Source of the DNA: Candidatus Gastranaerophilales bacterium
GTDB taxonomy: Bacteria; Cyanobacteriota; Vampirovibrionia; Gastranaerophilales; Gastranaerophilaceae
Reading direction: 5' to 3'
DNA length: 63,091 nucleotides
Assembly (NCBI GenBank): GCA_944325555.1
Contig: CALVAN010000011.1
Span: forward strand, 1 to 63,091
The notes beneath the pieces are model-generated. The model saw only the letters and a list, made by a program, of their open reading frames with translations. It did no database searches and was not told where the DNA came from. Positions 1 to 63,091 of the stretch are shown here, in pieces (positions within the stretch are counted from its first letter, which is position 1; the number at the start of each line of letters is the position of its first letter). A program made the translations under genes and the position numbers.

Positions 1-550
1 CCCCGGCAACTCATTGAACAGGTGCAATAAACAAGTACGATATTGGCTGTATAACATGGGCACCTGCAACAAGTGCATGGGGTCACTTTAACAAAATTAT
101 AGCTTAGGCGACCTCGCTGCCTCTCCTAATTGTTATTACAAATTAGGTGTCACCGGCACATTGACCATGCAGAGTGTGTACCACTCCTAGCTTGAGTTGT
201 TGGCAAGCCGAAGGCGAGCCATACAAATCTGTCTTGTATTTGCTTAACGCTCGCAGAGATTCGCCTTTTGTGCTTTGCACAAGACGGCTTACTTCTGCTC
301 GCTCACCGGATTCGTTCACTTTGTTCACTCCATCCGTCCGCAAATCCGCAGGATGCCCTTGGGTACAAGCGAGGTCCCACTCAGACATTTTTTCTATAAC
401 TTTATTAGGCAGGTATGGATATTTTCTTTAATACAGAAATTTTGTATTAATTTGAATCTATATGCTGCAAAACTGTGACTGTATCTCAGATTAAATATAT
501 GCTTGACCATGCCGGTTGTTAATGTTATTTTATATTTACACAGAACGGTT
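1..550. other. Non-coding, hairpin-rich stretch
   Basis: I see no supportable gene here. Short inverted repeats are visible at 125-131/141-147 (CCTAATT with AATTAGG) and 268-273/277-282 (TTGTGC, loop TTT, GCACAA). The part at about 170-400 is richer in G+C than the AT-rich tail at 400-550 and carries repeated TTCAC-type words. The open frames crossing it have no ribosome binding site and no recognisable protein, so I read them as chance. It resembles repeat-type intergenic DNA. The sequence ends at the window edge, so any larger element may continue to the left. Confidence 0.5.
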
Positions 551-845
551 TGTGGCACTCTGCCGGGAGCAAAGTGACTAAATGTCACTTTGGACGAGAG
601 GTAGGTAGCACAGTCCAAGGCATAACAATTAAATAAACAAACGCTACGGATGTGGCACCCTGCCGAGGGCAAAGTGACTAAATGTCACTCTGGACGAGAG
701 GTAGGTAGCGCAGTTCAAGGCAAAACAATTAAATAAACAAACGCCACGGATGTGGCACCCTGCCGAGGGCAAAGTGACTAAATGTCACTTTGGACGAGAG
801 GTAGGTAGCGCATCTGAGGTTAACAATTAAATAGATAATCGCCAC
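551..845 (+). repeat. 100-bp tandem repeat, three copies, running into the tRNA
   Basis: Three units start at 551, 651 and 751, exactly 100 bp apart, differing at only a few positions; the last unit diverges near its end and is replaced by the tRNA at 846. Each unit contains a hairpin (AAAGTGAC, loop TAAAT, GTCACTTT at 571-591, repeated at 671 and 771; the middle copy has one stem mismatch at 690) followed by GAGAGGTAG. Each unit junction is itself an inverted repeat, GCCAC/GTGGC. Minus-strand open frames across it are by-products of the repetition. Confidence 0.9.
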
Positions 846-906
<61 letters not shown>

Positions 907-917
<11 letters not shown>

Positions 918-1260
918 ATTTTTAAAAGACTTCCTTCGGGAAGTTTTTTTACGGGATTCGAACCGCAAATTTTCTTCGAAAATTCGGGGTTCTACCTCTC
1001 AAAAACAAGACATTTAGTCTTGTTTTTTCGGCAGAGTCTCCGGGCCCAATTTTTAAAAGACTTCCTTCGGGAAGTTTTTTTACGGGATTCGAACCGCAAA
1101 TTTTCTTCGAAAATTCGGGGTTCTACCTCTCAAAAACAAGACATTTAGTCTTGTTTTTTCGGCAGAGTCTCCGGGCCCAATTTTTAAAAGACTTCCTTCG
1201 GGAAGTTTTTTTTACGGGATTCGAACAGCAAATTTTCTTTGAAAATTCGGGGTTCTACCT
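907..1260 (+). repeat. 131-bp tandem repeat of the tRNA 3' end plus terminator (two full copies and one partial)
   Basis: Units begin at 907, 1038 and 1169, exactly 131 bp apart. Each starts with the last bases of the tRNA (CTCCGGGCCCAA) and contains the short TTCG-loop terminator, a second hairpin (AAAACAAGAC, loop ATTTA, GTCTTGTTTT at about 1002-1026) with a T-run, and a T-arm-like antisense word (GGATTCGAACC). The third unit breaks off near 1260. Only the first unit has the rest of the tRNA attached, so copies two and three are tRNA-tail duplications, not extra tRNA genes. Confidence 0.9.
929..950 (+). terminator. Rho-independent terminator of the tRNA
   Basis: ACTTCC, loop TTCG, GGAAGT, then a run of seven T residues, 12 bases after the tRNA ends. 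The same hairpin recurs 131 and 262 bp downstream in the tandem copies. Confidence 0.85.
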
Positions 1261-1388
1261 TAACAAAAATATTTGTTTATATAAGTCTTTATTGCTTGCC
1301 TGAAAACAATACCTGTAAACTATTACCAGTATGCTAAAGTTTGGGCTACCCATTATTCCACAGGCTGCGGAACCTTGGCAATGGTAAA

Positions 1389-2210
1389 TCATTCAAGAAC
1401 GGTATTAATATCAATAGAATTGGTTTCTATTTTAGAACGATTTAATGCTTCGAATAATTTTTCTTTGGTTTTTACAATTGTACCACGGGTAACAATCATC
1501 GGAATCACTTCGTCCTTAGGGTTATCGTAATTTCCTATTAAGTACCTGTTAGTCTGATATTTTGTAATCTTTTTTCTTTCTTTAAAAAGCTCCTCAAAGC
1601 CTATTGATTTGTAAAAATATACGGCATAAGACTTCTCCGGAACTTCGGAGCGCACATATATATCTCTGAAGCCGTCATTAAGAACCGTATTGTAATACTC
1701 CGAGGCAATGGCTTTGCCTACGTTTTTCATTTTTTGTTCGGGTTTGGGGTTCCAGGTCGTCAACCAGTCCAGCTCTGTTTCTTTGCGGGCATTGTTTTTT
1801 CTGCTGCTGTAAACAAGTTTATTGTCGGCTGTTCGTCTTTTTACTACATTTCCGACTAATATTCCGCAAGGCTCCATGTTTGATATTGCAAGCAGACTTT
1901 TTGCCTTTTTTTCCTGCCTGTCTGATGAAAGAATCGCTTTTACTGCGCCGAAAGCTTCTTCCATAACCTGCTTGTGTGCAAAATCTTGGATTTTCTTTTC
2001 TTTAAAATATTGATTTATATTTTTTAAAAAATTGGTGACAAAATGCAAATCTCTTTTTTCAAGTTGATATATAGTAACAAAAATATTAGGTTCAGTATTG
2101 TATTTGGCAAGCGGAATCGCTTTAAACGATTGATGTCCTTTTTTAGTTGTATATGTGGTTTTGGCAATTTTCATATTTATATAATAAACGTGTAAAAAAA
2201 TTTTTGCCAT
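1389..2210 (-). CDS. GNAT-like acetyltransferase, lineage-specific
   Basis: Protein of up to 273 residues. The middle and C-terminal part (about residues 110-215) has the layout of a GNAT N-acetyltransferase: a beta segment (GILVGNVV), then KNVGKAIASEYYN in the position of the acetyl-CoA loop and helix, and a closing SYAVYFYKSIGFEEL, the usual end of GNAT domains. The classical Q/RxxGxG/A loop is only loosely kept. The first 60 residues match nothing I recognise. Start is uncertain: the ATG at 2210 and an in-frame ATG at 2174 (MKIAKTTY) are both without a Shine-Dalgarno sequence. It stands alone, with its 3' end facing the tRNA/repeat region. Substrate unknown. Confidence 0.65.
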   Translation of the reverse strand: MAKIFLHVYYINMKIAKTTYTTKKGHQSFKAIPLAKYNTEPNIFVTIYQLEKRDLHFVTNFLKNINQYFKEKKIQDFAHKQVMEEAFGAVKAILSSDRQEKKAKSLLAISNMEPCGILVGNVVKRRTADNKLVYSSRKNNARKETELDWLTTWNPKPEQKMKNVGKAIASEYYNTVLNDGFRDIYVRSEVPEKSYAVYFYKSIGFEELFKERKKITKYQTNRYLIGNYDNPKDEVIPMIVTRGTIVKTKEKLFEALNRSKIETNSIDINTVLE

Positions 2211-2292
2211 ATTAAAACAATTTATCTTAAATATATAGAATTAAATCAAAAAATACTTTAAACTATAGATATAGTTATTAAGGAGTTTACAT

Positions 2293-3669
2293 ATGGACAG
2301 ATTCAAATTTATCTGGTTGTATATAGTTGCAATTATAGCTTCGCTTGGCGGTTTGTTGTCAGGATATGACACCGGTGTTATATCCGGAGCACTTTTGTTT
2401 ATTAATGAAACATGGGATTTGTCTGATTCCCTGCAGGGGATAGTTGTAAGCTCAGTATTAATCGGTGCTGTTATCGGTGCTGCAACAAACGGAATTCTGG
2501 CCGATATTTTCGGCAGAAAAAAGGTTATTATCGCTACTGCAATAATTTTTATACTCGGGTCAATTTTATGCGGATTTGCTCCTAATGTTTACGTTTTAAT
2601 AATTTCAAGAATCTTTGTCGGGCTTGCAGTCGGTATAGTGAATTTTGTCATTCCTTTATATTTGTCGGAAGTTTCACCAAAAGCAGTAAGGGGAACCCTC
2701 GTTTCTCTCTACCAGTGGGCAATTACCGCAGGTATATTGTTCTCTTATTTTATAAACGCAGCTTTTGCACAGGCTGTATTCAACTGGAGATGGATGCTGC
2801 TTGCAGGTGTTCTTCCGGGGCTTGTACTGCTTATAGGTATGTGCTTTATGAGCGATACCCCCAGATGGCTAATCAGCAAAAGCAGAGATGATGAAGCACA
2901 AAGCGTGCTAAAAAAAATTGAACCGGATCTTGATGTTGAGTCAGAAGTAAAAGAAATAAAAAAGACTTTAAAATTGAATGAAAAAATTTCAGGTCAGAAA
3001 TTTCGTTTTGAAAAATGGATGATTATGCCGTTTGTAGTCGGTATAGGTATTATGTTTGCGCAAATTTGTACCGGCATAAATACAATCATCTATTATGCTC
3101 CCACAATATTTAAAGTAGCCGGCTTTGATTCCAACCTGAATGCAATATATGCAACAACCGGAATAGGCGTTGTAAATTTCCTTATGACAATTGTTGCCAT
3201 ATTCTTTACCGACAGATTAGGTCGTAAGCCGCTTCTTTATTTCGGCTTAACCGGTGTTATGCTCAGTCTGGCTGCTTTAGGATGTGCGTTTGCTTTTGAG
3301 GGTGCACTCGGGGTAAACTTGAAATATGTTGCAGTCGGTAGCCTTGTAACTTATATAATATGTTTTGCTATGAGTCTGGGGCCGATAGGCTGGATTATTG
3401 TTTCAGAGGTATTCCCTTTAAAAATAAGAGGGATAGCAATGAGCATATGCACGGTTGCAAACTTTGCTTTCAATTTCTTTGTTGTCGGCAGTTTCCCTCT
3501 GCTTATTCATAATATAGGCGGTGCTTACACCTTCTGGGGATTTGCTGTTGTATCGTTCCTGTGCATTTTATTTGTATATTTCTTTGTACCGGAAACCAAA
3601 GGAATATCACTTGAGCAGATTGAATCCAACTGGATACACGGGGTCAATCCGAGAAATTTTAACAAATAG
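2293..3669 (+). CDS. MFS sugar porter (XylE/GalP/AraE type sugar:H+ symporter)
   Basis: 458 residues, the usual size for the sugar porter family (TC 2.A.1.1), with about 12 hydrophobic segments. Signatures seen: GRKK after the second helix and DRLGRK after the eighth (loops 2-3 and 8-9), SDTPRWL before the central loop (family PESPRWL), and PETKG near the C-terminus. It should import a hexose or pentose with protons across the inner membrane; the sugar cannot be told. Start chosen for the AAGGAG 8 nt upstream. It is a single-gene unit followed by a GC-rich hairpin. Confidence 0.93.
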   Translation: MDRFKFIWLYIVAIIASLGGLLSGYDTGVISGALLFINETWDLSDSLQGIVVSSVLIGAVIGAATNGILADIFGRKKVIIATAIIFILGSILCGFAPNVYVLIISRIFVGLAVGIVNFVIPLYLSEVSPKAVRGTLVSLYQWAITAGILFSYFINAAFAQAVFNWRWMLLAGVLPGLVLLIGMCFMSDTPRWLISKSRDDEAQSVLKKIEPDLDVESEVKEIKKTLKLNEKISGQKFRFEKWMIMPFVVGIGIMFAQICTGINTIIYYAPTIFKVAGFDSNLNAIYATTGIGVVNFLMTIVAIFFTDRLGRKPLLYFGLTGVMLSLAALGCAFAFEGALGVNLKYVAVGSLVTYIICFAMSLGPIGWIIVSEVFPLKIRGIAMSICTVANFAFNFFVVGSFPLLIHNIGGAYTFWGFAVVSFLCILFVYFFVPETKGISLEQIESNWIHGVNPRNFNK

Positions 3670-3777
3670 AGTTGTAAACATTTATTACAATATGTTTGTT
3701 TTGTGAAATTTTATCGTTATAAATGACTTTATATATACAACAGTTAAAAATACTGACTTAATGTTCATCTAGAATGG

Positions 3778-3804
3778 AAAGGGGCGACGAGCCCCTTTCT
3801 TCTT
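3778..3804 (+). terminator. Terminator after the sugar porter
   Basis: AAAGGGGC, loop GACGA, GCCCCTTT followed by CTTCTT, about 110 nt after the transporter stop codon. The 8-bp stem is strong and the T-tract is interrupted by C. Confidence 0.7.
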
Positions 3805-3891
3805 GTGTAACTTTTTATTAATTTAAAATTTTTGGTCAGCAAATTATTTTATGTTGGTACTTAAAGCAACTATTAACGAAGGGAGAAATTA

Positions 3892-4527
3892 ATGTTTAAT
3901 TTAAGCTTTGGTTCAACATACAGAATCCCCATAACCCAGCCGGGGGCTAATAACTCTAAAAAAGAAAAATTAAGAAATCTCGTTGAGTCATATCCCAACG
4001 GTTTGATTGGTAAAAGCAAGACCGGTTATGCCAGAGTATCGGTACCGCAAGAAGCTGACAATACTTTTGAGAGCAGACTTAAAGGCATTGGTTATAAGGT
4101 TTTTCAAAAATTTGACGGGCATGATATTTCTAAGGAAAATCTTGATTCATTTATAAAAGAAAAACTTGACACACGTGATTACAACCAAAAGGGCAAAAAG
4201 ATGAAAAAAATGTCACGTGAAATGAAAGAACAAAGACGCTATGAAAGACGTTTTACTCCGCCTGCTTATGAAGAACTTGCAAATACGAAAGTTGATAATA
4301 CTGTATTAGACTCCACAAAGGACAATGCAGAAAACAGCAGCAAAGCGGTTATTCATCAAAAAACAGATGCTGCTAAGGGACAGAAATCTGCGTTAAAAGA
4401 TTTATACAAAAAAGATATTTTAACAAATGAAGAAATTGAAAGAATAAAAAACACTGAAAGCTATAAAAGTATGAAAGATGCATATGGCGAAGATTTTGCC
4501 AATGCTGTTTTTTTTGATTTAAGATAA
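3892..4527 (+). CDS. Hypothetical basic protein, lineage-specific
   Basis: 211 residues with no recognised domain. The N-terminus (FGSTYRIPITQPG) is followed by a lysine-rich stretch and a compact segment at about 25-75 (YPNGLIGKSKTGYARVSVP ...). Residues 100-125 are very basic and helical (KKMKKMSREMKEQRRYERRF), and the tail is charged. No signal peptide or membrane helix. A good Shine-Dalgarno (AAGGGAGA) precedes the ATG. It is transcribed alone, toward the convergent gene at 4562-6508, with a shared hairpin between them. A nucleic-acid or surface role is possible from the charge but not shown. Confidence 0.7.
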   Translation: MFNLSFGSTYRIPITQPGANNSKKEKLRNLVESYPNGLIGKSKTGYARVSVPQEADNTFESRLKGIGYKVFQKFDGHDISKENLDSFIKEKLDTRDYNQKGKKMKKMSREMKEQRRYERRFTPPAYEELANTKVDNTVLDSTKDNAENSSKAVIHQKTDAAKGQKSALKDLYKKDILTNEEIERIKNTESYKSMKDAYGEDFANAVFFDLR

Positions 4528-4536
4528 CTTATTATA

Positions 4537-4574
4537 AATAATCGGATATGCTTTTTGTTGCTTATCCGATTATT
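4537..4574. terminator. Bidirectional terminator between convergent hypotheticals
   Basis: A perfect 12-bp stem, AATAATCGGATA with TATCCGATTATT, and a 14-nt loop. It begins 10 bases after one stop codon and overlaps the stop codon of the leftward gene, so both transcripts can end in it. Confidence 0.75.
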
Positions 4575-6508
4575 TCAGTTCTTTTTCCGCCTGTAAAATA
4601 TAATTCTTCAAGTTGATTTTTCTTGCTGGTTACGCTTGAGCCGCTTTTTGAAAGAATGCTCAATGCATCATCTTTCATATTAAAGATTTTGCTTTGTCTT
4701 GTTATTTTCATAGCTTCAGCAGGAGAATAGTTTTGTAAAGCTTCAAGCATAACATCTGTACTTGTTGCATCAGTACAGAGTTTTACAATGTCAGCAATTT
4801 CATTAATACTTAATGAACCGCCTGCTTTTTTGATTTTTGTTACAAGGTACGGATCATCAATAAGTGCATTTACTATAACTTGATTTCCGTTATATTGTTT
4901 CATCAAATCAATGAAGCTCGGGTCTTTTTCTATTGCGTTCAATACTTTTTCAGCAGCTGTACCGAATTTTTTAGTTAAAGCCTTTAATACTACGCTTCTT
5001 TCATAAACTTGACCGCCGATTACTGCTCTTTCTGTAATGTTTGCAGCATTTGTTTCATCGAGAGCAAAATTTTGCTGAACAGGTGCAATTCCAACTTGTG
5101 ATTGTTTTAAAAAGTTGATTTTGCTTGATACATCAGCTCCACTGTTGCTAATAGGAGTTGTTGTGTTTTTTGTTTCAGTAGTATTTTTATTTTGTTTATT
5201 TATATTATTAGATTCTATAACTGTAGCTGTATTCTGTCTGCTTTCAGATACTGCAGAGTTTTGTTCATTTTGTTGTTCTTCATTTTTAATTTTATTTGCA
5301 AGTTTATGTGCGTATTCTCTAACTTGTTCGCTTGTGTTTTTTTTGTTTCTTAATGCTTCAATAACACTCTGTTTAATTTCAGGGTGTTCTGTTGTATTAT
5401 GAGTTATTCTTATTGCATCATCGCCTGTTATGTGGCTGTGGCTTGCGATTTCTTTTATATCATCAATGTATCTGTCGCAGAAATCTCTTACTTTATCTTT
5501 CAAGTAAGTTGATTCAGTGGATACATTTTGTGCTGAAAATCTGTCTTTACCATTTTCGTCTTTAGCTGTAGCCAAAAAGTCGATAGCATCTGCCATAGCG
5601 TGGTTTTTTGCCAGATTATCTGTTGTATTGATTAAGTATTCATCCGTCATGTCGGATTTTTTAGCTACGTTCATCATTGTTGATTTAACTTCTTTGTTTT
5701 TAATCATTTTTTCGTCAACATTGATGATTGTTGAACCTTTATATTTGATGTTGCCGTTAGTGTCCTGAATAGCTTCCAATTCTGCAGCATTTGCTGTAAA
5801 TTCATTTGCATCATCAGGGTTTTCAACAATTATATTTCTTGCTTGAAGAACATCCTGTTCAGTATAAAGTTTAGAGCCGTCTTTGTTTTCTTTAACAACA
5901 AAGTGCATAACGTTTTCTTTTGTTTCCGGTTGCTGTGTCATAGTATCAGATATATCAACAACTGTTTCGGAAGAGAAATCTTGTCTTTCTGTTCTGACTT
6001 CGTCCATGTTTTCGCCTAATTTACCGGCATAGTAGACTGTTTCGCTTTTTGCCACTTCAATAGCGTCGCTAACACCTTCTTTGAATAATGTTTTAAAGAA
6101 GTTACCGATTCTTCCGCCGATATTTTTAGGCTGATATTTGCTTACTTTTTCCACTGCAGCGACTATATCGCCGGGCTTGAGTGAACCGTTTTCTTTAATC
6201 AAATTTAAGAACGACTTTAAGGATTTTTTATCTTTTAAAAATAATTTTAATTGTTCAATCTGGTTTTTATCAAAATTTATTCCAAGTTCATTAAGAACCG
6301 CAATGGGGTTCTTTTTATATTTTTTTGTTAACTCATCTATATCAATATTTTCAAAATTATTTTTATTTTCTTCTGTTGTTGGTAATGAATTATTAAAAAC
6401 TTCAACACTGGAGGCATTTTGAGCGGCAGACTCTGAAGTAGTGCCGTTTGTTTGAACACTTCTTTCAGGTTTTATTTGATATTTTGAACTATCAATTTCG
6501 TAGCTCAT
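4562..6508 (-). CDS. Large hypothetical protein with N/Q/T-rich linker
   Basis: 648 residues. The order is: an N/T/E-rich tail (1-50), a helical segment with KKYKKNPIAVLNELGINFD (about 55-110), an acidic middle, a low-complexity N/Q/T linker (about 420-470), and a helical C-terminal part with ITERAVIGGQVYERSVVLKA, ending in a lysine/serine-rich tail. No signal peptide, no membrane helix and no catalytic motif. GAGGA lies 7 nt before the ATG. The adjacent gene at 6659-8485 is another large low-complexity hypothetical on the same strand, with a hairpin terminator between them. Likely a lineage-specific structural or regulatory protein; no function can be given. Confidence 0.72.
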   Translation of the reverse strand: MSYEIDSSKYQIKPERSVQTNGTTSESAAQNASSVEVFNNSLPTTEENKNNFENIDIDELTKKYKKNPIAVLNELGINFDKNQIEQLKLFLKDKKSLKSFLNLIKENGSLKPGDIVAAVEKVSKYQPKNIGGRIGNFFKTLFKEGVSDAIEVAKSETVYYAGKLGENMDEVRTERQDFSSETVVDISDTMTQQPETKENVMHFVVKENKDGSKLYTEQDVLQARNIIVENPDDANEFTANAAELEAIQDTNGNIKYKGSTIINVDEKMIKNKEVKSTMMNVAKKSDMTDEYLINTTDNLAKNHAMADAIDFLATAKDENGKDRFSAQNVSTESTYLKDKVRDFCDRYIDDIKEIASHSHITGDDAIRITHNTTEHPEIKQSVIEALRNKKNTSEQVREYAHKLANKIKNEEQQNEQNSAVSESRQNTATVIESNNINKQNKNTTETKNTTTPISNSGADVSSKINFLKQSQVGIAPVQQNFALDETNAANITERAVIGGQVYERSVVLKALTKKFGTAAEKVLNAIEKDPSFIDLMKQYNGNQVIVNALIDDPYLVTKIKKAGGSLSINEIADIVKLCTDATSTDVMLEALQNYSPAEAMKITRQSKIFNMKDDALSILSKSGSSVTSKKNQLEELYFTGGKRTEIIG

Positions 6509-6604
6509 TAAAATTTCCTCAAAATTACTAAAGTCCAGTTCTTATATAAATAAAGAATTTTTTTTTACAAATATTGCCTGATTTTTTAATAATGTAACAA
6601 AATA

Positions 6605-6635
6605 TTAAGCACTATTGTCCTCTAATAGTGCTTAA
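6605..6635 (-). terminator. Terminator downstream of the 608-aa hypothetical
   Basis: Perfect 12-bp stem TTAAGCACTATT / AATAGTGCTTAA with a 7-nt loop, 24 bases past the stop codon of the leftward gene; the leftward strand continues into AATATTTTG. Confidence 0.75.
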
Positions 6636-6658
6636 TTTGAGTAAAAGTATATAAAGTA

Positions 6659-8485
6659 TTATAGAAATTTTTGGGCTTGTGCTTCAGCTAAATCTGCCTG
6701 TCTTAAAACTGCATCAATTTGTGCAGAATGGCTCATTGCAGGAGTAATTGTGTTTTCTATTCCGAGAATAGGGTTTGGAATGTAACTTCTTCTAATACCT
6801 GCATTTTGTTCCGGAGTTCTTATTGATGCTGCAGCAGGTGTTGGCGAAGTAATTGATTGTGCACCTGCAGGGTTTTGTTGATACTGATTATTTAGCTGTT
6901 GATATAAACTTCCAGGTTGTTGTTGCATTGTTTGCTGCTGCGGTTGTTGTACCGGTTGTTGAACAGGCTGTTGCTGCTGAGAAGGCTGTGATGGATTGAC
7001 TTCTTGATTTTCAGGCTGATTTTGTGTCTCTTCCATTTGTTTTTGTTTTTCAAGAGTTTTTGTCGGTTTTCCAAATATTGCATAAGAAACTTTTTTAGCA
7101 ATACCTGAGAAGATAGGAATAATAACACCCATCAACAAAGCAACCCTGCCTGCATAACCAAGACCGACTTTTAAACCGTACGGGATTTTTGCAAGTTTTG
7201 TTGCAAATTTAGACGTTTTAAGCGGTTTTAAGGTTTCTTTTACACGACCGAAGCTCATAAGTTTGCCAAACCATTTAACAGGTTTTTGATACCATTTTAA
7301 TGCGGTGTTGCCTGCGGTTGTTGTCTTTTTAGATACATCTTTTAATTTATCAATGATATTTAATTGCCTTGCGTATTCGCTGTGGTTTCCGGCTTTTGCA
7401 GCCTGGTTTGCTTTTTCAATTGCTTCGTGGAGTTTGTTAACATTTTCTTTTGACATACCAATATGTTTTAAGCCGGCAAGGTGGTTAACAACACGCATTT
7501 GTATGCCCATTGTCGCAAGAAACGCCATAAGCTCAGCAAATGAAGCCATGAATGTGGAGAATTTTTCGCCCTTTTCTGCTTTAGAGGCTTCGTTTACGGA
7601 TTGTGCAATCATCAAAGCCTGTATCAGCACTTGACCTTTGCCGGAGAACATACCGTTTGTCAAACATTCAATACCTCTCATCAGGTATCCTGCTGTCTTT
7701 TTACCTATAGAGGTCCCTGCTGTTTTATAGTTTTTGATTAATATGTCTTTGTTAAGTATTTCCTGTAAAGAAACTTTGTTTTTGACAAGACCTAATCCCC
7801 ACCAGGGACGTTTGCCCATTACTGTTTTTAAGTCTGCTGATGAGTTTTTGATTGCAGCCATAATATCGTCATAATATTTGTATGACTCTTTACCTGCTTT
7901 GTTAAGAATTGCATCGAATTCTTTAAATTCATTGCCGGTTGTTTTAAGGTAATGCTCTTTGTACTTTTTCATTGTTTCAATTGCACGGTTAGCAAGGTGT
8001 CCTTTTGCACCTGCTGCTTGTGATTGAACCTGTGAACCGCCTATGCCCGGTTTGTTGAATAAAGTACGAAGAATTTCTGATTTGTTGGCTGTGTTTTTTA
8101 TGCTGTTGCCAAAATTGTTAAGCTTGTCCAGTATATTTTTAGCCTTTGGGTTTGAAGCATATTTGTCAACAAAAGTTTCTACTTTTTTAAAGAAGGTATC
8201 ATCATATTTTTTAGTTTGCAAAGGATTGTTGATAACATTGTTAATTGCCATTAAAGCCGCTGAGCTTATACCTGCTGCCCCCAGAAAATATAGAGGATTT
8301 TCTGGTGTGCTTGTTGCTGCGTTAAGCAGCGGATTGTTCTGAACAACACCTTTGTCTGATATGGCTGTTGCGCCATTTGGTGCAGCCGCAAAATTTTGTG
8401 ACTGCACCTGCCCCTGCTGCATTTGCTGTAATTGCTGCAGCTGTTGTATTTGAGCCGGATTGTATGATGAAATATTCTGAGACAT
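6659..8485 (-). CDS. Large hypothetical membrane-associated protein, Q-rich at both ends
   Basis: 608 residues. The N-terminus is glutamine-rich (QQLQQLQQMQQ), then a hydrophobic stretch at about 65-85 (YFLGAAGISSAALMAINNVI), a long helical region, two more hydrophobic stretches (near 300-330 and 435-460, the last reading GRVALLMGVIIPIFSGI), and a P/Q-rich tail that could be an extended spacer. No cleavable signal peptide. The gene at 46090-47529 has a similar plan, including a late hydrophobic segment ending in IP or VP before a basic stretch, but the similarity is weak by eye. AGG lies 9 nt before the ATG. Function unknown. Confidence 0.72.
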   Translation of the reverse strand: MSQNISSYNPAQIQQLQQLQQMQQGQVQSQNFAAAPNGATAISDKGVVQNNPLLNAATSTPENPLYFLGAAGISSAALMAINNVINNPLQTKKYDDTFFKKVETFVDKYASNPKAKNILDKLNNFGNSIKNTANKSEILRTLFNKPGIGGSQVQSQAAGAKGHLANRAIETMKKYKEHYLKTTGNEFKEFDAILNKAGKESYKYYDDIMAAIKNSSADLKTVMGKRPWWGLGLVKNKVSLQEILNKDILIKNYKTAGTSIGKKTAGYLMRGIECLTNGMFSGKGQVLIQALMIAQSVNEASKAEKGEKFSTFMASFAELMAFLATMGIQMRVVNHLAGLKHIGMSKENVNKLHEAIEKANQAAKAGNHSEYARQLNIIDKLKDVSKKTTTAGNTALKWYQKPVKWFGKLMSFGRVKETLKPLKTSKFATKLAKIPYGLKVGLGYAGRVALLMGVIIPIFSGIAKKVSYAIFGKPTKTLEKQKQMEETQNQPENQEVNPSQPSQQQQPVQQPVQQPQQQTMQQQPGSLYQQLNNQYQQNPAGAQSITSPTPAAASIRTPEQNAGIRRSYIPNPILGIENTITPAMSHSAQIDAVLRQADLAEAQAQKFL

Positions 8486-8578
8486 TTCTAACCTGTATTT
8501 ACCTACACTTATTATAATAAAAACTTTATGGTATTAAATCTTGTTAGTATTTTTGTAAATGTAAAGATTTGTTGCAAT

Positions 8579-8612
8579 AAAAAAATCCGGCTAAGGCAAG
8601 CCGGATTTTTTT
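8579..8612 (-). terminator. Terminator of rplI
   Basis: AATCCGGC with GCCGGATT, extended by A/T pairs, loop TAAGGCAA, T-run on both strands. It sits 17 bases after the rplI stop codon. Confidence 0.88.
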
Positions 8613-8628
8613 GCATATTAAATTAAAA

Positions 8629-9132
8629 CTATTCAGCAGCTTCTTCTGTTTCAGGAGCTTCTTCAATTTCAGATTTGATAACTTCAGAAGCAGTAACAAT
8701 AACAGGTAATTCTGTTTTAACTTTAGAAGTTAATTTGATAAGCATTTTAAATTCGCCAACTTTATTGATTGCAGCATCTAAAGAAATAACTTTTCTGTCG
8801 ATTGATGTGCCTAATTTAGCGTTTAATTCTTCTGCTAATTTCTTAGTTGTGATTGTTCCGAACAATTTGCCTGTTTCACCTGCTCTTGCAGAAAGTTCAA
8901 GTTTTTCCAATTCTTCGATTTTCTTAGCAAGTTCAAGAGCTTCCTGATGAAGTTTTTCTTGTTTAGCTTTGATTCTTGCCAAGTTTTGTTCTCTGTTTTT
9001 CAAAGCGCCTTCTGTAGCAACTTCTGCAAAGTTTTGCGGAAGTAAAAAGTTTCTTGCGTAACCGTCTTTAACATTTACTACGTCGCCGGCTTCGCCAACG
9101 TTTTGTACGTCTTTTCTTAAAATAACTTGCAT
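8629..9132 (-). CDS. rplI: 50S ribosomal protein L9
   Basis: 167 residues. The N-terminal RNA-binding domain is unmistakable (MQVILRKDVQNVGEAGDVV, then VKDGYARNFLLP), followed by the long connecting helix rich in K/E/L and the C-terminal domain with LFGTITTKKLAEEL. It is longer than the usual 148-150 residues because of a glutamate/alanine-rich tail. It binds 23S rRNA at the base of the L1 stalk. AAAGGAG lies 8 nt before the ATG. It is a single-gene unit here, not in the usual rpsF-ssb-rpsR-rplI cluster. Confidence 0.97.
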   Translation of the reverse strand: MQVILRKDVQNVGEAGDVVNVKDGYARNFLLPQNFAEVATEGALKNREQNLARIKAKQEKLHQEALELAKKIEELEKLELSARAGETGKLFGTITTKKLAEELNAKLGTSIDRKVISLDAAINKVGEFKMLIKLTSKVKTELPVIVTASEVIKSEIEEAPETEEAAE

Positions 9133-9270
9133 TTTTATTCTCCTTTAATAATTATTTTCGGTGATTCTTGGGTTACAAACTATCACATACAGATATAATA
9201 TGTGACAATATTAATCCTAATAAAAACATATTCAATTGTCACCTGTTTTTCGAGATTTTTTTTATTATTG

Positions 9271-9276
9271 TATAAT
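9271..9276 (+). promoter_or_regulatory. TATAAT -10 box placed for a leaderless mRNA
   Basis: A perfect TATAAT ends 7 nt before the ATG at 9284, and there is no Shine-Dalgarno sequence between them. A transcript starting at the usual distance would begin at or within a base or two of the A of the ATG. Confidence 0.6.
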
Positions 9277-9283
9277 TTTTGTA

Positions 9284-11095
9284 ATGATTACTAAAACTAA
9301 AAAAATTGAATTACTTGCTCCCGCAAAAAATAAAGAATGTGCTTTTGCAGCCATAGATGCAGGCGCAGACGCTGTTTACTTGGGTGCTGAGTGCTTTGGC
9401 GCACGTAAGAAAGCCGGCAATTCTTTATCTGATATTGCGGAAATTGTTGATTATGCGCACAAATTTCTTGTAAGAGTTTATGTTACGGTTAATACAATAC
9501 TGTTTGATAATGAGTTAAAAGATGCTGAAAAATTAATATGGAAGTTGTATGAAGCTGGAGTAGACGCAATAATATTTCAGGATTTTTCTTTTTTTGAAAT
9601 GAATTTGCCGCCTGTTGCTTTACATGCCAGCACACAGTGCAACAATGATACACTGGATAAAATTCGTTTTCTAAAGTCAATGAAGGTTGAGCGTGTTGTG
9701 CTGCCAAGAGAGTTTTCTTTAGACGAAATCAAAGCTGTTAGCCAAAATATTGATATTGATACGGAAGTGTTTGTGCATGGTGCGCTTTGTGTAAGTTACA
9801 GCGGTCAATGCTATTTTAGCAATAATATCGGCTGCCGCAGTGCAAACAGGGGTGATTGTGCTCAGCCGTGCAGAAAAATTTATACTGTTGTTGATGATAA
9901 GGGCAAAGTCGTTATAAAAAGAGGCTATTTGCTTTCTATGAAGGATAATAACCTTTCTTCTCACGTAAAAGAACTGATTGATGCAGGTGTAAGCTCTTTA
10001 AAAATAGAGGGACGATTAAAGGACAAAGACTATGTAACAAACGTAGTTTTATACTATAGAAGATTAATTGATTCAATTTCTGAAAATTTAAGTCCGTCTG
10101 TTGGGAAAGTTATTTCTGATTTTATTCCTGATGTGAATAAAACCTTTAATCGAGGTTATACTGATTTTTATTTTGACGGAAAACGAAAAACTTTTATAAA
10201 TCCGCTTACGCCAAAATTTATCGGTGAAAAAGCAGGAAAAGTTAAGTCTGTTAAAGGCAATACGATTGTTTTAGAAAAAGGTTTTAAGTTTAATGTTTCC
10301 GACAAAATAGCATTTTTTAATGACAACTTTGAACTTAGCGGAACTACCGTCACAAAAGTTTTGGGTAATACGTCAATAGAAGTGCTAAACAGTAAAGGTG
10401 TAAAACAGGGTTTGGCTTTATACAGAAATTACGATTCTTCATTTTATGATTCATTAAACAAAGCCTGTTTAAAAAGATTGATACCGCTTGAGATATCTGC
10501 CGATAATGACAAAATTGTTTTTAAGTCTTTTGGAAATAACTTTGTTGTGTATCATGTCGATAAAAATTTTGAAACTGCTAACAATATTGACAAGGCAAAG
10601 GAGAATCTCATAAAACAACTTTCAAAACTCGGCGAAAGCGAATTTTTTGCGGCTAAAATCAATGTTAGTGATGATTTTAATCTGTTTATTCCTGTTTCAA
10701 AACTCAATGATATAAGACGCAATTTAATTGCAGAATTGCAGAGGGTTTCTAAAGACAATTATTGTTACAACAAACGTGATACAAATACGGAGCCATTGTC
10801 TTACCCGTATAAAAATCTTGATTATTCCTTCAATATTTCCAATAATGCAGCTAAAGATTTTTACGAAAAATGCGGGTGTAAGGTTACTGAATTTGCGCCG
10901 GAGCATACAAAGTGCAAGCATACGATTGATTTAATGAAAACAAAGCACTGTTTAAGAGATTATGCAGGAATATGTCTTAAGAAAACCTCAGATAAAAGAG
11001 AACTTTATCTGGTTGATACATACGGCGTGAAATATCCGCTGAGCTTTGATTGCAAAAATTGTATTATGCATATAAAAACACCTAAACAGATATAA
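9284..11095 (+). CDS. Peptidase U32 family protein (RlhA/TrhP-like RNA hydroxylation factor)
   Basis: 603 residues from the ATG at 9284; a TTG 48 nt upstream also keeps the frame open but overlaps the promoter and is rejected. The U32 domain begins at once (KIELLAPAKN, then AGADAVYLG) and has the family cysteine cluster NIGCRSANRGDCAQPCR near residues 180-200. FNRGYTDFYF and a later C-terminal part with more cysteines (KHCLRDYAGICLKK, FDCKNC) match the long forms with a DUF3656-like extension, such as RlhA, which hydroxylates C2501 of 23S rRNA; shorter relatives (TrhP) act on tRNA U34. Family members were once called collagenases. The exact RNA target is uncertain. Confidence 0.88.
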   Translation: MITKTKKIELLAPAKNKECAFAAIDAGADAVYLGAECFGARKKAGNSLSDIAEIVDYAHKFLVRVYVTVNTILFDNELKDAEKLIWKLYEAGVDAIIFQDFSFFEMNLPPVALHASTQCNNDTLDKIRFLKSMKVERVVLPREFSLDEIKAVSQNIDIDTEVFVHGALCVSYSGQCYFSNNIGCRSANRGDCAQPCRKIYTVVDDKGKVVIKRGYLLSMKDNNLSSHVKELIDAGVSSLKIEGRLKDKDYVTNVVLYYRRLIDSISENLSPSVGKVISDFIPDVNKTFNRGYTDFYFDGKRKTFINPLTPKFIGEKAGKVKSVKGNTIVLEKGFKFNVSDKIAFFNDNFELSGTTVTKVLGNTSIEVLNSKGVKQGLALYRNYDSSFYDSLNKACLKRLIPLEISADNDKIVFKSFGNNFVVYHVDKNFETANNIDKAKENLIKQLSKLGESEFFAAKINVSDDFNLFIPVSKLNDIRRNLIAELQRVSKDNYCYNKRDTNTEPLSYPYKNLDYSFNISNNAAKDFYEKCGCKVTEFAPEHTKCKHTIDLMKTKHCLRDYAGICLKKTSDKRELYLVDTYGVKYPLSFDCKNCIMHIKTPKQI

Positions 11096-11102
11096 AAAAA
11101 AA

Positions 11103-11126
11103 CGGGTTTTTTAAGACCCGCCTTTT
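11103..11126. terminator. Bidirectional terminator between the U32 gene and nusA
   Basis: CGGGT with ACCCG, loop TTTTTAAG, flanked by A9 on the left and CCTTTTT on the right, so it can end both convergent transcripts. Confidence 0.8.
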
Positions 11127-11149
11127 TAGTTATTTTATTCTTAAAAGAA

Positions 11150-12388
11150 TTATTCTTCGTCTTGAGATTCAGACTCGTCAGCTGTTTCTTCAACCATATC
11201 TTCAGCATCGATTCCGTATTCTTCTTCTACGATAGGTTCCTCATCAGCTTCATCTGCTGGAACATCAGCAAAATCGTCTTCCTCAGGCTGATGTTCTTCT
11301 TCGTATTGCGCCTGATATGCTGCTTCTGCCTGAGCTGCTTGAGATTCGTTTTTGATATCTATTTTCCAGCCTGTCAGCTTGTGAGCAAGTCTTACGTTTT
11401 GACCTTCACGTCCGATAGCAAGACTCAACTGGTCATCTGGTACAATAACGAGTGCTTCGTGTGCATTTTCGTCATCTGCAAGTATGTCAACGGAAAGTAT
11501 TCTTGCCGGAGAAAGAGCGTTTACTATATATTCAACCGGATCTTCCGACCATCTTACGATATCAATTTTTTCATTTTTGAGTTCACCAACGATAGTCTGG
11601 ATTCTTGAACCTCTGGGTCCGATACAAGCGCCTACCGAGTCAATTTCAGGGTCATTTGAATGTACTGCAAGTTTTGTTCTGAAACCTGCTTCTCTTGCAA
11701 TGGATTTAATTTCTACAATGCCGTCTTCGATTTCCGGAACCTCAAGTTCAAAAAGTTCTCTTACAATTTCTGCGTGTGCGTGAGAAACAATTACCTGAGG
11801 CAATCTGTTTGTTTCTTTAACGTTAAGAACAAAAACTCTGATTCTGTTTCCTGGTTTGTAGTATTCACCCGGAATTTGTTCTCTGAAGGGTAATATAGCA
11901 TCCGTTTTTCCGATGTTTACATACACATTTCTGTTTTCAACTCGTTGGATAATACCTGTTGTCAGTGTGCCTTTTTTCTCCATAAATTCGTCAAGAACGA
12001 GTTTTCTTTCGGCTTCTCTGATTCTCTGAGTTATAACCTGTTTAGCGGATTGAGCCGCAATACGTCCGAAGTTTTCCGGTGTAACTTCGATTTTAACTTC
12101 GTCTTCAAGTTCAACTTCATCATCGATTTCTTTTGCGTCTTCCAAAGAGATTTCAAGGTTTTCGTCTTCGACGTTTTCAACAACGAGTTTTGTTCTGAAA
12201 ACACCGATTTCACCGGTAACTTCATCTAAAATTGCTTCAACATTAGGTGCCTCTTTGGCTCTGATGTGTTTTTTGTAAGCTGCAACAAGTGCGTCTTTTA
12301 AGGATTCTATAATAACTTCTTTAGAAATCCCTTTTTCTCTTTCGAGTTCTTCTGTTGCTTCAAAAAGAGCTGTTCCGATTTTAATCAT
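11150..12388 (-). CDS. nusA: Transcription termination/antitermination factor NusA
   Basis: 412 residues. The N-terminal RNA-polymerase-binding domain (MIKIGTALFEATEELEREK) is followed by an S1 domain (about 135-200), KH1 with SVGACIGPRGSRIQTIV, and KH2 with LAIGREGQNVRLAHKLTGW. The protein then ends in an acidic D/E-rich tail in place of the AR repeats of enterobacteria, as in most other bacteria. AGGAG lies 8 nt before the ATG. It follows rimP by 9 bases in the same unit. The infB and ylxR genes that usually follow are absent: the next gene is convergent and a terminator intervenes. Confidence 0.97.
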   Translation of the reverse strand: MIKIGTALFEATEELEREKGISKEVIIESLKDALVAAYKKHIRAKEAPNVEAILDEVTGEIGVFRTKLVVENVEDENLEISLEDAKEIDDEVELEDEVKIEVTPENFGRIAAQSAKQVITQRIREAERKLVLDEFMEKKGTLTTGIIQRVENRNVYVNIGKTDAILPFREQIPGEYYKPGNRIRVFVLNVKETNRLPQVIVSHAHAEIVRELFELEVPEIEDGIVEIKSIAREAGFRTKLAVHSNDPEIDSVGACIGPRGSRIQTIVGELKNEKIDIVRWSEDPVEYIVNALSPARILSVDILADDENAHEALVIVPDDQLSLAIGREGQNVRLAHKLTGWKIDIKNESQAAQAEAAYQAQYEEEHQPEEDDFADVPADEADEEPIVEEEYGIDAEDMVEETADESESQDEE

Positions 12389-12397
12389 CTTATTCTC

Positions 12398-12886
12398 CTA
12401 TATGTCTTCCATATGTAATTGCGCTTTTAAAATTTTGTCTTTAGGGACTGTGTATTCTTTGTTGTCATCGAGCTTTTGTACTGTTAAGCCTTTTTCAACA
12501 TCAAAGTCGATTATTTTGCATAAAAAGTGTTTTTCTTCCGTGCCTTCAATAAGACTTTTAAGTTTTAAATCAATTGTTTTGCCGTTAAAAATGATAAATT
12601 CTCTATCCGATTTTAACTTTCTTTCAAGACCCGGCGAGCTTACCTCAAGATAAAACTTAACAGGGATTAGCTCATCTAGAAAAGGGTTAAGACTGCGGGA
12701 AACGTTTTCGCAATCATCAAGAGTAACCCCGCTTTCTTTGTACAGGAAAATTCTTAAAAACCACTTGCCGGATTCTTTGGAAAAATCAATTTCTATGGGA
12801 ATCATATTATACCGCATTGCAGTATTTTCAATGAGCGGTGTAAGTTTTTCAAGTATTTCTGTTTTGTTGAAGTTTGCGGGCTGCAT
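12398..12886 (-). CDS. rimP: Ribosome maturation factor RimP
   Basis: 162 residues with both RimP parts: an N-terminal alpha/beta domain with LRIFLYKESGVTLDDCENVSR and the signature YLEVSSPGLERKL (about 98-110), then a C-terminal SH3-like domain. It assists 30S maturation. AGGGGGAT lies just before the ATG. It is first in rimP-nusA, the conserved order. Its leader carries a terminator-like hairpin, see 12911-12943. Confidence 0.95.
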   Translation of the reverse strand: MQPANFNKTEILEKLTPLIENTAMRYNMIPIEIDFSKESGKWFLRIFLYKESGVTLDDCENVSRSLNPFLDELIPVKFYLEVSSPGLERKLKSDREFIIFNGKTIDLKLKSLIEGTEEKHFLCKIIDFDVEKGLTVQKLDDNKEYTVPKDKILKAQLHMEDI

Positions 12887-12910
12887 ATATCCCCCTGCAA
12901 TTTCCGTTTT

Positions 12911-12943
12911 AAATAAAAAAGAAACGGTAGTGCCGTTTCTTTT
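12911..12943 (-). promoter_or_regulatory. Terminator-like hairpin in the rimP-nusA leader (possible attenuator)
   Basis: On the leftward strand AAAAGAAACGG, loop CACTA, CCGTTTCTTTTTT: an 11-bp stem followed by a U-run, ending 25-30 nt before the rimP start. The opposite strand has only four T residues after the stem, so it is oriented for the rimP transcript. No gene ends here that would need it. NusA-controlled termination upstream of rimP-nusA is known in E. coli; the same idea here is inference. Confidence 0.6.
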
Positions 12944-12956
12944 CCTAACACATTTA

Positions 12957-12984
12957 ATAATAACATTAAATTGATTTTTTTCAA
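12957..12984 (-). promoter_or_regulatory. Probable promoter of rimP-nusA
   Basis: Leftward strand: TTGAAA (12984-12979), 16-nt spacer, TATTAT (12962-12957). A start near 12950 would give a leader of about 65 nt that contains the terminator-like hairpin. Confidence 0.45.
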
Positions 12985-13096
12985 TATTATTGTGAATAAT
13001 TCTTTATCTTTTCTTAATTAAAATCTATAGACTCACAAATTTGTTGAGTTATAATTTATTTGTGGAATCAGATTTTGGAGTTAGATTTTAAATATA

Positions 13097-13864
13097 ATGG
13101 AAAATAATAATAAGCGTGTCGATTTTAATATCAATCTTGCACAATCATTTGAAAACAATATTGATAAAGGTTTTGATTTAATTGATTATGTAAGTTCGGT
13201 AAATGTTTCTTGTACACTATCAGGCGGTTGCCCGCTTGCGATAAAAAAAGCCGTAGAGTACTGCAAATTTAAAAATAAAGAAATAGGTGCTTTGATATCT
13301 TTGCCCGAGTCTGTAACCGATCCTTTTTCTTTGAGTGAAGAAGAGATTGAGGCTATAGTTTTATATCAGCTGGGGGCAATATCTTCTTTTACTAAAGCAG
13401 CAAGTCTTAATATTGAACACGTCAGACCTTGCGGTTTAATGTATCAGGCTGCTTCGCAAAATCTTGGTTTTTCTGTTGCCATTGCTAAAGCAATAAAAAA
13501 ATACAGTGAATGGCTTATGCTATATGGTGCGGCAGGAACCGTTATTAAAGCGACAGAGGCTGATGCCAATATTAATATAGCGCAGGAAGTAATAATAAAT
13601 AAAAAATATAATGCTGATACGACAGTTGATTATTCGGTAAACAATATTGACGGCAATGATTTATTGCTGTTACGCATGAAACATTTGATTAATAATAAAG
13701 AAATAGATTATGCTGAAAATGAGTTTGCTAAAATCGAGTACGATACTGTTCATTTTGATGTAAATGCAGATGGTATGCTTGATTTGCTAAAAGATGCAAA
13801 CAATATTGCAGAACCAAGACCAGTAAATTACAACAAAGTAGTTACATCGGGTTGGGTAGAATAG
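13097..13864 (+). CDS. Degenerate LamB/YcsF (PxpA)-family protein, probable pseudo-enzyme
   Basis: 255 residues aligning by eye along the whole length of PxpA (5-oxoprolinase subunit A): VDFN for the start, SVNVSC for SANIAC, then EAIVLYQLGA for TLYQIGA, HVRPCGLMYQ for HVKPHGALYN, YGAAGT for VGLAGS, and EVIINKKYN for EVFADRGY. The residues that define the family active site are changed: IDLNxDLGE became VDFNINLAQ (8-16), CGFHAGD became CTLSGGC (39-45), GAHPSYPD became GALISLPE (64-71), and PHG became PCG (111-113). No pxpB or pxpC partner is near. The fold is probably kept and the hydrolase chemistry lost. It lies 25 bp before yvcK and may be co-transcribed. Confidence 0.75.
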   Translation: MENNNKRVDFNINLAQSFENNIDKGFDLIDYVSSVNVSCTLSGGCPLAIKKAVEYCKFKNKEIGALISLPESVTDPFSLSEEEIEAIVLYQLGAISSFTKAASLNIEHVRPCGLMYQAASQNLGFSVAIAKAIKKYSEWLMLYGAAGTVIKATEADANINIAQEVIINKKYNADTTVDYSVNNIDGNDLLLLRMKHLINNKEIDYAENEFAKIEYDTVHFDVNADGMLDLLKDANNIAEPRPVNYNKVVTSGWVE

Positions 13865-13889
13865 ATTATTGGTTAATATCGGGAGAAGT

Positions 13890-15230
13890 ATGTTGAAAAA
13901 GTTTTTTAATAAAATTAAAATGCCCAAAGATGCAGGATGGTTGCTGCCAGGGCTGCAGGTAAAAAGATGGTTCGGCTTAATTATAATAGGCACTGTTATA
14001 AGTTTGCTCGGCTTATGTGTACTTTTTAACATGCGTCCTGTTTATTTTGCAGTTGGCATTTTAAAATATATAGCCACGACGGTAAATCAAGAACTTTTGG
14101 GTGTTATCCTTGTATTTGCAGGTGCGTATATCTTTTTAAAAGGCTGGAAAAACACAAACTACTCAATACTTGATTTAACTGAAGATAGAGACAGGCATGC
14201 TCTGTTGGAATCTTTATATAAGAGAAGAAAATTAAATTATGGGCCTAAAATAGTTGCTGTAGGCGGCGGAACAGGTCTGTCGACCATGCTTAAAGGCATT
14301 AAAAAGCTTACCAACAATATTACTGCTGTAGTTACAGTTGGTGATGACGGCGGAAGCTCGGGCAGATTAAGACACGAAATGGGGGTACTTCCTCCGGGTG
14401 ATATCCGCAACTGTATTGCTGCGCTTGCAGATGACGAAGATTTGGTTACAAAACTCTTTCAATACAGATTCAAAACAGGTGAGGGACTTGAAGGCCACAG
14501 TTTCGGTAATTTATTTTTGACAGCACTTTGCTCAATTACCGGCAACATGGTTCGTGCAGTTCAGGAGTCATCTAAAGTACTTTGTATCCGGGGCAGAGTT
14601 TTACCCTCTACTTTGGATGATATGAAGTTAGCAGCAGAACTTGAGGATGGCACTATCGTAAGAGGCGAATCAAGTATTCCCGAAACCGGTAAGAGAATTA
14701 AACGACTCTTTACGGAACCCGCTAATTGCAAAGCCCTGCCGGATGTTTTACACGCAATAAAAGAAGCTGATTTGATAATTTTAGGACCCGGAAGCCTTTA
14801 TACCAGTGTTATTCCGAATCTTTTAATAAGAGAAATTTCACAGGCAATTTCTAAATCATCAGCAAAAAAAATATATGTTTGCAATATTATGACTCAACCG
14901 GGTGAAACTACGGGCTATACTGCTTCTGAACATATAAAAGCGATTTTAGACCACGCAGGATACCCGGATATGATTGAGTCTGTGCTTGTTAATAACTCGT
15001 TGCCTGATGATTTATCACCCGATTATGCAGCCGCCAATTCTTATCCGGTTTTAGTTGATACTGATAAAATTAAGGCAATGAATATTAATGTTGTTGCAAC
15101 AAGACTATACGAAGAAAATGAGGAGAAATACGTTCGTCATAGTCCTTCAAGGCTTGCAAGAGCAATAAGCTACTGGTATAAAAAACAATTAAAAGATAAA
15201 AACAGCACTAAAAAAGTAAGTAAGGTGTAA
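13890..15230 (+). CDS. yvcK: YvcK/CofD-like gluconeogenesis factor with membrane N-terminus
   Basis: 446 residues from the ATG at 13890, which has GGGAGA 3 nt upstream; the TTG at 13869 is less likely. About residues 27-50 and 66-86 are hydrophobic (GLIIIGTVISLLGLCVLF; LLGVILVFAGAYIFL), then the soluble domain starts with KIVAVGGGTGLSTMLKGIK and TVGDDGGSSGRLR, with PPGDIRNCIAAL and GHSFGNLFL. YvcK proteins bind UDP-GlcNAc and are needed for normal cell wall and growth on gluconeogenic carbon. The membrane extension is characteristic of cyanobacterial-type homologues. panB starts 2 bases after the stop. Confidence 0.93.
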   Translation: MLKKFFNKIKMPKDAGWLLPGLQVKRWFGLIIIGTVISLLGLCVLFNMRPVYFAVGILKYIATTVNQELLGVILVFAGAYIFLKGWKNTNYSILDLTEDRDRHALLESLYKRRKLNYGPKIVAVGGGTGLSTMLKGIKKLTNNITAVVTVGDDGGSSGRLRHEMGVLPPGDIRNCIAALADDEDLVTKLFQYRFKTGEGLEGHSFGNLFLTALCSITGNMVRAVQESSKVLCIRGRVLPSTLDDMKLAAELEDGTIVRGESSIPETGKRIKRLFTEPANCKALPDVLHAIKEADLIILGPGSLYTSVIPNLLIREISQAISKSSAKKIYVCNIMTQPGETTGYTASEHIKAILDHAGYPDMIESVLVNNSLPDDLSPDYAAANSYPVLVDTDKIKAMNINVVATRLYEENEEKYVRHSPSRLARAISYWYKKQLKDKNSTKKVSKV

Positions 15231-15231
15231 T

Positions 15232-16122
15232 ATGTCGGTCGAAACTAAACTAAAAGATGTTACAGTCGCTACTTTTTCTAAGAAAAAGCAAGGTAATGAA
15301 AAAATTACTATGCTGACTGCTTATGATTATTCAACGGCAAAATATTTTGACGAAGCGGGGGTTGATTCTATCCTGGTTGGAGATTCTTTGGGAATGGTAG
15401 TATTGGGATATGATTCAACGATTCACGTAACAATGCAGGACATGTTGACTTTTACGTCTGCTGTTGCACGTGGAGCAAAAAGATGCCTTGTAGTAGCAGA
15501 TATGCCGTTTATGAGTTACCACACATCTGTCGAAGAGGCAGTTAAAAATGCAGGTTCCCTTATAAGGGCAGGTGCTTCTGCAGTTAAGCTCGAAGGTGCA
15601 ACAGAACATATTTTAAATGTTGTAAAAAGGTGTGTTGAATCTGGGATACCGGTGGTTGGACATCTTGGTTTTACGCCGCAGTATTTAAATGTGTTAGGCG
15701 GTTACAAAATTCAGGGAAAATCAGCTGAAAAGACTGATTTTCTGTTACAACAAGCTAAAAAGCTGGAAGAAGCAGGGGCTTTTTGTGTTGTTTTAGAGAT
15801 GGTTCCTGAAGAGTCGGCTGCATATATTACCGAAAATCTTGGTATTCCTACTATCGGTATAGGTGCAGGTCGTTATACAAACGGTCAGGTGCTTGTCGCT
15901 GATGATATATTAGGAAAATACGGTGAATTTAAACCTAAATTTGCAAGAAAATACGCTGATTTACATTCAATTATTAAAAATGCAGCATTAAGTTACATTA
16001 ATGATGTTAATACCGGCGCATTTCCTGCCGAGACTGAGGTGTTTCATTTAGATGATGCCTCGTTAAGTGAATTACATAAATTGCAGGAGATAAAAGAAAA
16101 TGAGTTTAGTTGTAGTAAATGA
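15232..16122 (+). CDS. panB: 3-methyl-2-oxobutanoate hydroxymethyltransferase
   Basis: 296 residues (family about 265-285). It catalyses the first committed step of pantothenate synthesis, adding a hydroxymethyl group from methylene-THF to ketoisovalerate. The barrel motifs are intact: MLTAYDYSTAKYFDEAG, DSILVGDSLGMVVLGYDST with the metal-binding Asp, ADMPFMSY, VKLEG, GIPVVGHLGFTPQ and IPTIGIGAG. The ketoisovalerate precursor connects it to ilvC at 48080. It overlaps panC by 23 bp, implying translational coupling. Confidence 0.97.
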   Translation: MSVETKLKDVTVATFSKKKQGNEKITMLTAYDYSTAKYFDEAGVDSILVGDSLGMVVLGYDSTIHVTMQDMLTFTSAVARGAKRCLVVADMPFMSYHTSVEEAVKNAGSLIRAGASAVKLEGATEHILNVVKRCVESGIPVVGHLGFTPQYLNVLGGYKIQGKSAEKTDFLLQQAKKLEEAGAFCVVLEMVPEESAAYITENLGIPTIGIGAGRYTNGQVLVADDILGKYGEFKPKFARKYADLHSIIKNAALSYINDVNTGAFPAETEVFHLDDASLSELHKLQEIKENEFSCSK

Positions 16123-16960
16123 AATTAAAAAACTCAGGGAAATTATAAATGAGTATAAAAAACAGGGCAAAACCATTGCTCTTGTTCCGACTATGGGATG
16201 TTTGCATAACGGGCATAAATCTCTTATGATAAAGGCTCATTCTATTGCTGATATTACAGTAGCTTCAGTGTTTGTAAATCCTATTCAATTCTGCCCCGGA
16301 GAAGATTATGATAAGTATCCGAGAACTCTTGACGCAGATAAAGTTGTTGCTCAGGAGGCCGGAGTTGATATTATTTTTGCACCTTCCGTTAATGAAATGT
16401 ATCCGAATTTACAAAAATTTTCGGATTTGACTATGGTCGCACCACCTTATGAGTTGACGGATATTATGTGCGGCAAATCAAGAGTCGGACATTTTGACGG
16501 TGTTGAAACTGTTGTTACAAAGCTGTTCAACATAGTACAACCCGATTTTGCCTGTTTTGGAATGAAGGATATTCAGCAATTATTTTTAATAAAAAAAATG
16601 GTAAGGGATTTAAATTTTCCGATAGAAATTATCCCTTGTCCACTTGTCAGAGAAGAAAGCGGTCTTGCATTAAGCTCAAGAAACAAGTATCTTAATGATG
16701 AACAGAAAAAATCCGCTCTGTCATTAAGTAAAGCTCTTTTTGCAATAAGAGATATGTATAGTGCCGGTGTAAAAGAAACAAAAAAATTGTTTGATACAGG
16801 ATTGACAAATCTCGATAAAAATGTTGAACTAGAGTATCTGGAGTTTGTGGATTTTGACACATTCAAACCAATAGAAAATATTTCTCACACTGCCATTTGT
16901 GCACTGGCTGCAAGGGTAGGAAATGTTAGGTTAATTGATAATATTGTACTTGAGGTATAA
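16100..16960 (+). CDS. panC: Pantothenate synthetase (pantoate--beta-alanine ligase)
   Basis: 286 residues, the normal length. It joins pantoate and beta-alanine using ATP. Seen: VPTMGCLHNGHKSLM with the HxGH nucleotidyl-transferase motif (usual HxGH as HNGH), FVNPIQF, EDYDKYPRT, FGMKDIQQL (usual FGEKDxQQ, here Met in place of Glu) and LALSSRNKYL in place of KMSKS. GGAGAT lies upstream within panB. Together with panB and the coaX at 26672 it covers most of the route to phosphopantothenate; panD is not in the window. Confidence 0.97.
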   Translation: MSLVVVNEIKKLREIINEYKKQGKTIALVPTMGCLHNGHKSLMIKAHSIADITVASVFVNPIQFCPGEDYDKYPRTLDADKVVAQEAGVDIIFAPSVNEMYPNLQKFSDLTMVAPPYELTDIMCGKSRVGHFDGVETVVTKLFNIVQPDFACFGMKDIQQLFLIKKMVRDLNFPIEIIPCPLVREESGLALSSRNKYLNDEQKKSALSLSKALFAIRDMYSAGVKETKKLFDTGLTNLDKNVELEYLEFVDFDTFKPIENISHTAICALAARVGNVRLIDNIVLEV

Positions 16961-17902
16961 ATGTTTTATAAGATAGCAAAATATCTTGATAATTTTTTTG
17001 AAGAAATTAAGTATATGATAACTCTCATAGTATTTTTTAATATTGCTATGGCTGTTTTATTCTTCATTTATTGGCTTGTTTTCAGTGCAAGGTTAACTAT
17101 GCCGTACTGGCTCGAGTTATTTATTTGGAATGTTATTGATTTCTTTGCTCAAAGTATTAAGGGAACACCTCTGTATAAGGAAATTATCCCTGTGCTGCCT
17201 GTGCTTGTTTCCGGTGTGTTTGTAGTTATTACTTATTTTTTAAATTGTTTTGTTGTCTTTTTAGAAAATAACCATGAACGCTTAAACAAAAAAGTTGAAG
17301 ATTATAAGCATAAAATTGCAAAAAAAATAAATGAAGAACTTCATCACGATTTTATAAACGAACTTAAGAAAAACAGTCATATGCTTTTAAAAATCAAGAT
17401 TGTTGCTACAATGCACTCATCTTATCTTACAGCAATGACCGATGCTCAAATTGATACAGCTATGCTGCAGGATAAAATTCAAAAAGGCATACTGGCATCA
17501 ATGAATGAACCGTATATTCAGGATAAAAGCCTATCTAACGGATCTTTAAGTTTTCTTTTGAATGATATTTCCAAGTCAAAGGATTTTATTATTAATCTTG
17601 TTACAAATTCATCAAGGCTTATTAAGCCGGAAATTGTTCCAAAACTTGAAATAGCATTTTATTGCGCTGTTGAATTGCTCGATAACCTTGCTGATTTACC
17701 TGCAAGATCAGCCTATCTTGATAGAGTATTAAATATCAAAATTAAAAATAAAATTATTGCTACTCCAAAGTTTAAACTCTATTTTGAAACAATTTATCCC
17801 AGTGTATATCATTTTGACGTGCTTGGCCAATATAATATTGAATCAGAAGAAGGTGGCAAGTTGACGTCGGTTATGGTGTATGCACTAAGAAGAAAATACT
17901 AA
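16961..17902 (+). CDS. Hypothetical membrane protein
   Basis: 313 residues. Two hydrophobic helices at about 19-45 and 78-100 are followed by a long soluble helical part with KKVEDYKHKIAKKINEELHHD (coiled coil) and a mixed C-terminal domain starting near residue 140 (LLKIKIVATMHSSYL). No family recognised. GAGGT precedes the ATG, which directly follows the panC stop, so it is the last gene of the yvcK-panB-panC run. Its 3' end overlaps that of the convergent gene by 4 bp. A role linked to pantothenate is not implied by position alone. Confidence 0.75.
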   Translation: MFYKIAKYLDNFFEEIKYMITLIVFFNIAMAVLFFIYWLVFSARLTMPYWLELFIWNVIDFFAQSIKGTPLYKEIIPVLPVLVSGVFVVITYFLNCFVVFLENNHERLNKKVEDYKHKIAKKINEELHHDFINELKKNSHMLLKIKIVATMHSSYLTAMTDAQIDTAMLQDKIQKGILASMNEPYIQDKSLSNGSLSFLLNDISKSKDFIINLVTNSSRLIKPEIVPKLEIAFYCAVELLDNLADLPARSAYLDRVLNIKIKNKIIATPKFKLYFETIYPSVYHFDVLGQYNIESEEGGKLTSVMVYALRRKY

Positions 17903-19254
17903 ATAATTAGTATTTCATCTTTTTCAATAAACGGAATAAATGCGGGTTGAATAATTTCTCCCGGTAATAAAAGAGGAATTCCCGGCGGATATTTAATAAT
18001 ACATTCCCCGCATACTTGTCCTGCTGATTTATTCTTCTGTATGAGCTTTTTGGGCTTATTGTGTGCAGTTCTGGGCGTAAACTGCATATTAGGTGCTATT
18101 TGATGAAGATAAAAGCTGTTTGTGAGACTGCTGCTTATGTCAGCCTCATTTAAAATAGCTTTTAATGCATCCAATAAATGTTTTAGAGCGTTTGAAGTTG
18201 TTCCTATACCTGTAATAAAAAGCATTGCTTTTTCTGTTGAATATTCTTCTTCAATGTTAAATTTCTTGTTAAGTATTTCTGCAATATTATCCGCATTGTA
18301 AGCTGAAAATTTCAGCAGTATTTTTGTCGGGTCATTATTGTCCGAATATGCGTCAATTCCGTGCGGTAAAGACATTTTGAAATGTTTAATGTATTTCAAA
18401 AGGCTTGATATATGGTTCTTGCCCTTGCTTGAATACAGATAATTTACTGTAGCTTCTATATCAGCCATTAGAGGGTATGATGGCGAGGTCGTGTTAATCA
18501 AATTTAAGGCTGCCTGAACGTTTTGCGGCAAAATATCGCTTGATTTTGATATATGAAGTAAAGCCGAAGGATTTATGCCGCCTGCTGTTTTGTGCAAAGA
18601 TTGGATACTTATATCAGCACCGAGTTGTATAGCAGGTTTTGATTTAAAAGGTCCAAAGTTGAGTAATGCTCCGTGAGCCTCGTCAACAATAAGTATTACA
18701 TTATGTTTTTTGCAAACTTCCGATATTTCTGAAATATTACTGAATATTCCCTCATAGGTCGGACTTGTTATTATAAGAGCTTTTATATCTTTGTTGTGTT
18801 TTAAGTATAACTCTATATCTGCAGCCTTAACACCTTTATATATGCCCCAATGAGGATCATAAGCAGGAGTAAACCATACAGGAACAGCCCCCGTCAGTAC
18901 CAGGCCGTTATAAACGGAGATATGGCAATTTCTTGCAACAAGAACTTTGTCATTATCCTTTAGTACTGTGAGCATAGCTGCAATAATTCCTGATGTTGAG
19001 CCGTTTATCAGCATAAATGATGCTTTTGATTGGTAAATTTCGGAAATATGTTTCAGAAGAGATTTGATGGTATTTTGGGGCGCCCTGAGATTGTCAAACC
19101 CTTCTATTTCGGAAAAATCAGACTTAAAATACTCAGTTCCAAGTATTTGTTCAGCTTTAGGTATGACAAAATTCCCCTGTGCATGTGACGGAGTTGTAAA
19201 CAGCAAGCTGTTTGGTTTTTTATAATAATCCTTAATCTTTTTTATAAGACTCAT
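17899..19254 (-). CDS. Orn/Lys/Arg decarboxylase-family PLP enzyme
   Basis: 451 residues, a short form of the group III basic amino acid decarboxylases (Bacillus SpeA/YaaO type, about 480). The PLP-fold motifs are intact: FTTPSHAQG near the N-terminus, INGSTSGIIA, ARNCHISVYNGL, SPTYEGI, VDEAHGALLNF, and SIQSLHKTAGG holding the PLP lysine. The C-terminal domain has YPPGIPLLLPGE. Probably makes a polyamine precursor (agmatine or cadaverine), substrate undetermined. No Shine-Dalgarno sequence is seen before the ATG. It is divergent from ligA. Confidence 0.88.
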   Translation of the reverse strand: MSLIKKIKDYYKKPNSLLFTTPSHAQGNFVIPKAEQILGTEYFKSDFSEIEGFDNLRAPQNTIKSLLKHISEIYQSKASFMLINGSTSGIIAAMLTVLKDNDKVLVARNCHISVYNGLVLTGAVPVWFTPAYDPHWGIYKGVKAADIELYLKHNKDIKALIITSPTYEGIFSNISEISEVCKKHNVILIVDEAHGALLNFGPFKSKPAIQLGADISIQSLHKTAGGINPSALLHISKSSDILPQNVQAALNLINTTSPSYPLMADIEATVNYLYSSKGKNHISSLLKYIKHFKMSLPHGIDAYSDNNDPTKILLKFSAYNADNIAEILNKKFNIEEEYSTEKAMLFITGIGTTSNALKHLLDALKAILNEADISSSLTNSFYLHQIAPNMQFTPRTAHNKPKKLIQKNKSAGQVCGECIIKYPPGIPLLLPGEIIQPAFIPFIEKDEILII

Positions 19255-19277
19255 ATTAGATTTAATTTTTGTTGTAA

Positions 19278-21311
<2,034 letters not shown>

Positions 21312-21312
21312 T

Positions 21313-21726
21313 ATGAATAAAAAATTTAATGTAATAAAAATAAATGGTTTTAAAGGAATAATTCTCGCAATATTTTGTGTAGGCTGTTTAATATCAGGAT
21401 TTTTAATTTTTCCGGGGTGGGTATGCATGCACATATGGAATTACTTTGCAGGCTTCTTTATGCAAGCTCCGCTGATGAGTTTGCTGCACGGAATAATGTT
21501 GTGGTGTATAGTAGCTCTCTCTATTTACGCAATTAATAAAGGAGATTTTGCTATTTCATTCGGTACTGCTGCAACGATATCTCCTAATGAGGAAAGAATC
21601 AGAGAAGTGTTTAAAAAAATCAATGAACACAATGCTAAAAATATCTCTATTGCTCAAAAACACCTTGATGATGCTGAAATTGAAGACAAGCAGCAAAATG
21701 AACAGGATGACAAATTACTTAAATAA
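21313..21726 (+). CDS. Small membrane protein
   Basis: 137 residues from the ATG one base after the ligA stop; an upstream TTG inside ligA is a less likely start. Two hydrophobic helices at about 15-35 and 45-73 (IILAIFCVGCLISGFLIF; SLLHGIMLWCIVALSIYAI) are followed by a soluble, charged tail with FKKINEHNAKN and a D/Q/E-rich end. No family recognised. No clear ribosome binding site: probably coupled to ligA translation. Confidence 0.72.
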   Translation: MNKKFNVIKINGFKGIILAIFCVGCLISGFLIFPGWVCMHIWNYFAGFFMQAPLMSLLHGIMLWCIVALSIYAINKGDFAISFGTAATISPNEERIREVFKKINEHNAKNISIAQKHLDDAEIEDKQQNEQDDKLLK

Positions 21727-21767
21727 GGAACTTTTTTTAGTCTTATATCGTCATGTTTATATGTCAA

Positions 21768-21799
21768 AACCCCTGTATATATAAAATACACAAGGGGTT
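21768..21799 (+). terminator. Hairpin after the ligA unit, possible terminator
   Basis: AACCCC with GGGGTT closing an inner TGTAT/ATACA stem. No long T-run follows on the forward strand, so termination is likely but not certain. Confidence 0.45.
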
Positions 21800-21825
21800 C
21801 TGGCAAAAATCTTTTTGGCCAATTA

Positions 21826-21921
21826 CTATTGTTTAGCTGCTCTCTTTTCCATAATTTCGGGAATTGTGATTAAGCTTAAATACATCAAACCGCCAAATGC
21901 TACTAAAGTTAAAATTTCCAT
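21826..21921 (-). CDS. 31-residue single-helix membrane peptide
   Basis: The small open frame starts ATG GAA ATT TTA ACT and encodes a peptide with one hydrophobic helix (ILTLVAFGGLMYLSLITI) followed by a positively charged end (MEKRAAKQ). A strong ribosome binding site (GTAGGTGG, 4 nt spacing) supports it. It has the format of small respiratory or photosystem-type subunits, or of a type I toxin, but I do not recognise the family. It lies alone in a 340-bp gap between rightward genes. Confidence 0.6.
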   Translation of the reverse strand: MEILTLVAFGGLMYLSLITIPEIMEKRAAKQ

Positions 21922-22068
21922 GATGCCACCTACTTATTCTGTTTAACTACAACATTTAACTATTACATGTATATAATTCCCATTTTTCAGAATTTATAAC
22001 ATGTTTTTGGTGTATTTTTGGAAAATTGTAATAAAACTTTACATTTGTTATGGTAATATGAGGATTGT

Positions 22069-22410
22069 ATGAATAAGAAACTAATAAATATGCTGTTTTC
22101 AGATATGTGCTGCTCTGACTGTAAGGCAGACTTTACAGAGGATTCAGTATTTATTTTGAGAAAAGAAAAAAATCTTTGTGTAATACAGATAATTTGTCAA
22201 AACTGTGGAAAGTCGTTCGGAATTGCAATTTTAGGCGATTGCGACGAAAAAGAAGCATTAAAACACAGTGAAACAGATTTAGCATTGCAAGTTCAAGATG
22301 GACCTGATGCTATTTGCTATGATGATGTTATTGATGCCCACAATTTTTTTAAAAACCTTGATGAAAGCTGGGAAAAGTATATTCCTGAAAATCTAAAAAA
22401 GAATCTATAA
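22069..22410 (+). CDS. Small cysteine-pair protein, possible zinc ribbon
   Basis: 113 residues. CCSDC at 14-18 and CQNC at 43-46 form two cysteine knuckles about 25 residues apart, as in zinc ribbons; the rest is acidic and ends in a helix (DAHNFFKNLDESWEKYI). GAGG lies 5 nt before the ATG. No family is recognised. Its 3' end overlaps engB by 6 bp on the opposite strand. Confidence 0.72.
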   Translation: MNKKLINMLFSDMCCSDCKADFTEDSVFILRKEKNLCVIQIICQNCGKSFGIAILGDCDEKEALKHSETDLALQVQDGPDAICYDDVIDAHNFFKNLDESWEKYIPENLKKNL

Positions 22411-22977
22411 AATCGTATTTTCCATATAATCAAGTATTTTGTCATTATATCGTTTGTTTACCGTAGAAAACGGGAACACTTCTCTTTGGGTTATCTTTTT
22501 AAGCTCATTAATTTTGGCCTGAATGCGGGATTTTGCCGTTAAGTCGATTTTGGTAGCAATTACAATGGAGTTCAATCCATTGTATTCTAACCATTCCTGC
22601 ATTTGCAGGTCATTTTTTTGTATTTCATGCCTTGAGTCAATAAATTGAACCAACAGTTTTAGTGTATCTCTTTTCAACAAATATTCTTCGAGATTTTTTT
22701 GCCATTGATTTTGCATTTCTTTAGAAACTTTAGCATAGCCGTAACCCGGCAAATCAGCAATGATGAACTTATCGTTTATGTTGAAAAGATTGATTAGTCT
22801 TGTTTTACCCGGCTTATTACTGGTTTTTGCAAGTTTTGAATTGTTGCAAATAGTGTTTATAAATGATGATTTCCCCACATTTGAGCGCCCAAGTAGCGCA
22901 ATTTCCGGAAGGTTATAATTTGGACATTGTGAGAGATTTTGTGCGCTCGTGAGAAATTTTGCCTGTGTTATTATCAT
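22405..22977 (-). CDS. engB: Ribosome biogenesis GTP-binding protein EngB (YsxC/YihA)
   Basis: 190 residues, the normal size. G1 is GRSNVGKSSF (31-40), G2 area KPGKTR, G3 DLPGYGYAKV, G4 TKID, G5 near FSTV. EngB is an essential GTPase in 50S assembly. An upstream small open frame on the same strand overlaps its first 65 bases. Only a weak GGT precedes the ATG, so coupling to that frame is likely. Confidence 0.96.
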   Translation of the reverse strand: MIITQAKFLTSAQNLSQCPNYNLPEIALLGRSNVGKSSFINTICNNSKLAKTSNKPGKTRLINLFNINDKFIIADLPGYGYAKVSKEMQNQWQKNLEEYLLKRDTLKLLVQFIDSRHEIQKNDLQMQEWLEYNGLNSIVIATKIDLTAKSRIQAKINELKKITQREVFPFSTVNKRYNDKILDYMENTIL

Positions 22978-23212
22978 TTTTACCGCTTAATATCTTTTTT
23001 TTGTACAATACAGCAGAAAGAAGATTGTATGCACCCGGGCTGTTATATACGTTAATTTGTGCTGATTCATCAGACAAATTGAACTGTATTTTATTTTGCA
23101 CCTCCACACCGTCGGCTTCAACATGACAAATTTGTATTATTCGATCACGAATAATACTCAACGGTTCAGCCATAAAAGTTTCAAAAGTTTGAAAAATATT
23201 AATCTTCTTCAT
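22913..23212 (-). CDS. Short hypothetical protein overlapping engB
   Basis: 99 residues from ATG at 23212 (MKKINIFQTFETFMAEPL); a start 36 nt upstream is possible. The first 75 residues read like a real compact domain (ICHVEADGVEVQNKIQFNLSD), the last 20 run over engB in another frame and are low in information. No ribosome binding site is evident. It may serve mainly to couple engB translation. Moderate support only. Confidence 0.5.
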   Translation of the reverse strand: MKKINIFQTFETFMAEPLSIIRDRIIQICHVEADGVEVQNKIQFNLSDESAQINVYNSPGAYNLLSAVLYKKKILSGKNDNNTGKISHERTKSLTMSKL

Positions 23213-23332
23213 CACGCTTATATTAACAAACAAGCATGTGAAATTCAAATTTAAAAACGTATTTATAAAGGATTGGTAAACATTTTAAGGTATTTTTTTA
23301 CATTCCCGTAACAAGAAATGCATTCCCTGTAA

Positions 23333-23638
23333 TTATGCATTCAAGTTCAACTGGAAGTCGTTCTTAACGTTAGTATCCAAGATTTTCTGCATGCTTTCCA
23401 ATTCGGATGCTGCAGCTTTTTGTTGTGTTTCCAAGTTTTTCTGTTGCAATTCAAGGTAAGAATCCATAGCTTGCAACTGTTGAACTCTGGGGTCGCTTTC
23501 CCAGTCAACGTTTGATAACTGCATTGTCTGATAAGCAATCTGCTGTCTTTTGTTGCTTATAGAAGTGATGCTGTACTCTAAGTTGCTTTTGTACAACGTC
23601 AAAGACAATAATCTTGTGTTAATAGCCCCTATAGTCAT
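23333..23638 (-). CDS. Short member of the helix-capped 'MGMA-SQAR' protein family
   Basis: 101 residues: an N-terminal helix (INTRLLSLTLYKSNLEYSI), the link WESDPRVQQLQAMDSYLELQ, then a coiled coil ending LDTNVKNDF. This is the plan of the 107-aa protein at 53042-53365 (same EY after the first helix, DPxVxxL, and [LD]xxN[IV] x x x F at the end), and equals the two conserved ends of the 325- and 336-aa proteins at 49344 and 50592 without their central domain. AAGGAGAG precedes the ATG. No signal peptide. Function unknown. Confidence 0.75.
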   Translation of the reverse strand: MTIGAINTRLLSLTLYKSNLEYSITSISNKRQQIAYQTMQLSNVDWESDPRVQQLQAMDSYLELQQKNLETQQKAAASELESMQKILDTNVKNDFQLNLNA

Positions 23639-23828
23639 TTTGCTCTCCTTAAAACTTAGTCTAGGTACGGTGGTAAATAGTTAAATGGTATTTATTAGGT
23701 ATTTTGTGATAAACTCTTTTGGTTTATCTTTTTTCTCTCTGTATATATATAAAAAAAAACTGTTATAGAAAATTGCTATATTTGTTATATATTGCTTAAC
23801 ATTTGTTTACAATTGTTATATACGCACT

Positions 23829-23866
23829 AAAAAGCAGGCCTGACGTATGATTTAGACCTGCTTTGC
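23829..23866 (-). terminator. Terminator of the lspA-pseudouridine synthase operon
   Basis: AAAGCAGG with CCTGCTTT and an 18-nt loop; six U residues follow on the leftward strand. It begins 25 bases beyond the last stop codon of that operon. Confidence 0.75.
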
Positions 23867-23890
23867 AATATATGAGTATATACTTTTTAT

Positions 23891-24253
23891 CTATTTGTTT
23901 TTTAATGCGGATTCCAGTGCAGCCTCTAAGGTTGCTATTTTTGCTTCAAGTGCTGCTATTTTAGCTTTATCAGAATCCTTTTCTATTGATATATTCTCAT
24001 GTCTTTTTTGATATGCGTCAACCAGTGCGGATACTTTTGTCTTTAAAAATGCACATAAAGAATAACCGGCTATGTGAGATATAACAAATATTAAAACAGC
24101 AAGATATATAAGTTTTGTTGTGTACATTTTTTGCATTAGCGGACAAAAATAAGTAACAACTGCATTCTTATTGAAGAATATAAAGGCAACAAAACCTATC
24201 AAAACTATTGTTTCTATTAATAAATATATATATTTTTCTACGGTTTTATTCAT
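23891..24253 (-). CDS. Small membrane protein with C-terminal coiled coil
   Basis: 120 residues. Two hydrophobic helices (about 9-28 and 47-72) lead into a heptad-rich tail (KAKIAALEAKIATLEAALES), the plan of LapA-domain-like proteins. AGGAG lies 7 nt before the ATG, which overlaps the stop of the pseudouridine synthase gene by 4 bp. Last gene of the operon. Function unknown. Confidence 0.78.
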   Translation of the reverse strand: MNKTVEKYIYLLIETIVLIGFVAFIFFNKNAVVTYFCPLMQKMYTTKLIYLAVLIFVISHIAGYSLCAFLKTKVSALVDAYQKRHENISIEKDSDKAKIAALEAKIATLEAALESALKNK

Positions 24254-25176
24254 TTCTTACTCCTTAAATAGTTTAATGTTCTTATTATATCATCATCAAA
24301 ATCGATTGTTATTTTGTGTTCTTTGTTATCATCAGGGGATATAAATTTGAGAGAATATGCCTCAAGTACTTGTTCTCCGGTCTTAACAGGAATACGCTGT
24401 GCACCGTATAGTGTGTCATTAACAACAGGATGATTTATATGCGACATATGCACTCTTATTTGATGTGTTCTGCCTGTTTCAAGCAGTATATCAACGAAGG
24501 TAAAGCCATTAAATCTTTCTATAACGGAATAATGAGTGACAGAAGGCTTTCCATCTGCAACTACAGCCATTTTTTCCGGTCTTTTAGGATGTCTGCCCAA
24601 CGGAGCATCAATAGTTCCGGAATCGTTTTCTAACACGCCGCAAACTACTGCATAGTATTTTTTTTCTATTGAACGGTTTTGCATTTGATTTTTCAGGTGT
24701 TCATAAGCGTCATTATCTTTTGCAATCATCAGCAAACCCGAGGTATTTCTGTCAAGCCTGTGAACAATCCCCGGACGCAATATCCCGTTGCAATCCGATA
24801 ATTTTCCTTTTGTGTAATAAAGCAGTGCATTAACAAGAGTATTTGTCTTCTCTGTAGAGGTAGGGTGGGTTAACATTCCCGAAGGCTTGTTGACGACAAG
24901 CATCCTGTCATCTTCATATAATATTGGAATTGGTATATCTTCAGGCTCAATACTCTCTGTAAGAACGCTATCAAAGCAGGTTGATACAATATCATCAGTT
25001 TTAAGAATATAAGATGATTTTACAGCTGCATTATTTACGAATACATTGCCTGATTTTATTTGTTTTTGCACATAAGAGCGAGATATATCCGGATAAAGAT
25101 TTGCAAGGAAAGTATCCAATCTGATATTGGCGTCTTCTTGTTCTATGATAAATGTCTCAGTCTTTTTTTCGCTCAT
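24250..25176 (-). CDS. RluA/RluD-family pseudouridine synthase
   Basis: 308 residues from ATG at 25176 (MSEKKTETF); a start 39 nt upstream is inside lspA and unlikely. An S4 RNA-binding domain (RLDTFLANLYPDISRSYVQKQI) is followed by the catalytic domain with VNKPSGMLTHP, HRLDRNTSGLL holding the catalytic Asp, KKYYAVVCG and LLETGRTHQIRVHM. These enzymes isomerise uridines in 23S rRNA; RluD-type (positions 1911/1915/1917) is likely but unproven. It overlaps lspA by 20 bp, a conserved neighbourhood. Confidence 0.94.
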   Translation of the reverse strand: MSEKKTETFIIEQEDANIRLDTFLANLYPDISRSYVQKQIKSGNVFVNNAAVKSSYILKTDDIVSTCFDSVLTESIEPEDIPIPILYEDDRMLVVNKPSGMLTHPTSTEKTNTLVNALLYYTKGKLSDCNGILRPGIVHRLDRNTSGLLMIAKDNDAYEHLKNQMQNRSIEKKYYAVVCGVLENDSGTIDAPLGRHPKRPEKMAVVADGKPSVTHYSVIERFNGFTFVDILLETGRTHQIRVHMSHINHPVVNDTLYGAQRIPVKTGEQVLEAYSLKFISPDDNKEHKITIDFDDDIIRTLNYLRSKK

Positions 25177-25624
25177 TATTAAAAAGTATATTACAAATAA
25201 GAATAAACGCTCCAATGCTTATATAAATATCAGAAGTATTAAAAATAGGGAAGGCAACGAAAGTAAGCCTTATATAGTCTGTTACGTATCCGTCAACAAT
25301 TCTTTCTATTAAGTTGCAGATTATCCCGGCACAGAGCATTGCAGAGAAAAACAAATCAAAATTAGAAAAATCTTTTATGCTCCTAAATATATAATATAAA
25401 GTTGCAACAAGGATTAACACTGACACACATATAAGAAAAGATGTGTGAGTATGGAACAAACTGAAAGCCGCACCGTAATTTTTAATAAAATCGACTTTAA
25501 AGAGAATCATGTCGGTATTATTAAAATTATTCACCAAGACGGTTCTCACAAAAAAGGAAAACAAAGACAATATAAATGCTATTATTATAAAGCAAGATAT
25601 TTTTTTGTTTTCATTGCTATTCAT
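25157..25624 (-). CDS. lspA: Lipoprotein signal peptidase
   Basis: 155 residues with four hydrophobic helices. Conserved boxes are present: NYGAAFSLF, then NLIERIVDGYVTDYIRL and FPIFNTSDIYISIG, with the catalytic Asp pair in VTDY and TSDI. It cleaves prolipoproteins in the inner membrane. Its ATG directly follows the stop codon of the exported protein at 25625, so the genes are co-transcribed. Confidence 0.95.
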   Translation of the reverse strand: MNSNENKKISCFIIIAFILSLFSFFVRTVLVNNFNNTDMILFKVDFIKNYGAAFSLFHTHTSFLICVSVLILVATLYYIFRSIKDFSNFDLFFSAMLCAGIICNLIERIVDGYVTDYIRLTFVAFPIFNTSDIYISIGAFILICNILFNNERKKD

Positions 25625-26569
25625 TTACTTTTTACTTTCATCAGGCTTGTTTTGCACGGTTTTAGGGTCCAAGGAATTAATAACAAATCCGTCAGCCTTT
25701 TGCTCAAGAACATTAACACGGCTTGATAAAAACGCCAAACCGACTATATTGACGTTTATGTTTTCATTCTTAATATCGGCTTTGACTATACCGATAGAAG
25801 CTGTTGCATTTTCATTTTTGTTATCTTTATTGCTGTGCAGTATTCTTTCCTGAATGCCTGTTGATTTTAGACCTCTAAAGGTTTCGGGTATTTTTTCTCC
25901 CGGATATGAAATAGGCTCACTGTCAATTGAAATAAGCGCTTTATACTTGACCGGCAAATTCATTTTCAGCACGGCAGTATATTCTTCACCAGGAGCAACT
26001 ATGGAGGGGGCATCCAGAAGCATCGGAACATATTTTGCCAAGCCATATCGTATAGCAGTTTTTTCATTAATAATAAAATCAGAGGTTATTCTCCACTCAT
26101 TTGAAAAACGTCTTAGATAGTATATGTTAGTTGATTCCGCATCAATACTGCCTCTGCCTTTTATATACTGTATGTTAGAGTCCATACTTGCGTATAATTT
26201 TTCTCTGGTAATTACCGTTGCATTATCAACATCAACATCAATGGAAACGACCTTTATATCGTATTTCATATCAGGATAGTTTTTTATAACCGCCTCTGCA
26301 AGTACTTTTAATTTATCTTTCCCATATCCGTCAGAACTTTTATATGTTTGGTCATAGACGCTTAAAAATTTATCTAAATCTTTTGCATTAAGATATTTCT
26401 GATAATTTTTAAACATATCCTTCATTTGAACCTGAGGATCTGTATCAAGTCTTTTATGAAAACCAATTTGAGTTATATCAATATTATTCGTCTTATTAGC
26501 GTTTGTATCTGCAAATACAGGTGTAACTGCAGTAAGAAACAGCGCAAATATTACAAAGATTTTTTTCAT
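25625..26569 (-). CDS. Exported hypothetical protein with NTF2-like region
   Basis: 314 residues. A signal peptide is clear (MKKIFVIFALFLTAVTPVFA, cleavage after FADT likely near residue 20). Residues about 45-165 (MFKNYQKYLNAKDLDKFLSVYD ... YYLRRFSNEWRITSDFII) fit the NTF2/SnoaL-like fold seen in DUF4440-type proteins. The rest is a beta-rich domain and a lysine-rich tail. Periplasmic, function unknown. First gene of the operon with lspA. Confidence 0.8.
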   Translation of the reverse strand: MKKIFVIFALFLTAVTPVFADTNANKTNNIDITQIGFHKRLDTDPQVQMKDMFKNYQKYLNAKDLDKFLSVYDQTYKSSDGYGKDKLKVLAEAVIKNYPDMKYDIKVVSIDVDVDNATVITREKLYASMDSNIQYIKGRGSIDAESTNIYYLRRFSNEWRITSDFIINEKTAIRYGLAKYVPMLLDAPSIVAPGEEYTAVLKMNLPVKYKALISIDSEPISYPGEKIPETFRGLKSTGIQERILHSNKDNKNENATASIGIVKADIKNENINVNIVGLAFLSSRVNVLEQKADGFVINSLDPKTVQNKPDESKK

Positions 26570-26671
26570 TTTAACCTCTCTCTATACTCTTGCAATATTA
26601 TAACAAAAATTAATTACAGTATAAAATTACTTAATAGTATTTTTTTGTTAAAATGATACTGAGGTAAAACT

Positions 26672-27445
26672 ATGCTACTAACATTAGATATTGGAAACAC
26701 ATCAACAACAATAGGTTTATTTGACGGTGCCAACCTTCTTGAAACCTGGACTATAGCGTCGGAAAAACACCGTTCCGAGGATGAAATCGGAATTTTGTTG
26801 TTAAATCTTTTAAGAATACACAATTATGAGCACGCTGTTGATTCCGCTTGTTTGTGTAGTGTAGTTGTCTGCCTTACTGAAAGGTATAGAAATGCTCTTA
26901 AGCGTTATCTTGGCATCGAACCGTTTGTGGTATCAAATAAGACAACAAACATGCTCAAATACTCTGTGGATTATCCTGAAGAACTAGGGGCAGACCGTAT
27001 TGTTAATGCATTTGCCGCATATTCTTTGTATCACAAAACCTGTATAGTCGTTGATATGGGTACGGCCACATCTTTTGATATTGTAAAATCCAACGGAGAG
27101 TTTATAGGGGGGATAATCTGTGCCGGCATGAAAATACAGGCTGAGAGTCTTAAAAAATTCACTTCAAAGCTGCCGTTAATCAAAATTGAAGCACCAAATA
27201 ACGCAATCGGCAGAAATACAATTGATGCGATGCTGTCGGGGATAGTCAGAGGTCATGCCTGCATGATAGACGGGCTGATAAAAGAATGCGAACTGGAATT
27301 GGGCGAACGTGCTGTTGTAATAGCAACAGGCGGCTACTCTGATATTGTGGCACAGTATATGCAACGCAAATTTGATTATATAAGCCCTAATATAACTTTA
27401 GAAGGTCTTAAAATCGTATATGATGCACACGTACTCAAGGTTTAA
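26672..27445 (+). CDS. coaX: Type III pantothenate kinase
   Basis: 257 residues. The ASKHA-fold motifs are intact: LTLDIGNTSTTIGLF at the N-terminus, PEELGADRIVNAFAAY, VVDMGTATSFDIV, GGIICAGMKIQAESL and ATGGYSD. It phosphorylates pantothenate, the first step from pantothenate to CoA, and follows in pathway order from panB and panC. GAGG lies about 7 nt before the ATG. Divergent from the lspA operon, single gene. Confidence 0.96.
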   Translation: MLLTLDIGNTSTTIGLFDGANLLETWTIASEKHRSEDEIGILLLNLLRIHNYEHAVDSACLCSVVVCLTERYRNALKRYLGIEPFVVSNKTTNMLKYSVDYPEELGADRIVNAFAAYSLYHKTCIVVDMGTATSFDIVKSNGEFIGGIICAGMKIQAESLKKFTSKLPLIKIEAPNNAIGRNTIDAMLSGIVRGHACMIDGLIKECELELGERAVVIATGGYSDIVAQYMQRKFDYISPNITLEGLKIVYDAHVLKV

Positions 27446-27495
27446 CAAAATTTCATACATTAAGCCGAGTAAAAGTTATAAAAAATAAGTTAAAG

Positions 27496-27501
27496 TATAA
27501 T
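27496..27501 (+). promoter_or_regulatory. TATAAT -10 box for the gene at 27546
   Basis: A perfect TATAAT with start expected near 27508, giving a leader of about 38 nt that includes the GGGAG ribosome binding site. No good -35 box is seen. Confidence 0.5.
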
Positions 27502-27545
27502 TGTGGGTAACTTTTGTGTATTTTCTTAAAGATGGGAGTATTAAC

Positions 27546-27800
27546 ATGTTTTCATCTGTAACTGCTATCACCGATTTGTATGTGCCTCAAACAAACGGAG
27601 AAATTTCACCTTCTATAATGCAAAACTGGACGCTACAGGCTATAGAATGCTATGAAATAGCTTCTGATTGCAGCAAATGTTCATTGCACAGGGGCAATTA
27701 TAACTATTCTTTTGTGTGTCAAATGCCCAAAATAGTTAAAGCACTTTTACAAACTTACGGTGAACCTAACAACGAATACAAAAAAATTTCTAACTTTTAA
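27546..27800 (+). CDS. Small cysteine-containing hypothetical protein
   Basis: 84 residues from the ATG preceded by GGGAG; the frame is open further upstream through the promoter, so that extension is rejected. Four cysteines cluster in the middle (IECYEIASDCSKCSLH ... FVCQMP), suggesting a metal site. No family recognised. It overlaps the convergent gene at 27797 by 4 bp. Confidence 0.68.
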   Translation: MFSSVTAITDLYVPQTNGEISPSIMQNWTLQAIECYEIASDCSKCSLHRGNYNYSFVCQMPKIVKALLQTYGEPNNEYKKISNF

Positions 27801-28126
27801 AACTTTTCTATAAAGAATTTTGTTGCATCCTCTATTGTATCCGGTGTTGTCAGATTCTTTGTCACATCTACGTATGACGATGTGTCGTCCAATATTTCTT
27901 GTTCTTTAAAACGTTTGTATGTTCTTAAAGCGAAATATAAAATTAGACAAGAGCCGCCCACAAGTGCCATAGCGAACGCAAATTTTTTGAGTACATGTTT
28001 TATCTCACTTTTTGTTTGCTGAGTTTGTACTGTTTGAGTCTCTTCTGTAACAGCTTTAACCGGCAAGAAGGAGAATGCGCACATTATTATCAATATTACT
28101 GTTGCAAGCAGGTTTTTTTTACACAT
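27797..28126 (-). CDS. Small exported or membrane protein downstream of rng
   Basis: 109 residues: an N-terminal hydrophobic segment that could be a signal peptide (NLLATVILIIMCAFSFLPVKA), a T/Q-rich link, a second membrane helix at about 50-68 (FAFAMALVGGSCLILYFAL), and a short cytoplasmic-type basic stretch. AAGGAGAG overlaps the rng stop codon and lies 6 nt before the ATG, so it is the last gene of the rng operon. Function unknown. Confidence 0.75.
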   Translation of the reverse strand: MCKKNLLATVILIIMCAFSFLPVKAVTEETQTVQTQQTKSEIKHVLKKFAFAMALVGGSCLILYFALRTYKRFKEQEILDDTSSYVDVTKNLTTPDTIEDATKFFIEKF

Positions 28127-28137
28127 TACAACTCTCC

Positions 28138-30006
28138 TTATACATTTTGTACTTCCGGAATTTCTGCTTTTTCAACGGATTTTTTCCTGGCTCTTGAAGC
28201 CTTTCTTGTTTTTGTCGGTTTCTTTGCTGCCTTTGGTTGTTCAACTTCAGCCTGAGCCTGTTCCTCTTGTACTTTTTCTGCCGTGGTTACTGTTTCTTCT
28301 TGTTCTTTATTGAGAGCTTCTTCCTGTTTCTTAGATTTGCGAGAAGTTCTTTTTTTAGCAGTTTTAGCCGGCTTTTCAGCAGATTCCTGCACCTCATTAA
28401 CAGATTGTGCCTCTTCCGGCTGTTGTATGTTTTCTTGCAAATTATCTTCAATTGGTTGTTCAATTGGCTCTTCCGGCTGAATTTCCATAGCTTGAACGTT
28501 TTGCTCTTTGTAGTTATCTTTTTTGTTTCTGTTTCTGCGATTATTTTTATTAAAGCGCTGTTTTTTATCTGTTTTTTGTTCAGCTTGAGCTTCATTAACA
28601 TTTTCTATATCGTTTGCAGTATCATCTGCTTTGTGGTTTCTTCTGTCATAATCATTTTTTTGCAGATTATTTTGTCCCGGGTTTTGATAATTAAAGACCT
28701 TATTATTATGTTTATCATTGTGTTTGTTCTTATTTCCGTTCATTGGAAGTTTTAGCTTTGCAGCTTTAGAACGCTGTTCGCCCTCTGAGACAGCTGATGC
28801 AAACCCGAAATCCTCCAGAATATGGCCTGTACCATGGCAATGCGGGCATTTTTTTGTAAATATTTCAGCAAGGCTCTGCCCTTGTCTGTGTCTTGTCATT
28901 TCAACAAGCCCTAAATCAGAAAGCTGTCCCACCTGAGGCTTCGACTTGTCATCTTCTACCGCAAGCTCAAGTTCTTCTAAAATTGCTATTTTATCTGCAC
29001 GGCTGAGCATATCAATAAAGTCAATAATAATCATACCGCCGATGTTTCTTAATTTAAGCTGTCTTGCGATTTCTTTAACGGCTTCCTTGTTTGTCTTTAA
29101 AATAGTTTCATCCTGTGTGGCAGAACTTATAAACTTACCGCTGTTGACATCAATTACAGTCAATGCTTCTGTAGCTTGGATAAATAAATACCCCCCTGAT
29201 GGCAGGTTAACTTTATCCTGCAAAGCAAGCTCAATTTCTTTCTTTACGCCTGATGCAACAAGAAGAGGTTCACTGCCTTTGTAAACAGAAATATCAATAT
29301 TTCTGTTCAAGTTCCAGTTTTGTATAAGCTGCTGTGTTCTATGCATTGCATAAGGAGTATCAACAACAATTTCCTTTACATCTTCAGTACAGGCTTCTCT
29401 AATAACTCTATAAAGCAAATCCTGATCTCTGTATAAAAGGTTCGGGGCATCTACAAGCTCAGCTTGTGTAACGATCGTATTCCATTTTTCAAGAAGAATT
29501 TCCAAATCCTCTTGTATTTCAGCTTCTGTTTGTCCTTCTGCCTCTGTTCTGATAATAACACCCAGGCCTACAGGTTTAAGCAGACTTACAATAGATTTAA
29601 GTCTGGCACGTTCTTTAGAAGACATTATCTTTTTACTTACGCTGATTCCTGATTCTTGTGGCATAAGTACACAAAACCTTCCTGGAAGGCTTATTGATGT
29701 AGTAACTCTTGGTCCTTTATGACCGGTCGGTTCTTTTACAACCTGAACAACGAGTTTTTGTTTAGGTGATAATTTATCCTGCAAGCCGCCCTTTCCAATA
29801 ACATCAGCAGCATGTAAAAAGCCCATTTTGTCAGAGCCTACATTAACGAAGGCAGCTTCAATGCTGGGCAATATATTTTCAACCTTACTTAAATAGACAT
29901 CTCCTAAAAGAATGTCACCTCTGTGAATATAAAATTCCGTAATCTGGTTATCTTCAAACACAGCAGCAATATTGTCACGTTCTGCAATAACAATTGATTT
30001 AGCCAT
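28138..30006 (-). CDS. rng: Ribonuclease E/G
   Basis: 622 residues. The catalytic part starts with an S1 domain (GDILLGDVYLSKVENILPSIEAAFVNVG), continues with the RNase H-like region and the DNase-I-like part with metal-binding Asp in VIDVNSGKF and IIDFIDM, and the zinc-link CPHCHGTGH near residue 405. The remaining 200 residues are a basic, low-complexity N/K/Q/E tail ending in RKASRARKK, probably disordered and RNA- or membrane-binding, longer than in RNase G. It acts in mRNA decay and rRNA processing. Operon: 114-aa protein, radical SAM, rng, small membrane protein. Confidence 0.94.
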   Translation of the reverse strand: MAKSIVIAERDNIAAVFEDNQITEFYIHRGDILLGDVYLSKVENILPSIEAAFVNVGSDKMGFLHAADVIGKGGLQDKLSPKQKLVVQVVKEPTGHKGPRVTTSISLPGRFCVLMPQESGISVSKKIMSSKERARLKSIVSLLKPVGLGVIIRTEAEGQTEAEIQEDLEILLEKWNTIVTQAELVDAPNLLYRDQDLLYRVIREACTEDVKEIVVDTPYAMHRTQQLIQNWNLNRNIDISVYKGSEPLLVASGVKKEIELALQDKVNLPSGGYLFIQATEALTVIDVNSGKFISSATQDETILKTNKEAVKEIARQLKLRNIGGMIIIDFIDMLSRADKIAILEELELAVEDDKSKPQVGQLSDLGLVEMTRHRQGQSLAEIFTKKCPHCHGTGHILEDFGFASAVSEGEQRSKAAKLKLPMNGNKNKHNDKHNNKVFNYQNPGQNNLQKNDYDRRNHKADDTANDIENVNEAQAEQKTDKKQRFNKNNRRNRNKKDNYKEQNVQAMEIQPEEPIEQPIEDNLQENIQQPEEAQSVNEVQESAEKPAKTAKKRTSRKSKKQEEALNKEQEETVTTAEKVQEEQAQAEVEQPKAAKKPTKTRKASRARKKSVEKAEIPEVQNV

Positions 30007-30054
30007 AAATTTTTCCTTTAAACTTGTATAAACCTTTATAAAATCACCAAAATG

Positions 30055-32559
30055 CTATAAGACATTGAAATCCTTGTCATAAAGAGCTGTTCTGGTAATA
30101 TTAAACATATCTTCAGGATAGAAAATTTTCATTAAATCATCAGCCCGCAGTGCAGGAATCTCCTGATTCTGACCTGCTTTAAGGGTTACATATAGTTTAT
30201 TATCTTTAAATTCAACATCTTTGACTGAATGTTTAATGTTTATTAATTTGTCTATACCTTTTTTAGTCTTCTTCTTTAAGAATATCTCATCTTCTGAAGT
30301 AAGCTTATCTTTAATATACCCTAAAAGTTCGATTTTGAAAATACCCGTATCTAACGGCGATATTTCATATCGTGCCCATTGTGTTGTTATATCAAGCGAA
30401 TCAGCATTTTTGGGTATTTCATAAATATTAATAATTTGGGCATTTTTATCAAAAGAAGCAGTTAATGCACTCTTGATTTCTTTTATTGGTATATCTCCGT
30501 ATAATTCAAAATCTATAAATTCGGTCAAACTTTCTATAAATATAGGCAATGCAGCACCAAGCGAGATTTTAGGTATAGGGTTAAAACCTTCCGTAAACAC
30601 AACTGGCAATCCGGAACGAAACAGTCCTTTTACCAGTGTATTTTGCCAATCAAGATGAGAAAGATACTTTAAATAACCTTTTTTGGTAATTTTAGCCCTG
30701 TATTTTTTTATTACGTCTTTAGAGTGCTCAATTTTATCCGTCAATTTAGGTTCATATGGAGTGTCAAGATGTTTGGACACTTTATATTCGCAGCATATAC
30801 CGCAATTTGAACATTTAGTTTCGCAAGGAACACTTGATTCACTTTGCAAAGCTTTTTTGTATTCGTTTACAAACCAGTCTTTTTTTATACCAACGTTGAT
30901 GAAATCCCATGGAAGCTTTTCTTCCAATTCGTATGTCTTTTGCGACAGTTCTCCGAGTTTAAAGCCGCATTCCTGTGCAAGAGAGTACCATTTGTCTTTG
31001 TCAAAATTTTCATCCCACGCATCAAGGTAGCAGCCATTTTCAAACAATTTTTCAATATAATTGCATAAAGATGAATCACCTCTTGTAAGCACGGCTTCTA
31101 TTTCTGATATATATTTTTCGTGAATTTTTATCCTTACGCCTTTAAGTGATTTAGATTTTTCTCTTATATATGCAATTTTTTGCGTAATAGTTTCCAGAGA
31201 ATCCTGGCCTACCCATTGAAAAGGTGTGAAAGGTTTAGGAACAAATATAGACAGTGTACAGTTAAGTTTCAAATCTTGCTTTAATCCAAGTTCATTTTTT
31301 ATCTGCTTTGCTCTGTATCTAATACCGCCGAGCAATTCTATCATCTCATCTATATCTTCGTAAGTTTCTGTAGGAAGACCAAGGATAAAGTAGTATTTTA
31401 TGCTGTCGTAGCCATTCTTATAACAATCCAGCGTTGTGTTAACAATCTGTTCCCTTGTAATGTTTTTGTTGATTACATCTCTTAAGCGTTGAGAACCTGC
31501 TTCAGGTGCAAGTGTTATGGTCGTTTTCCTGACATCTTTAACAAGATTCGACAGCCTGATATTAAAGCGGTCTATTCTCTGGCTGGGAAGCGATGCAGAA
31601 ACTTTCTTATCGCTAAAATAGCAGGTTAATTCCTCAAGTACAGGTTCAATATTTGTATAATCGTTTGAAGACAATGACAACATTGAAAATTCATCGTAAC
31701 CGGTGTTTTTAACCAGCTCTTTAGTTACGCTTATAATATCCTCAGCTTTTCTTTCTCTAATCGGTAAATTAACGTGCCCCGGCTGACAAAATCTGCACAT
31801 TCTTCCGCAACCACGTCTTATTTCCGTTACCGCACGGTCGTGAATCGAGGTTGAAAACGGAACGGGGGGCTTTTTAGGAACGGAATCAATTGAAAAATCA
31901 TAAATTCTTTTGTTAATTTTTTGCCCGTTGTGTATTACCGGTACATACAAGCCGTCAATTTTTGCTAATTCTTCTATTAATTGCAGGCGTGTTTTACCGG
32001 ATTTTTTTGCAAGTTTACAGACTTCTACAATTTCCTTTAATATGTCTTCGCCGTCGCCAATTAAAAAGCCGTCTATAAAGTCCTTCATCGGTTCAGGATT
32101 GTATGTGCATGGTCCGCCTGATAAAACTATCGGATGAGAGTCATTTCTGTCCTTAGAACGCACGGGAACACCAGATAATTTCATCATTGCTAAAACAGTT
32201 GGATAAGCAAGCTCATACTGCAAAGAAAAACCGAGCATATCAAAGTCACCGAGGCAAACTTTCGATTCTACTCCGTATAAAAACAATCCCTGTTTTTCTA
32301 TCTCTTCTTTGCAGTCTGAATCCGGAGCATATGCTCTGTCACACATGCAGCCTTCAATAGAATTAAGTGTTTCATAAATAATTCTATGTCCGAGATTGCT
32401 TGCTCCTACCTCATATTTGTCAGGGAATGCAATAGCAAAACGAACATCTGATTTTTCAAAATCTTTGTTATACGAGTACAGCTCGTTACCCATATACTGA
32501 TAAGGTTTGTTTACATTGTGCAAAAGCTTATCAAGAGTTTTATTATCGAGTTTTTTCAT
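30055..32559 (-). CDS. Radical SAM protein fused to DUF2344 (TIGR03960 + TIGR03936 type)
   Basis: 834 residues. An N-terminal B12-binding-like region (FPDKYEVGASNLGHRII) is followed by a radical SAM core with RRGCGRMCRFCQPG near residue 250 (CxxxCxxC), LSLSSNDYTN, LAPEAGSQRLR and ILGLPTETYEDI. After a cysteine link (CETKCSNCGICC) a DUF2344 domain begins at about 645 (KYRAKITKKGYLKYLSHLDWQNTL, FTEGFNPIPKISLG). In many bacteria the two parts are separate adjacent genes next to rng or rplU; here they are fused and lie beside rng. The reaction is unknown. It starts within the TAA of the upstream 114-aa gene. Confidence 0.92.
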   Translation of the reverse strand: MKKLDNKTLDKLLHNVNKPYQYMGNELYSYNKDFEKSDVRFAIAFPDKYEVGASNLGHRIIYETLNSIEGCMCDRAYAPDSDCKEEIEKQGLFLYGVESKVCLGDFDMLGFSLQYELAYPTVLAMMKLSGVPVRSKDRNDSHPIVLSGGPCTYNPEPMKDFIDGFLIGDGEDILKEIVEVCKLAKKSGKTRLQLIEELAKIDGLYVPVIHNGQKINKRIYDFSIDSVPKKPPVPFSTSIHDRAVTEIRRGCGRMCRFCQPGHVNLPIRERKAEDIISVTKELVKNTGYDEFSMLSLSSNDYTNIEPVLEELTCYFSDKKVSASLPSQRIDRFNIRLSNLVKDVRKTTITLAPEAGSQRLRDVINKNITREQIVNTTLDCYKNGYDSIKYYFILGLPTETYEDIDEMIELLGGIRYRAKQIKNELGLKQDLKLNCTLSIFVPKPFTPFQWVGQDSLETITQKIAYIREKSKSLKGVRIKIHEKYISEIEAVLTRGDSSLCNYIEKLFENGCYLDAWDENFDKDKWYSLAQECGFKLGELSQKTYELEEKLPWDFINVGIKKDWFVNEYKKALQSESSVPCETKCSNCGICCEYKVSKHLDTPYEPKLTDKIEHSKDVIKKYRAKITKKGYLKYLSHLDWQNTLVKGLFRSGLPVVFTEGFNPIPKISLGAALPIFIESLTEFIDFELYGDIPIKEIKSALTASFDKNAQIINIYEIPKNADSLDITTQWARYEISPLDTGIFKIELLGYIKDKLTSEDEIFLKKKTKKGIDKLINIKHSVKDVEFKDNKLYVTLKAGQNQEIPALRADDLMKIFYPEDMFNITRTALYDKDFNVL

Positions 32560-32903
32560 TATATTATACTTTTCGGCAAAAATTTATCTATTTCAATAAT
32601 ACTTCCGTTAAGTTCATTATTTCTGAACATTAAAAGAAAATCAAGCAGCTTTTCGCTTGGTACGTTATAGCTGTATAAAGACGGTGAACCGTTTTTCTTT
32701 CTCATAACTTTAACAATATAGTGGCAATCTTTTGCGTAGTCCAAAAGATTTTCTTCCTTAAACGGATAACCGTTAACGTCTTTATCCATCCTAACATAAC
32801 TGAACCCGGCAAATGTTTTGACTTTCTCGTTAGCCTTAACGGGTTTATTTTTAATATGTTTGCTGAAAATATTTATTACTTTTTTATTAATTTCATCGGA
32901 CAT
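32559..32903 (-). CDS. Hypothetical protein heading the rng operon
   Basis: 114 residues, no family recognised; it has a compact alpha/beta look (KTFAGFSYVRMDKDVNGYPF, HYIVKVMRKK). No signal peptide. TAATG overlap couples it to the radical SAM gene. Only a weak AAAGAT precedes the ATG. Its coupling to the rSAM-rng pair makes a role in RNA metabolism conceivable, but nothing in the sequence shows it. Confidence 0.7.
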   Translation of the reverse strand: MSDEINKKVINIFSKHIKNKPVKANEKVKTFAGFSYVRMDKDVNGYPFKEENLLDYAKDCHYIVKVMRKKNGSPSLYSYNVPSEKLLDFLLMFRNNELNGSIIEIDKFLPKSII

Positions 32904-32960
32904 ATCTTTATTAAAACCGATTTTTTTTAAAGTGTCTAAATATTAAAATTTCGTAAAAAT

Positions 32961-32995
32961 AAAGGCAGAATCTGAAAACTTACAGATCTGCCTTT
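32961..32995 (-). terminator. Terminator of the PQ-rich HEAT-like gene
   Basis: AAAGGCAGA with TCTGCCTTT enclosing TCTG/CAGA, loop AAAACTTA, U-run on the leftward strand, 20 bases after the stop codon. Confidence 0.85.
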
Positions 32996-33015
32996 ATCCA
33001 TATTTTGTAGCTTTA

Positions 33016-34074
33016 TTATGCAGCTTGAGCGGGTGCTGCTGTTGCAGTTGCAGGTGCATCCATAACTGTTGCTAATTTAGCAAGTCCTTCTGCTGCAACT
33101 TTTTGTACGTTTTCATCAGCGTCCTGTTGAGATAATTCAAAGATTTCTTTCATAACAGGTTTGTATTCAGGTCTTGCGTTGTAAGCAAGTGCTGCCAAAC
33201 CGCTTGCTCTTAACATCGGGTTCGGGTTGTCTTTAATTGTAGTAACAATTTGTTCCATACCCGGTAAGTCTTTGATATCAGGAGTCATATTGTTTGTCTT
33301 TTTAAACTCGTCAATCAATTGATTTTGCAGGATTGCTGTTGTGAACAAAGCGTATTGTTTGTTTCTTTCTGCCATTTCCAGCGGAGTAATTTTATTAGCT
33401 TCAGCCATATCAGCATCAGAAAGTTGTTTACCTTCCAATACTTGCTGTCTCAATTCTTTTTGTTTTTCTGTAGGACCTTCAAGTGTGCTGCTGTCCTTAC
33501 CGATTACACCGAGCAATGCTTCCATTAAGTCTGTGTCGAGAAGTTCCGGTGCTGGTCTTGTTTGTGCAATATCGGCAACTTCTTCAATAGCTTTTCCTGC
33601 ATCTTCTAAATCATCTGATTTAATTCTTTGTGTAAAAGCAGGTACATTTACAGCAGGTGCTGCTGCAGGCTGTGGTGCAGCTGTTTGTTCAGGTGCATTA
33701 ACAGGTGCCTGTGCAGGAGCTTGTTGTTCTGGCTGTGGTATTACGGGCTGCGGAGCAGCGTTAACATTTTGAGTGTTTATAACTTGAGGAGCTGGAACTG
33801 ATACAGGTTGGGGTGCAGGTTGCGGCATGTAAACTTGTGCCTGCTGCTGTACAGGAGGTTGTGTATAAACCTGCTGCGGGTAAACTTGTTGTTGTGCTTG
33901 CGGATAGTTGTAAATTTGTGATTGCGGATAAGAATATACTGACGGAGTTTGTTGAGCACCGGGTACGTTAACTTTTGGGTCAACGATATTGATCTTAATC
34001 GCATTGTATTCCGGAGCCGGAATTTGAGCCGGCTGAATCGGCATTGTGTAATTCGGTAAAGGTGACTGTATCAT
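33016..34074 (-). CDS. PQ-rich protein with HEAT-like C-terminal domain
   Basis: 352 residues. Residues 1-40 hold PAPEYNAIKINIVDPKVNVP, then a P/Q/Y/A-rich stretch to about 150 with YPQ- and QQ-type repeats, then a helical domain (about 155-340) with the pattern of HEAT-type repeats (PMLRASGLAALAYNARPEY, ENVQKVAAEGLAKLA). The NAIKI motif is shared with the 63-aa protein at 34228. No signal peptide or membrane helix. AAGGGG precedes the ATG. Probably a scaffold or binding protein; target unknown. Confidence 0.78.
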   Translation of the reverse strand: MIQSPLPNYTMPIQPAQIPAPEYNAIKINIVDPKVNVPGAQQTPSVYSYPQSQIYNYPQAQQQVYPQQVYTQPPVQQQAQVYMPQPAPQPVSVPAPQVINTQNVNAAPQPVIPQPEQQAPAQAPVNAPEQTAAPQPAAAPAVNVPAFTQRIKSDDLEDAGKAIEEVADIAQTRPAPELLDTDLMEALLGVIGKDSSTLEGPTEKQKELRQQVLEGKQLSDADMAEANKITPLEMAERNKQYALFTTAILQNQLIDEFKKTNNMTPDIKDLPGMEQIVTTIKDNPNPMLRASGLAALAYNARPEYKPVMKEIFELSQQDADENVQKVAAEGLAKLATVMDAPATATAAPAQAA

Positions 34075-34190
34075 TTTTTTCCCCTTATTTTAACTTAATT
34101 CATTAGCTAATTATTTAATATTGCTGAAGATTTAAAATTGCTATTTGTTTATAATTTGATTAATAATTTGTAACATTGCAATCATGTGTA

Positions 34191-34224
34191 AAAAGCAACC
34201 GTTGTTGTTTTAACGGTTGCTTTT
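34191..34224 (-). terminator. Terminator of the 63-aa PQ-rich gene
   Basis: Perfect 13-bp stem AAAAGCAACCGTT / AACGGTTGCTTTT with an 8-nt loop, 4 bases past the stop codon; the A-run gives a U-run on the leftward strand. Confidence 0.88.
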
Positions 34225-34227
34225 AGA

Positions 34228-34419
34228 TTATGCTGTATAATTTACATTTTGTCCGACATTTTCAGGCTGTGGTAACGGTTGTTGAGTTATAACCGGTACA
34301 GGAGCACCTGTACCAACAGTAGCGCCTTGTATGTCTATTTTAATTGCGTTAAACTGTGGAGCTTGAGGCATCACCGGAGCCTGCGGCATGGGTGAATAGT
34401 TAGTAGGTTGATTTATCAT
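34228..34419 (-). CDS. Small PQ-rich protein sharing the NAIKI motif
   Basis: 63 residues: a P/M/Q-rich head (MPQAPVMPQAP), then QFNAIKIDIQGATV, then a P/Q tail. The head and motif match the N-terminus of the 352-aa neighbour (YNAIKINI), so it looks like a free-standing copy of that N-terminal region. GGAGGG precedes the ATG, and a strong terminator follows, so it is its own unit. Function unknown. Confidence 0.7.
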   Translation of the reverse strand: MINQPTNYSPMPQAPVMPQAPQFNAIKIDIQGATVGTGAPVPVITQQPLPQPENVGQNVNYTA

Positions 34420-34672
34420 TTTCCCTCCGTTAAACAGATGTAGGTGGTTTACATTAGCTTAATAACCAAATAAAAAAAAATTTGTTAGCTATGCACCGGA
34501 TTATTAACAAAAGTTAACAAAATATTGATACGCATTAACATCCATGAAATATTCCAGTAAAACAAGAATATCTCTAACAACTTATAAATGCAAATTTTGA
34601 TTGTAAAGTCCCTATATGAATAGTAGTAAATTTTAACTTTTTGTATTAAAATTCAATTAAAGGGGATAAGTT
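34420..34672. promoter_or_regulatory. Intergenic region before nadB
   Basis: AT-rich, no gene. It should hold divergent promoters for the 63-aa gene and nadB. TAAAAT at 34646-34651, about 20 nt before the nadB AGGGGAT site, is a plausible -10 for nadB. I see no clear NrtR or NiaR operator. Confidence 0.35.
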
Positions 34673-36316
34673 ATGCCGATGAAACATTCAACGTACTCAG
34701 TAATAATTGTAGGCAGCGGAATTGCAGGATTGTATGCAGCAATTAAGCTTGCACAAACGGCAATAGCCCCGGATGGTATTCTTTTGTTAACAAAATCTGC
34801 CCTTTCAGAGTGCAATTCCAGATATGCGCAGGGCGGTATAGTCGGTGTGTTAGACGAAAACAAACAGGACTCTATCAGTCTGCACGTTGCAGATACAATT
34901 AAAGCCGGCTGCGGATTGTCAGATTTTAATGTAGTAAAATTTATCTCTGAAAACAGTCAGCATGCTATAAAAGATTTGATGGCATGCGGTGTTGATTTTG
35001 ATAAAAATGACCAAAACCAGCTTAATTTTACTCTTGAAGGCGCCCACAGCGTACGCAGAATACTTCACGTCGGCGGTGATGCTACTGGTTTTGGTATTGA
35101 AAAGGCTCTTGTTGATAAAATAAAAAATGATAAAACAATTGCACCGAATATTACTATTTACGAACAAACTCTTGCTGTTGAACTGCTGATTGATTCGCAT
35201 GACAACTGCAGAGGGCTTATTGCATTTAATTCCGCAACTAAAGAGTATGAAACTCTCTATGCGCCTGTTACTGTATTGGCAACAGGCGGAACCGGTCAGG
35301 TATATAAATATACAACAAATCCTTCTGTTACCACCGGGGACGGTCTGGCACTCGCAATTAAGGCACATGCCGAAATTAAAGATATGGAATTTATACAATT
35401 CCACCCAACCGCACTTTCATTGGAAAATAGCGACTCAAGATTTTTAATTTCCGAATCCGTTAGAGGTGAAGGGGCTAAACTTATTAATAATAAGGGTGAA
35501 TACTTTATGCAAAATCACCCTCAAAAGGATTTGGCACCGAGAGATGTTGTTGCCAGAGAAATTTATGCACAGCTTTCTAAAGGTAACAAGGTATATTTAG
35601 ATGCTTCTTTCATAGGAGTTGATAAATTTAAGAAAAGATTCCCCAATATTTATAAAACATGCCTTGAAAATAATATTGATATAACTAAAGATTTTATACC
35701 GGTTTCTCCTGCTGCACACTATTGTATGGGCGGAATCAAAACCGAAGTTAACGGGAAAACATCAATAAAAAATCTTTATGCTATCGGTGAGGCGGCATGC
35801 ACATCACTGCATGGCGCAAACAGGCTTGCCAGCAATTCACTGCTTGAGTGCGTGGTTTGCGCTTATGAACTTGTAAATACAATATCCAAACAAGACCTGC
35901 AAAGCTCCAACATTATTGATGAAACGGTATTGAATACAATAAAAAATTATACTGAAACAGATAGCGATTGTTATGACGGCTATGATGTTCATGAGCTTAA
36001 AATCAAGCTGAAAAATATAATGTGGAATAATGTCGGTATAATCAGAACTGAAGATTCCTTGCTGACAGCGCTTTCTGAAATTAGCAAAATTGACGATATT
36101 TTTGTTAATAAAAACAAATGTTTTTCTCTTGAAGAATATGAATTAAGAAATATGCTTTTAGTTTCAAAATGTATTATTAACGCAGCTTTGAACAGAAAAG
36201 AATCTATTGGGGCACACTACAGAGCCGACTCAACTAATAACTTTTCTTTAAGCACAAATGATTGTTCCGCAGATAAATCAGAGGGCAAAGCAGATGACTC
36301 AAAAATTATTGCATAA
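34673..36316 (+). CDS. nadB: L-aspartate oxidase
   Basis: 547 residues. FAD-binding GSGIAGLYAAIKLA at 14-27, the SRYAQGGIVGV loop, ARVRRILH-like HSVRRILHVGGDATG, TGGTGQVY, EFIQFHPTAL, SESVRGEGA, and AAHYCMGGIKT followed by ASCTGLHGANRLASNSLLE-like EAACTSLHGANRLA. It oxidises aspartate to iminoaspartate for NAD synthesis. AGGGGAT precedes the ATG. The last residues run into nadC. nadA is not in the window. Confidence 0.96.
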   Translation: MPMKHSTYSVIIVGSGIAGLYAAIKLAQTAIAPDGILLLTKSALSECNSRYAQGGIVGVLDENKQDSISLHVADTIKAGCGLSDFNVVKFISENSQHAIKDLMACGVDFDKNDQNQLNFTLEGAHSVRRILHVGGDATGFGIEKALVDKIKNDKTIAPNITIYEQTLAVELLIDSHDNCRGLIAFNSATKEYETLYAPVTVLATGGTGQVYKYTTNPSVTTGDGLALAIKAHAEIKDMEFIQFHPTALSLENSDSRFLISESVRGEGAKLINNKGEYFMQNHPQKDLAPRDVVAREIYAQLSKGNKVYLDASFIGVDKFKKRFPNIYKTCLENNIDITKDFIPVSPAAHYCMGGIKTEVNGKTSIKNLYAIGEAACTSLHGANRLASNSLLECVVCAYELVNTISKQDLQSSNIIDETVLNTIKNYTETDSDCYDGYDVHELKIKLKNIMWNNVGIIRTEDSLLTALSEISKIDDIFVNKNKCFSLEEYELRNMLLVSKCIINAALNRKESIGAHYRADSTNNFSLSTNDCSADKSEGKADDSKIIA

Positions 36317-37139
36317 TTTTATAGTTGCTGAACATATAAAAAATGCACTTGAAGAAGATATCGGCTTTGGAGATATAACAACGGATTTTTTGTACAGTGC
36401 TGCTGATGAGATTACAGCACAACTGAATACAAGAGAGAAGACCGTAGTATGCGGTCTTGAGGTATTCAAACAGGTATTTTCAGTATTGTCAGAAGACGTT
36501 AAAGTTACAACATTTTATACTGATGGTGATATTGTTGAAAAAAACACAACTCTTGCTGAAATAAAAGGGCCATCAAGAGCTGTGCTAACCGGTGAAAGAA
36601 CAGCACTAAATTACATGCAGCGAATGTGCGGTATTGCAACTCAGACAAAAAAATATCAGGATGCAATTGCACCTTATTCGGCAAGAGTTACAGATACTCG
36701 AAAGAATACACCAGGTTTCAGGATGTTTGAAAAATATTCGGTTATGATTGGAGGGGCAAGGTTGCACCGTTTTAATCTTTCCGATTGTGTCATGATAAAA
36801 GACAATCACATAAAGCATGCAGGTTCCATAACAAAAGCCGTTGAGTTAATTAAAGAAAATTTGTCACATGCTCATAAAATTGAGGTTGAGTGTGATACTT
36901 TTGAGCAGGTAAAAGAAGCTGTTGAAGCCGGTTGTGATATCATCATGCTTGATAATATGCCTGTCACCGAAATGAAAAAGTGTGTGGAGTTTATCGACAA
37001 GAGGGCTATTGTTGAAGCGAGCGGTAATGTTAAAATAAATACCATAAATGAAATAGCATCTACTGGGGTTGATGTTATTTCAACAAGCGCAATTGTTGCA
37101 CAGGCTCCTGTTATTGATTTAGGATTGGATATTTTATAG
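36294..37139 (+). CDS. nadC: Nicotinate-nucleotide pyrophosphorylase (quinolinate phosphoribosyltransferase)
   Basis: 281 residues from the ATG at 36294, which has GAGGG upstream; the earlier ATG at 36258 is deeper inside nadB and less likely. Motifs: LEEDIGFGDITTDF, GERTALNYMQRMCGIAT, DTRKNTPGFRMFEKYSV with the phosphate-binding RK, KDNHI, EVECD, DNMP and VEASG. It converts quinolinate to nicotinate mononucleotide. Overlaps nadB by 23 bp; etfB starts at once after its stop. Confidence 0.96.
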   Translation: MTQKLLHNFIVAEHIKNALEEDIGFGDITTDFLYSAADEITAQLNTREKTVVCGLEVFKQVFSVLSEDVKVTTFYTDGDIVEKNTTLAEIKGPSRAVLTGERTALNYMQRMCGIATQTKKYQDAIAPYSARVTDTRKNTPGFRMFEKYSVMIGGARLHRFNLSDCVMIKDNHIKHAGSITKAVELIKENLSHAHKIEVECDTFEQVKEAVEAGCDIIMLDNMPVTEMKKCVEFIDKRAIVEASGNVKINTINEIASTGVDVISTSAIVAQAPVIDLGLDIL

Positions 37140-37943
37140 ATGAGTTTTAAAATAGCGGTATTTATAAAACAGGTCCCCGACACAAATGATATCAGGTGGA
37201 CCGAGCATAATACAATACAAAGAGAAGGGCTGGAATCTGTTATAAACCCTTATGATATAGGGGCTATTCAACTTGCAAAAAACGTGAAATTTTTACTTAA
37301 AGATTGTGAAATTACCGCCGTATCAATGGGACCTATGCAGGCAAAAGAGGCGTTAAAAGAAGCTCTTTCCATGGGGTGTGATAAAGCTTACCTGCTTTGT
37401 GACAAGAAATTTGCAGGTTCTGACACACTAGCAACCGCCTATGTTCTATCGCAATTTATAAAAACCAAGTTAAATGATTTCAATTTAATTATTTGCGGTT
37501 ATCAGGCTGTTGATGGTGATACAGCGCAAACACCTTCGAGCCTTGCACAAAAACTTGATATACCTCAAATAACAAATGTATCTGCCGTTAAAGAAGTCCA
37601 TTGTGATTACTCTGTATGGTTTAAAGATACCAATGACTATAGTCAAACAATAAAGATAAATCATCCTGCTTTAATATCAACAACAATAAAAAATGCTGAA
37701 ATTTTGCCTGATATAAACTCCTATATCAAGGCTCAGACTGAAAGTATAACGGTTTTTAATGCGGATGAAATAGAAGCGGACCAGTCGAAAACGGGTTTTG
37801 TTGGCTCACCGACACAGGTAAAAAAAGCATTTAGACCTGTTATTGAACGTAATACAAAAGTGGTGGAATCTGATAATACTGACTCGGCTGCAAACTACAT
37901 ATTAGATATAATTAATAAATGTAAGGAACAAGATGAGAAATAA
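37140..37943 (+). CDS. etfB: Electron transfer flavoprotein subunit beta
   Basis: 267 residues. Seen: IAVFIKQVPDTNDIRW, INPYDIGAIQLA, MGPMQAKEALKEALSMGCDKAYLL and the cofactor loop CGYQAVDGDTAQTPSSLA. The DGDTAQ loop is of the type found in anaerobe ETFs, several of which bifurcate electrons, unlike the DDxxNQ loop of mitochondrial ETF; that reading is inference. It overlaps etfA by 11 bp. The GlcD-type dehydrogenase at 54257 is a plausible distant partner. Confidence 0.93.
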   Translation: MSFKIAVFIKQVPDTNDIRWTEHNTIQREGLESVINPYDIGAIQLAKNVKFLLKDCEITAVSMGPMQAKEALKEALSMGCDKAYLLCDKKFAGSDTLATAYVLSQFIKTKLNDFNLIICGYQAVDGDTAQTPSSLAQKLDIPQITNVSAVKEVHCDYSVWFKDTNDYSQTIKINHPALISTTIKNAEILPDINSYIKAQTESITVFNADEIEADQSKTGFVGSPTQVKKAFRPVIERNTKVVESDNTDSAANYILDIINKCKEQDEK

Positions 37944-38913
37944 AGCACTTGTTTATGTAGAAATTAATGATAACAGAGTAGAAAAAGTTTCAAAAGAAAT
38001 TGTTGCGCACGTTAAGAAACACTTTACTGACACAGAACTATGCGCTGTTTTAGTTGCTGATGATCAAACAATACAAACAATTATTCCGGACATAAAAGAT
38101 TTAGGGCTTGATAAAATCTATATAATACAAAATATATTACTCAAACACTATAATGTTTCCGTATATTCATCAGTGCTGTCACAGTTAATTTCCAATATTA
38201 ATCCCGACGTTTTTCTTATGGGTGCAACCTGTGATGGGCGTGAACTTGCACCAAGAATTGCGTCAAAATTGAACATAGGTTTAACAGCTGACTGTACAGA
38301 TTTACAGCTTGATATTGATGGAAATTTACTTGCAACACGTCCTACTTACGGCGGAAAAATGATGGCTACAATTATCTCAAAAACAAAGCCTAATTTTGCA
38401 ACTGTGCGTCAGGGGGCATTTAAATTCTCGCAACAACAATTTCTTGAGCCTGAAATTATATTTTTTGATGCTGATTATTGTGGCTTGGATAATCTAATAA
38501 ATCAAATTGAAATACTAAAAACGCATAAAAAAGGACATGTTCAGGATTGGGCAGAGGCAGATATTATAGTGGCTGGCGGCGCTGGCCTAAAGTCAAAAGA
38601 CAATTTTGAGCTTATGTATAAGTTAGCTGAACTTATAGGGGGAAAACCGGCTGCTTCACGTGCGGCAGTTGAACTGGGCTGGGCGCCGCAAAACCTTCAG
38701 GTAGGACAGACCGGCAAATCAATATCTCCAAAGCTTTATATTGCGTTCGGAATTTCAGGAGCTTTACAGCACATGACAGGAGTAAGCAATGCTCAAAAAA
38801 TTATTGCCGTCAATATTGACAAAAATGCGCCAATTATGAGCATAGCAGACATAGCAATTCCTGCTGATGCAATAGAAGTAATTAATGCTTTGATATCAAA
38901 ATTATCAAACTAA
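37933..38913 (+). CDS. etfA: Electron transfer flavoprotein subunit alpha
   Basis: 326 residues. An N-terminal alpha/beta domain (LVYVEINDNRVEKVSKEI, GATCDGRELAPRIASKL, GLTADCTDL, RPTYGGKMMATI) is followed by the FAD domain: AGGAGLKSKDNFELMYKLAEL, GGKPAASRAAVELGWAP, QVGQTGKSISPKLYIAFGISGALQH and DIAIPADAIEVI. No N-terminal ferredoxin domain. Electrons pass from a dehydrogenase via this FAD. Its end overlaps the convergent response regulator by 9 bp. Confidence 0.95.
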   Translation: MRNKALVYVEINDNRVEKVSKEIVAHVKKHFTDTELCAVLVADDQTIQTIIPDIKDLGLDKIYIIQNILLKHYNVSVYSSVLSQLISNINPDVFLMGATCDGRELAPRIASKLNIGLTADCTDLQLDIDGNLLATRPTYGGKMMATIISKTKPNFATVRQGAFKFSQQQFLEPEIIFFDADYCGLDNLINQIEILKTHKKGHVQDWAEADIIVAGGAGLKSKDNFELMYKLAELIGGKPAASRAAVELGWAPQNLQVGQTGKSISPKLYIAFGISGALQHMTGVSNAQKIIAVNIDKNAPIMSIADIAIPADAIEVINALISKLSN

Positions 38914-39567
38914 ACCTTCTTTTATTGCTTTAACAGCAGCCTGTGTTCTATCATCAACAACAAGTTTTTGTATGATATTACATACATGCGCTTTAGCTGT
39001 ATGTTCACTTATAGTAAGAGTATCGGCTATTTGTGCGTTGGATTGGCCATCAACAACAAGCTTAAGTACCTCATATTCCCTTTCCGTCAAATTAGCGTGT
39101 TGAGCCCTGAAAGCAGCTCTAGAAGTCTGTTTTTGAGGAATAAAACACGATGATTTGTCCCTTATCAGAGGTACAATTTGGGGGTCTAGCCAAATAGCAC
39201 CCTCACTGACTGTTTTTATAACCATAAGAAGTATTTCCGTATTAATATCCTTAATTACATAGGCATAAGCTCCTGCAGTAAGCGAGCTCATAACCTCTTT
39301 ATCGTCAATGTGTGAAGTAAGCATAACAACCTTTTGCTCCGGATTATTCGCAAGAATACGTCTTGTAGCCTCTATACCCGATATATCAGGCAATCCTATA
39401 TCCATCAGTATGACATCCGGGTTTAACACCTTTGCCTTTTCAACTGCATCTTTACCGCAATCCGCCTCGGCAATAAGCTTTATATCTTGTGTATCATTAA
39501 ACAATGATTTAAGACCAACTCTGAGTAACTTATGGTCTTCTACCATAAGAAGTGATATTGATTTCAT
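38905..39567 (-). CDS. NarL/FixJ-family response regulator
   Basis: 220 residues. A receiver domain (1-120) has the acidic pocket ED at 10-11, phospho-acceptor Asp56 in DVILMDIGLPD, Thr in LTSH and the Lys in YVIKD. A LuxR-type helix-turn-helix ends the protein (LTEREYEVLKLVVDGQSNAQIADTL, then HTAKAHVCNIIQKL). No histidine kinase gene is nearby, so it is an orphan. It is divergent from the methyltransferase gene at 39864, and the shared 296-bp intergenic region carries palindromic and repeated motifs that it could bind. Confidence 0.93.
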   Translation of the reverse strand: MKSISLLMVEDHKLLRVGLKSLFNDTQDIKLIAEADCGKDAVEKAKVLNPDVILMDIGLPDISGIEATRRILANNPEQKVVMLTSHIDDKEVMSSLTAGAYAYVIKDINTEILLMVIKTVSEGAIWLDPQIVPLIRDKSSCFIPQKQTSRAAFRAQHANLTEREYEVLKLVVDGQSNAQIADTLTISEHTAKAHVCNIIQKLVVDDRTQAAVKAIKEGLV

Positions 39568-39692
39568 AACATATTCCTCTCATAAGAAATTTTCTAATTA
39601 AAATATAATTAAAGCTGAATGAAACCACATCACCGGAAAAATTTTTTGTGTAGCATAATTTTCTGCCTTAAAACTTAAAGATAATTTATTAC

Positions 39693-39817
39693 TTATCGAT
39701 ATATATCGATAACATTCAAATAAATAAAAGATGAATCGTATCGTAATATAATGATAATATTTGTGTTTATAAAATAACGTTATCGTTGTATATCGTAGCG
39801 TAATACAGTGATAATAT
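39693..39817. promoter_or_regulatory. 20-bp palindrome and paired 26-bp direct repeats
   Basis: 39693-39712 is a perfect palindrome TTATCGATATATATCGATAA. Two 26-bp direct repeats, 39735-39760 and 39792-39817, agree at 23 of 26 positions (start ATCGTA, end GTAATA then TGATAATAT) and begin 57 bp apart. They lie between divergent genes and could be operator sites. Related words occur inverted inside the next two genes (near 40398-40420 and 41339-41360), so the pattern may also be a dispersed repeat. Confidence 0.6.
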
Positions 39818-39851
39818 ATCTTAACAAATGGTAAAATAAATACAAGAATTT

Positions 39852-39857
39852 TATAAT
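39852..39857 (+). promoter_or_regulatory. TATAAT -10 box before the MnmC2-like gene
   Basis: A perfect TATAAT ends 6 nt before the ATG at 39864; the intervening AGAAGA is a poor Shine-Dalgarno sequence at too short a distance. A leaderless or nearly leaderless transcript is expected. Confidence 0.55.
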
Positions 39858-39863
39858 AGAAGA

Positions 39864-40961
39864 ATGACAACTCATGATGACAAATATTTTAAATTTACCC
39901 TAACCAAAGATCACTCTGTCGGATTATATAATACAGTTGTTGATGACGTGTATCACTCTATATATGGAGCACTTGAAGAAGCTCAAGAGAAGTTTATAGA
40001 GCCTTTAGATTTTGTGAATAATTTTTCAAACCAAAATCACATAAGAGTACTTGATATATGTTACGGCATTGGCTATAACACTAAAGCGTTATTAAAAAAA
40101 ATTATACAAACAAAATACAAAGGCAAAGTTTATATAGATGTTTTGGAATACGATAAAAATCTTGTAACAATATCACCTTTTGTAAAAGATACTTTATTTA
40201 AAACTTATCCTGAAATTTCATACATATTATCATACTCCTTTCTTAAACAAATTTATGAAAACAGAAATAACGTTAATTTAATAATGTCTGATAGAAATAA
40301 TAGGAAATTTTTTGAGCCATTTTATTGCTCATTAATGAAAAAATATTATTATCTAGGGTATAGTTATAACCCCCAGAGCAAATATAATTCATTTTTACAT
40401 AATATATATTATCACTGTATATCGCAGCGCATTAAAAAGCCACTAAAAAGCTTTAAATTAAACAATTTTATATTAACACCCTATTTTGATGATGCCAGAA
40501 AAACAATCAAAGCTCTTACTAACAAATACGATATTATATTTTTGGACGCTTTCACACCATCAAAGCTGCCGACTCTGTGGTCACTTGAGTTTTTTAATGA
40601 ACTTTTTAGATTGTCATCACCAAATTGTATATTGGTTACTTATTCAAATTCAGTTGCAATCAGACACGCAATGGTCGATTCAGGATTTTTCACAGGCAAA
40701 CTGTTTGATAAGGACAACAGACATTGCGGCACCATTGCATCAGCGAATGCTGATCTTATAAAAAATAAATTAGATGATTACGATGTGGGGCTTATGCATA
40801 CAAAGGCAGGAATATATTACCGTGATAATGATTTATCATCATCTGCACAAAAAATAATAGAGCGTTATGAAAAAGAAAAATCTGAGTCAAACTTGATTTC
40901 CAGCAGTCAATTTATCAAAAAACATAAAACGGAGAAAAATTTATGCCACAATATGATTTAA
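39864..40961 (+). CDS. MnmC2-like (DUF752) SAM-dependent methyltransferase
   Basis: 365 residues. The N-terminal part has DHSVGLYNTVVDDVYHSIYGALEE typical of the DUF752/MnmC methyltransferase domain; LDICYGIGYNTKAL (about 58-71) is the SAM-binding loop. DIIFLDAFTPSKLPTLWSLEFF and ILVTYSNSVAIRHAMVDSGF are family signatures. A 100-residue insert in the middle is AT-rich and lysine/tyrosine-rich. MnmC2 methylates nm5U34 of tRNA. The FAD-binding MnmC1 half is absent from this polypeptide. It overlaps the FAD oxidoreductase gene by 19 bp. Confidence 0.82.
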   Translation: MTTHDDKYFKFTLTKDHSVGLYNTVVDDVYHSIYGALEEAQEKFIEPLDFVNNFSNQNHIRVLDICYGIGYNTKALLKKIIQTKYKGKVYIDVLEYDKNLVTISPFVKDTLFKTYPEISYILSYSFLKQIYENRNNVNLIMSDRNNRKFFEPFYCSLMKKYYYLGYSYNPQSKYNSFLHNIYYHCISQRIKKPLKSFKLNNFILTPYFDDARKTIKALTNKYDIIFLDAFTPSKLPTLWSLEFFNELFRLSSPNCILVTYSNSVAIRHAMVDSGFFTGKLFDKDNRHCGTIASANADLIKNKLDDYDVGLMHTKAGIYYRDNDLSSSAQKIIERYEKEKSESNLISSSQFIKKHKTEKNLCHNMI

Positions 40962-42217
40962 CAATTTGCGGAGGCGGAACGGCAGGCGTAGCTGCAGCAT
41001 ATATTGGAGCAAAGTACGGACTCAAAACTCTTGTAATTGAAAAAAGAATTCATCTCGGCGGAACAATGACCTCAGCTCTCGTTATGCCGGTTATGAAATC
41101 AAACACTCAAAATATCAATTGTGAATTTTATAATGATTTTATTAATGAACTAGAAAGATTTGGCGGTCAAATCACATATTGTGACGGTAACAAGGGCTGG
41201 TTTAACCCTGAACTTTCCAAGCTTGCCTTAGACTGCATGCTGGAAAAAGTAAATTGCGATATATTATACAATACTGAAATAATAGATGCTTTTACAGAAA
41301 ACAGATTGGTTAAATCTATTTGTGTTTCTTCAAAAATGTTATCACTATATATCGATTCGTTATATTTTGTAGACGCAACGGGTGACGGAAATTTTTCGCA
41401 AGCATTAAAAAATAATATGCTAAAAAATCCAAAATCAAGACAGCCGATGACTTTGCGCTTTCAAATATCAAATATTGACATGAAAACCTTTTCTGACTGG
41501 CTGTTAAAAATCGATACTGACAGAAATGTCACAACTGCCTGCGAAGTTAATGGAGAAATACATTTATCTACAGCGTGTACCTGGGATAACAACAGGCATT
41601 GGGCACTAAAATCCATATTTGACAAAGCTGTTGAAAATGGAGACCTAAACCCTTCTGATACAGCGTATTTTCAAATATTCAGCATACCCGGTATGCCCGG
41701 TTCAATTTCATTAAACTGCCCAAGAATCCAGCTGGATAAGGATATTGATCCACTTGATCCCTTTGCCCGTTCAAAAGCTTTAACCCTTGCAAGAAAGCAG
41801 ATTTGGCACCTCTATTGCTTTTTAAAGAAGTATTTTCCGGGATTTGAGAGGTCTTATATCTCTAATATAGCAGATATGGTTGGTGTTAGAGAATCAAGAA
41901 GGGTAGAAGGTCAGAAAATATACACCAAAGATGATATTTTAAGCGGGAAAACATACGATTCACCTGTTCTTCACGCTGATTATCCCATAGATATACACTC
42001 TTACAACAAAGACGGTTCAACACTTCAGCATACAAAAGTTGATTATGAGCTGCCAATAGAGTGTCTTAAAGCGTCAGGGTTCGATAATTTGTATCTGGCG
42101 GGAAGAATTGTATCAGCAGATTTTGAGGCCCAAGCTGCATTAAGGATACAATCCTCGTGTTTTTCTATGGGAGAAGCTGCTGCTAAGGATATTGCAAAGA
42201 GGCTGGGCAAAATATAA
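40943..42217 (+). CDS. FAD-dependent oxidoreductase (FAD_oxidored family)
   Basis: 424 residues. An N-terminal Rossmann motif (YDLTICGGGTAGVAAAYIGAKYG), then IEKRIHLGGTMTSALVMP, VDATGDG, ADMVGVRESRRVEGQKIYT and the C-terminal LYLAGRIVSADFEAQAALRIQ fit the PF12831 flavoproteins. Substrate unknown. It overlaps the MnmC2-like gene, so they are co-translated; it is not of the DAO family to which the MnmC1 domain belongs, so a direct MnmC1 replacement is only a speculation. Confidence 0.85.
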   Translation: MPQYDLTICGGGTAGVAAAYIGAKYGLKTLVIEKRIHLGGTMTSALVMPVMKSNTQNINCEFYNDFINELERFGGQITYCDGNKGWFNPELSKLALDCMLEKVNCDILYNTEIIDAFTENRLVKSICVSSKMLSLYIDSLYFVDATGDGNFSQALKNNMLKNPKSRQPMTLRFQISNIDMKTFSDWLLKIDTDRNVTTACEVNGEIHLSTACTWDNNRHWALKSIFDKAVENGDLNPSDTAYFQIFSIPGMPGSISLNCPRIQLDKDIDPLDPFARSKALTLARKQIWHLYCFLKKYFPGFERSYISNIADMVGVRESRRVEGQKIYTKDDILSGKTYDSPVLHADYPIDIHSYNKDGSTLQHTKVDYELPIECLKASGFDNLYLAGRIVSADFEAQAALRIQSSCFSMGEAAAKDIAKRLGKI

Positions 42218-42245
42218 GATTATATTTTTATGTTAAAGTATATAT

Positions 42246-42899
42246 ATGTTTACAGGTTTAATAGAAGAAACAGGCAAAATAGTATGCACAGATAAAGAAA
42301 ACAGCTCACTTTATCTTACTGTTGAATGCAAAAAAATACTTGATGGTTTAAAAATAGGCGACAGTGTTGCGATAAACGGTGCCTGTCAGACAGTTACAGA
42401 GTTGCACTCTAACGGATTTAAGGTTTTTGCGTCTTCAGAAACCTTGAGTGTGACAACGTTTAACACTTTATCACAAGGTAAATTTGTCAATCTGGAAAGA
42501 ACCTTAAGACTATGCGACAGACTGGACGGTCATATTGTAAGCGGTCACGTTGACGGTACTGCTGCACTTCAAAATGTTCATAAAGACGGTGAAACCATAT
42601 TGTTCACATTTATAACGGACGAAAAACTTGCCGGACAGATTGTAAAAAAAGGCTCGGTGGCCTTGGACGGCATTAGCCTGACAGTTGCAGATATTAGCAA
42701 TTGTGCTTTTAAAGTTGCAGTTATACCGCACACTTATAATAATACTACACTTAAATACTTAAAAATCGGCGATACTGTTAACCTTGAAACAGATGTAATT
42801 GCAAAATATGTTGAAAAATATTTATTATCGAATGATAATAATAACCATAATGCCACTACCATCGATATGAATTTATTAGAAAGAAACGGGTTTCTTTAA
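42246..42899 (+). CDS. ribE: Riboflavin synthase alpha chain
   Basis: 217 residues with the duplicated lumazine-binding domains: MFTGLIEETGKI with DSVAINGACQTV in the first half, HIVSGHVDG and VALDGISLTV in the second. It dismutates dimethylribityllumazine to riboflavin. No Shine-Dalgarno sequence is seen before the ATG. No FMN riboswitch is recognisable in the 28-bp gap upstream. ribBA follows without a gap (TAAATG). Confidence 0.96.
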   Translation: MFTGLIEETGKIVCTDKENSSLYLTVECKKILDGLKIGDSVAINGACQTVTELHSNGFKVFASSETLSVTTFNTLSQGKFVNLERTLRLCDRLDGHIVSGHVDGTAALQNVHKDGETILFTFITDEKLAGQIVKKGSVALDGISLTVADISNCAFKVAVIPHTYNNTTLKYLKIGDTVNLETDVIAKYVEKYLLSNDNNNHNATTIDMNLLERNGFL

Positions 42900-44183
42900 A
42901 TGTCAGTACTTGAAAATATAAAAGAAGCGGATAAAAACACAATCAATTTTGATTTCGATACAGTAGAAGAAGCCATTGAAGCTATAAAAAAAGGTTCTAT
43001 GGTAATAATAGCTGACGATGAATCGAGAGAAAACGAAGGCGATTTAATCTGTGCGGCAGAATTTGCAACACCGGAAAATGTCAATTTTATGATAACAGAA
43101 GCCAAAGGTGTACTTTGTGCCCCTATCAGCGTTTCAAGGGCAAGAAAACTCGGGCTTGACTATATGGTTAAACATAATACAGACATAAAAGGAACAGCCT
43201 TCACCCAAAGCATTGATGCCGATCCCAAATACGGTGTTACAACCGGTGTTTCCGCTTATGACCGTTCTGTTACATTAAAACTTATGGCGTCTGATAGTGC
43301 AACTGCTTTTGATTTCAGACAGCCCGGGCATATTTTCCCTCTGATTGCCAAAGAAGCCGGTGTATTGGAAAGAGTCGGGCACACTGAAGCTACAGTGGAT
43401 TTATGCAGGCTTGCCGGTCTCAAAGATGCCGGCGTTTGCTGCGAAATAGTCAACCCTGACGGCTCTATGGCAAGACGTGATGATTTGAAAAAATTTGCTG
43501 ACAAACACAATTTAAAATTCATTACTGTAGCTCAGCTTATTGCTTACCGACTAAAAAATGAAAAATTGATGATTAGAGAGGCTCAGGTCAATTTACCGAC
43601 AGCTTTCGGCACTTTTACCCTAATCGGCTACAGACATGCATTAACAGGGCAGGAGCACGTTGCTTTGTTGAAAGACGACGGATCTGACAAAATTCCTCTT
43701 GTAAGAATGCACAGCATTTGTCTGACGGGCGATACATTCCACAGCTTGAGATGCGATTGCAACAGTCAGCTTCAAAACTCGATGAAAATGATTGATAATT
43801 ATGGTAAAGGTGCTGTCGTTTATTTAATGAATCACGAGGGAAGAGGCATTGGAATAGTTAATAAAATTAAGGCATATGCTCTCCAAGACAAAGGCGAAGA
43901 TACTATTCAAGCTAATTTGTCACTAGGATTTAACTCTGATTTAAGAGATTATGGTGACGGAGCACAGATTTTATTGGATTTAGGCTTTAAAAAGTTTAAA
44001 CTTATTACTAACAACCCACAAAAAATTGTCGGCTTAGAAGGCTACGGTTTAGAAATAGCCGAAAGAGTACATGTTGATTCTGAATGTACAAAATATAATT
44101 ACAGGTATCTGTGTACAAAGGCAAATAAAATGCATCACATGCTGGAAATCGACAAAATTAAAGAAACTCTGGAGCAAAAATAA
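42900..44183 (+). CDS. ribBA: Bifunctional DHBP synthase / GTP cyclohydrolase II
   Basis: 427 residues. The RibB half starts at about residue 20 (VEEAIEAIKKGSMVIIADDESRENEGDL, then FMITEAKGVLCAPI, TGVSAYDRSVT, RPGHIFPL-like QPGHIFPLIAKEAGVLERVGHTEA). The RibA half (about 215-415) has HSICLTGDTFHSLRCDCNSQL with zinc cysteines, NHEGRGIGI, LGFNSDLRDYGDGAQIL and NNPQKIVGLEGYG. It supplies both riboflavin precursors. The next gene overlaps its stop (TAATG). Confidence 0.97.
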   Translation: MSVLENIKEADKNTINFDFDTVEEAIEAIKKGSMVIIADDESRENEGDLICAAEFATPENVNFMITEAKGVLCAPISVSRARKLGLDYMVKHNTDIKGTAFTQSIDADPKYGVTTGVSAYDRSVTLKLMASDSATAFDFRQPGHIFPLIAKEAGVLERVGHTEATVDLCRLAGLKDAGVCCEIVNPDGSMARRDDLKKFADKHNLKFITVAQLIAYRLKNEKLMIREAQVNLPTAFGTFTLIGYRHALTGQEHVALLKDDGSDKIPLVRMHSICLTGDTFHSLRCDCNSQLQNSMKMIDNYGKGAVVYLMNHEGRGIGIVNKIKAYALQDKGEDTIQANLSLGFNSDLRDYGDGAQILLDLGFKKFKLITNNPQKIVGLEGYGLEIAERVHVDSECTKYNYRYLCTKANKMHHMLEIDKIKETLEQK

Positions 44184-45163
44184 TGACAGAAACTTTGGCT
44201 TATAAAGTACAGGAATATAATGACGAATTTAAAAACATATTTAAAGGTGTTTACAATGACTTTAAAAACAAGGCTTATTCGTTATATAAGTTTGAGCTTG
44301 AGCCTTTAGAATATGAAGAATTTACTGCGAGCATTAACGCAGGCTTAATAAAATGCTTAATTCTCTTTGAAGAGCAAATTCCTACAGCTTTTTTGGTTTA
44401 TACAACTGAAATCAGCGAAGCATTGGAGTTAAACATCATTCATTGTCTTGGTCAAGAAAACCTAAACTACAAAAGACGTTTGTTGATGGATAAGTTTATG
44501 GAATTAAATAAAGACCTCATCAGTGAAAAAGTTGTCACTTATCCTATGCTGGGCAGTCAGGATGAATTTACTCCTGAAATAACAAATTACGGCTTTAAAC
44601 TTGTTGGCTTGGCTGTTGAAAGACTTATTTTTTCTAATATAGCATCGGTTGAAATATTTAAATCATACAAGAAAAAATCCCTGCCTGACGGGTACAAAAT
44701 AGTTGAATGGAACCAAAAATATAAAGACGATGCTGCTGCAGTTATTAATGCCTCATTTGAGAATACATCAGATGCCTTGTTTGATCCCAGATTTGTTACC
44801 AAAGAAGGCTGTAAAGATGTTATTAATAAAATTACAACGGGCATATACGGCAAATTTTTGGGCGATTGCTCTCATATTTTACTCCACAATAAAAAACCGG
44901 TAGGAATATGCTTTGTTAATATTACTGCCGGAAAAATTGCCAATATCCCGCTTATTGGTATAAAAAAAGAGCATAACGGTAAAGGCTTGGGGGAAACATT
45001 GCTGCATACTGCATTAACAAAGCTTGTATCCAAACATTTAAATCACCTTTCTGAAGTTAATGCAAGCACGGAAACTGACAACTATCCTGCGCTAAAAATG
45101 TACCGTAGAATGGGATTTAAGGAAGATTACTATTATCCTCAAGCTTACAGACCTATTAAGTAA
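44183..45163 (+). CDS. Tandem GNAT-fold acetyltransferase
   Basis: 326 residues. The C-terminal half is a clear GNAT domain with ANIPLIGIKKEHNGKGLGETLLHTAL as the acetyl-CoA loop and NASTETDNYPALKMYRRMGF closing the fold. The N-terminal half has the spacing of a degenerate second GNAT domain (LIKCLILFEEQIPTAFLVYT). The overlap with ribBA suggests co-expression; a link to flavin metabolism is not shown. Confidence 0.85.
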   Translation: MTETLAYKVQEYNDEFKNIFKGVYNDFKNKAYSLYKFELEPLEYEEFTASINAGLIKCLILFEEQIPTAFLVYTTEISEALELNIIHCLGQENLNYKRRLLMDKFMELNKDLISEKVVTYPMLGSQDEFTPEITNYGFKLVGLAVERLIFSNIASVEIFKSYKKKSLPDGYKIVEWNQKYKDDAAAVINASFENTSDALFDPRFVTKEGCKDVINKITTGIYGKFLGDCSHILLHNKKPVGICFVNITAGKIANIPLIGIKKEHNGKGLGETLLHTALTKLVSKHLNHLSEVNASTETDNYPALKMYRRMGFKEDYYYPQAYRPIK

Positions 45164-45251
45164 TGTTACGTTTATAGCAAAAACATTAAAGTTTATTACC
45201 CCGTAAACGATAAATTAAATACAGGACATTAATTTATTCAGGGGTGAATTT

Positions 45252-46070
45252 ATGTACGTTGCCATATTTAACACGAGTTTTAGCCAAAAAGTTACTCAAA
45301 GCAAACAAACAGACTCTGTAACCTCTACAGAGCAATCTAATCTTTTTAACAATCAACAATCAGTGGAAATTGACTCTACAAAAAGTCAATTAGTTGCCAA
45401 ACATATGACAGAAATGGCAACTGCAATGGATCTTGCTGATAAAATGATTAACAACAATGATATACTGAGCAAATTAAATGCCAATGACTTAACATCAGTA
45501 GCACTTAGCGCATCCTCTAAGGCAAATTCTATTATAAGCTCATTAAAGTCAGCAATTGGCTCATATGCTTCAGAAATTGCTGATATAATGAATAATCCGT
45601 TTTTGAGTGATTCGGAAAAAAAATCTAAAATAAAGCATATTGAAGACAAAATTAAAGCAGCAGCTCTTGAAGCTACTTCCAAGATTATGAATTTATATTT
45701 AATCTCGGAAATGATGGTAAGCCTCTCCTCTACAGTAGCAGCACTAAAAGGCAGCGGGTTTGATGTTTCAAAATTTACGTCAATATTAAAGCAGGCTCTA
45801 TCAAGTGTTAACATACAGCCTTCCGATTTTTCAGAAGCTTCAAATAAGTCTGAAATGTATGACATCATTGATAAAAACGAAAAAATGTTCTTTGGCAGCA
45901 ACGCAAGAGAAGCTATGCAAAAACAGGCGCACGAAGCGGATAAAATGCTTAAAGAAAACGAACGACTGCTGAAAAGAGATGACTTAACAAAAGAAGAAAG
46001 AAAGCGCATACAATCCGAAAATGTACTTTACAAAGCGGAAAAGAAGCTGTTTGAATCACTAACGGATTAA
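45252..46070 (+). CDS. Hypothetical helical protein
   Basis: 272 residues, S/N/Q/T-rich N-terminus without signal peptide, then almost all helical (AVALSASSKANSIISSLKSAIG-like middle, EKKSKIKHIEDKIKAAALEATSK) and a charged coiled-coil C-terminus (KMLKENERLLKRDDLTKEERK). AGGGGTG precedes the ATG. No family recognised. Composition resembles type III- or ESX-type secreted helical proteins and the family at 49344, but no sequence motif is shared. Confidence 0.7.
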   Translation: MYVAIFNTSFSQKVTQSKQTDSVTSTEQSNLFNNQQSVEIDSTKSQLVAKHMTEMATAMDLADKMINNNDILSKLNANDLTSVALSASSKANSIISSLKSAIGSYASEIADIMNNPFLSDSEKKSKIKHIEDKIKAAALEATSKIMNLYLISEMMVSLSSTVAALKGSGFDVSKFTSILKQALSSVNIQPSDFSEASNKSEMYDIIDKNEKMFFGSNAREAMQKQAHEADKMLKENERLLKRDDLTKEERKRIQSENVLYKAEKKLFESLTD

Positions 46071-46089
46071 TATACGCTACACTTAAATC

Positions 46090-47529
46090 TTATGCTACTC
46101 TGCCTTTAAAACTCTGTTCAAGCTGTCTTTCAATTTCAGATTGAACATGGAACTCTTTTTTGCCGTTTTGATGTTTTTCTCTGTATTTCATCATTGAATA
46201 CGGAACAATCAAGCCTAAGAACAGGCAAGTAATGCCCATATTGGCAGCTACTGAACCTATTTTCATATTTCTGCAGGACTTTAAGAAAGCACCTATATCT
46301 TTGTGCTTAACAGCCTGGTTATATAGCTTGTTAATGTTATTTGCACAACTGTCAATATCAGAGATTTTAATATATTTTTGCGGATCAATCTTATGAGTAT
46401 TGACTGCTTTACCGGTAAGTCTTTGCCACCAGTTTCCTTTAACAATTGTTTTAATTAGACCGGAATGTTTTGCGGCTTTAATAACCGTATTATCCTGATT
46501 TTTAGCATCATAAATGAATTCATAAAGAGCCTTTTTGGCATTGCTTAATTCAGCTTTTGCAGCTTCTGTTTTATTTGCTTTAAAATTTTCTTTGGCTGCA
46601 TTAACAGCGTTTGTTAAATTCTTAACCTCTTTTACGTCCTGTAAGGCCTTACCGCTAACAATAGAATCATTCATGTAGCCTGATGAAAGGACTTCTGCAT
46701 GCAGACCGATAGGCTTGCCTAATTTTTCACTGAGCTTTTCAATACCATCTTGTACGTATCTTCCGGCAACATACATAAAGAACAACAGACTGCCTTCTTT
46801 AATAGCTGTTTCAGCAAATTCTGTTTTTGTTCTGGAAGCAATAAGTCTTTCACCGGTAATGCCTGCATCGACAATAAATAAGTTTTTAACCGGATCAAAC
46901 ATAAAGCTGGATAATGTAGAAGCTAATCCTTTGAAAGCAACATTTTTGCCGTTAGCTTTTTTATGTTCATCTGCGGGCATGAAAGCTTTAAAAGCAGGAC
47001 TCTTTGCTACATTGTTACTATAGAAATGTTGTTCTGATTTTTTAGCCCAGAATTGTTTTTCAATTTCTTTTTTAGTGTAATGTTGTTTAACTTTAACTAA
47101 AGTAAAGAATGATGCAAGAGTTAAAGCCGTAGCTGCAGCGAATTTTCCCAGAAATAGCCCTTGTGCTTTTTTAGAATGTTTAACAACATTATCAAGTTTT
47201 TCTGCAATATTTGAGTTTTTAAGCGCTTTAGCATAATTTTGTGCTGCGCTTAATTGTTCTTTATCTTTTAATAATCTGACATCGACATCTGGACTTATTT
47301 TGGCAAGCTTATAAGCAGTAACATCAATAAGGGCTTTAAAACCGGGGAGTCCGCCCATCCAGATTGCCATAGTACCGAACTCATCCATGCCTCTGTCTTT
47401 TGCTTCTATTTTCCCGCCTGCGTCGTAAGAAAAAGCTGTCATCCCAGCGCTGTTCACGACATCTTTAGTAAACAAGGGGAGTAAATTTGAGTGATCGCCA
47501 TAAGTTGAAGTAAGTTTATTGATTAACAT
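46090..47529 (-). CDS. Hypothetical membrane-associated protein
   Basis: 479 residues. An N-terminal region (GMDEFGTMAIWMGGLPGFKAL), hydrophobic stretches at about 128-146 (GKFAAATALTLASFFTLV), about 245-262 and 435-452 (NMGITCLFLGLIVPYSMMKY), with helical lysine-rich parts between them. It resembles the plan of the 608-aa protein at 6659-8485. AAAGGA precedes the ATG. Function unknown; its 3' end faces the convergent hypothetical at 45252. Confidence 0.72.
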   Translation of the reverse strand: MLINKLTSTYGDHSNLLPLFTKDVVNSAGMTAFSYDAGGKIEAKDRGMDEFGTMAIWMGGLPGFKALIDVTAYKLAKISPDVDVRLLKDKEQLSAAQNYAKALKNSNIAEKLDNVVKHSKKAQGLFLGKFAAATALTLASFFTLVKVKQHYTKKEIEKQFWAKKSEQHFYSNNVAKSPAFKAFMPADEHKKANGKNVAFKGLASTLSSFMFDPVKNLFIVDAGITGERLIASRTKTEFAETAIKEGSLLFFMYVAGRYVQDGIEKLSEKLGKPIGLHAEVLSSGYMNDSIVSGKALQDVKEVKNLTNAVNAAKENFKANKTEAAKAELSNAKKALYEFIYDAKNQDNTVIKAAKHSGLIKTIVKGNWWQRLTGKAVNTHKIDPQKYIKISDIDSCANNINKLYNQAVKHKDIGAFLKSCRNMKIGSVAANMGITCLFLGLIVPYSMMKYREKHQNGKKEFHVQSEIERQLEQSFKGRVA

Positions 47530-47750
47530 TAAAAATTCCTTTATACACCGGGGTTCAGCGTACTATAGACCCCATACCAAGTTCATAACTAATACAATTT
47601 GAGATTTTGCTCTTGATTGTGTATATCGTCGATTATTAAACATTTAATTTCTCCTTAGATTTATATTTTTAATACCTGTAAAGGCAAGTTTGTGCTATTA
47701 AAATTAACTATTTTTATAATTTGTAACAAATATTTTGATTTTTTGCAGAC

Positions 47751-47844
47751 AAAAAAGCCTTCCGAATTTATCAGAAGACTCCACAAATTCTGCTCTATGC
47801 TCATGCGGAATTACCGCAATCTTTTCAAAATATTGCGAAGGCTT
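47751..47844 (-). ncRNA. Candidate structured RNA or terminator upstream of ilvC
   Basis: An 8-bp outer stem (AAGCCTTC 47755-47762 with GAAGGCTT 47837-47844) encloses three inner hairpins: CAGAA/TTCTG (47772-47792), TGCGG/CCGCA (47804-47818) and the competing CGCAAT/ATTGCG (47815-47837). On the leftward strand the outer stem is followed by U6, as at a terminator or small-RNA 3' end, but no leftward gene lies between it and ilvC. On the forward strand it would be far upstream of the predicted ilvC start. The rest of the 550-bp gap (47530-48079) holds AT-rich DNA with no gene. Confidence 0.4.
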
Positions 47845-48030
47845 CTAGTTAGTATAAAACTGTCGCTTTTGGTATTTTCTTATTCTCATCTTTGTTACCG
47901 ATAAAAATGTTAATACTACACTATATAGTAATACATAAAAATAAATTTTTGTCCAGCGTTTTCCCCCATCTTTATTAAATTATTTTTAAATAAACATATC
48001 GCAATAATTTAACTCGATATAACAATAATG

Positions 48031-48039
48031 TGCTAGAAT
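48031..48039 (+). promoter_or_regulatory. Extended -10 promoter of ilvC
   Basis: TGCTAGAAT is an extended -10 element (TG-n-TAGAAT) without a good -35 box; transcription from about 48046 gives a 34-nt leader with AAAGGAGAG. Confidence 0.5.
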
Positions 48040-48079
48040 AATTAAAAATCGAATATGTATTACGTAAAAGGAGAGAAGA

Positions 48080-49108
48080 ATGGCTCACGAATTAAAAGTT
48101 TACATGGATGCTGACATTGATAAAAGCAAAATCCTGAATAAAAAAGTTGCCGTTATCGGCTACGGTTCACAAGGATACGGTCAGTCTACCAACCTCAAGG
48201 ACAGTGGCGTTGACGTTGTAATCGGAGCAAGATTAGGTGGTGCATCAGCTAAAAAAGCTCAAGCCGAAGGTTTAAAGGTAATGAGCATAGAAGATGCTGT
48301 AAAATGGGCTGATTTAATCCAAATTCTTATCCCTGACGAAGTTCAGGCTAAAGTTTATGAAGAACAAATCAAACCTAATATGAGACCCGGACAGTATTTA
48401 ATGTTTGCCCACGGCTTTAATATTCACTTTAAAAGAATAGTTCCCGATAAAGATATTAATGTTTTAATGGTAGCTCCCAAAGGCCCAGGTCACACTGTAA
48501 GAAGCGAATATCAAGCCGGCAAAGGTGTTCCATCATTGATAGCAGTATATCAAGACCCAGCAGGTGATTCAAAAGAAGTCGCTCTTGCTTACGCATCAGC
48601 AATAGGTGCCGGCAGAGCAGGTATTTACGAAACATCATTCAAAGAAGAAACAGAAACTGACCTCTTTGGTGAACAGGCTGTTCTTTGCGGCGGCTTGTCT
48701 GCATTGATTACAGCAGGTTTTGAAGTTCTTGTTGAAGCAGGCTATTCACCCTATATGGCATATTTTGAATGTCTGCATGAAATGAAACTGATTGTTGACC
48801 TTGTAAACCAGGGCGGTATTTCTGATATGAGATACTCTATCTCCAATACTGCAGAATGGGGCGACTTAACTATAGGACCAAGAATTATTACACCTGCTGT
48901 TAAAGAAGAAATGAAAAAAGTTCTTAAAGAAATTCAAGACGGCAAATTTGCTAAAGAATGGATTGCCGAGTATGAATCAGGCATGAAAAAATTTCGTGAA
49001 CTTGAACAAGCCGGAGAAGACCACCTGATTGAAAAAGTCGGTAAAGAGCTCCGTTCAAAATTTGCCTGGAAAGACAATGATAAAATTATTAACAGAGACA
49101 AAAACTAA
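48080..49108 (+). CDS. ilvC: Ketol-acid reductoisomerase (class I)
   Basis: 342 residues, the short class I form. [23 protein letters not shown] gives the Rossmann loop, with ARLGGAS as the cofactor-specificity loop; [34 protein letters not shown] with the Mg-binding Asp and Glu, and [21 protein letters not shown] complete the site. It makes dihydroxy-isovalerate for valine, leucine and, through ketoisovalerate, pantothenate (panB). Strong AAAGGAGAG; single-gene unit ending in a strong terminator. Confidence 0.97.
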
Positions 49109-49133
49109 TAAATCTGTATATATCAAATCAGCA

Positions 49134-49164
49134 GGCAGGAATATTCAATTCCTGCCTTTTTTTT
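49134..49164 (+). terminator. Terminator of ilvC
   Basis: GGCAGGAAT, loop ATTCA, ATTCCTGCC, then eight T residues. Confidence 0.93.
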
Positions 49165-49343
49165 GCGCAAATTTTGACTTTAGGTGAAAAATCATTAAAG
49201 TCTCTAATGGTCAGTATGAAAGCAATTACAATTCGATTGTAAACTTTTTGTAACATTTAAAATCAAATTACTAAAGTTTTAGCAAAGGTATGCCGATTAT
49301 AAAAACAGATATGCAAATTAAAAAATCATAAGGAGTATTAGCA

Positions 49344-50354
49344 ATGGGAATGGCAGCATCACAAGCCAGATACCTCGGCTTAACAGCAAGAAAGACAAAC
49401 GTTGAATATGAAGGCCAACAGGTTAACCAAGAAAGAACAGCATTGGCTAACCAGAGCGCCGGCTTATTCAACCAGATGTTGTCACTTAATGTGCCGACCC
49501 CTCCTGCTGCTACTGACTATACAAAAACAGAATATGTATTTACTGACAATTCAACAAGCCAAAAATACACAATTGACAGTATACATAAAAACCCCACTCC
49601 TGACGAAAACGGTGTTTACAGTTATACTATTTCTACATACAAATCTACAACAGATGTTTTATCTAACAGAACAGAAATAGTTAATTCAGGTACAGGTTCT
49701 GACAGATATACAATTGCTAAAGGTGAAGACGACACGTATACTATACAAATTGGTCACAACTCTTCACATACATTGATTGAGCCTCAAAAATACTCTGCAT
49801 TAACATCAAAATTTCAAGAAGCAGATGAAGATAATGTTGATAACATTACAGAAGATACTTACTTCTTCAAATTTACAGACGGTAAGGTTGAATACTACAT
49901 CCCTGCAACAAGTGCAGATGAAACTTTTGAAGAATTAATGGCAAGAGGAACAACATTGTCTATGTATTCAGCAGAAAGCATTGCTAAAACAGAATACAAA
50001 ACATACAATGATGCAGTTCTTGAATCAGCAGGTGACGGAACAGGAAGATATTCTTCCGTAACATTCACTAATGAAAATGGCGATAAAATAACTTGCAGTT
50101 TGACTCAACAAACTACACAAGATGATGAAGCTTATGACGCAGCAATGGAAACATACAATGCAGAAAAAGCTATCTATGAACAAACTATCGCACAAATCAA
50201 CGCACAAACTGAAATTATTCAACAACAAGATAAAACTCTTGAATTGCACTTAGACCAGTTAGACACTGAACAACAGGCAATTCAAACAGAAATGGACTCA
50301 GTTAAAAAGGTAATTGATAAAAACATAGAAGAAACATTCAAAACATTTGCATAA
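49344..50354 (+). CDS. Helix-capped variable-centre protein, 'MGMAASQAR' family, copy 1
   Basis: 336 residues. The N-terminus MGMAASQARYLGLTARKTN, followed by VEYEGQQVNQERTALANQSAGLF, is one long amphipathic helix. Residues about 50-250 are beta-rich, T/S/D/N-rich and unlike copy 2. From about 262 a coiled coil (ETYNAEKAIYEQTIAQI, LDQLDTEQQAIQTEMDSVKK) ends VIDKNIEETFKTFA. There is no signal peptide or membrane helix. Helical ends around a variable domain is the plan of flagellins and related type III-exported filament proteins, but no flagellin motif is present. AGGAG is 8 nt before the ATG; a terminator follows, so it is a separate unit. Confidence 0.85.
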   Translation: MGMAASQARYLGLTARKTNVEYEGQQVNQERTALANQSAGLFNQMLSLNVPTPPAATDYTKTEYVFTDNSTSQKYTIDSIHKNPTPDENGVYSYTISTYKSTTDVLSNRTEIVNSGTGSDRYTIAKGEDDTYTIQIGHNSSHTLIEPQKYSALTSKFQEADEDNVDNITEDTYFFKFTDGKVEYYIPATSADETFEELMARGTTLSMYSAESIAKTEYKTYNDAVLESAGDGTGRYSSVTFTNENGDKITCSLTQQTTQDDEAYDAAMETYNAEKAIYEQTIAQINAQTEIIQQQDKTLELHLDQLDTEQQAIQTEMDSVKKVIDKNIEETFKTFA

Positions 50355-50368
50355 TACTCCAATTTTTA

Positions 50369-50417
50369 ACCGGCTTTTTAATAGTCTGCTTGAAAATTAG
50401 AAAGCCGGTCATTATTT
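50369..50417 (+). terminator. Terminator after copy 1 of the MGMAASQAR family
   Basis: ACCGGCTTT (50369-50377) with AAAGCCGGT (50401-50409), 23-nt loop, then CATTATTTT. The long loop makes it weaker than the ilvC terminator. Confidence 0.6.
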
Positions 50418-50591
50418 TAAATTGAGAGTACTTCAAACAGAGGATTTTTCTTTTAAGAGACTTTAAAAATTGTTATATAAACATTTATAATTAAAGAAAT
50501 AAAACTTAATATATAATGCGTAAAATATGACAATTCAAGAAAGATAATTAAATTTTAATGGTTAGTAAGTTAAGAACGGAGACAAGACTAT

Positions 50592-51569
50592 ATGGGCATG
50601 GCAGCATCACAGGCGAGATACCTGGGCATTACAGCAAGAAAAATTAATATTGAGTATGAAGGTCAGCAGGTAAACCAGCAAAGAACAGCGCTGGCTAACG
50701 AGAGTGCTGGATTATTCCGCAGACTTATGTCGTTAGATTCACCAGTACCGCCGACACAATCTGATTATTATACAGATGTTTATCAATATAATGATCCGAC
50801 TACAACCGACGGGAAAGTTACTGTAAGCTCAGTTACACCAAACGAAGGGACTGACCCTCAAACTTATACTGTTATTGCTAAGTACAAAGAAGAAGTACCG
50901 CAATACAATGTTTCCAGCAATCAGACAGTTTATGTAAACAGCTCATCCAGCGGAAACAGAATATATTTGAGCAACGGTAATAACTACGAGCTTTCAAACA
51001 GCATTACCGACCTGCCTCAAGCTATGCTTGATGAACTAAATAAAAATCCTAATTTGACATATACAAATGAAACAACCGACCAGTATTATATGTTTACAAA
51101 TTCAAGTAACAATTCTACATATTATATTAATGCGACTAAAACAGGCTTTGATCCGACTACAGCCGGAAGTCAGACAGTAGATTTGTTAAGCAGCATGTCA
51201 GTTGAACAGGAAAAAACAAAGACAATTTCAAATGCAACTATGGGTACATCTTCATCAGGGCTGTATAACTCTATAGGCTGGACAGATGAAGACGGCTATG
51301 AGTACTACTATGACCTTTCTGTAGCACAAGAATACGATGAACAGGCATACAACGATGCAATGGATCAATATAACATTGATAAAGTTAAATATGAAAAAGA
51401 AGTTGCTGATATCAATGCTAAGACAGAAGAACTTCAGGAAACAGACAGAACTCTGGAATTGAAATTAAAACAATTGGATACCGAACAGGAAGCGCTGCAG
51501 ACTGAATTAGATTCTGTTAAGAAAGTTATTGATAAAAACGTTGAAAATGTATTTAAGACATTTCAATAA
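50592..51569 (+). CDS. Helix-capped variable-centre protein, 'MGMAASQAR' family, copy 2
   Basis: 325 residues. The first 45 residues are nearly identical to copy 1 (MGMAASQARYLGITARKIN, EYEGQQVNQQRTALANESAGLF), and so is the end (LKQLDTEQEALQTELDSVKK, VIDKNVENVFKTFQ). The central 200 residues, rich in N/T/S/Y, have no visible similarity to copy 1, which points to rapid divergence or replacement of the central domain. GGAGA lies 10 nt before the ATG. The glycine-rich gene at 51599 follows 29 bp later, so the genes up to 53365 may be co-transcribed. Confidence 0.85.
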   Translation: MGMAASQARYLGITARKINIEYEGQQVNQQRTALANESAGLFRRLMSLDSPVPPTQSDYYTDVYQYNDPTTTDGKVTVSSVTPNEGTDPQTYTVIAKYKEEVPQYNVSSNQTVYVNSSSSGNRIYLSNGNNYELSNSITDLPQAMLDELNKNPNLTYTNETTDQYYMFTNSSNNSTYYINATKTGFDPTTAGSQTVDLLSSMSVEQEKTKTISNATMGTSSSGLYNSIGWTDEDGYEYYYDLSVAQEYDEQAYNDAMDQYNIDKVKYEKEVADINAKTEELQETDRTLELKLKQLDTEQEALQTELDSVKKVIDKNVENVFKTFQ

Positions 51570-51598
51570 TTAGATAGTTAGAATTATGTGAGGGCACT

Positions 51599-52426
51599 AT
51601 GTCTTATAAAAATGACGGATATCTTGTAATAGCAAATAAATTCGGAAAAGCAAGCTCTGATGCAAAAGCGGAACTGTTCGAAACATACGACCGTTTAAGA
51701 GATTTAACAGTAAGCGGTTCAGCTCTTGACGGAGGCGGTTTTGGTACAGCCGGAAGCTTTTTATGGCAAATCGCAAGATTAATTTCGCCAAGTGCCTTCA
51801 TGCCTATTATGGGCGGCAATACCACAATGAATATTCCGGGTACATCCTATTGGACACCTATTAGCGGTGGTAACTCAATACTCGACAGCGGTAGTGCAGC
51901 GTTTGGTATTACAGACCTTGGTAACTATCCTGGATTTCCAAGCGGTGCAGCACCTGTTGCCTGGGGATTCGGTATGGATACTAGCTATAGCGGCGGTACA
52001 GTAACAGGCGGTGCTTCAAGCTTGTATTCAGCAAGCAGCATTGGCGGTTCAGTAGGTCTTAATGCTGCGGCATACGGTGCAGGAGTTGCATCAGGCTTTG
52101 GTGTCCCGGGGACTAGCTGGGTATTGCCGACAGCCGGTATAGTTTCAGGTTTTGCAGGGGTAGTTCAAGCTATGGCTCCTTATATGGGTGGTTTCGGTCT
52201 TGGAGCCACCGTATTAGGAAACTTGTTACAAGGAACATCATCGGCTGGTCTTGCTGCATACCAAAATATTTCCGGAAGCATTTTATCTAACGCTGATACA
52301 ATACTTTCCAACAAAGTCAGAAATATCGAAACTGTTGTAAAAATGCTTGATACACAGGGCGATATAGTTAAAAAGATGCTGAAAGATGATATAGAAGGTA
52401 ACAGCAAACAAGTTCAAAATATGTAA
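51599..52426 (+). CDS. Glycine-rich hydrophobic hypothetical protein
   Basis: 275 residues. The first 45 residues are helical and charged (KNDGYLVIANKFGKASSDAKA), the middle (about 45-215) is very rich in G/A/S with weakly hydrophobic runs (GIVSGFAGVVQAMAPYMGGFGLGATVLG), and the last 50 form a helix (NADTILSNKVRNIETVVKML). No signal peptide. The composition recalls secreted or pore-forming, glycine-zipper type proteins. GAGGG precedes the ATG. It sits between copy 2 and the short members of the helix-capped family, so it is probably part of the same system. Confidence 0.75.
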   Translation: MSYKNDGYLVIANKFGKASSDAKAELFETYDRLRDLTVSGSALDGGGFGTAGSFLWQIARLISPSAFMPIMGGNTTMNIPGTSYWTPISGGNSILDSGSAAFGITDLGNYPGFPSGAAPVAWGFGMDTSYSGGTVTGGASSLYSASSIGGSVGLNAAAYGAGVASGFGVPGTSWVLPTAGIVSGFAGVVQAMAPYMGGFGLGATVLGNLLQGTSSAGLAAYQNISGSILSNADTILSNKVRNIETVVKMLDTQGDIVKKMLKDDIEGNSKQVQNM

Positions 52427-52439
52427 TTTTAGGGGTTAT

Positions 52440-52649
52440 ATGACACACAAACAAACGATGGCAGATGTTAATATACTGGCATTATCTGTTCTGTTTAAAA
52501 ATATTGTAACTTTTTATTACAATATCTTTTTTAATCACTCAGATTTATTAAAGAAAACAAAAGATTTGCCGATAGATAAATCAGAACATAAAAACTGTTT
52601 AGCTTTTCTAAAGGCAGCAGTAAGCACAAATATTAACTTTATATATTAA
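52440..52649 (+). CDS. Small hypothetical protein in the MGMAASQAR cluster
   Basis: 69 residues with no recognised family; a mildly hydrophobic N-terminal half (ILALSVLFKNIVTFYYNIFF) and a charged second half. TTAGGGG lies 4 nt before the ATG and the gene follows the glycine-rich gene by 13 bp, which supports it. Weak information content, so confidence is moderate. Confidence 0.5.
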   Translation: MTHKQTMADVNILALSVLFKNIVTFYYNIFFNHSDLLKKTKDLPIDKSEHKNCLAFLKAAVSTNINFIY

Positions 52650-52740
52650 GAAATATTAAATATTTCAAGATATGAAGCAATAATATTTGTTGTTCTGTTT
52701 TTATTGTTATGTAGGTGTCCAAGTGGACAAGGAGTAAACA

Positions 52741-53013
52741 TTGTTTCAAGCAGCTTTAATGACAAACTTGCAAAAAATAGTTAACTTCTTTGGTTACTTG
52801 ATGTCTTATCTGAGAAGGCACAATCCGCTGCAAATTTTTCTCGCTCAAATTACAGCAATGGTAAAAGATTACCTTACTATGAACCGAAAACTAAAAATGG
52901 CAAAGTACAGAGTAAACTACCAGATGTACAAATTGAACCAGATGGAGCAGCTGATTGCAGAAAACAACGAACACGTTTTCCTCAGAGGAAACAAAATCAA
53001 CCTGCAAAGATAA
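52741..53013 (+). CDS. Small basic amphipathic protein in the MGMAASQAR cluster, TTG start
   Basis: 90 residues. It starts with TTG: AAGGAG ends 6 nt before it and no ATG is as well placed. The N-terminal half is amphipathic and hydrophobic (KIVNFFGYLMSYLRRHNPL, QIFLAQITAMVKDYL), the second half is basic and helical (RKLKMAKYRVNYQMYKLNQM). The inverted repeat TGTCCA-AG-TGGACA at 52717-52730 directly precedes the ribosome binding site and could tune translation. No family recognised. Confidence 0.7.
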   Translation: MFQAALMTNLQKIVNFFGYLMSYLRRHNPLQIFLAQITAMVKDYLTMNRKLKMAKYRVNYQMYKLNQMEQLIAENNEHVFLRGNKINLQR

Positions 53014-53041
53014 TTACTAACTAGACAAGGGTGGTCCTATT

Positions 53042-53365
53042 ATGGGCATGGCTACTGCACAACTTAGATTAATGTATTTGAATGCTTACAGGCTTGATCT
53101 TGAGTACAAGATACACTTGATTGCCGAAGCTAAGATGAATTTGTCAAAAACATGCACTGACCTTCTTAACGTCGGCAGCGATTTAGATGCTGATGATCCT
53201 CTTGTTAAAAAGCTTGAAGCCCGCAAAGAACGTTTAAACGTAATGGAAAAACAACTCGATATGAAAATGGAACATTACAAACAAACTTTGCAAATGATTG
53301 AAACAGAGTACTCATCTTGCGAACAAATGCTTCAAAAAAATATTGAGCGTTCATTCAAATACTAA
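53042..53365 (+). CDS. Short member of the helix-capped MGMA family
   Basis: 107 residues. MGMATAQLRLMYLNAYRLD followed by LEYKIHLIAEAK is the N-terminal helix of the family; DADDPLVKKLEARKERL and a coiled coil ending LQKNIERSFKY are the C-terminal part. It corresponds to copies 1 and 2 without the central domain, and to the 101-aa protein at 23333. GGGTGGT precedes the ATG. Its stop lies 5 bp from the end of the convergent protease gene. Confidence 0.8.
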   Translation: MGMATAQLRLMYLNAYRLDLEYKIHLIAEAKMNLSKTCTDLLNVGSDLDADDPLVKKLEARKERLNVMEKQLDMKMEHYKQTLQMIETEYSSCEQMLQKNIERSFKY

Positions 53366-53370
53366 TGCAA

Positions 53371-54078
53371 CTAATTATCCGATTTAGAAATTTTTGCATT
53401 AGACATCGCCAGTTTTATAAAATTTTTAGCTTCATTTATCGGCACAGCGAACCCTATGCCGATATTTGATATATTATTATCCGGATTATAAATTGATTGG
53501 CTTATACCTATAACTTCACCATGGATATTTATTATAGGACCGCCAGAATTCCCAGGGTTTATCGCAGCATCGGTTTGTATTTTATTTTTTTTGTAGTCAA
53601 TGCGGGAAACTATACCTGTGGTTAACGTATTGCTAAACCCGAATGGATTTCCTATAGCAAGCACACGCTGACCGACCTTTACTTTTTCGGAATCCCCCAG
53701 CGAAATAACAGGCAACGTCTTTTTCGCATTAATTTTAATTATTGCAAGGTCGTTATCTTTTCCCATTACCGATACTATGTCGCCTTTAAAAACTTCTCCT
53801 GTTGAGATTGTTACCTGAACAGACGGAGCACCGGTAATCACATGAGAACTTGTTAAAATATACCCGCGGGAATCAATTACGCATCCTGTACCGGTAGACA
53901 CTCCGTCAGGTAAATCAGCTTCTATTAAAACAATGGAAGGTGAGGATTTTTCGTAAATTTCCGTGATTGTCGCATCCTCATCATACCTGTTTACATCCAG
54001 TATGCCGCAATAAGCAGGACAATATACGTGCCCTGTAATAACTAATCCTGCTAACAAAATAACAACAAATTTACGCAT
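53371..54078 (-). CDS. Exported HtrA/Deg-like serine protease without PDZ domain
   Basis: 235 residues. A signal peptide (MRKFVVILLAGLVITG) is followed by a trypsin-fold S1C domain with the catalytic triad His79 (TSSHVI), Asp110 (NDLAI) and Ser178 (NPGNSGGP), plus GYILTSSHVI, IGNPFGFSNTLTTGIVS and GIGFAVP. DegP-type proteins are about 450 residues and carry one or two PDZ domains; here the protein ends after the protease domain. It should act in the periplasm. GAGAG precedes the ATG. Confidence 0.92.
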   Translation of the reverse strand: MRKFVVILLAGLVITGHVYCPAYCGILDVNRYDEDATITEIYEKSSPSIVLIEADLPDGVSTGTGCVIDSRGYILTSSHVITGAPSVQVTISTGEVFKGDIVSVMGKDNDLAIIKINAKKTLPVISLGDSEKVKVGQRVLAIGNPFGFSNTLTTGIVSRIDYKKNKIQTDAAINPGNSGGPIINIHGEVIGISQSIYNPDNNISNIGIGFAVPINEAKNFIKLAMSNAKISKSDN

Positions 54079-54244
54079 AATTCTCTCCTCATTCTCAAAT
54101 TAGATTTACAAAAAGATTATGAATACAAATTTTATTGCTAATAATGCTGTACAGGAGCAAAATAAAGTTAATTAATCTTTATATTAAAATAATTTTTAAG
54201 ATTAAAAAGCTTAATAAATTATTTTATTTATTTCCGGTCTGAAT

Positions 54245-54250
54245 TATAAT
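54245..54250 (+). promoter_or_regulatory. TATAAT -10 box placed for a leaderless mRNA
   Basis: A perfect TATAAT ends 6 nt before the ATG at 54257; the 6 nt (TAACTT) contain no ribosome binding site. Confidence 0.6.
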
Positions 54251-54256
54251 TAACTT

Positions 54257-55669
54257 ATGCAAACAAAGGATAATATTACATTTACACACTTTGATGACGG
54301 TATTATTTCTGCCCTCACAAAAATAGTCGGAAAAGATAACATAATAACAGATTTGGAAGGAATATATGCCTACTCTTTTGACTGCGCACATATCCCTTTT
54401 AATAAAAAATACCCCAGAGTGGTTGTGCTTCCTGAAACGACAGGACAGGTAAGCGATATCTTAAAAATTGCCAACAAAAAAAGAATACCGGTAATAGCAA
54501 GAGGCGCAGGCTCAAACCACGCAGGAGGATGCAATCCGGTAAAAGGCGGAATAATCATTCATTTTTCAAAAATGAACAAAATTTTGGAGATAAATAATCA
54601 GGACTTAACATGCAGAGTTCAACCGGGTGTTGTTGTAGGGGATTTGCAAAGTGCAGTAAAAGGCATAGGTTTGTTTTTTCCTCCTGACCCCTCTAACCTT
54701 GCAGTTTCAACAGTAGGTGGCGGAATAGCACTATGCTCTGGAGGTCCAAGAGCATTTAAATACGGAACTTTTAAGGACTATGTGTTAGACCTTGAAGTCG
54801 TGCTTGCTGACGGCACAATAATAAAAACAGGTTCGCCGACCGTAAAAAATGTTACGGGTTATAATTTAACACAACTTATAGTAGGATCAGAAGGTACTCT
54901 TGGCATAGTAACAGAGGCTACGTTAAGACTAATACCAGCACCGGAAACATCAAATGTTATGCTTGCGTACTTTGATACAATAGAAAACGCGGTAGACGCG
55001 GTAAGCGGCATAATAAACAACCATATGACACCTTCTGTTATTGACCTTATCGATAAAAAGACAGTTCAAACAATTGAACATTTTTATCCAAACGGACTGT
55101 TATGCGATAAAGAAGCGGTTTTGCTTATAGAAATTGACGGCAACGCGGCATCCGTTTCTGTTCAGCAGGAAAAAATTATACAAATATGTAAAGAATACGG
55201 TGCACAGCAAATTGACTGCGCGCAGGACGAAATACAAAAGCAAAAAATATGGACGGCAAGACGCTCTGCATTTGGTGCTTGCGCTCAACTTGCTCCAAAC
55301 GTTATCACAGAGGATGTTGTTGTGCCTCGTTCAAAGATTGCACAACTTTCAAAGGGTATTCTTGATATAAGTAAAAAATACAACCTTATAACAATGGTTA
55401 TGGGGCATATAGGAGACGGCAATATTCACCCTAATTTTGCACTGGATTTGAGAGATAAAACCCAGAAAAGAAACTTTGAAAAAGCAAAAGAAGAGCTTTT
55501 CAAACTCTCGGTTTCACTGGGCGGGACTCTGTCAGGAGAACATGGAATAGGCTGCCAGAAAGCGAACTTTTTGCCTCTGGCACTGGATAAAACGACATTG
55601 AGCCTAATGATTCAAATTAAAAAAGTATTTGACCCGAATTATATTTTGAATCCCGAAAAAATGTTGTAA
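54257..55669 (+). CDS. GlcD-type FAD-linked 2-hydroxyacid (lactate/glycolate) dehydrogenase
   Basis: 470 residues. The PCMH FAD domain (KYPRVVVLPETTGQVSDILK, IARGAGSNHAGGCNPVKGGI, PSNLAVSTVGGGIALCSGGP, YGTFKDYVLDLEVVLADG, VKNVTGYNLTQLIVGSEGTLGI) is followed by the cap and the end GHIGDGNIHPNFALD, LGGTLSGEHGIGCQKA. D-lactate and glycolate are the usual substrates. In several anaerobes such enzymes pair with EtfAB; the etfBA here lies 16 kb away. No ferredoxin or GlcE/F-like partner follows. Probably leaderless. Confidence 0.92.
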   Translation: MQTKDNITFTHFDDGIISALTKIVGKDNIITDLEGIYAYSFDCAHIPFNKKYPRVVVLPETTGQVSDILKIANKKRIPVIARGAGSNHAGGCNPVKGGIIIHFSKMNKILEINNQDLTCRVQPGVVVGDLQSAVKGIGLFFPPDPSNLAVSTVGGGIALCSGGPRAFKYGTFKDYVLDLEVVLADGTIIKTGSPTVKNVTGYNLTQLIVGSEGTLGIVTEATLRLIPAPETSNVMLAYFDTIENAVDAVSGIINNHMTPSVIDLIDKKTVQTIEHFYPNGLLCDKEAVLLIEIDGNAASVSVQQEKIIQICKEYGAQQIDCAQDEIQKQKIWTARRSAFGACAQLAPNVITEDVVVPRSKIAQLSKGILDISKKYNLITMVMGHIGDGNIHPNFALDLRDKTQKRNFEKAKEELFKLSVSLGGTLSGEHGIGCQKANFLPLALDKTTLSLMIQIKKVFDPNYILNPEKML

Positions 55670-55699
55670 AATATAATTGTATTTTTAAAGGAGATTATA

Positions 55700-56014
55700 G
55701 TGAAAAATTGTGTAATTTACTGTACAGTACCTAATGAATTCAGTGCAAACCTTATTGCAACAACTCTTGTAGAAGATAACCTGGCTGCATGTGTAAACAT
55801 TATTCCCTCGATTACATCTGTGTATAAATGGGAAGATATAACCCAAACAGAATCTGAACTTTTGTTGATGATAAAAACACAGGAAGAAAAGTTCAAAGAG
55901 GTTGAAGAAAAGATTAAAGAGCTACACGAAAACACACTACCGGAAATTATTGCAGTTCCAATAGTCCAGGGCAGTGAAGAATATCAGGCCTGGATTGTTA
56001 AAGGTACGTCATGA
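55700..56014 (+). CDS. cutA: Divalent-cation tolerance protein CutA
   Basis: 104 residues, GTG start with AAAGGAG 9 nt before it. The CutA signature (VIYCTVPNEFSANLIATTLV, LAACVNIIPSITSVYKWED, ELLLMIKTQ and PEIIAVPI) is complete. CutA is a trimeric ferredoxin-like protein linked to metal tolerance; its actual role is unsettled. Its stop overlaps the next start (ATGA). Confidence 0.95.
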   Translation: MKNCVIYCTVPNEFSANLIATTLVEDNLAACVNIIPSITSVYKWEDITQTESELLLMIKTQEEKFKEVEEKIKELHENTLPEIIAVPIVQGSEEYQAWIVKGTS

Positions 56015-56847
56015 ATGCGCCAATAACAGATTCAGCAACAGACTACGAAACTGTTTTTTACGAAATGGTCCAATATGTACGTTCTCTCGGTTTAACAGTT
56101 AATACAACAACAAAAGCAAGAGGACATCAGGGCTTTTTTCTGAAAAGCAGAATAGATATATCTTCCTGCCTTGCTCCTGACAGAAAGATAGAAGTCCTTA
56201 TACATGAATTTACGCATTACATACACGCAAAAATTGACCACGATATTTCTAAAACACACGGTCAACTGGAAAAACTGTTTCCAAATACTGATATAAAGCG
56301 TTTAGAAAGCGAGCTTTACGCCGTAACAAGACACTTTGACAGAAACAAAGGCTTTGCTCTGCTTCAGGAAAAAAGAAGCAATATTCTTTCTGAAATCAAA
56401 AAAATTTCCTCTGATATTAAGGTCAATTATCCGGATTTTAAACGCTCAGAGCCATATAAAAAAATAGAAAAAATCATTCGTAAAACTGATGCAAAGTATC
56501 TTTTAAAATATGACAGGGTAAAAGTAAAAAATTCATTTTTCGGGGGAACTAAGGATTTTTCAGTCTTTACACTAGATAAAGATTTTCCTCAGTTTGACAT
56601 TGATGTAAAAAATTACCTTATTCTTAAATCAAAACAAAGAATGTTAAAACGAGTGAGCTCACGAATAAATCGTTTAGATAAATATTATAAACGACCGACA
56701 GAGCTATTTGCAAGATTTGTTGAAGCTTTGTTTGTCGATACAAACAAAGTAACTCAATTGGCACCATATGCATACCTTGTTTTTTGCAGAGAACTCGCCG
56801 GTGACAGATATTTTGAACTTGCTGAATTTATTAATAAGTTTTTTTAA
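56011..56847 (+). CDS. Putative zinc metallopeptidase with HExxH
   Basis: 278 residues. HEFTHYIH at 65-72 is a HExxH motif in a helix preceded by IEVLI, as in IrrE/ImmA-type or gluzincin peptidases; ELFARFVEALF at 231-241 provides candidate third ligands (Glu231 or Glu238). The middle is lysine-rich and helical. No signal peptide, so cytoplasmic. The start overlaps the cutA stop by 4 bp. Family not recognised beyond the motif; catalytic activity is inference. Confidence 0.75.
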   Translation: MNAPITDSATDYETVFYEMVQYVRSLGLTVNTTTKARGHQGFFLKSRIDISSCLAPDRKIEVLIHEFTHYIHAKIDHDISKTHGQLEKLFPNTDIKRLESELYAVTRHFDRNKGFALLQEKRSNILSEIKKISSDIKVNYPDFKRSEPYKKIEKIIRKTDAKYLLKYDRVKVKNSFFGGTKDFSVFTLDKDFPQFDIDVKNYLILKSKQRMLKRVSSRINRLDKYYKRPTELFARFVEALFVDTNKVTQLAPYAYLVFCRELAGDRYFELAEFINKFF

Positions 56848-56861
56848 AATTAAAAATAGAG

Positions 56862-56867
56862 TATAAT
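56862..56867 (+). promoter_or_regulatory. TATAAT -10 box placed for a leaderless mRNA
   Basis: A perfect TATAAT ends 7 nt before the ATG at 56875, in the gap after the HExxH gene; no ribosome binding site follows. Confidence 0.6.
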
Positions 56868-56874
56868 TGTAAAC

Positions 56875-57486
56875 ATGAAAAAACATCTATTTTGGATAGC
56901 AGAGTTAGTTATATGGGCACTGCTGATATTTATAACAGCTTTTATAAGCTTATATGTTTACAACAAAAACATACGAGAAAAACATACTTACTATGTATTT
57001 TTCAATGATGTAGATGGTCTTATAAAGGGCTCACCGGTAAAAATACAGGGATATCAAGTTGGTTATGTATCAGATATTGCAATTGTCGATGAGGATGTTT
57101 TTATCACATTCATAATCACCGATAAAGATATGATTATGCCTAAAAAGCTTGCTGCAACAGTCGAATTTACAGGCATGGGGGGATCTAAGTCACTTGAACT
57201 TTATATTCCAAAAGAGGGTTCTATGGCTAAAAACTATATTTCTACTACCGAACCAAAACGTCTGCAGGACTTTTATGTTTACCAAAACCAGATCGCTAAT
57301 GACCTTATCACTATGACAACAAACTTTATGAACATGATGACCCCCAAAAACACAGATACGGTTGTAAACTTTATAAAAGATCCTATTGTACTTGAACAAA
57401 TTCATAACATACTTGATATAGTCCAAAACAAAGAGTCTGACTTACTGGAAAAACGGAGCAAAAATGAAAAACTCGATAAACAATAA
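56875..57486 (+). CDS. MlaD/MCE-family lipid-transport protein
   Basis: 203 residues. One N-terminal membrane helix (about 7-29) is followed by an MCE domain (about 38-115: YVFFNDVDGLIKGSPVKIQGYQVGYVSDI, AATVEFTGMGGSKSLELYIP) and a helical tail without the long helices of larger MCE proteins. Such proteins form hexamers in the periplasm that move lipids between membranes; the ATPase and permease genes (mlaF, mlaE types) are not in the window. Its presence indicates an outer membrane. The end overlaps upp by 23 bp. Confidence 0.9.
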   Translation: MKKHLFWIAELVIWALLIFITAFISLYVYNKNIREKHTYYVFFNDVDGLIKGSPVKIQGYQVGYVSDIAIVDEDVFITFIITDKDMIMPKKLAATVEFTGMGGSKSLELYIPKEGSMAKNYISTTEPKRLQDFYVYQNQIANDLITMTTNFMNMMTPKNTDTVVNFIKDPIVLEQIHNILDIVQNKESDLLEKRSKNEKLDKQ

Positions 57487-58132
57487 TGTAATTGTAGTGG
57501 ATCACCCGCTTTGTGAGCACAACCTCGGTGTGATAAGAGATAAGGATGTAAATTCCGACGGCTTTAAAAATTCGATGAAACGCCTTGCAACAATTCTAAT
57601 TTTGGAAGCTACAAAAGAACTCCCTTTAAAAAATTACAAAATTGAAACCCCAATAAAAGAATGCGTGGTTCAAAAATTAGATAACGATTATAAAATAATA
57701 TTTGCACCTATTTTAAGAGCAGGACTTGCCATATCTGATGTGGCCAGCGCTATAATACCTGATGCAAGCATACAGCACGTTGGTATGTATAGAGATGAAA
57801 CGACACTTGAACCTGTATGGTATTACGACAAGACTCCTGTTTTATACGAAAACCCTGAAAAAATAAAAGTTTTTATACTTGATCCAATGATTGCAACAGG
57901 AAATTCAAGCCACGCTGCAATTTCACTTTTTTTGAAAAAAGGTATATTGATAGAAAATATGGTATTTGTATCAATACTTAGCTGCCCCGAAGGCTTAAAC
58001 CTTTTATGTAAGGATTTTCCTAAACTGAAAATTATTACAGCAAAAATCGACGAATGTTTGAATGACAGAGGCTATATCGTTCCTGGTTTAGGCGACGCAG
58101 GTGACAGATTGTTTAATACATTTGAGAAATAA
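57464..58132 (+). CDS. upp: Uracil phosphoribosyltransferase
   Basis: 222 residues (family about 209). VVDHPLCEHNLGVIRD at the start, APILRAGLAISDVASAIIP, HVGMYRDETTLEPVWYYDK, the PRPP loop LDPMIATGNSSHAAI, and GDAGDRLF at the end. It salvages uracil to UMP. GGAGC lies 7 nt before the ATG, inside the MCE gene. pgeF follows 5 bp later. Confidence 0.96.
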   Translation: MKNSINNNVIVVDHPLCEHNLGVIRDKDVNSDGFKNSMKRLATILILEATKELPLKNYKIETPIKECVVQKLDNDYKIIFAPILRAGLAISDVASAIIPDASIQHVGMYRDETTLEPVWYYDKTPVLYENPEKIKVFILDPMIATGNSSHAAISLFLKKGILIENMVFVSILSCPEGLNLLCKDFPKLKIITAKIDECLNDRGYIVPGLGDAGDRLFNTFEK

Positions 58133-58137
58133 GAATA

Positions 58138-58887
58138 ATGTTTAAATTCGAAACCATTAATAACAAAAAAATACTTAAATCTACATTGCTGACAAATGCC
58201 GAGCACTTTTTTACGACAAGGGAATCTGTAATAACTCCACGTGATTTGCCAGAGCTTTTATGCGAATGTAATGGAAACAAGCTTTCTATCGCAAGGTACC
58301 TGAACATAGAAAAAGATGCAATAATAACGCCTATACAAACGCATTCTTCTAATATAGCAATAGCAAAAAGGGATATGGAATATCCCGATACCGATGCACT
58401 GGTTGTTGAAGATACGGATATAGCAATTGCTCTTAACTTTGCAGATTGCACGCCTGTAATACTCTATGACGAAAAAAACAACACAGGAGCAATTTCACAC
58501 GCCGGATGGAGAGGAACAGCGGCATCAATTGTGCCAAAAACCATAGAATTTATGCACAAAATGTATTCTAGCGTTCCTGAAAACATAACGGCAATTGTAG
58601 GCCCTGCTATCTCAATGCCCAATTATCAAGTGGATGAAGAGGTCTTTTATAAAGTAAAAACGACTTTACACAAAGACTACAATGACTTTTACAAATACGA
58701 TGCAATATCCAACAAATATAATATAGATCTAAAAACAGTTAATTTACATCAATTACAAGAATTAGGAGTCCGGAGAATTGACAAGTGTGAATATTGTACT
58801 TATGATTCGATTGATGTATTCTTTTCATACAGACGAGAAAACGGAAAAACAGCTCGACACAGTGCTGTGTTAAAACTAAAAAAATAA
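58138..58887 (+). CDS. pgeF: Purine nucleoside phosphorylase PgeF (YfiH/laccase-domain family)
   Basis: 249 residues. The metal and active-site signature is intact: THSSNIA (His), [11 protein letters not shown] (Cys) and HAGWRGTAA (His), with [15 protein letters not shown] and [22 protein letters not shown] at the end. Family members act on purine nucleosides, and FadD-type peptidoglycan-editing roles have been proposed. It lies next to upp, consistent with nucleobase salvage. Weak ribosome binding site, so probably coupled to upp. Confidence 0.94.
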
Positions 58888-58904
58888 TAGGGGAGTTATC
58901 TAAA

Positions 58905-60218
58905 ATGTCAGTAATAGACAAAATAACATCAATCAGTGATACCTTGAGTAAAGTATTTCAGTATGCACAAACAAATCCTGAAATTAAAGAAGATTTTGAT
59001 GAATACTTAAAAACAATAGGTGCATTTAATGCACCGGCATCACAAATAAGCTCTATTCTTGTTACATACGTATTTGAAAGAGCCTTCCACAGAGGAGCAG
59101 ATACCGTTTTTACAATGTTTTTAAAGGATAATCCGGACATTGACAATAGCACTAAAGAAGTTGTTGAAGCTTTAAAACTTTCAATAGATGCATTGTTCGA
59201 AGTAATAAAGGTTCACAAAAACGGTTTTGACCTTTTAAGCCTTGTTAATGAAAAAAAATATTTTGCGTTACCACTTGTAAAAATGAGCCACTTAAAGGGG
59301 ATATACAAAGGCAATTATATTCTTGCCAGAATCTTTCCTTTCGAAAATGAATATTACATCATAGAAATAAGAGAAACATACTCTTCACTTGATAAGGACA
59401 AAGTTTTAAGATATGCAGTGGCAAAAATTATAGAACAGCCGGAAAATCTGTATAAAGACAACCCCGAAAAACTTGTAGAAATTGAAAAAGAAATTGCCAA
59501 ATTTACTGAAAAATTTACGGAATGCTTTGGTACAGATGAAATTGTTACAACAAACAAGTATGTTGATCAACTTATAAGCGATTTTAACGACTATTATTTT
59601 GATGCAACAGCAAAAACATCAGAGCAAATCAAAGAACTTATAAAACCAATAGAAAATTTTGCTTATTTTAAGGTTCCGGAATTTAACAGCAGTTATGATA
59701 CATATATAGAATCGTCTCTGGCCGGATTTTCAAGCCATAGCTCCTGTTATGATGTTGGAGTTATTTTTGACAAAGATTTGGGTATGTTTATAGTACCTTT
59801 CTACGGAACATTATGCCATATCTTTGAAACTGAAAACTATAAAGAGATACAAGGCTGGGAAGAGTGTATTAAAAGTTTTATGGAAAACGATAAAATTCCT
59901 GCCAGCCTCGTAATACGCCTTGCTGACAAATATCCTAATTTCGTTGATATATTAAACGATTTATACGGCACTCAGATGACGTTAAATGAATTTTTAGAAA
60001 CTTATAAGCTAGATTACCTCAGAGATAAAATTTATTCGCCTACGAGCGTGCTATACTCTTCTAAAGCATTTGCTGATTTAATGGGCTTTATTCCCACACC
60101 TGAAGAAACAAAAGCTAAAGAAATACAAAAAGCAGCCGGCGCAACAGTAGGCAGAAACGACCCTTGTCCCTGCGGAAGCGGTAAAAAGTATAAAAAATGC
60201 TGCGGAGCTGTGGTATAA
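58905..60218 (+). CDS. Hypothetical protein with C-terminal SEC-C zinc motif
   Basis: 437 residues. The last 25 residues hold [19 protein letters not shown], the SEC-C zinc motif first known from SecA. The rest is mostly helical with no recognised domain; [15 protein letters not shown] near residue 150 is a beta element. GGGGAG precedes the ATG. SEC-C tails bind zinc and often contact ribosome or translocon partners, but the target here is unknown. Confidence 0.82.
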
Positions 60219-60246
60219 TAATACTATAGTCAATTAAAGGGTTTAT

Positions 60247-60873
60247 ATGAAGCATCTTCTGAGCAGAGTTGTTTGTCAAAACAGCGATGAAAAACAGAAG
60301 GCTCTTGTTGAGTTGCAAAATGTTTGCAGTCAGTGCAGAGCCTGTGATTTGTGCAAGACAAGGGCTTGTACTGTATTTTCTGATGGCAGAGCAGATGCAC
60401 CGATAATGTTGATAGGAGATGCTCCCGGTCCCGATGAAGATGCAGCAGGCAAACCTTTTGTCGGGCGTGCAGGACAACTTTTAAACACATTTTTGACCGA
60501 ATCAGGTATTGACAGAGAAAAAGATGTATATATCTGCAATACAATTAAATGCAAAACACCCCAAAATAGAATACCAACTAACGAAGAAAAGCGTGCCTGT
60601 CAGGTCTATTTGTTTGGACAAATTGCGATAGTAAAACCCAAAATCATACTTTTATGCGGGACTACTGCTCTTCAATCTTTTGTTGATGATGATATAAAAA
60701 TCACTGAGGTCAGGGGAAAATGGTTAAATATTTTTGACGATATAGAGGTTATGGCAATATCACACCCATCTTATCTTTTAAGACAGCACTCGCAAGAACC
60801 CAACACCCCGAGATGGTTTATGAAAAAAGATCTGGAAAAAGTTAAAGCTGAACTTGATACACTTGTTACATAA
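60247..60873 (+). CDS. Uracil-DNA glycosylase family 4 (type 4 UDG)
   Basis: 208 residues. Four cysteines for the 4Fe-4S cluster (CSQCRACDLC segment and further ICNTIKC), motif A GDAPGPDEDAAGKPFVGRAG, and motif B SHPSYLLR. The family excises uracil from DNA. AAAGGG precedes the ATG. It is the last of the rightward genes, and mnmE runs toward it with 10 bp between their stops. Confidence 0.94.
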   Translation: MKHLLSRVVCQNSDEKQKALVELQNVCSQCRACDLCKTRACTVFSDGRADAPIMLIGDAPGPDEDAAGKPFVGRAGQLLNTFLTESGIDREKDVYICNTIKCKTPQNRIPTNEEKRACQVYLFGQIAIVKPKIILLCGTTALQSFVDDDIKITEVRGKWLNIFDDIEVMAISHPSYLLRQHSQEPNTPRWFMKKDLEKVKAELDTLVT

Positions 60874-60883
60874 CAATAAAAAC

Positions 60884-62221
60884 TTACTTTCCTATACAAA
60901 AATGCTCAAAAATATTTTCAAGAATTTCATCAGTAATGACTTCACCCGTAATTTCGTCCAATGCAAGCAGAGCAGCTTTTATATCAATAGAAATTAAATC
61001 CTGTATTTCTCCGTTATTTGTTGCGATAAGAGCATTTTTTAATGCTTTTTGAGCATTAAGCAGGCACTCCTGCTGACGCTGGTTCGTAACAAATTCCGTT
61101 TCCATAGCCTCATTATCAACAACAGCCTCTTTTATTTTGTTTTTTAGTTCCTCTATGTTATAACCTGTCTTAGAGGAGATGTTAATGGCTTCAGGGTTCG
61201 AAACTTCAGCCAGATCAGCTTTTGATGCAATTTTTATATGGGGCTTGTTTTCTATCATTTCATATATTAAAGCATCATTTTCATCAAACCCCTTACTCCA
61301 ATCAAATAAGAAGAGGATTAAATCTGCATTTTCAACACAATTTTTGGTATATTCAATGCCTATTGCTTCAACTTTATCAATATTTGTATTATCTCTGATG
61401 CCGGCAGTATCAATTAAGGTAACAGGTATGCCGTCTATATCTATGGATTCCTGTATAATATCACGTGTAGTTCCGGGAATTTCAGTAACAATAGCACGTT
61501 CCAGATTCAATAATGCGTTAAAAAGTGAAGATTTACCTGCATTAGGACAACCTGCTATAGCAATTTTTATCCCCTGACGCATAATATTAGACGCATTAGC
61601 ATTTTTTAAAATTTTACCTATTTGTAAAATATTTTTTTCAATTTCGCTTTTAAGATAAGAATATTCCGGCTCAGCTACGTCTTCCGGAAAATCAACAGCA
61701 GCAATTATTCTTGAATAAAGAGTAAAAAGCGCCGATTTTATATTTTTAATTTCTTTAGCTAAAGCCCCGGACAAATTATTTGCACTTTTTTGCGCAAAGT
61801 TTGAAGTTTTTGCATGTATTAAATCAAGAACAGCTTCAGCTTGAGATAAATCCATTTTTTTATTCAAAAATGCTCGTTTAGTAAATTCTCCCCGCTGTGC
61901 AAGGCGTGCCCCGTTTTTTATTGTCAAGTCAAGTATTTCTTTTACAACTTTAGGTCCACCATGACATTGAAATTCAATAACATCTTCACCTGTATAACTG
62001 TTTGGATTTTTGAACGGAAGCACAACGACCTCATCAATTTTATGCCCGTTGTTAACAACCCAGCCGTGAGTTATCTTACCAGGTTCAGATATTTTATTTG
62101 AAAACATTTTTGAGGCAATATTAAAGGCCTTATTTCCTGAAATTCTTACTATACCTACACCACCGACACCAAGCGGCGTTGCAATTGCTGATATTGTTTC
62201 AAATTCATCGTTTATATTCAT
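60884..62221 (-). CDS. mnmE: tRNA uridine-5-carboxymethylaminomethyl synthesis GTPase MnmE
   Basis: 445 residues. The N-terminal folate-binding domain (ISAIATPLGVGGVGIVRISG, SYTGEDVIEFQCHGGPKV, RLAQRGEFTKRAFLNKKMDLSQAEAVLDLI) is followed by a G domain with GCPNAGKSSLFNALL, EIPGTTRD, DTAGIRD and SKAD, and the C-terminal CIGK that completes the MnmE signature. With MnmG it modifies wobble U34 of tRNA. MnmG is not in the window; the MnmC2-like gene at 39864 could act downstream. No clear Shine-Dalgarno sequence. Confidence 0.97.
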   Translation of the reverse strand: MNINDEFETISAIATPLGVGGVGIVRISGNKAFNIASKMFSNKISEPGKITHGWVVNNGHKIDEVVVLPFKNPNSYTGEDVIEFQCHGGPKVVKEILDLTIKNGARLAQRGEFTKRAFLNKKMDLSQAEAVLDLIHAKTSNFAQKSANNLSGALAKEIKNIKSALFTLYSRIIAAVDFPEDVAEPEYSYLKSEIEKNILQIGKILKNANASNIMRQGIKIAIAGCPNAGKSSLFNALLNLERAIVTEIPGTTRDIIQESIDIDGIPVTLIDTAGIRDNTNIDKVEAIGIEYTKNCVENADLILFLFDWSKGFDENDALIYEMIENKPHIKIASKADLAEVSNPEAINISSKTGYNIEELKNKIKEAVVDNEAMETEFVTNQRQQECLLNAQKALKNALIATNNGEIQDLISIDIKAALLALDEITGEVITDEILENIFEHFCIGK

Positions 62222-62329
62222 ACCCGGATTGTAGTATCAACAAGGATATTATGCAAATATTAAGAAACATTAAGCGCAATTAAACAAAAAAGGCAATTAT
62301 TTAAGAAGTAAATACTTTATATATATACG

Positions 62330-62513
62330 AGAGATAAAGAGATTGAGAGAAAAAGATTTATCACTTGAGAGATTAAAAAGAGATTAATAAGTTTTTCAAC
62401 ATAACATACACACACTGACCTACCACACTAACCTACACACTTACACTTACTTACACACACACGAGGAATCAAAAAAGATTCAACGGGATTCAATTACTGA
62501 ATCCCTTTTTTTT
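62330..62513 (+). ncRNA. Candidate small RNA with orphan terminator
   Basis: A strong terminator (GGGATTCA 62485-62492, loop ATTAC, TGAATCCC 62498-62505, then eight T) has no gene in front of it. Upstream, 62329-62390 is purine-rich (GAGA runs) and 62400-62462 is almost free of G and made of ACAC, ACCTAC and TTACAC words, including three ACCTAC/ACCTACC-type sites that could pair with GUAGGU Shine-Dalgarno sequences. TATATA near 62320 could be the -10. No open frame with a ribosome binding site covers it. Confidence 0.45.
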
Positions 62514-62605
62514 ATGTATAAAGCTATAGGTTTGATAATATTTATTATGTAAATTTGAGTATAGCTAACATTATATATAATTCAATATAAACGGTTAAAA
62601 CTATA

Positions 62606-63008
62606 ACTGCGCAAGCAGTGAAGCGGCTCTGCCGCCGGAACTAAATGAAAATCCGACCTTTGTGAAGTGAATTACAGAAAGTTTCACAAACAACTACAAG
62701 CGAGGTTTGTTTGAGGGCTATGTAATTATAACAATTACTTTAATTTATCAAAGGAGAGCAATTTATATAGCCCGAGTTGCCGAGCACAGGTTTGTGTTAC
62801 TTTCTGTATGAACGGAACATCAGGTCGGGAGTTTCTTGGGCTCCACCCGTTCTTTGCTCCAAAGAATGGGTGGAACATAAAGCAAAAATTTATGTCTTTA
62901 TTTTTTTATGTTCATTTCTTTTTAATTTTTATACTGCACGCAGATACTGCGTATCTGACTTAGCATACCTCCATTCAAAACTTGACGTTTAGTCAACTTT
63001 TGAACGGA
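62606..63008. other. Hairpin-dense non-coding segment
   Basis: Six strong hairpins lie in 400 bases without a supportable gene: ACTGC-GCAA-GCAGT (62606-62619, GNRA loop), GCGGC-TCT-GCCGC (62623-62635), GTGAA/TTTCAC near 62659-62688, a perfect 14-bp stem at 62842-62874 with loop GCTCC, CAGATAC-TGC-GTATCTG (62941-62957), and CTCC/GGAG enclosing TTCAAAACTTGAC with GTCAACTTTTGAA (62969-63008). TTACAGAAAGT near 62670 recurs inverted near 62800. It may be a structured RNA or a repeat element end; the sequence continues past the window edge. Confidence 0.5.
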
Positions 63009-63091
63009 GTCCTTAGGCAAAAGAAAAGAAACGAACCAAAGAAAAGAAAACCGGCGCTTATCAAAAGAAACAGTAAAGTGTTTTATCAGTA

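Follow-up and report, generated by a model that had tools for sequence, protein, structure and literature searches.

The axial proteins of the bacterial flagellum (FliC, FlgL/HAP3, FliD, FlgE and FlgG) have no signal peptide and carry conserved helical ends around a variable β-rich centre, with multiple paralogues. The needle subunits of injectisomes follow another plan, a small helical hairpin with a D-P turn. Gastranaerophilales, the gut relatives of cyanobacteria within Vampirovibrionia, are found widely among animals and remain for the most part uncultured; loss of flagella has been described for many of them. Their partial flagellar gene sets were read as reduction or loss by Di Rienzi et al. 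(PMC3787301) and Soo et al. (PMC4040986); in ACD20, the gene order is flgG, flgG, flgC, fliF, fliH, flhA, fliI (PMC3787301). The Myxococcales-type NF-T3SS, a conserved and vertically inherited non-flagellar system that was earlier taken for a relic, is devoid of FlgB, FlgC, FliE and FliG (PMC3459982). A literature search, outside which subscription journals mostly fell, found no description of a type III secretion system in Gastranaerophilales.

The DNA studied here, called the window below, is the whole stretch of 63,091 nt from Candidatus Gastranaerophilales bacterium (GCA_944325555.1, contig CALVAN010000011.1, positions 1-63,091, forward strand); the genome outside the window (G000) was examined as stretches. 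Downstream of ilvC and a terminator-like hairpin, six ORFs were found at 49344-53365, all on the same strand, in agreement with the six-gene cluster described by the initial annotation. The features are as follows.

49133..49157, + strand: terminator-like hairpin 3' of ilvC, setting ilvC apart from the cluster (consensus match only)
49344..50354, + strand: helix-capped copy 1, 336 aa, predicted N-helix 2-47, β-rich centre 60-259, C-helix 261-335 (ORF, AlphaFold)
50592..51569, + strand: helix-capped copy 2, 325 aa, paralogous to copy 1 but diverged in the centre (ORF, alignment)
51599..52426, + strand: glycine-rich protein, 275 aa, 16% Gly (ORF, composition, neighbourhood)
52440..52649, + strand: small protein, 69 aa, hydrophobic N-terminus (ORF)
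52741..53013, + strand: small protein, 90 aa, TTG start, conserved in the order (ORF, relatives)
53042..53365, + strand: ends-only member, 107 aa, putative helix, D-P turn, helix (ORF, profile-profile)
23333..23638, - strand: further ends-only paralogue, 101 aa, outside the cluster coordinates (sequence match)

Scans for ribosome-site patterns and promoters were uninformative. Two proteins beside ilvC, at 45252-46070 (+) and 46090-47529 (-), keep their position near the cluster in relatives of the genus; their family matches are weak and at chance level. As had been observed earlier, no flagellar or secretion machinery was recognised among the window genes.

Copies 1 and 2 share the N-terminus MGMAASQARYLG and the C-terminal end KKVIDKN(I/V)E..FKTF. 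The nearly identical helical ends noticed by the initial annotation are indeed common to both, with 81% identity over N 1-47 and 63% over C 261-335, and the first 126 bases of their DNA are 82% identical. On the other hand, its description of the centres as unrelated is too strong, since these align with 26% identity over 143 aa (two-sequence E 7e-7) and are diverged homologues. Among 52 family members, the mean pairwise identity is 82% for the N-end and 67% for the C-end versus 20% for the centre. The gene at 53042 does correspond to the two ends joined, matching them in a profile-profile comparison with a probability of 99.1 (E 5e-19, 101 columns), in support of homology over the full length of the protein; the same comparison of the ends-only family with outgroup ends-only proteins gave 99.8. 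The presumed lack of a signal peptide also holds, with hydropathy peaking at 0.33-0.39 in the N-terminal region of the two copies. More family members, of 131-224 aa, are encoded elsewhere in the window's genome. Overall, family size ranges from 100 to about 680 aa, and single genomes have from several up to a dozen matches.

The AlphaFold model of copy 1 (monomer, 52 aligned family members; mean pLDDT 83.6, pTM 0.46) predicts a 46-residue N-helix (2-47) and a 75-residue C-helix (261-335) flanking a β-rich domain (60-259), an arrangement of the flagellar axial type with long terminal helices on either side of a β-rich centre. When copy 1 was aligned structurally, 22 of the 27 best rows fell to flagellar axial proteins (flagellins, FliD, FlgL/HAP3, hook or rod proteins), with Z from 9.2 to 6; the tool rates such values as middling and cautions that they may stem from a common arrangement. 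The VIA alignments on flagellins span both helices (Z ≤9.2, for a monomer-only model with pTM 0.46). Foldseek placed flagellins in its first rows, at E 0.01 and with low TM-scores, and none of its matches reached an E below 1e-3. Given the caution on Z and the Foldseek E-values, these matches support a common plan, not homology.

Sequence searches gave no relatives. The six cluster proteins had no match above cut-off in Pfam, NCBIfam or PHROGs, and none to Pfam flagellin (PF00669 and relatives). Eleven ends-only members had no meaningful Pfam match at E up to 10; although they resemble injectisome needle subunits in size and plan, a small putative hairpin with a D-P turn, no needle family (SctF, PF09392) occurred among the best 25 of 26 Pfam families at E ≤10. 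Profile-profile comparison of the ends with flagellin, FlgL, FliE, FlgB, FlgC and FlgG gave probabilities under 1%, so that no homology was detectable, and that of the ends-only family with the flagellins of the same organisms gave 0.8%. Searching the sequences of solved structures with three profiles produced only chance-level coiled-coil or unrelated matches. The helix-capped family is without counterpart in the sequence-family libraries searched. It shares the general plan of flagellar axial proteins but differs from them by this lack of detectable homology, by its 100-110 aa ends-only members, by its tie to a different machine and by its retention in genomes without flagellin.

This machine was found in the window's genome, which encodes a true flagellum and a second, separate flagellum-derived type III machine. 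Like the flagellar basal body, the latter has FlgB, FlgC, two FlgF/G-like proteins, FliE, FliF, FliH, FliI, FlhA, a FliO-like protein, FliP and FliR; the set is completed by a FliG-position protein, a muramidase, a C-ring protein with tandem SpoA domains and a FliQ-like protein, the last assigned only from its position and the look of its sequence. MS-ring, rod, FliE, export gate and ATPase are therefore all present, and genes for a hook, a filament or a P-ring were not seen alongside the second machine in this genome. Its FlhA lies in an operon with FliF, the FliG-position protein, FliH and a FliI-type ATPase (G000:C6); genes for FlgB-, FlgC- and FlgG-type rod proteins, a lytic transglycosylase and FliE are grouped at G000:C3, and those for the tandem-SpoA protein, FliO-like, FliP, FliQ-like and FliR at G000:C2. 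In two early-branching families, the genes for rod, muramidase, FliE, FliF, FliG-position protein, FliH and FlhA, identified by profile, form a single operon.

Some further proteins were noticed in this genome. In the second export gate, the FliQ-like and FliR genes are separated by a gene for a secreted-looking 123-aa protein (L152:8202-8573, G000:C2), which matches weakly a pilus/secretin N-domain (PF13629, E 0.06). A 694-aa protein (L135:5893-7977, - strand, G000:C20) starts like the FliG-position protein of the second machine and ends, over residues 291-689, like the FlhA cytoplasmic domain (47% identity); judged from its sequence, the window's genome has here an additional, fused copy. 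A 486-aa protein (L134:5083-6543, G000:C16) has the FlhA C-terminal domain only, behind an unrelated N-terminus, and similar proteins occur in many genomes of the order.

The second machine was compared with curated models. It differs from the flagellar basal body by its tandem-SpoA C-ring protein and by FlhA, FliI, FliF, FlgF, FlgG and FliR, which score below the curated flagellar cut-offs; FlgB, FlgC, FliE and FliP score above them. Scores also stay below the cut-offs of the curated injectisome models (SctV 590 of 692 bits, SctN 532 of 605, SctJ 61 of 162 and SctQ 51 of 101) and, unlike injectisomes, the second machine retains flagellar rod genes. It resembles the Myxococcales-type NF-T3SS in being a conserved, vertically inherited and non-flagellar system formerly read as a relic, but differs from it by the presence of FlgB, FlgC and FliE.

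FHIPEP matches are found in 192 of 192 genomes of the order; among the matches listed, the flagellar FlhA class is present in 70 of these genomes and missing from 122. In the window's genome, the two main FlhA classes score ~870 bits (flagellar) and ~725 bits (second type) against FHIPEP. In a tree of 25 FlhA proteins (midpoint rooting, with long-branch warnings for E. coli), E. coli FlhA groups with the flagellar FlhA of the class with a support of 100/100, and the second-type FlhA forms its own clade, apart from the flagellar one, with two well-supported branches. One branch is tied to helix-capped genes; the sister branch occurs in families f10-f12, where no helix-capped genes were detected. 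Loci of the sister branch are L153, L155 and L157-L161. One genome with this FlhA (G206) has neither flagellin nor FlgI and so may build something else with its machine.

The distribution of the helix-capped family was assessed in 80 genomes of the class, with E ≤1e-6 for the family and at least 60% identity for second-type FlhA. The family is present in 36 genomes, and 35 of these carry second-type FlhA (one match being a fragment); the sole exception is a genome that is 56% complete. Among the 44 family-negative genomes, none has it at this threshold. In a phylum-wide draw of 386 genomes, the family was confined, among the matches listed, to families of Vampirovibrionia. Physical linkage was seen in 29 genomes from seven genera, where second-type FlhA is preceded on its own strand, at a distance of 7.8-14.8 kb, by a helix-capped gene. 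At the seven loci examined, the cluster precedes the second-machine FliF (gene order seen in L100, L046 and L140), one order being helix-capped, glycine-rich, 90 aa, ends-only, a few genes, FliE, FliF, FliG-position, FliH and FlhA. A lack of co-occurrence with any export machinery, named by the initial annotation as a refuting outcome, was thus not what was found: the family occurs together with this machine across genomes and neighbours it in 29 of them. These counts are not independent events because the lineages are related, and the co-occurrence, which follows phylogeny, may reflect few events. Coupling of the helix-capped family to the second machine is well supported.

The arrangement of end-capped, glycine-rich, small and ends-only proteins is kept across much of the class Vampirovibrionia. 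The glycine-rich gene, usually in a single copy per genome, directly follows a helix-capped gene across much of the class; it is present in 31 of the 36 family-positive genomes, with a single marginal match elsewhere. Its AlphaFold model is of low confidence (mean pLDDT 41.8) and uninformative; from composition and gene position, the protein could possibly be a tip, cap, translocator or membrane-active partner. ORFs of 75-79 aa occupy the position of the 69-aa protein in outgroups, and the 90-aa protein may be a chaperone or a minor substrate. Near the cluster of another genome, a protein of 1108 aa was noticed that contains an Asp-Ala repeat tract of great length (L046:927-4253).

We consider it reasonably probable that the cluster encodes substrates of this flagellum-derived second machine, which exists apart from the swimming flagellum. 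The helix-capped proteins would be exported by this machine without a cleaved signal and would polymerise into an axial or surface structure. Their N- and C-helices could pack as the core of a structure growing on the rod, with the fast-evolving centre displayed on its outside. Ends-only members may form a plain tube or an adaptor, comparable to flagellar junction proteins or needle subunits; the glycine-rich protein would serve as tip, cap or membrane-active partner, and the 69-aa and 90-aa proteins as chaperones or minor subunits. This reading leaves the crossing of the outer membrane by a rod without P-ring unaccounted for. Also weighing against it are the lack of detectable sequence homology to flagellar axial proteins, the separate contigs of cluster and machine in the window's genome, and families f10-f12, in which a related FlhA is kept but helix-capped genes were not detected.

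The co-occurrence and linkage data fit equally well with proteins that belong to the second machine but stay on the cytoplasmic side, as helical scaffolds, chaperones or sorting-platform parts, and the helical ends-only members do resemble cytoplasmic coiled coils. We regard such an intracellular role as unlikely, though the most plausible of the alternatives: a β-rich centre with a mean identity of only 20%, next to ends at 67-82%, and sizes from 100 to about 680 aa suit outside exposure better than a conserved intracellular interface, and the several to a dozen family matches per genome also argue against it.

The history of the centre bears on another possibility, namely that the second machine exports these proteins without polymerisation, the ends acting as export or chaperone tags on secreted proteins with differing centres. 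The end-capped gene beside the glycine-rich gene encodes a 109-aa, ends-only protein in the outgroup families f9 and f15, 137 aa in f4, 249 aa in f7 and ~320-440 aa in f1. Since the outgroup form consists of the ends only, the centre looks like a later insertion; it may have grown stepwise inside the hairpin loop, with the direction read from the outgroups. Constant ends with variable centres, and many paralogues scattered in the genome, would suit tags. However, cargo-free ends-only members are conserved and are the very form that two outgroup families carry next to the glycine-rich gene. Moreover, known type III effectors have N-terminal export signals, which double-ended tags do not resemble. 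Export of tagged, non-polymerising proteins thus appears somewhat less probable still than an intracellular role.

A cluster with no relation to type III export, linked to the machine through shared inheritance in one lineage, is very improbable. Both features do appear vertically inherited, and in the window's own genome they lie on different contigs. Against this stand the same-strand linkage within a narrow 8-15 kb in 29 genomes of seven genera, the absence of both the helix-capped family and second FlhA from families f8 and f13, and the situation in f10-f12, where only the sister FlhA branch occurs and the helix-capped family is missing.

The independence of the cluster from the swimming flagellum is apparent from six genomes of 99% completeness that have only the second machine: neither the flagellin N-domain (PF00669) nor the P-ring protein FlgI was found in them, yet each has 12 family matches. 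FliP copy number follows the same division, with two in all five flagellated genomes tested and one in all six second-machine-only genomes. Because genomes without flagellin or P-ring gene retain the family, the helix-capped proteins are not those of the ordinary flagellum, and an accessory role there was rejected. Hence, a role as accessory flagellins or hook-associated proteins, despite their flagellin-like layout, best structural matches to flagellar axial proteins and the six flagellin-domain matches in the window's genome, is scarcely credible, as family f10 also has flagellar-type FlhA without the helix-capped family, and no profile similarity to FlgL or to flagellins of the same organisms was found. 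The flagellin-like, type III-exported plan put forward by the initial annotation is strongly, though indirectly, supported by the predicted fold, the flagellar structural matches and the tracking of a type III machine, but not as part of the ordinary flagellum; secretion and polymerisation would follow from this reading.

Going beyond substrates of the second machine, we propose, more tentatively and with less than balanced confidence, that much of the class builds a third type III nanomachine, neither flagellum nor injectisome. In it, a flagellum-derived basal body and rod would extrude a surface fibre, whose subunits would have been independently invented from a ~109-aa helical hairpin and have gained variable outer domains later. 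The partial flagellar sets of PMC3787301 and PMC4040986 are probably genes of the second machine, since the ACD20 order matches single operons at L138 and L139. Compared with those published sets, the second machine coexists here with a full flagellum in one genome and has its own FliP, its own FlhA and its own associated cluster. Together with the cluster that most likely encodes its exports, it suggests that the published decaying flagellum is probably a working surface structure.

Collectively, these data recast leftover flagellar genes as a conserved machine that is encoded separately and has a gene cluster of its own linked to it, in a class that includes common gut commensals. If this is true, the machine would represent a new branch in type III evolution and provide candidate surface structures facing the host gut. 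A small helical hairpin would also appear to have given rise, step by step, to an architecture like that of flagellin.
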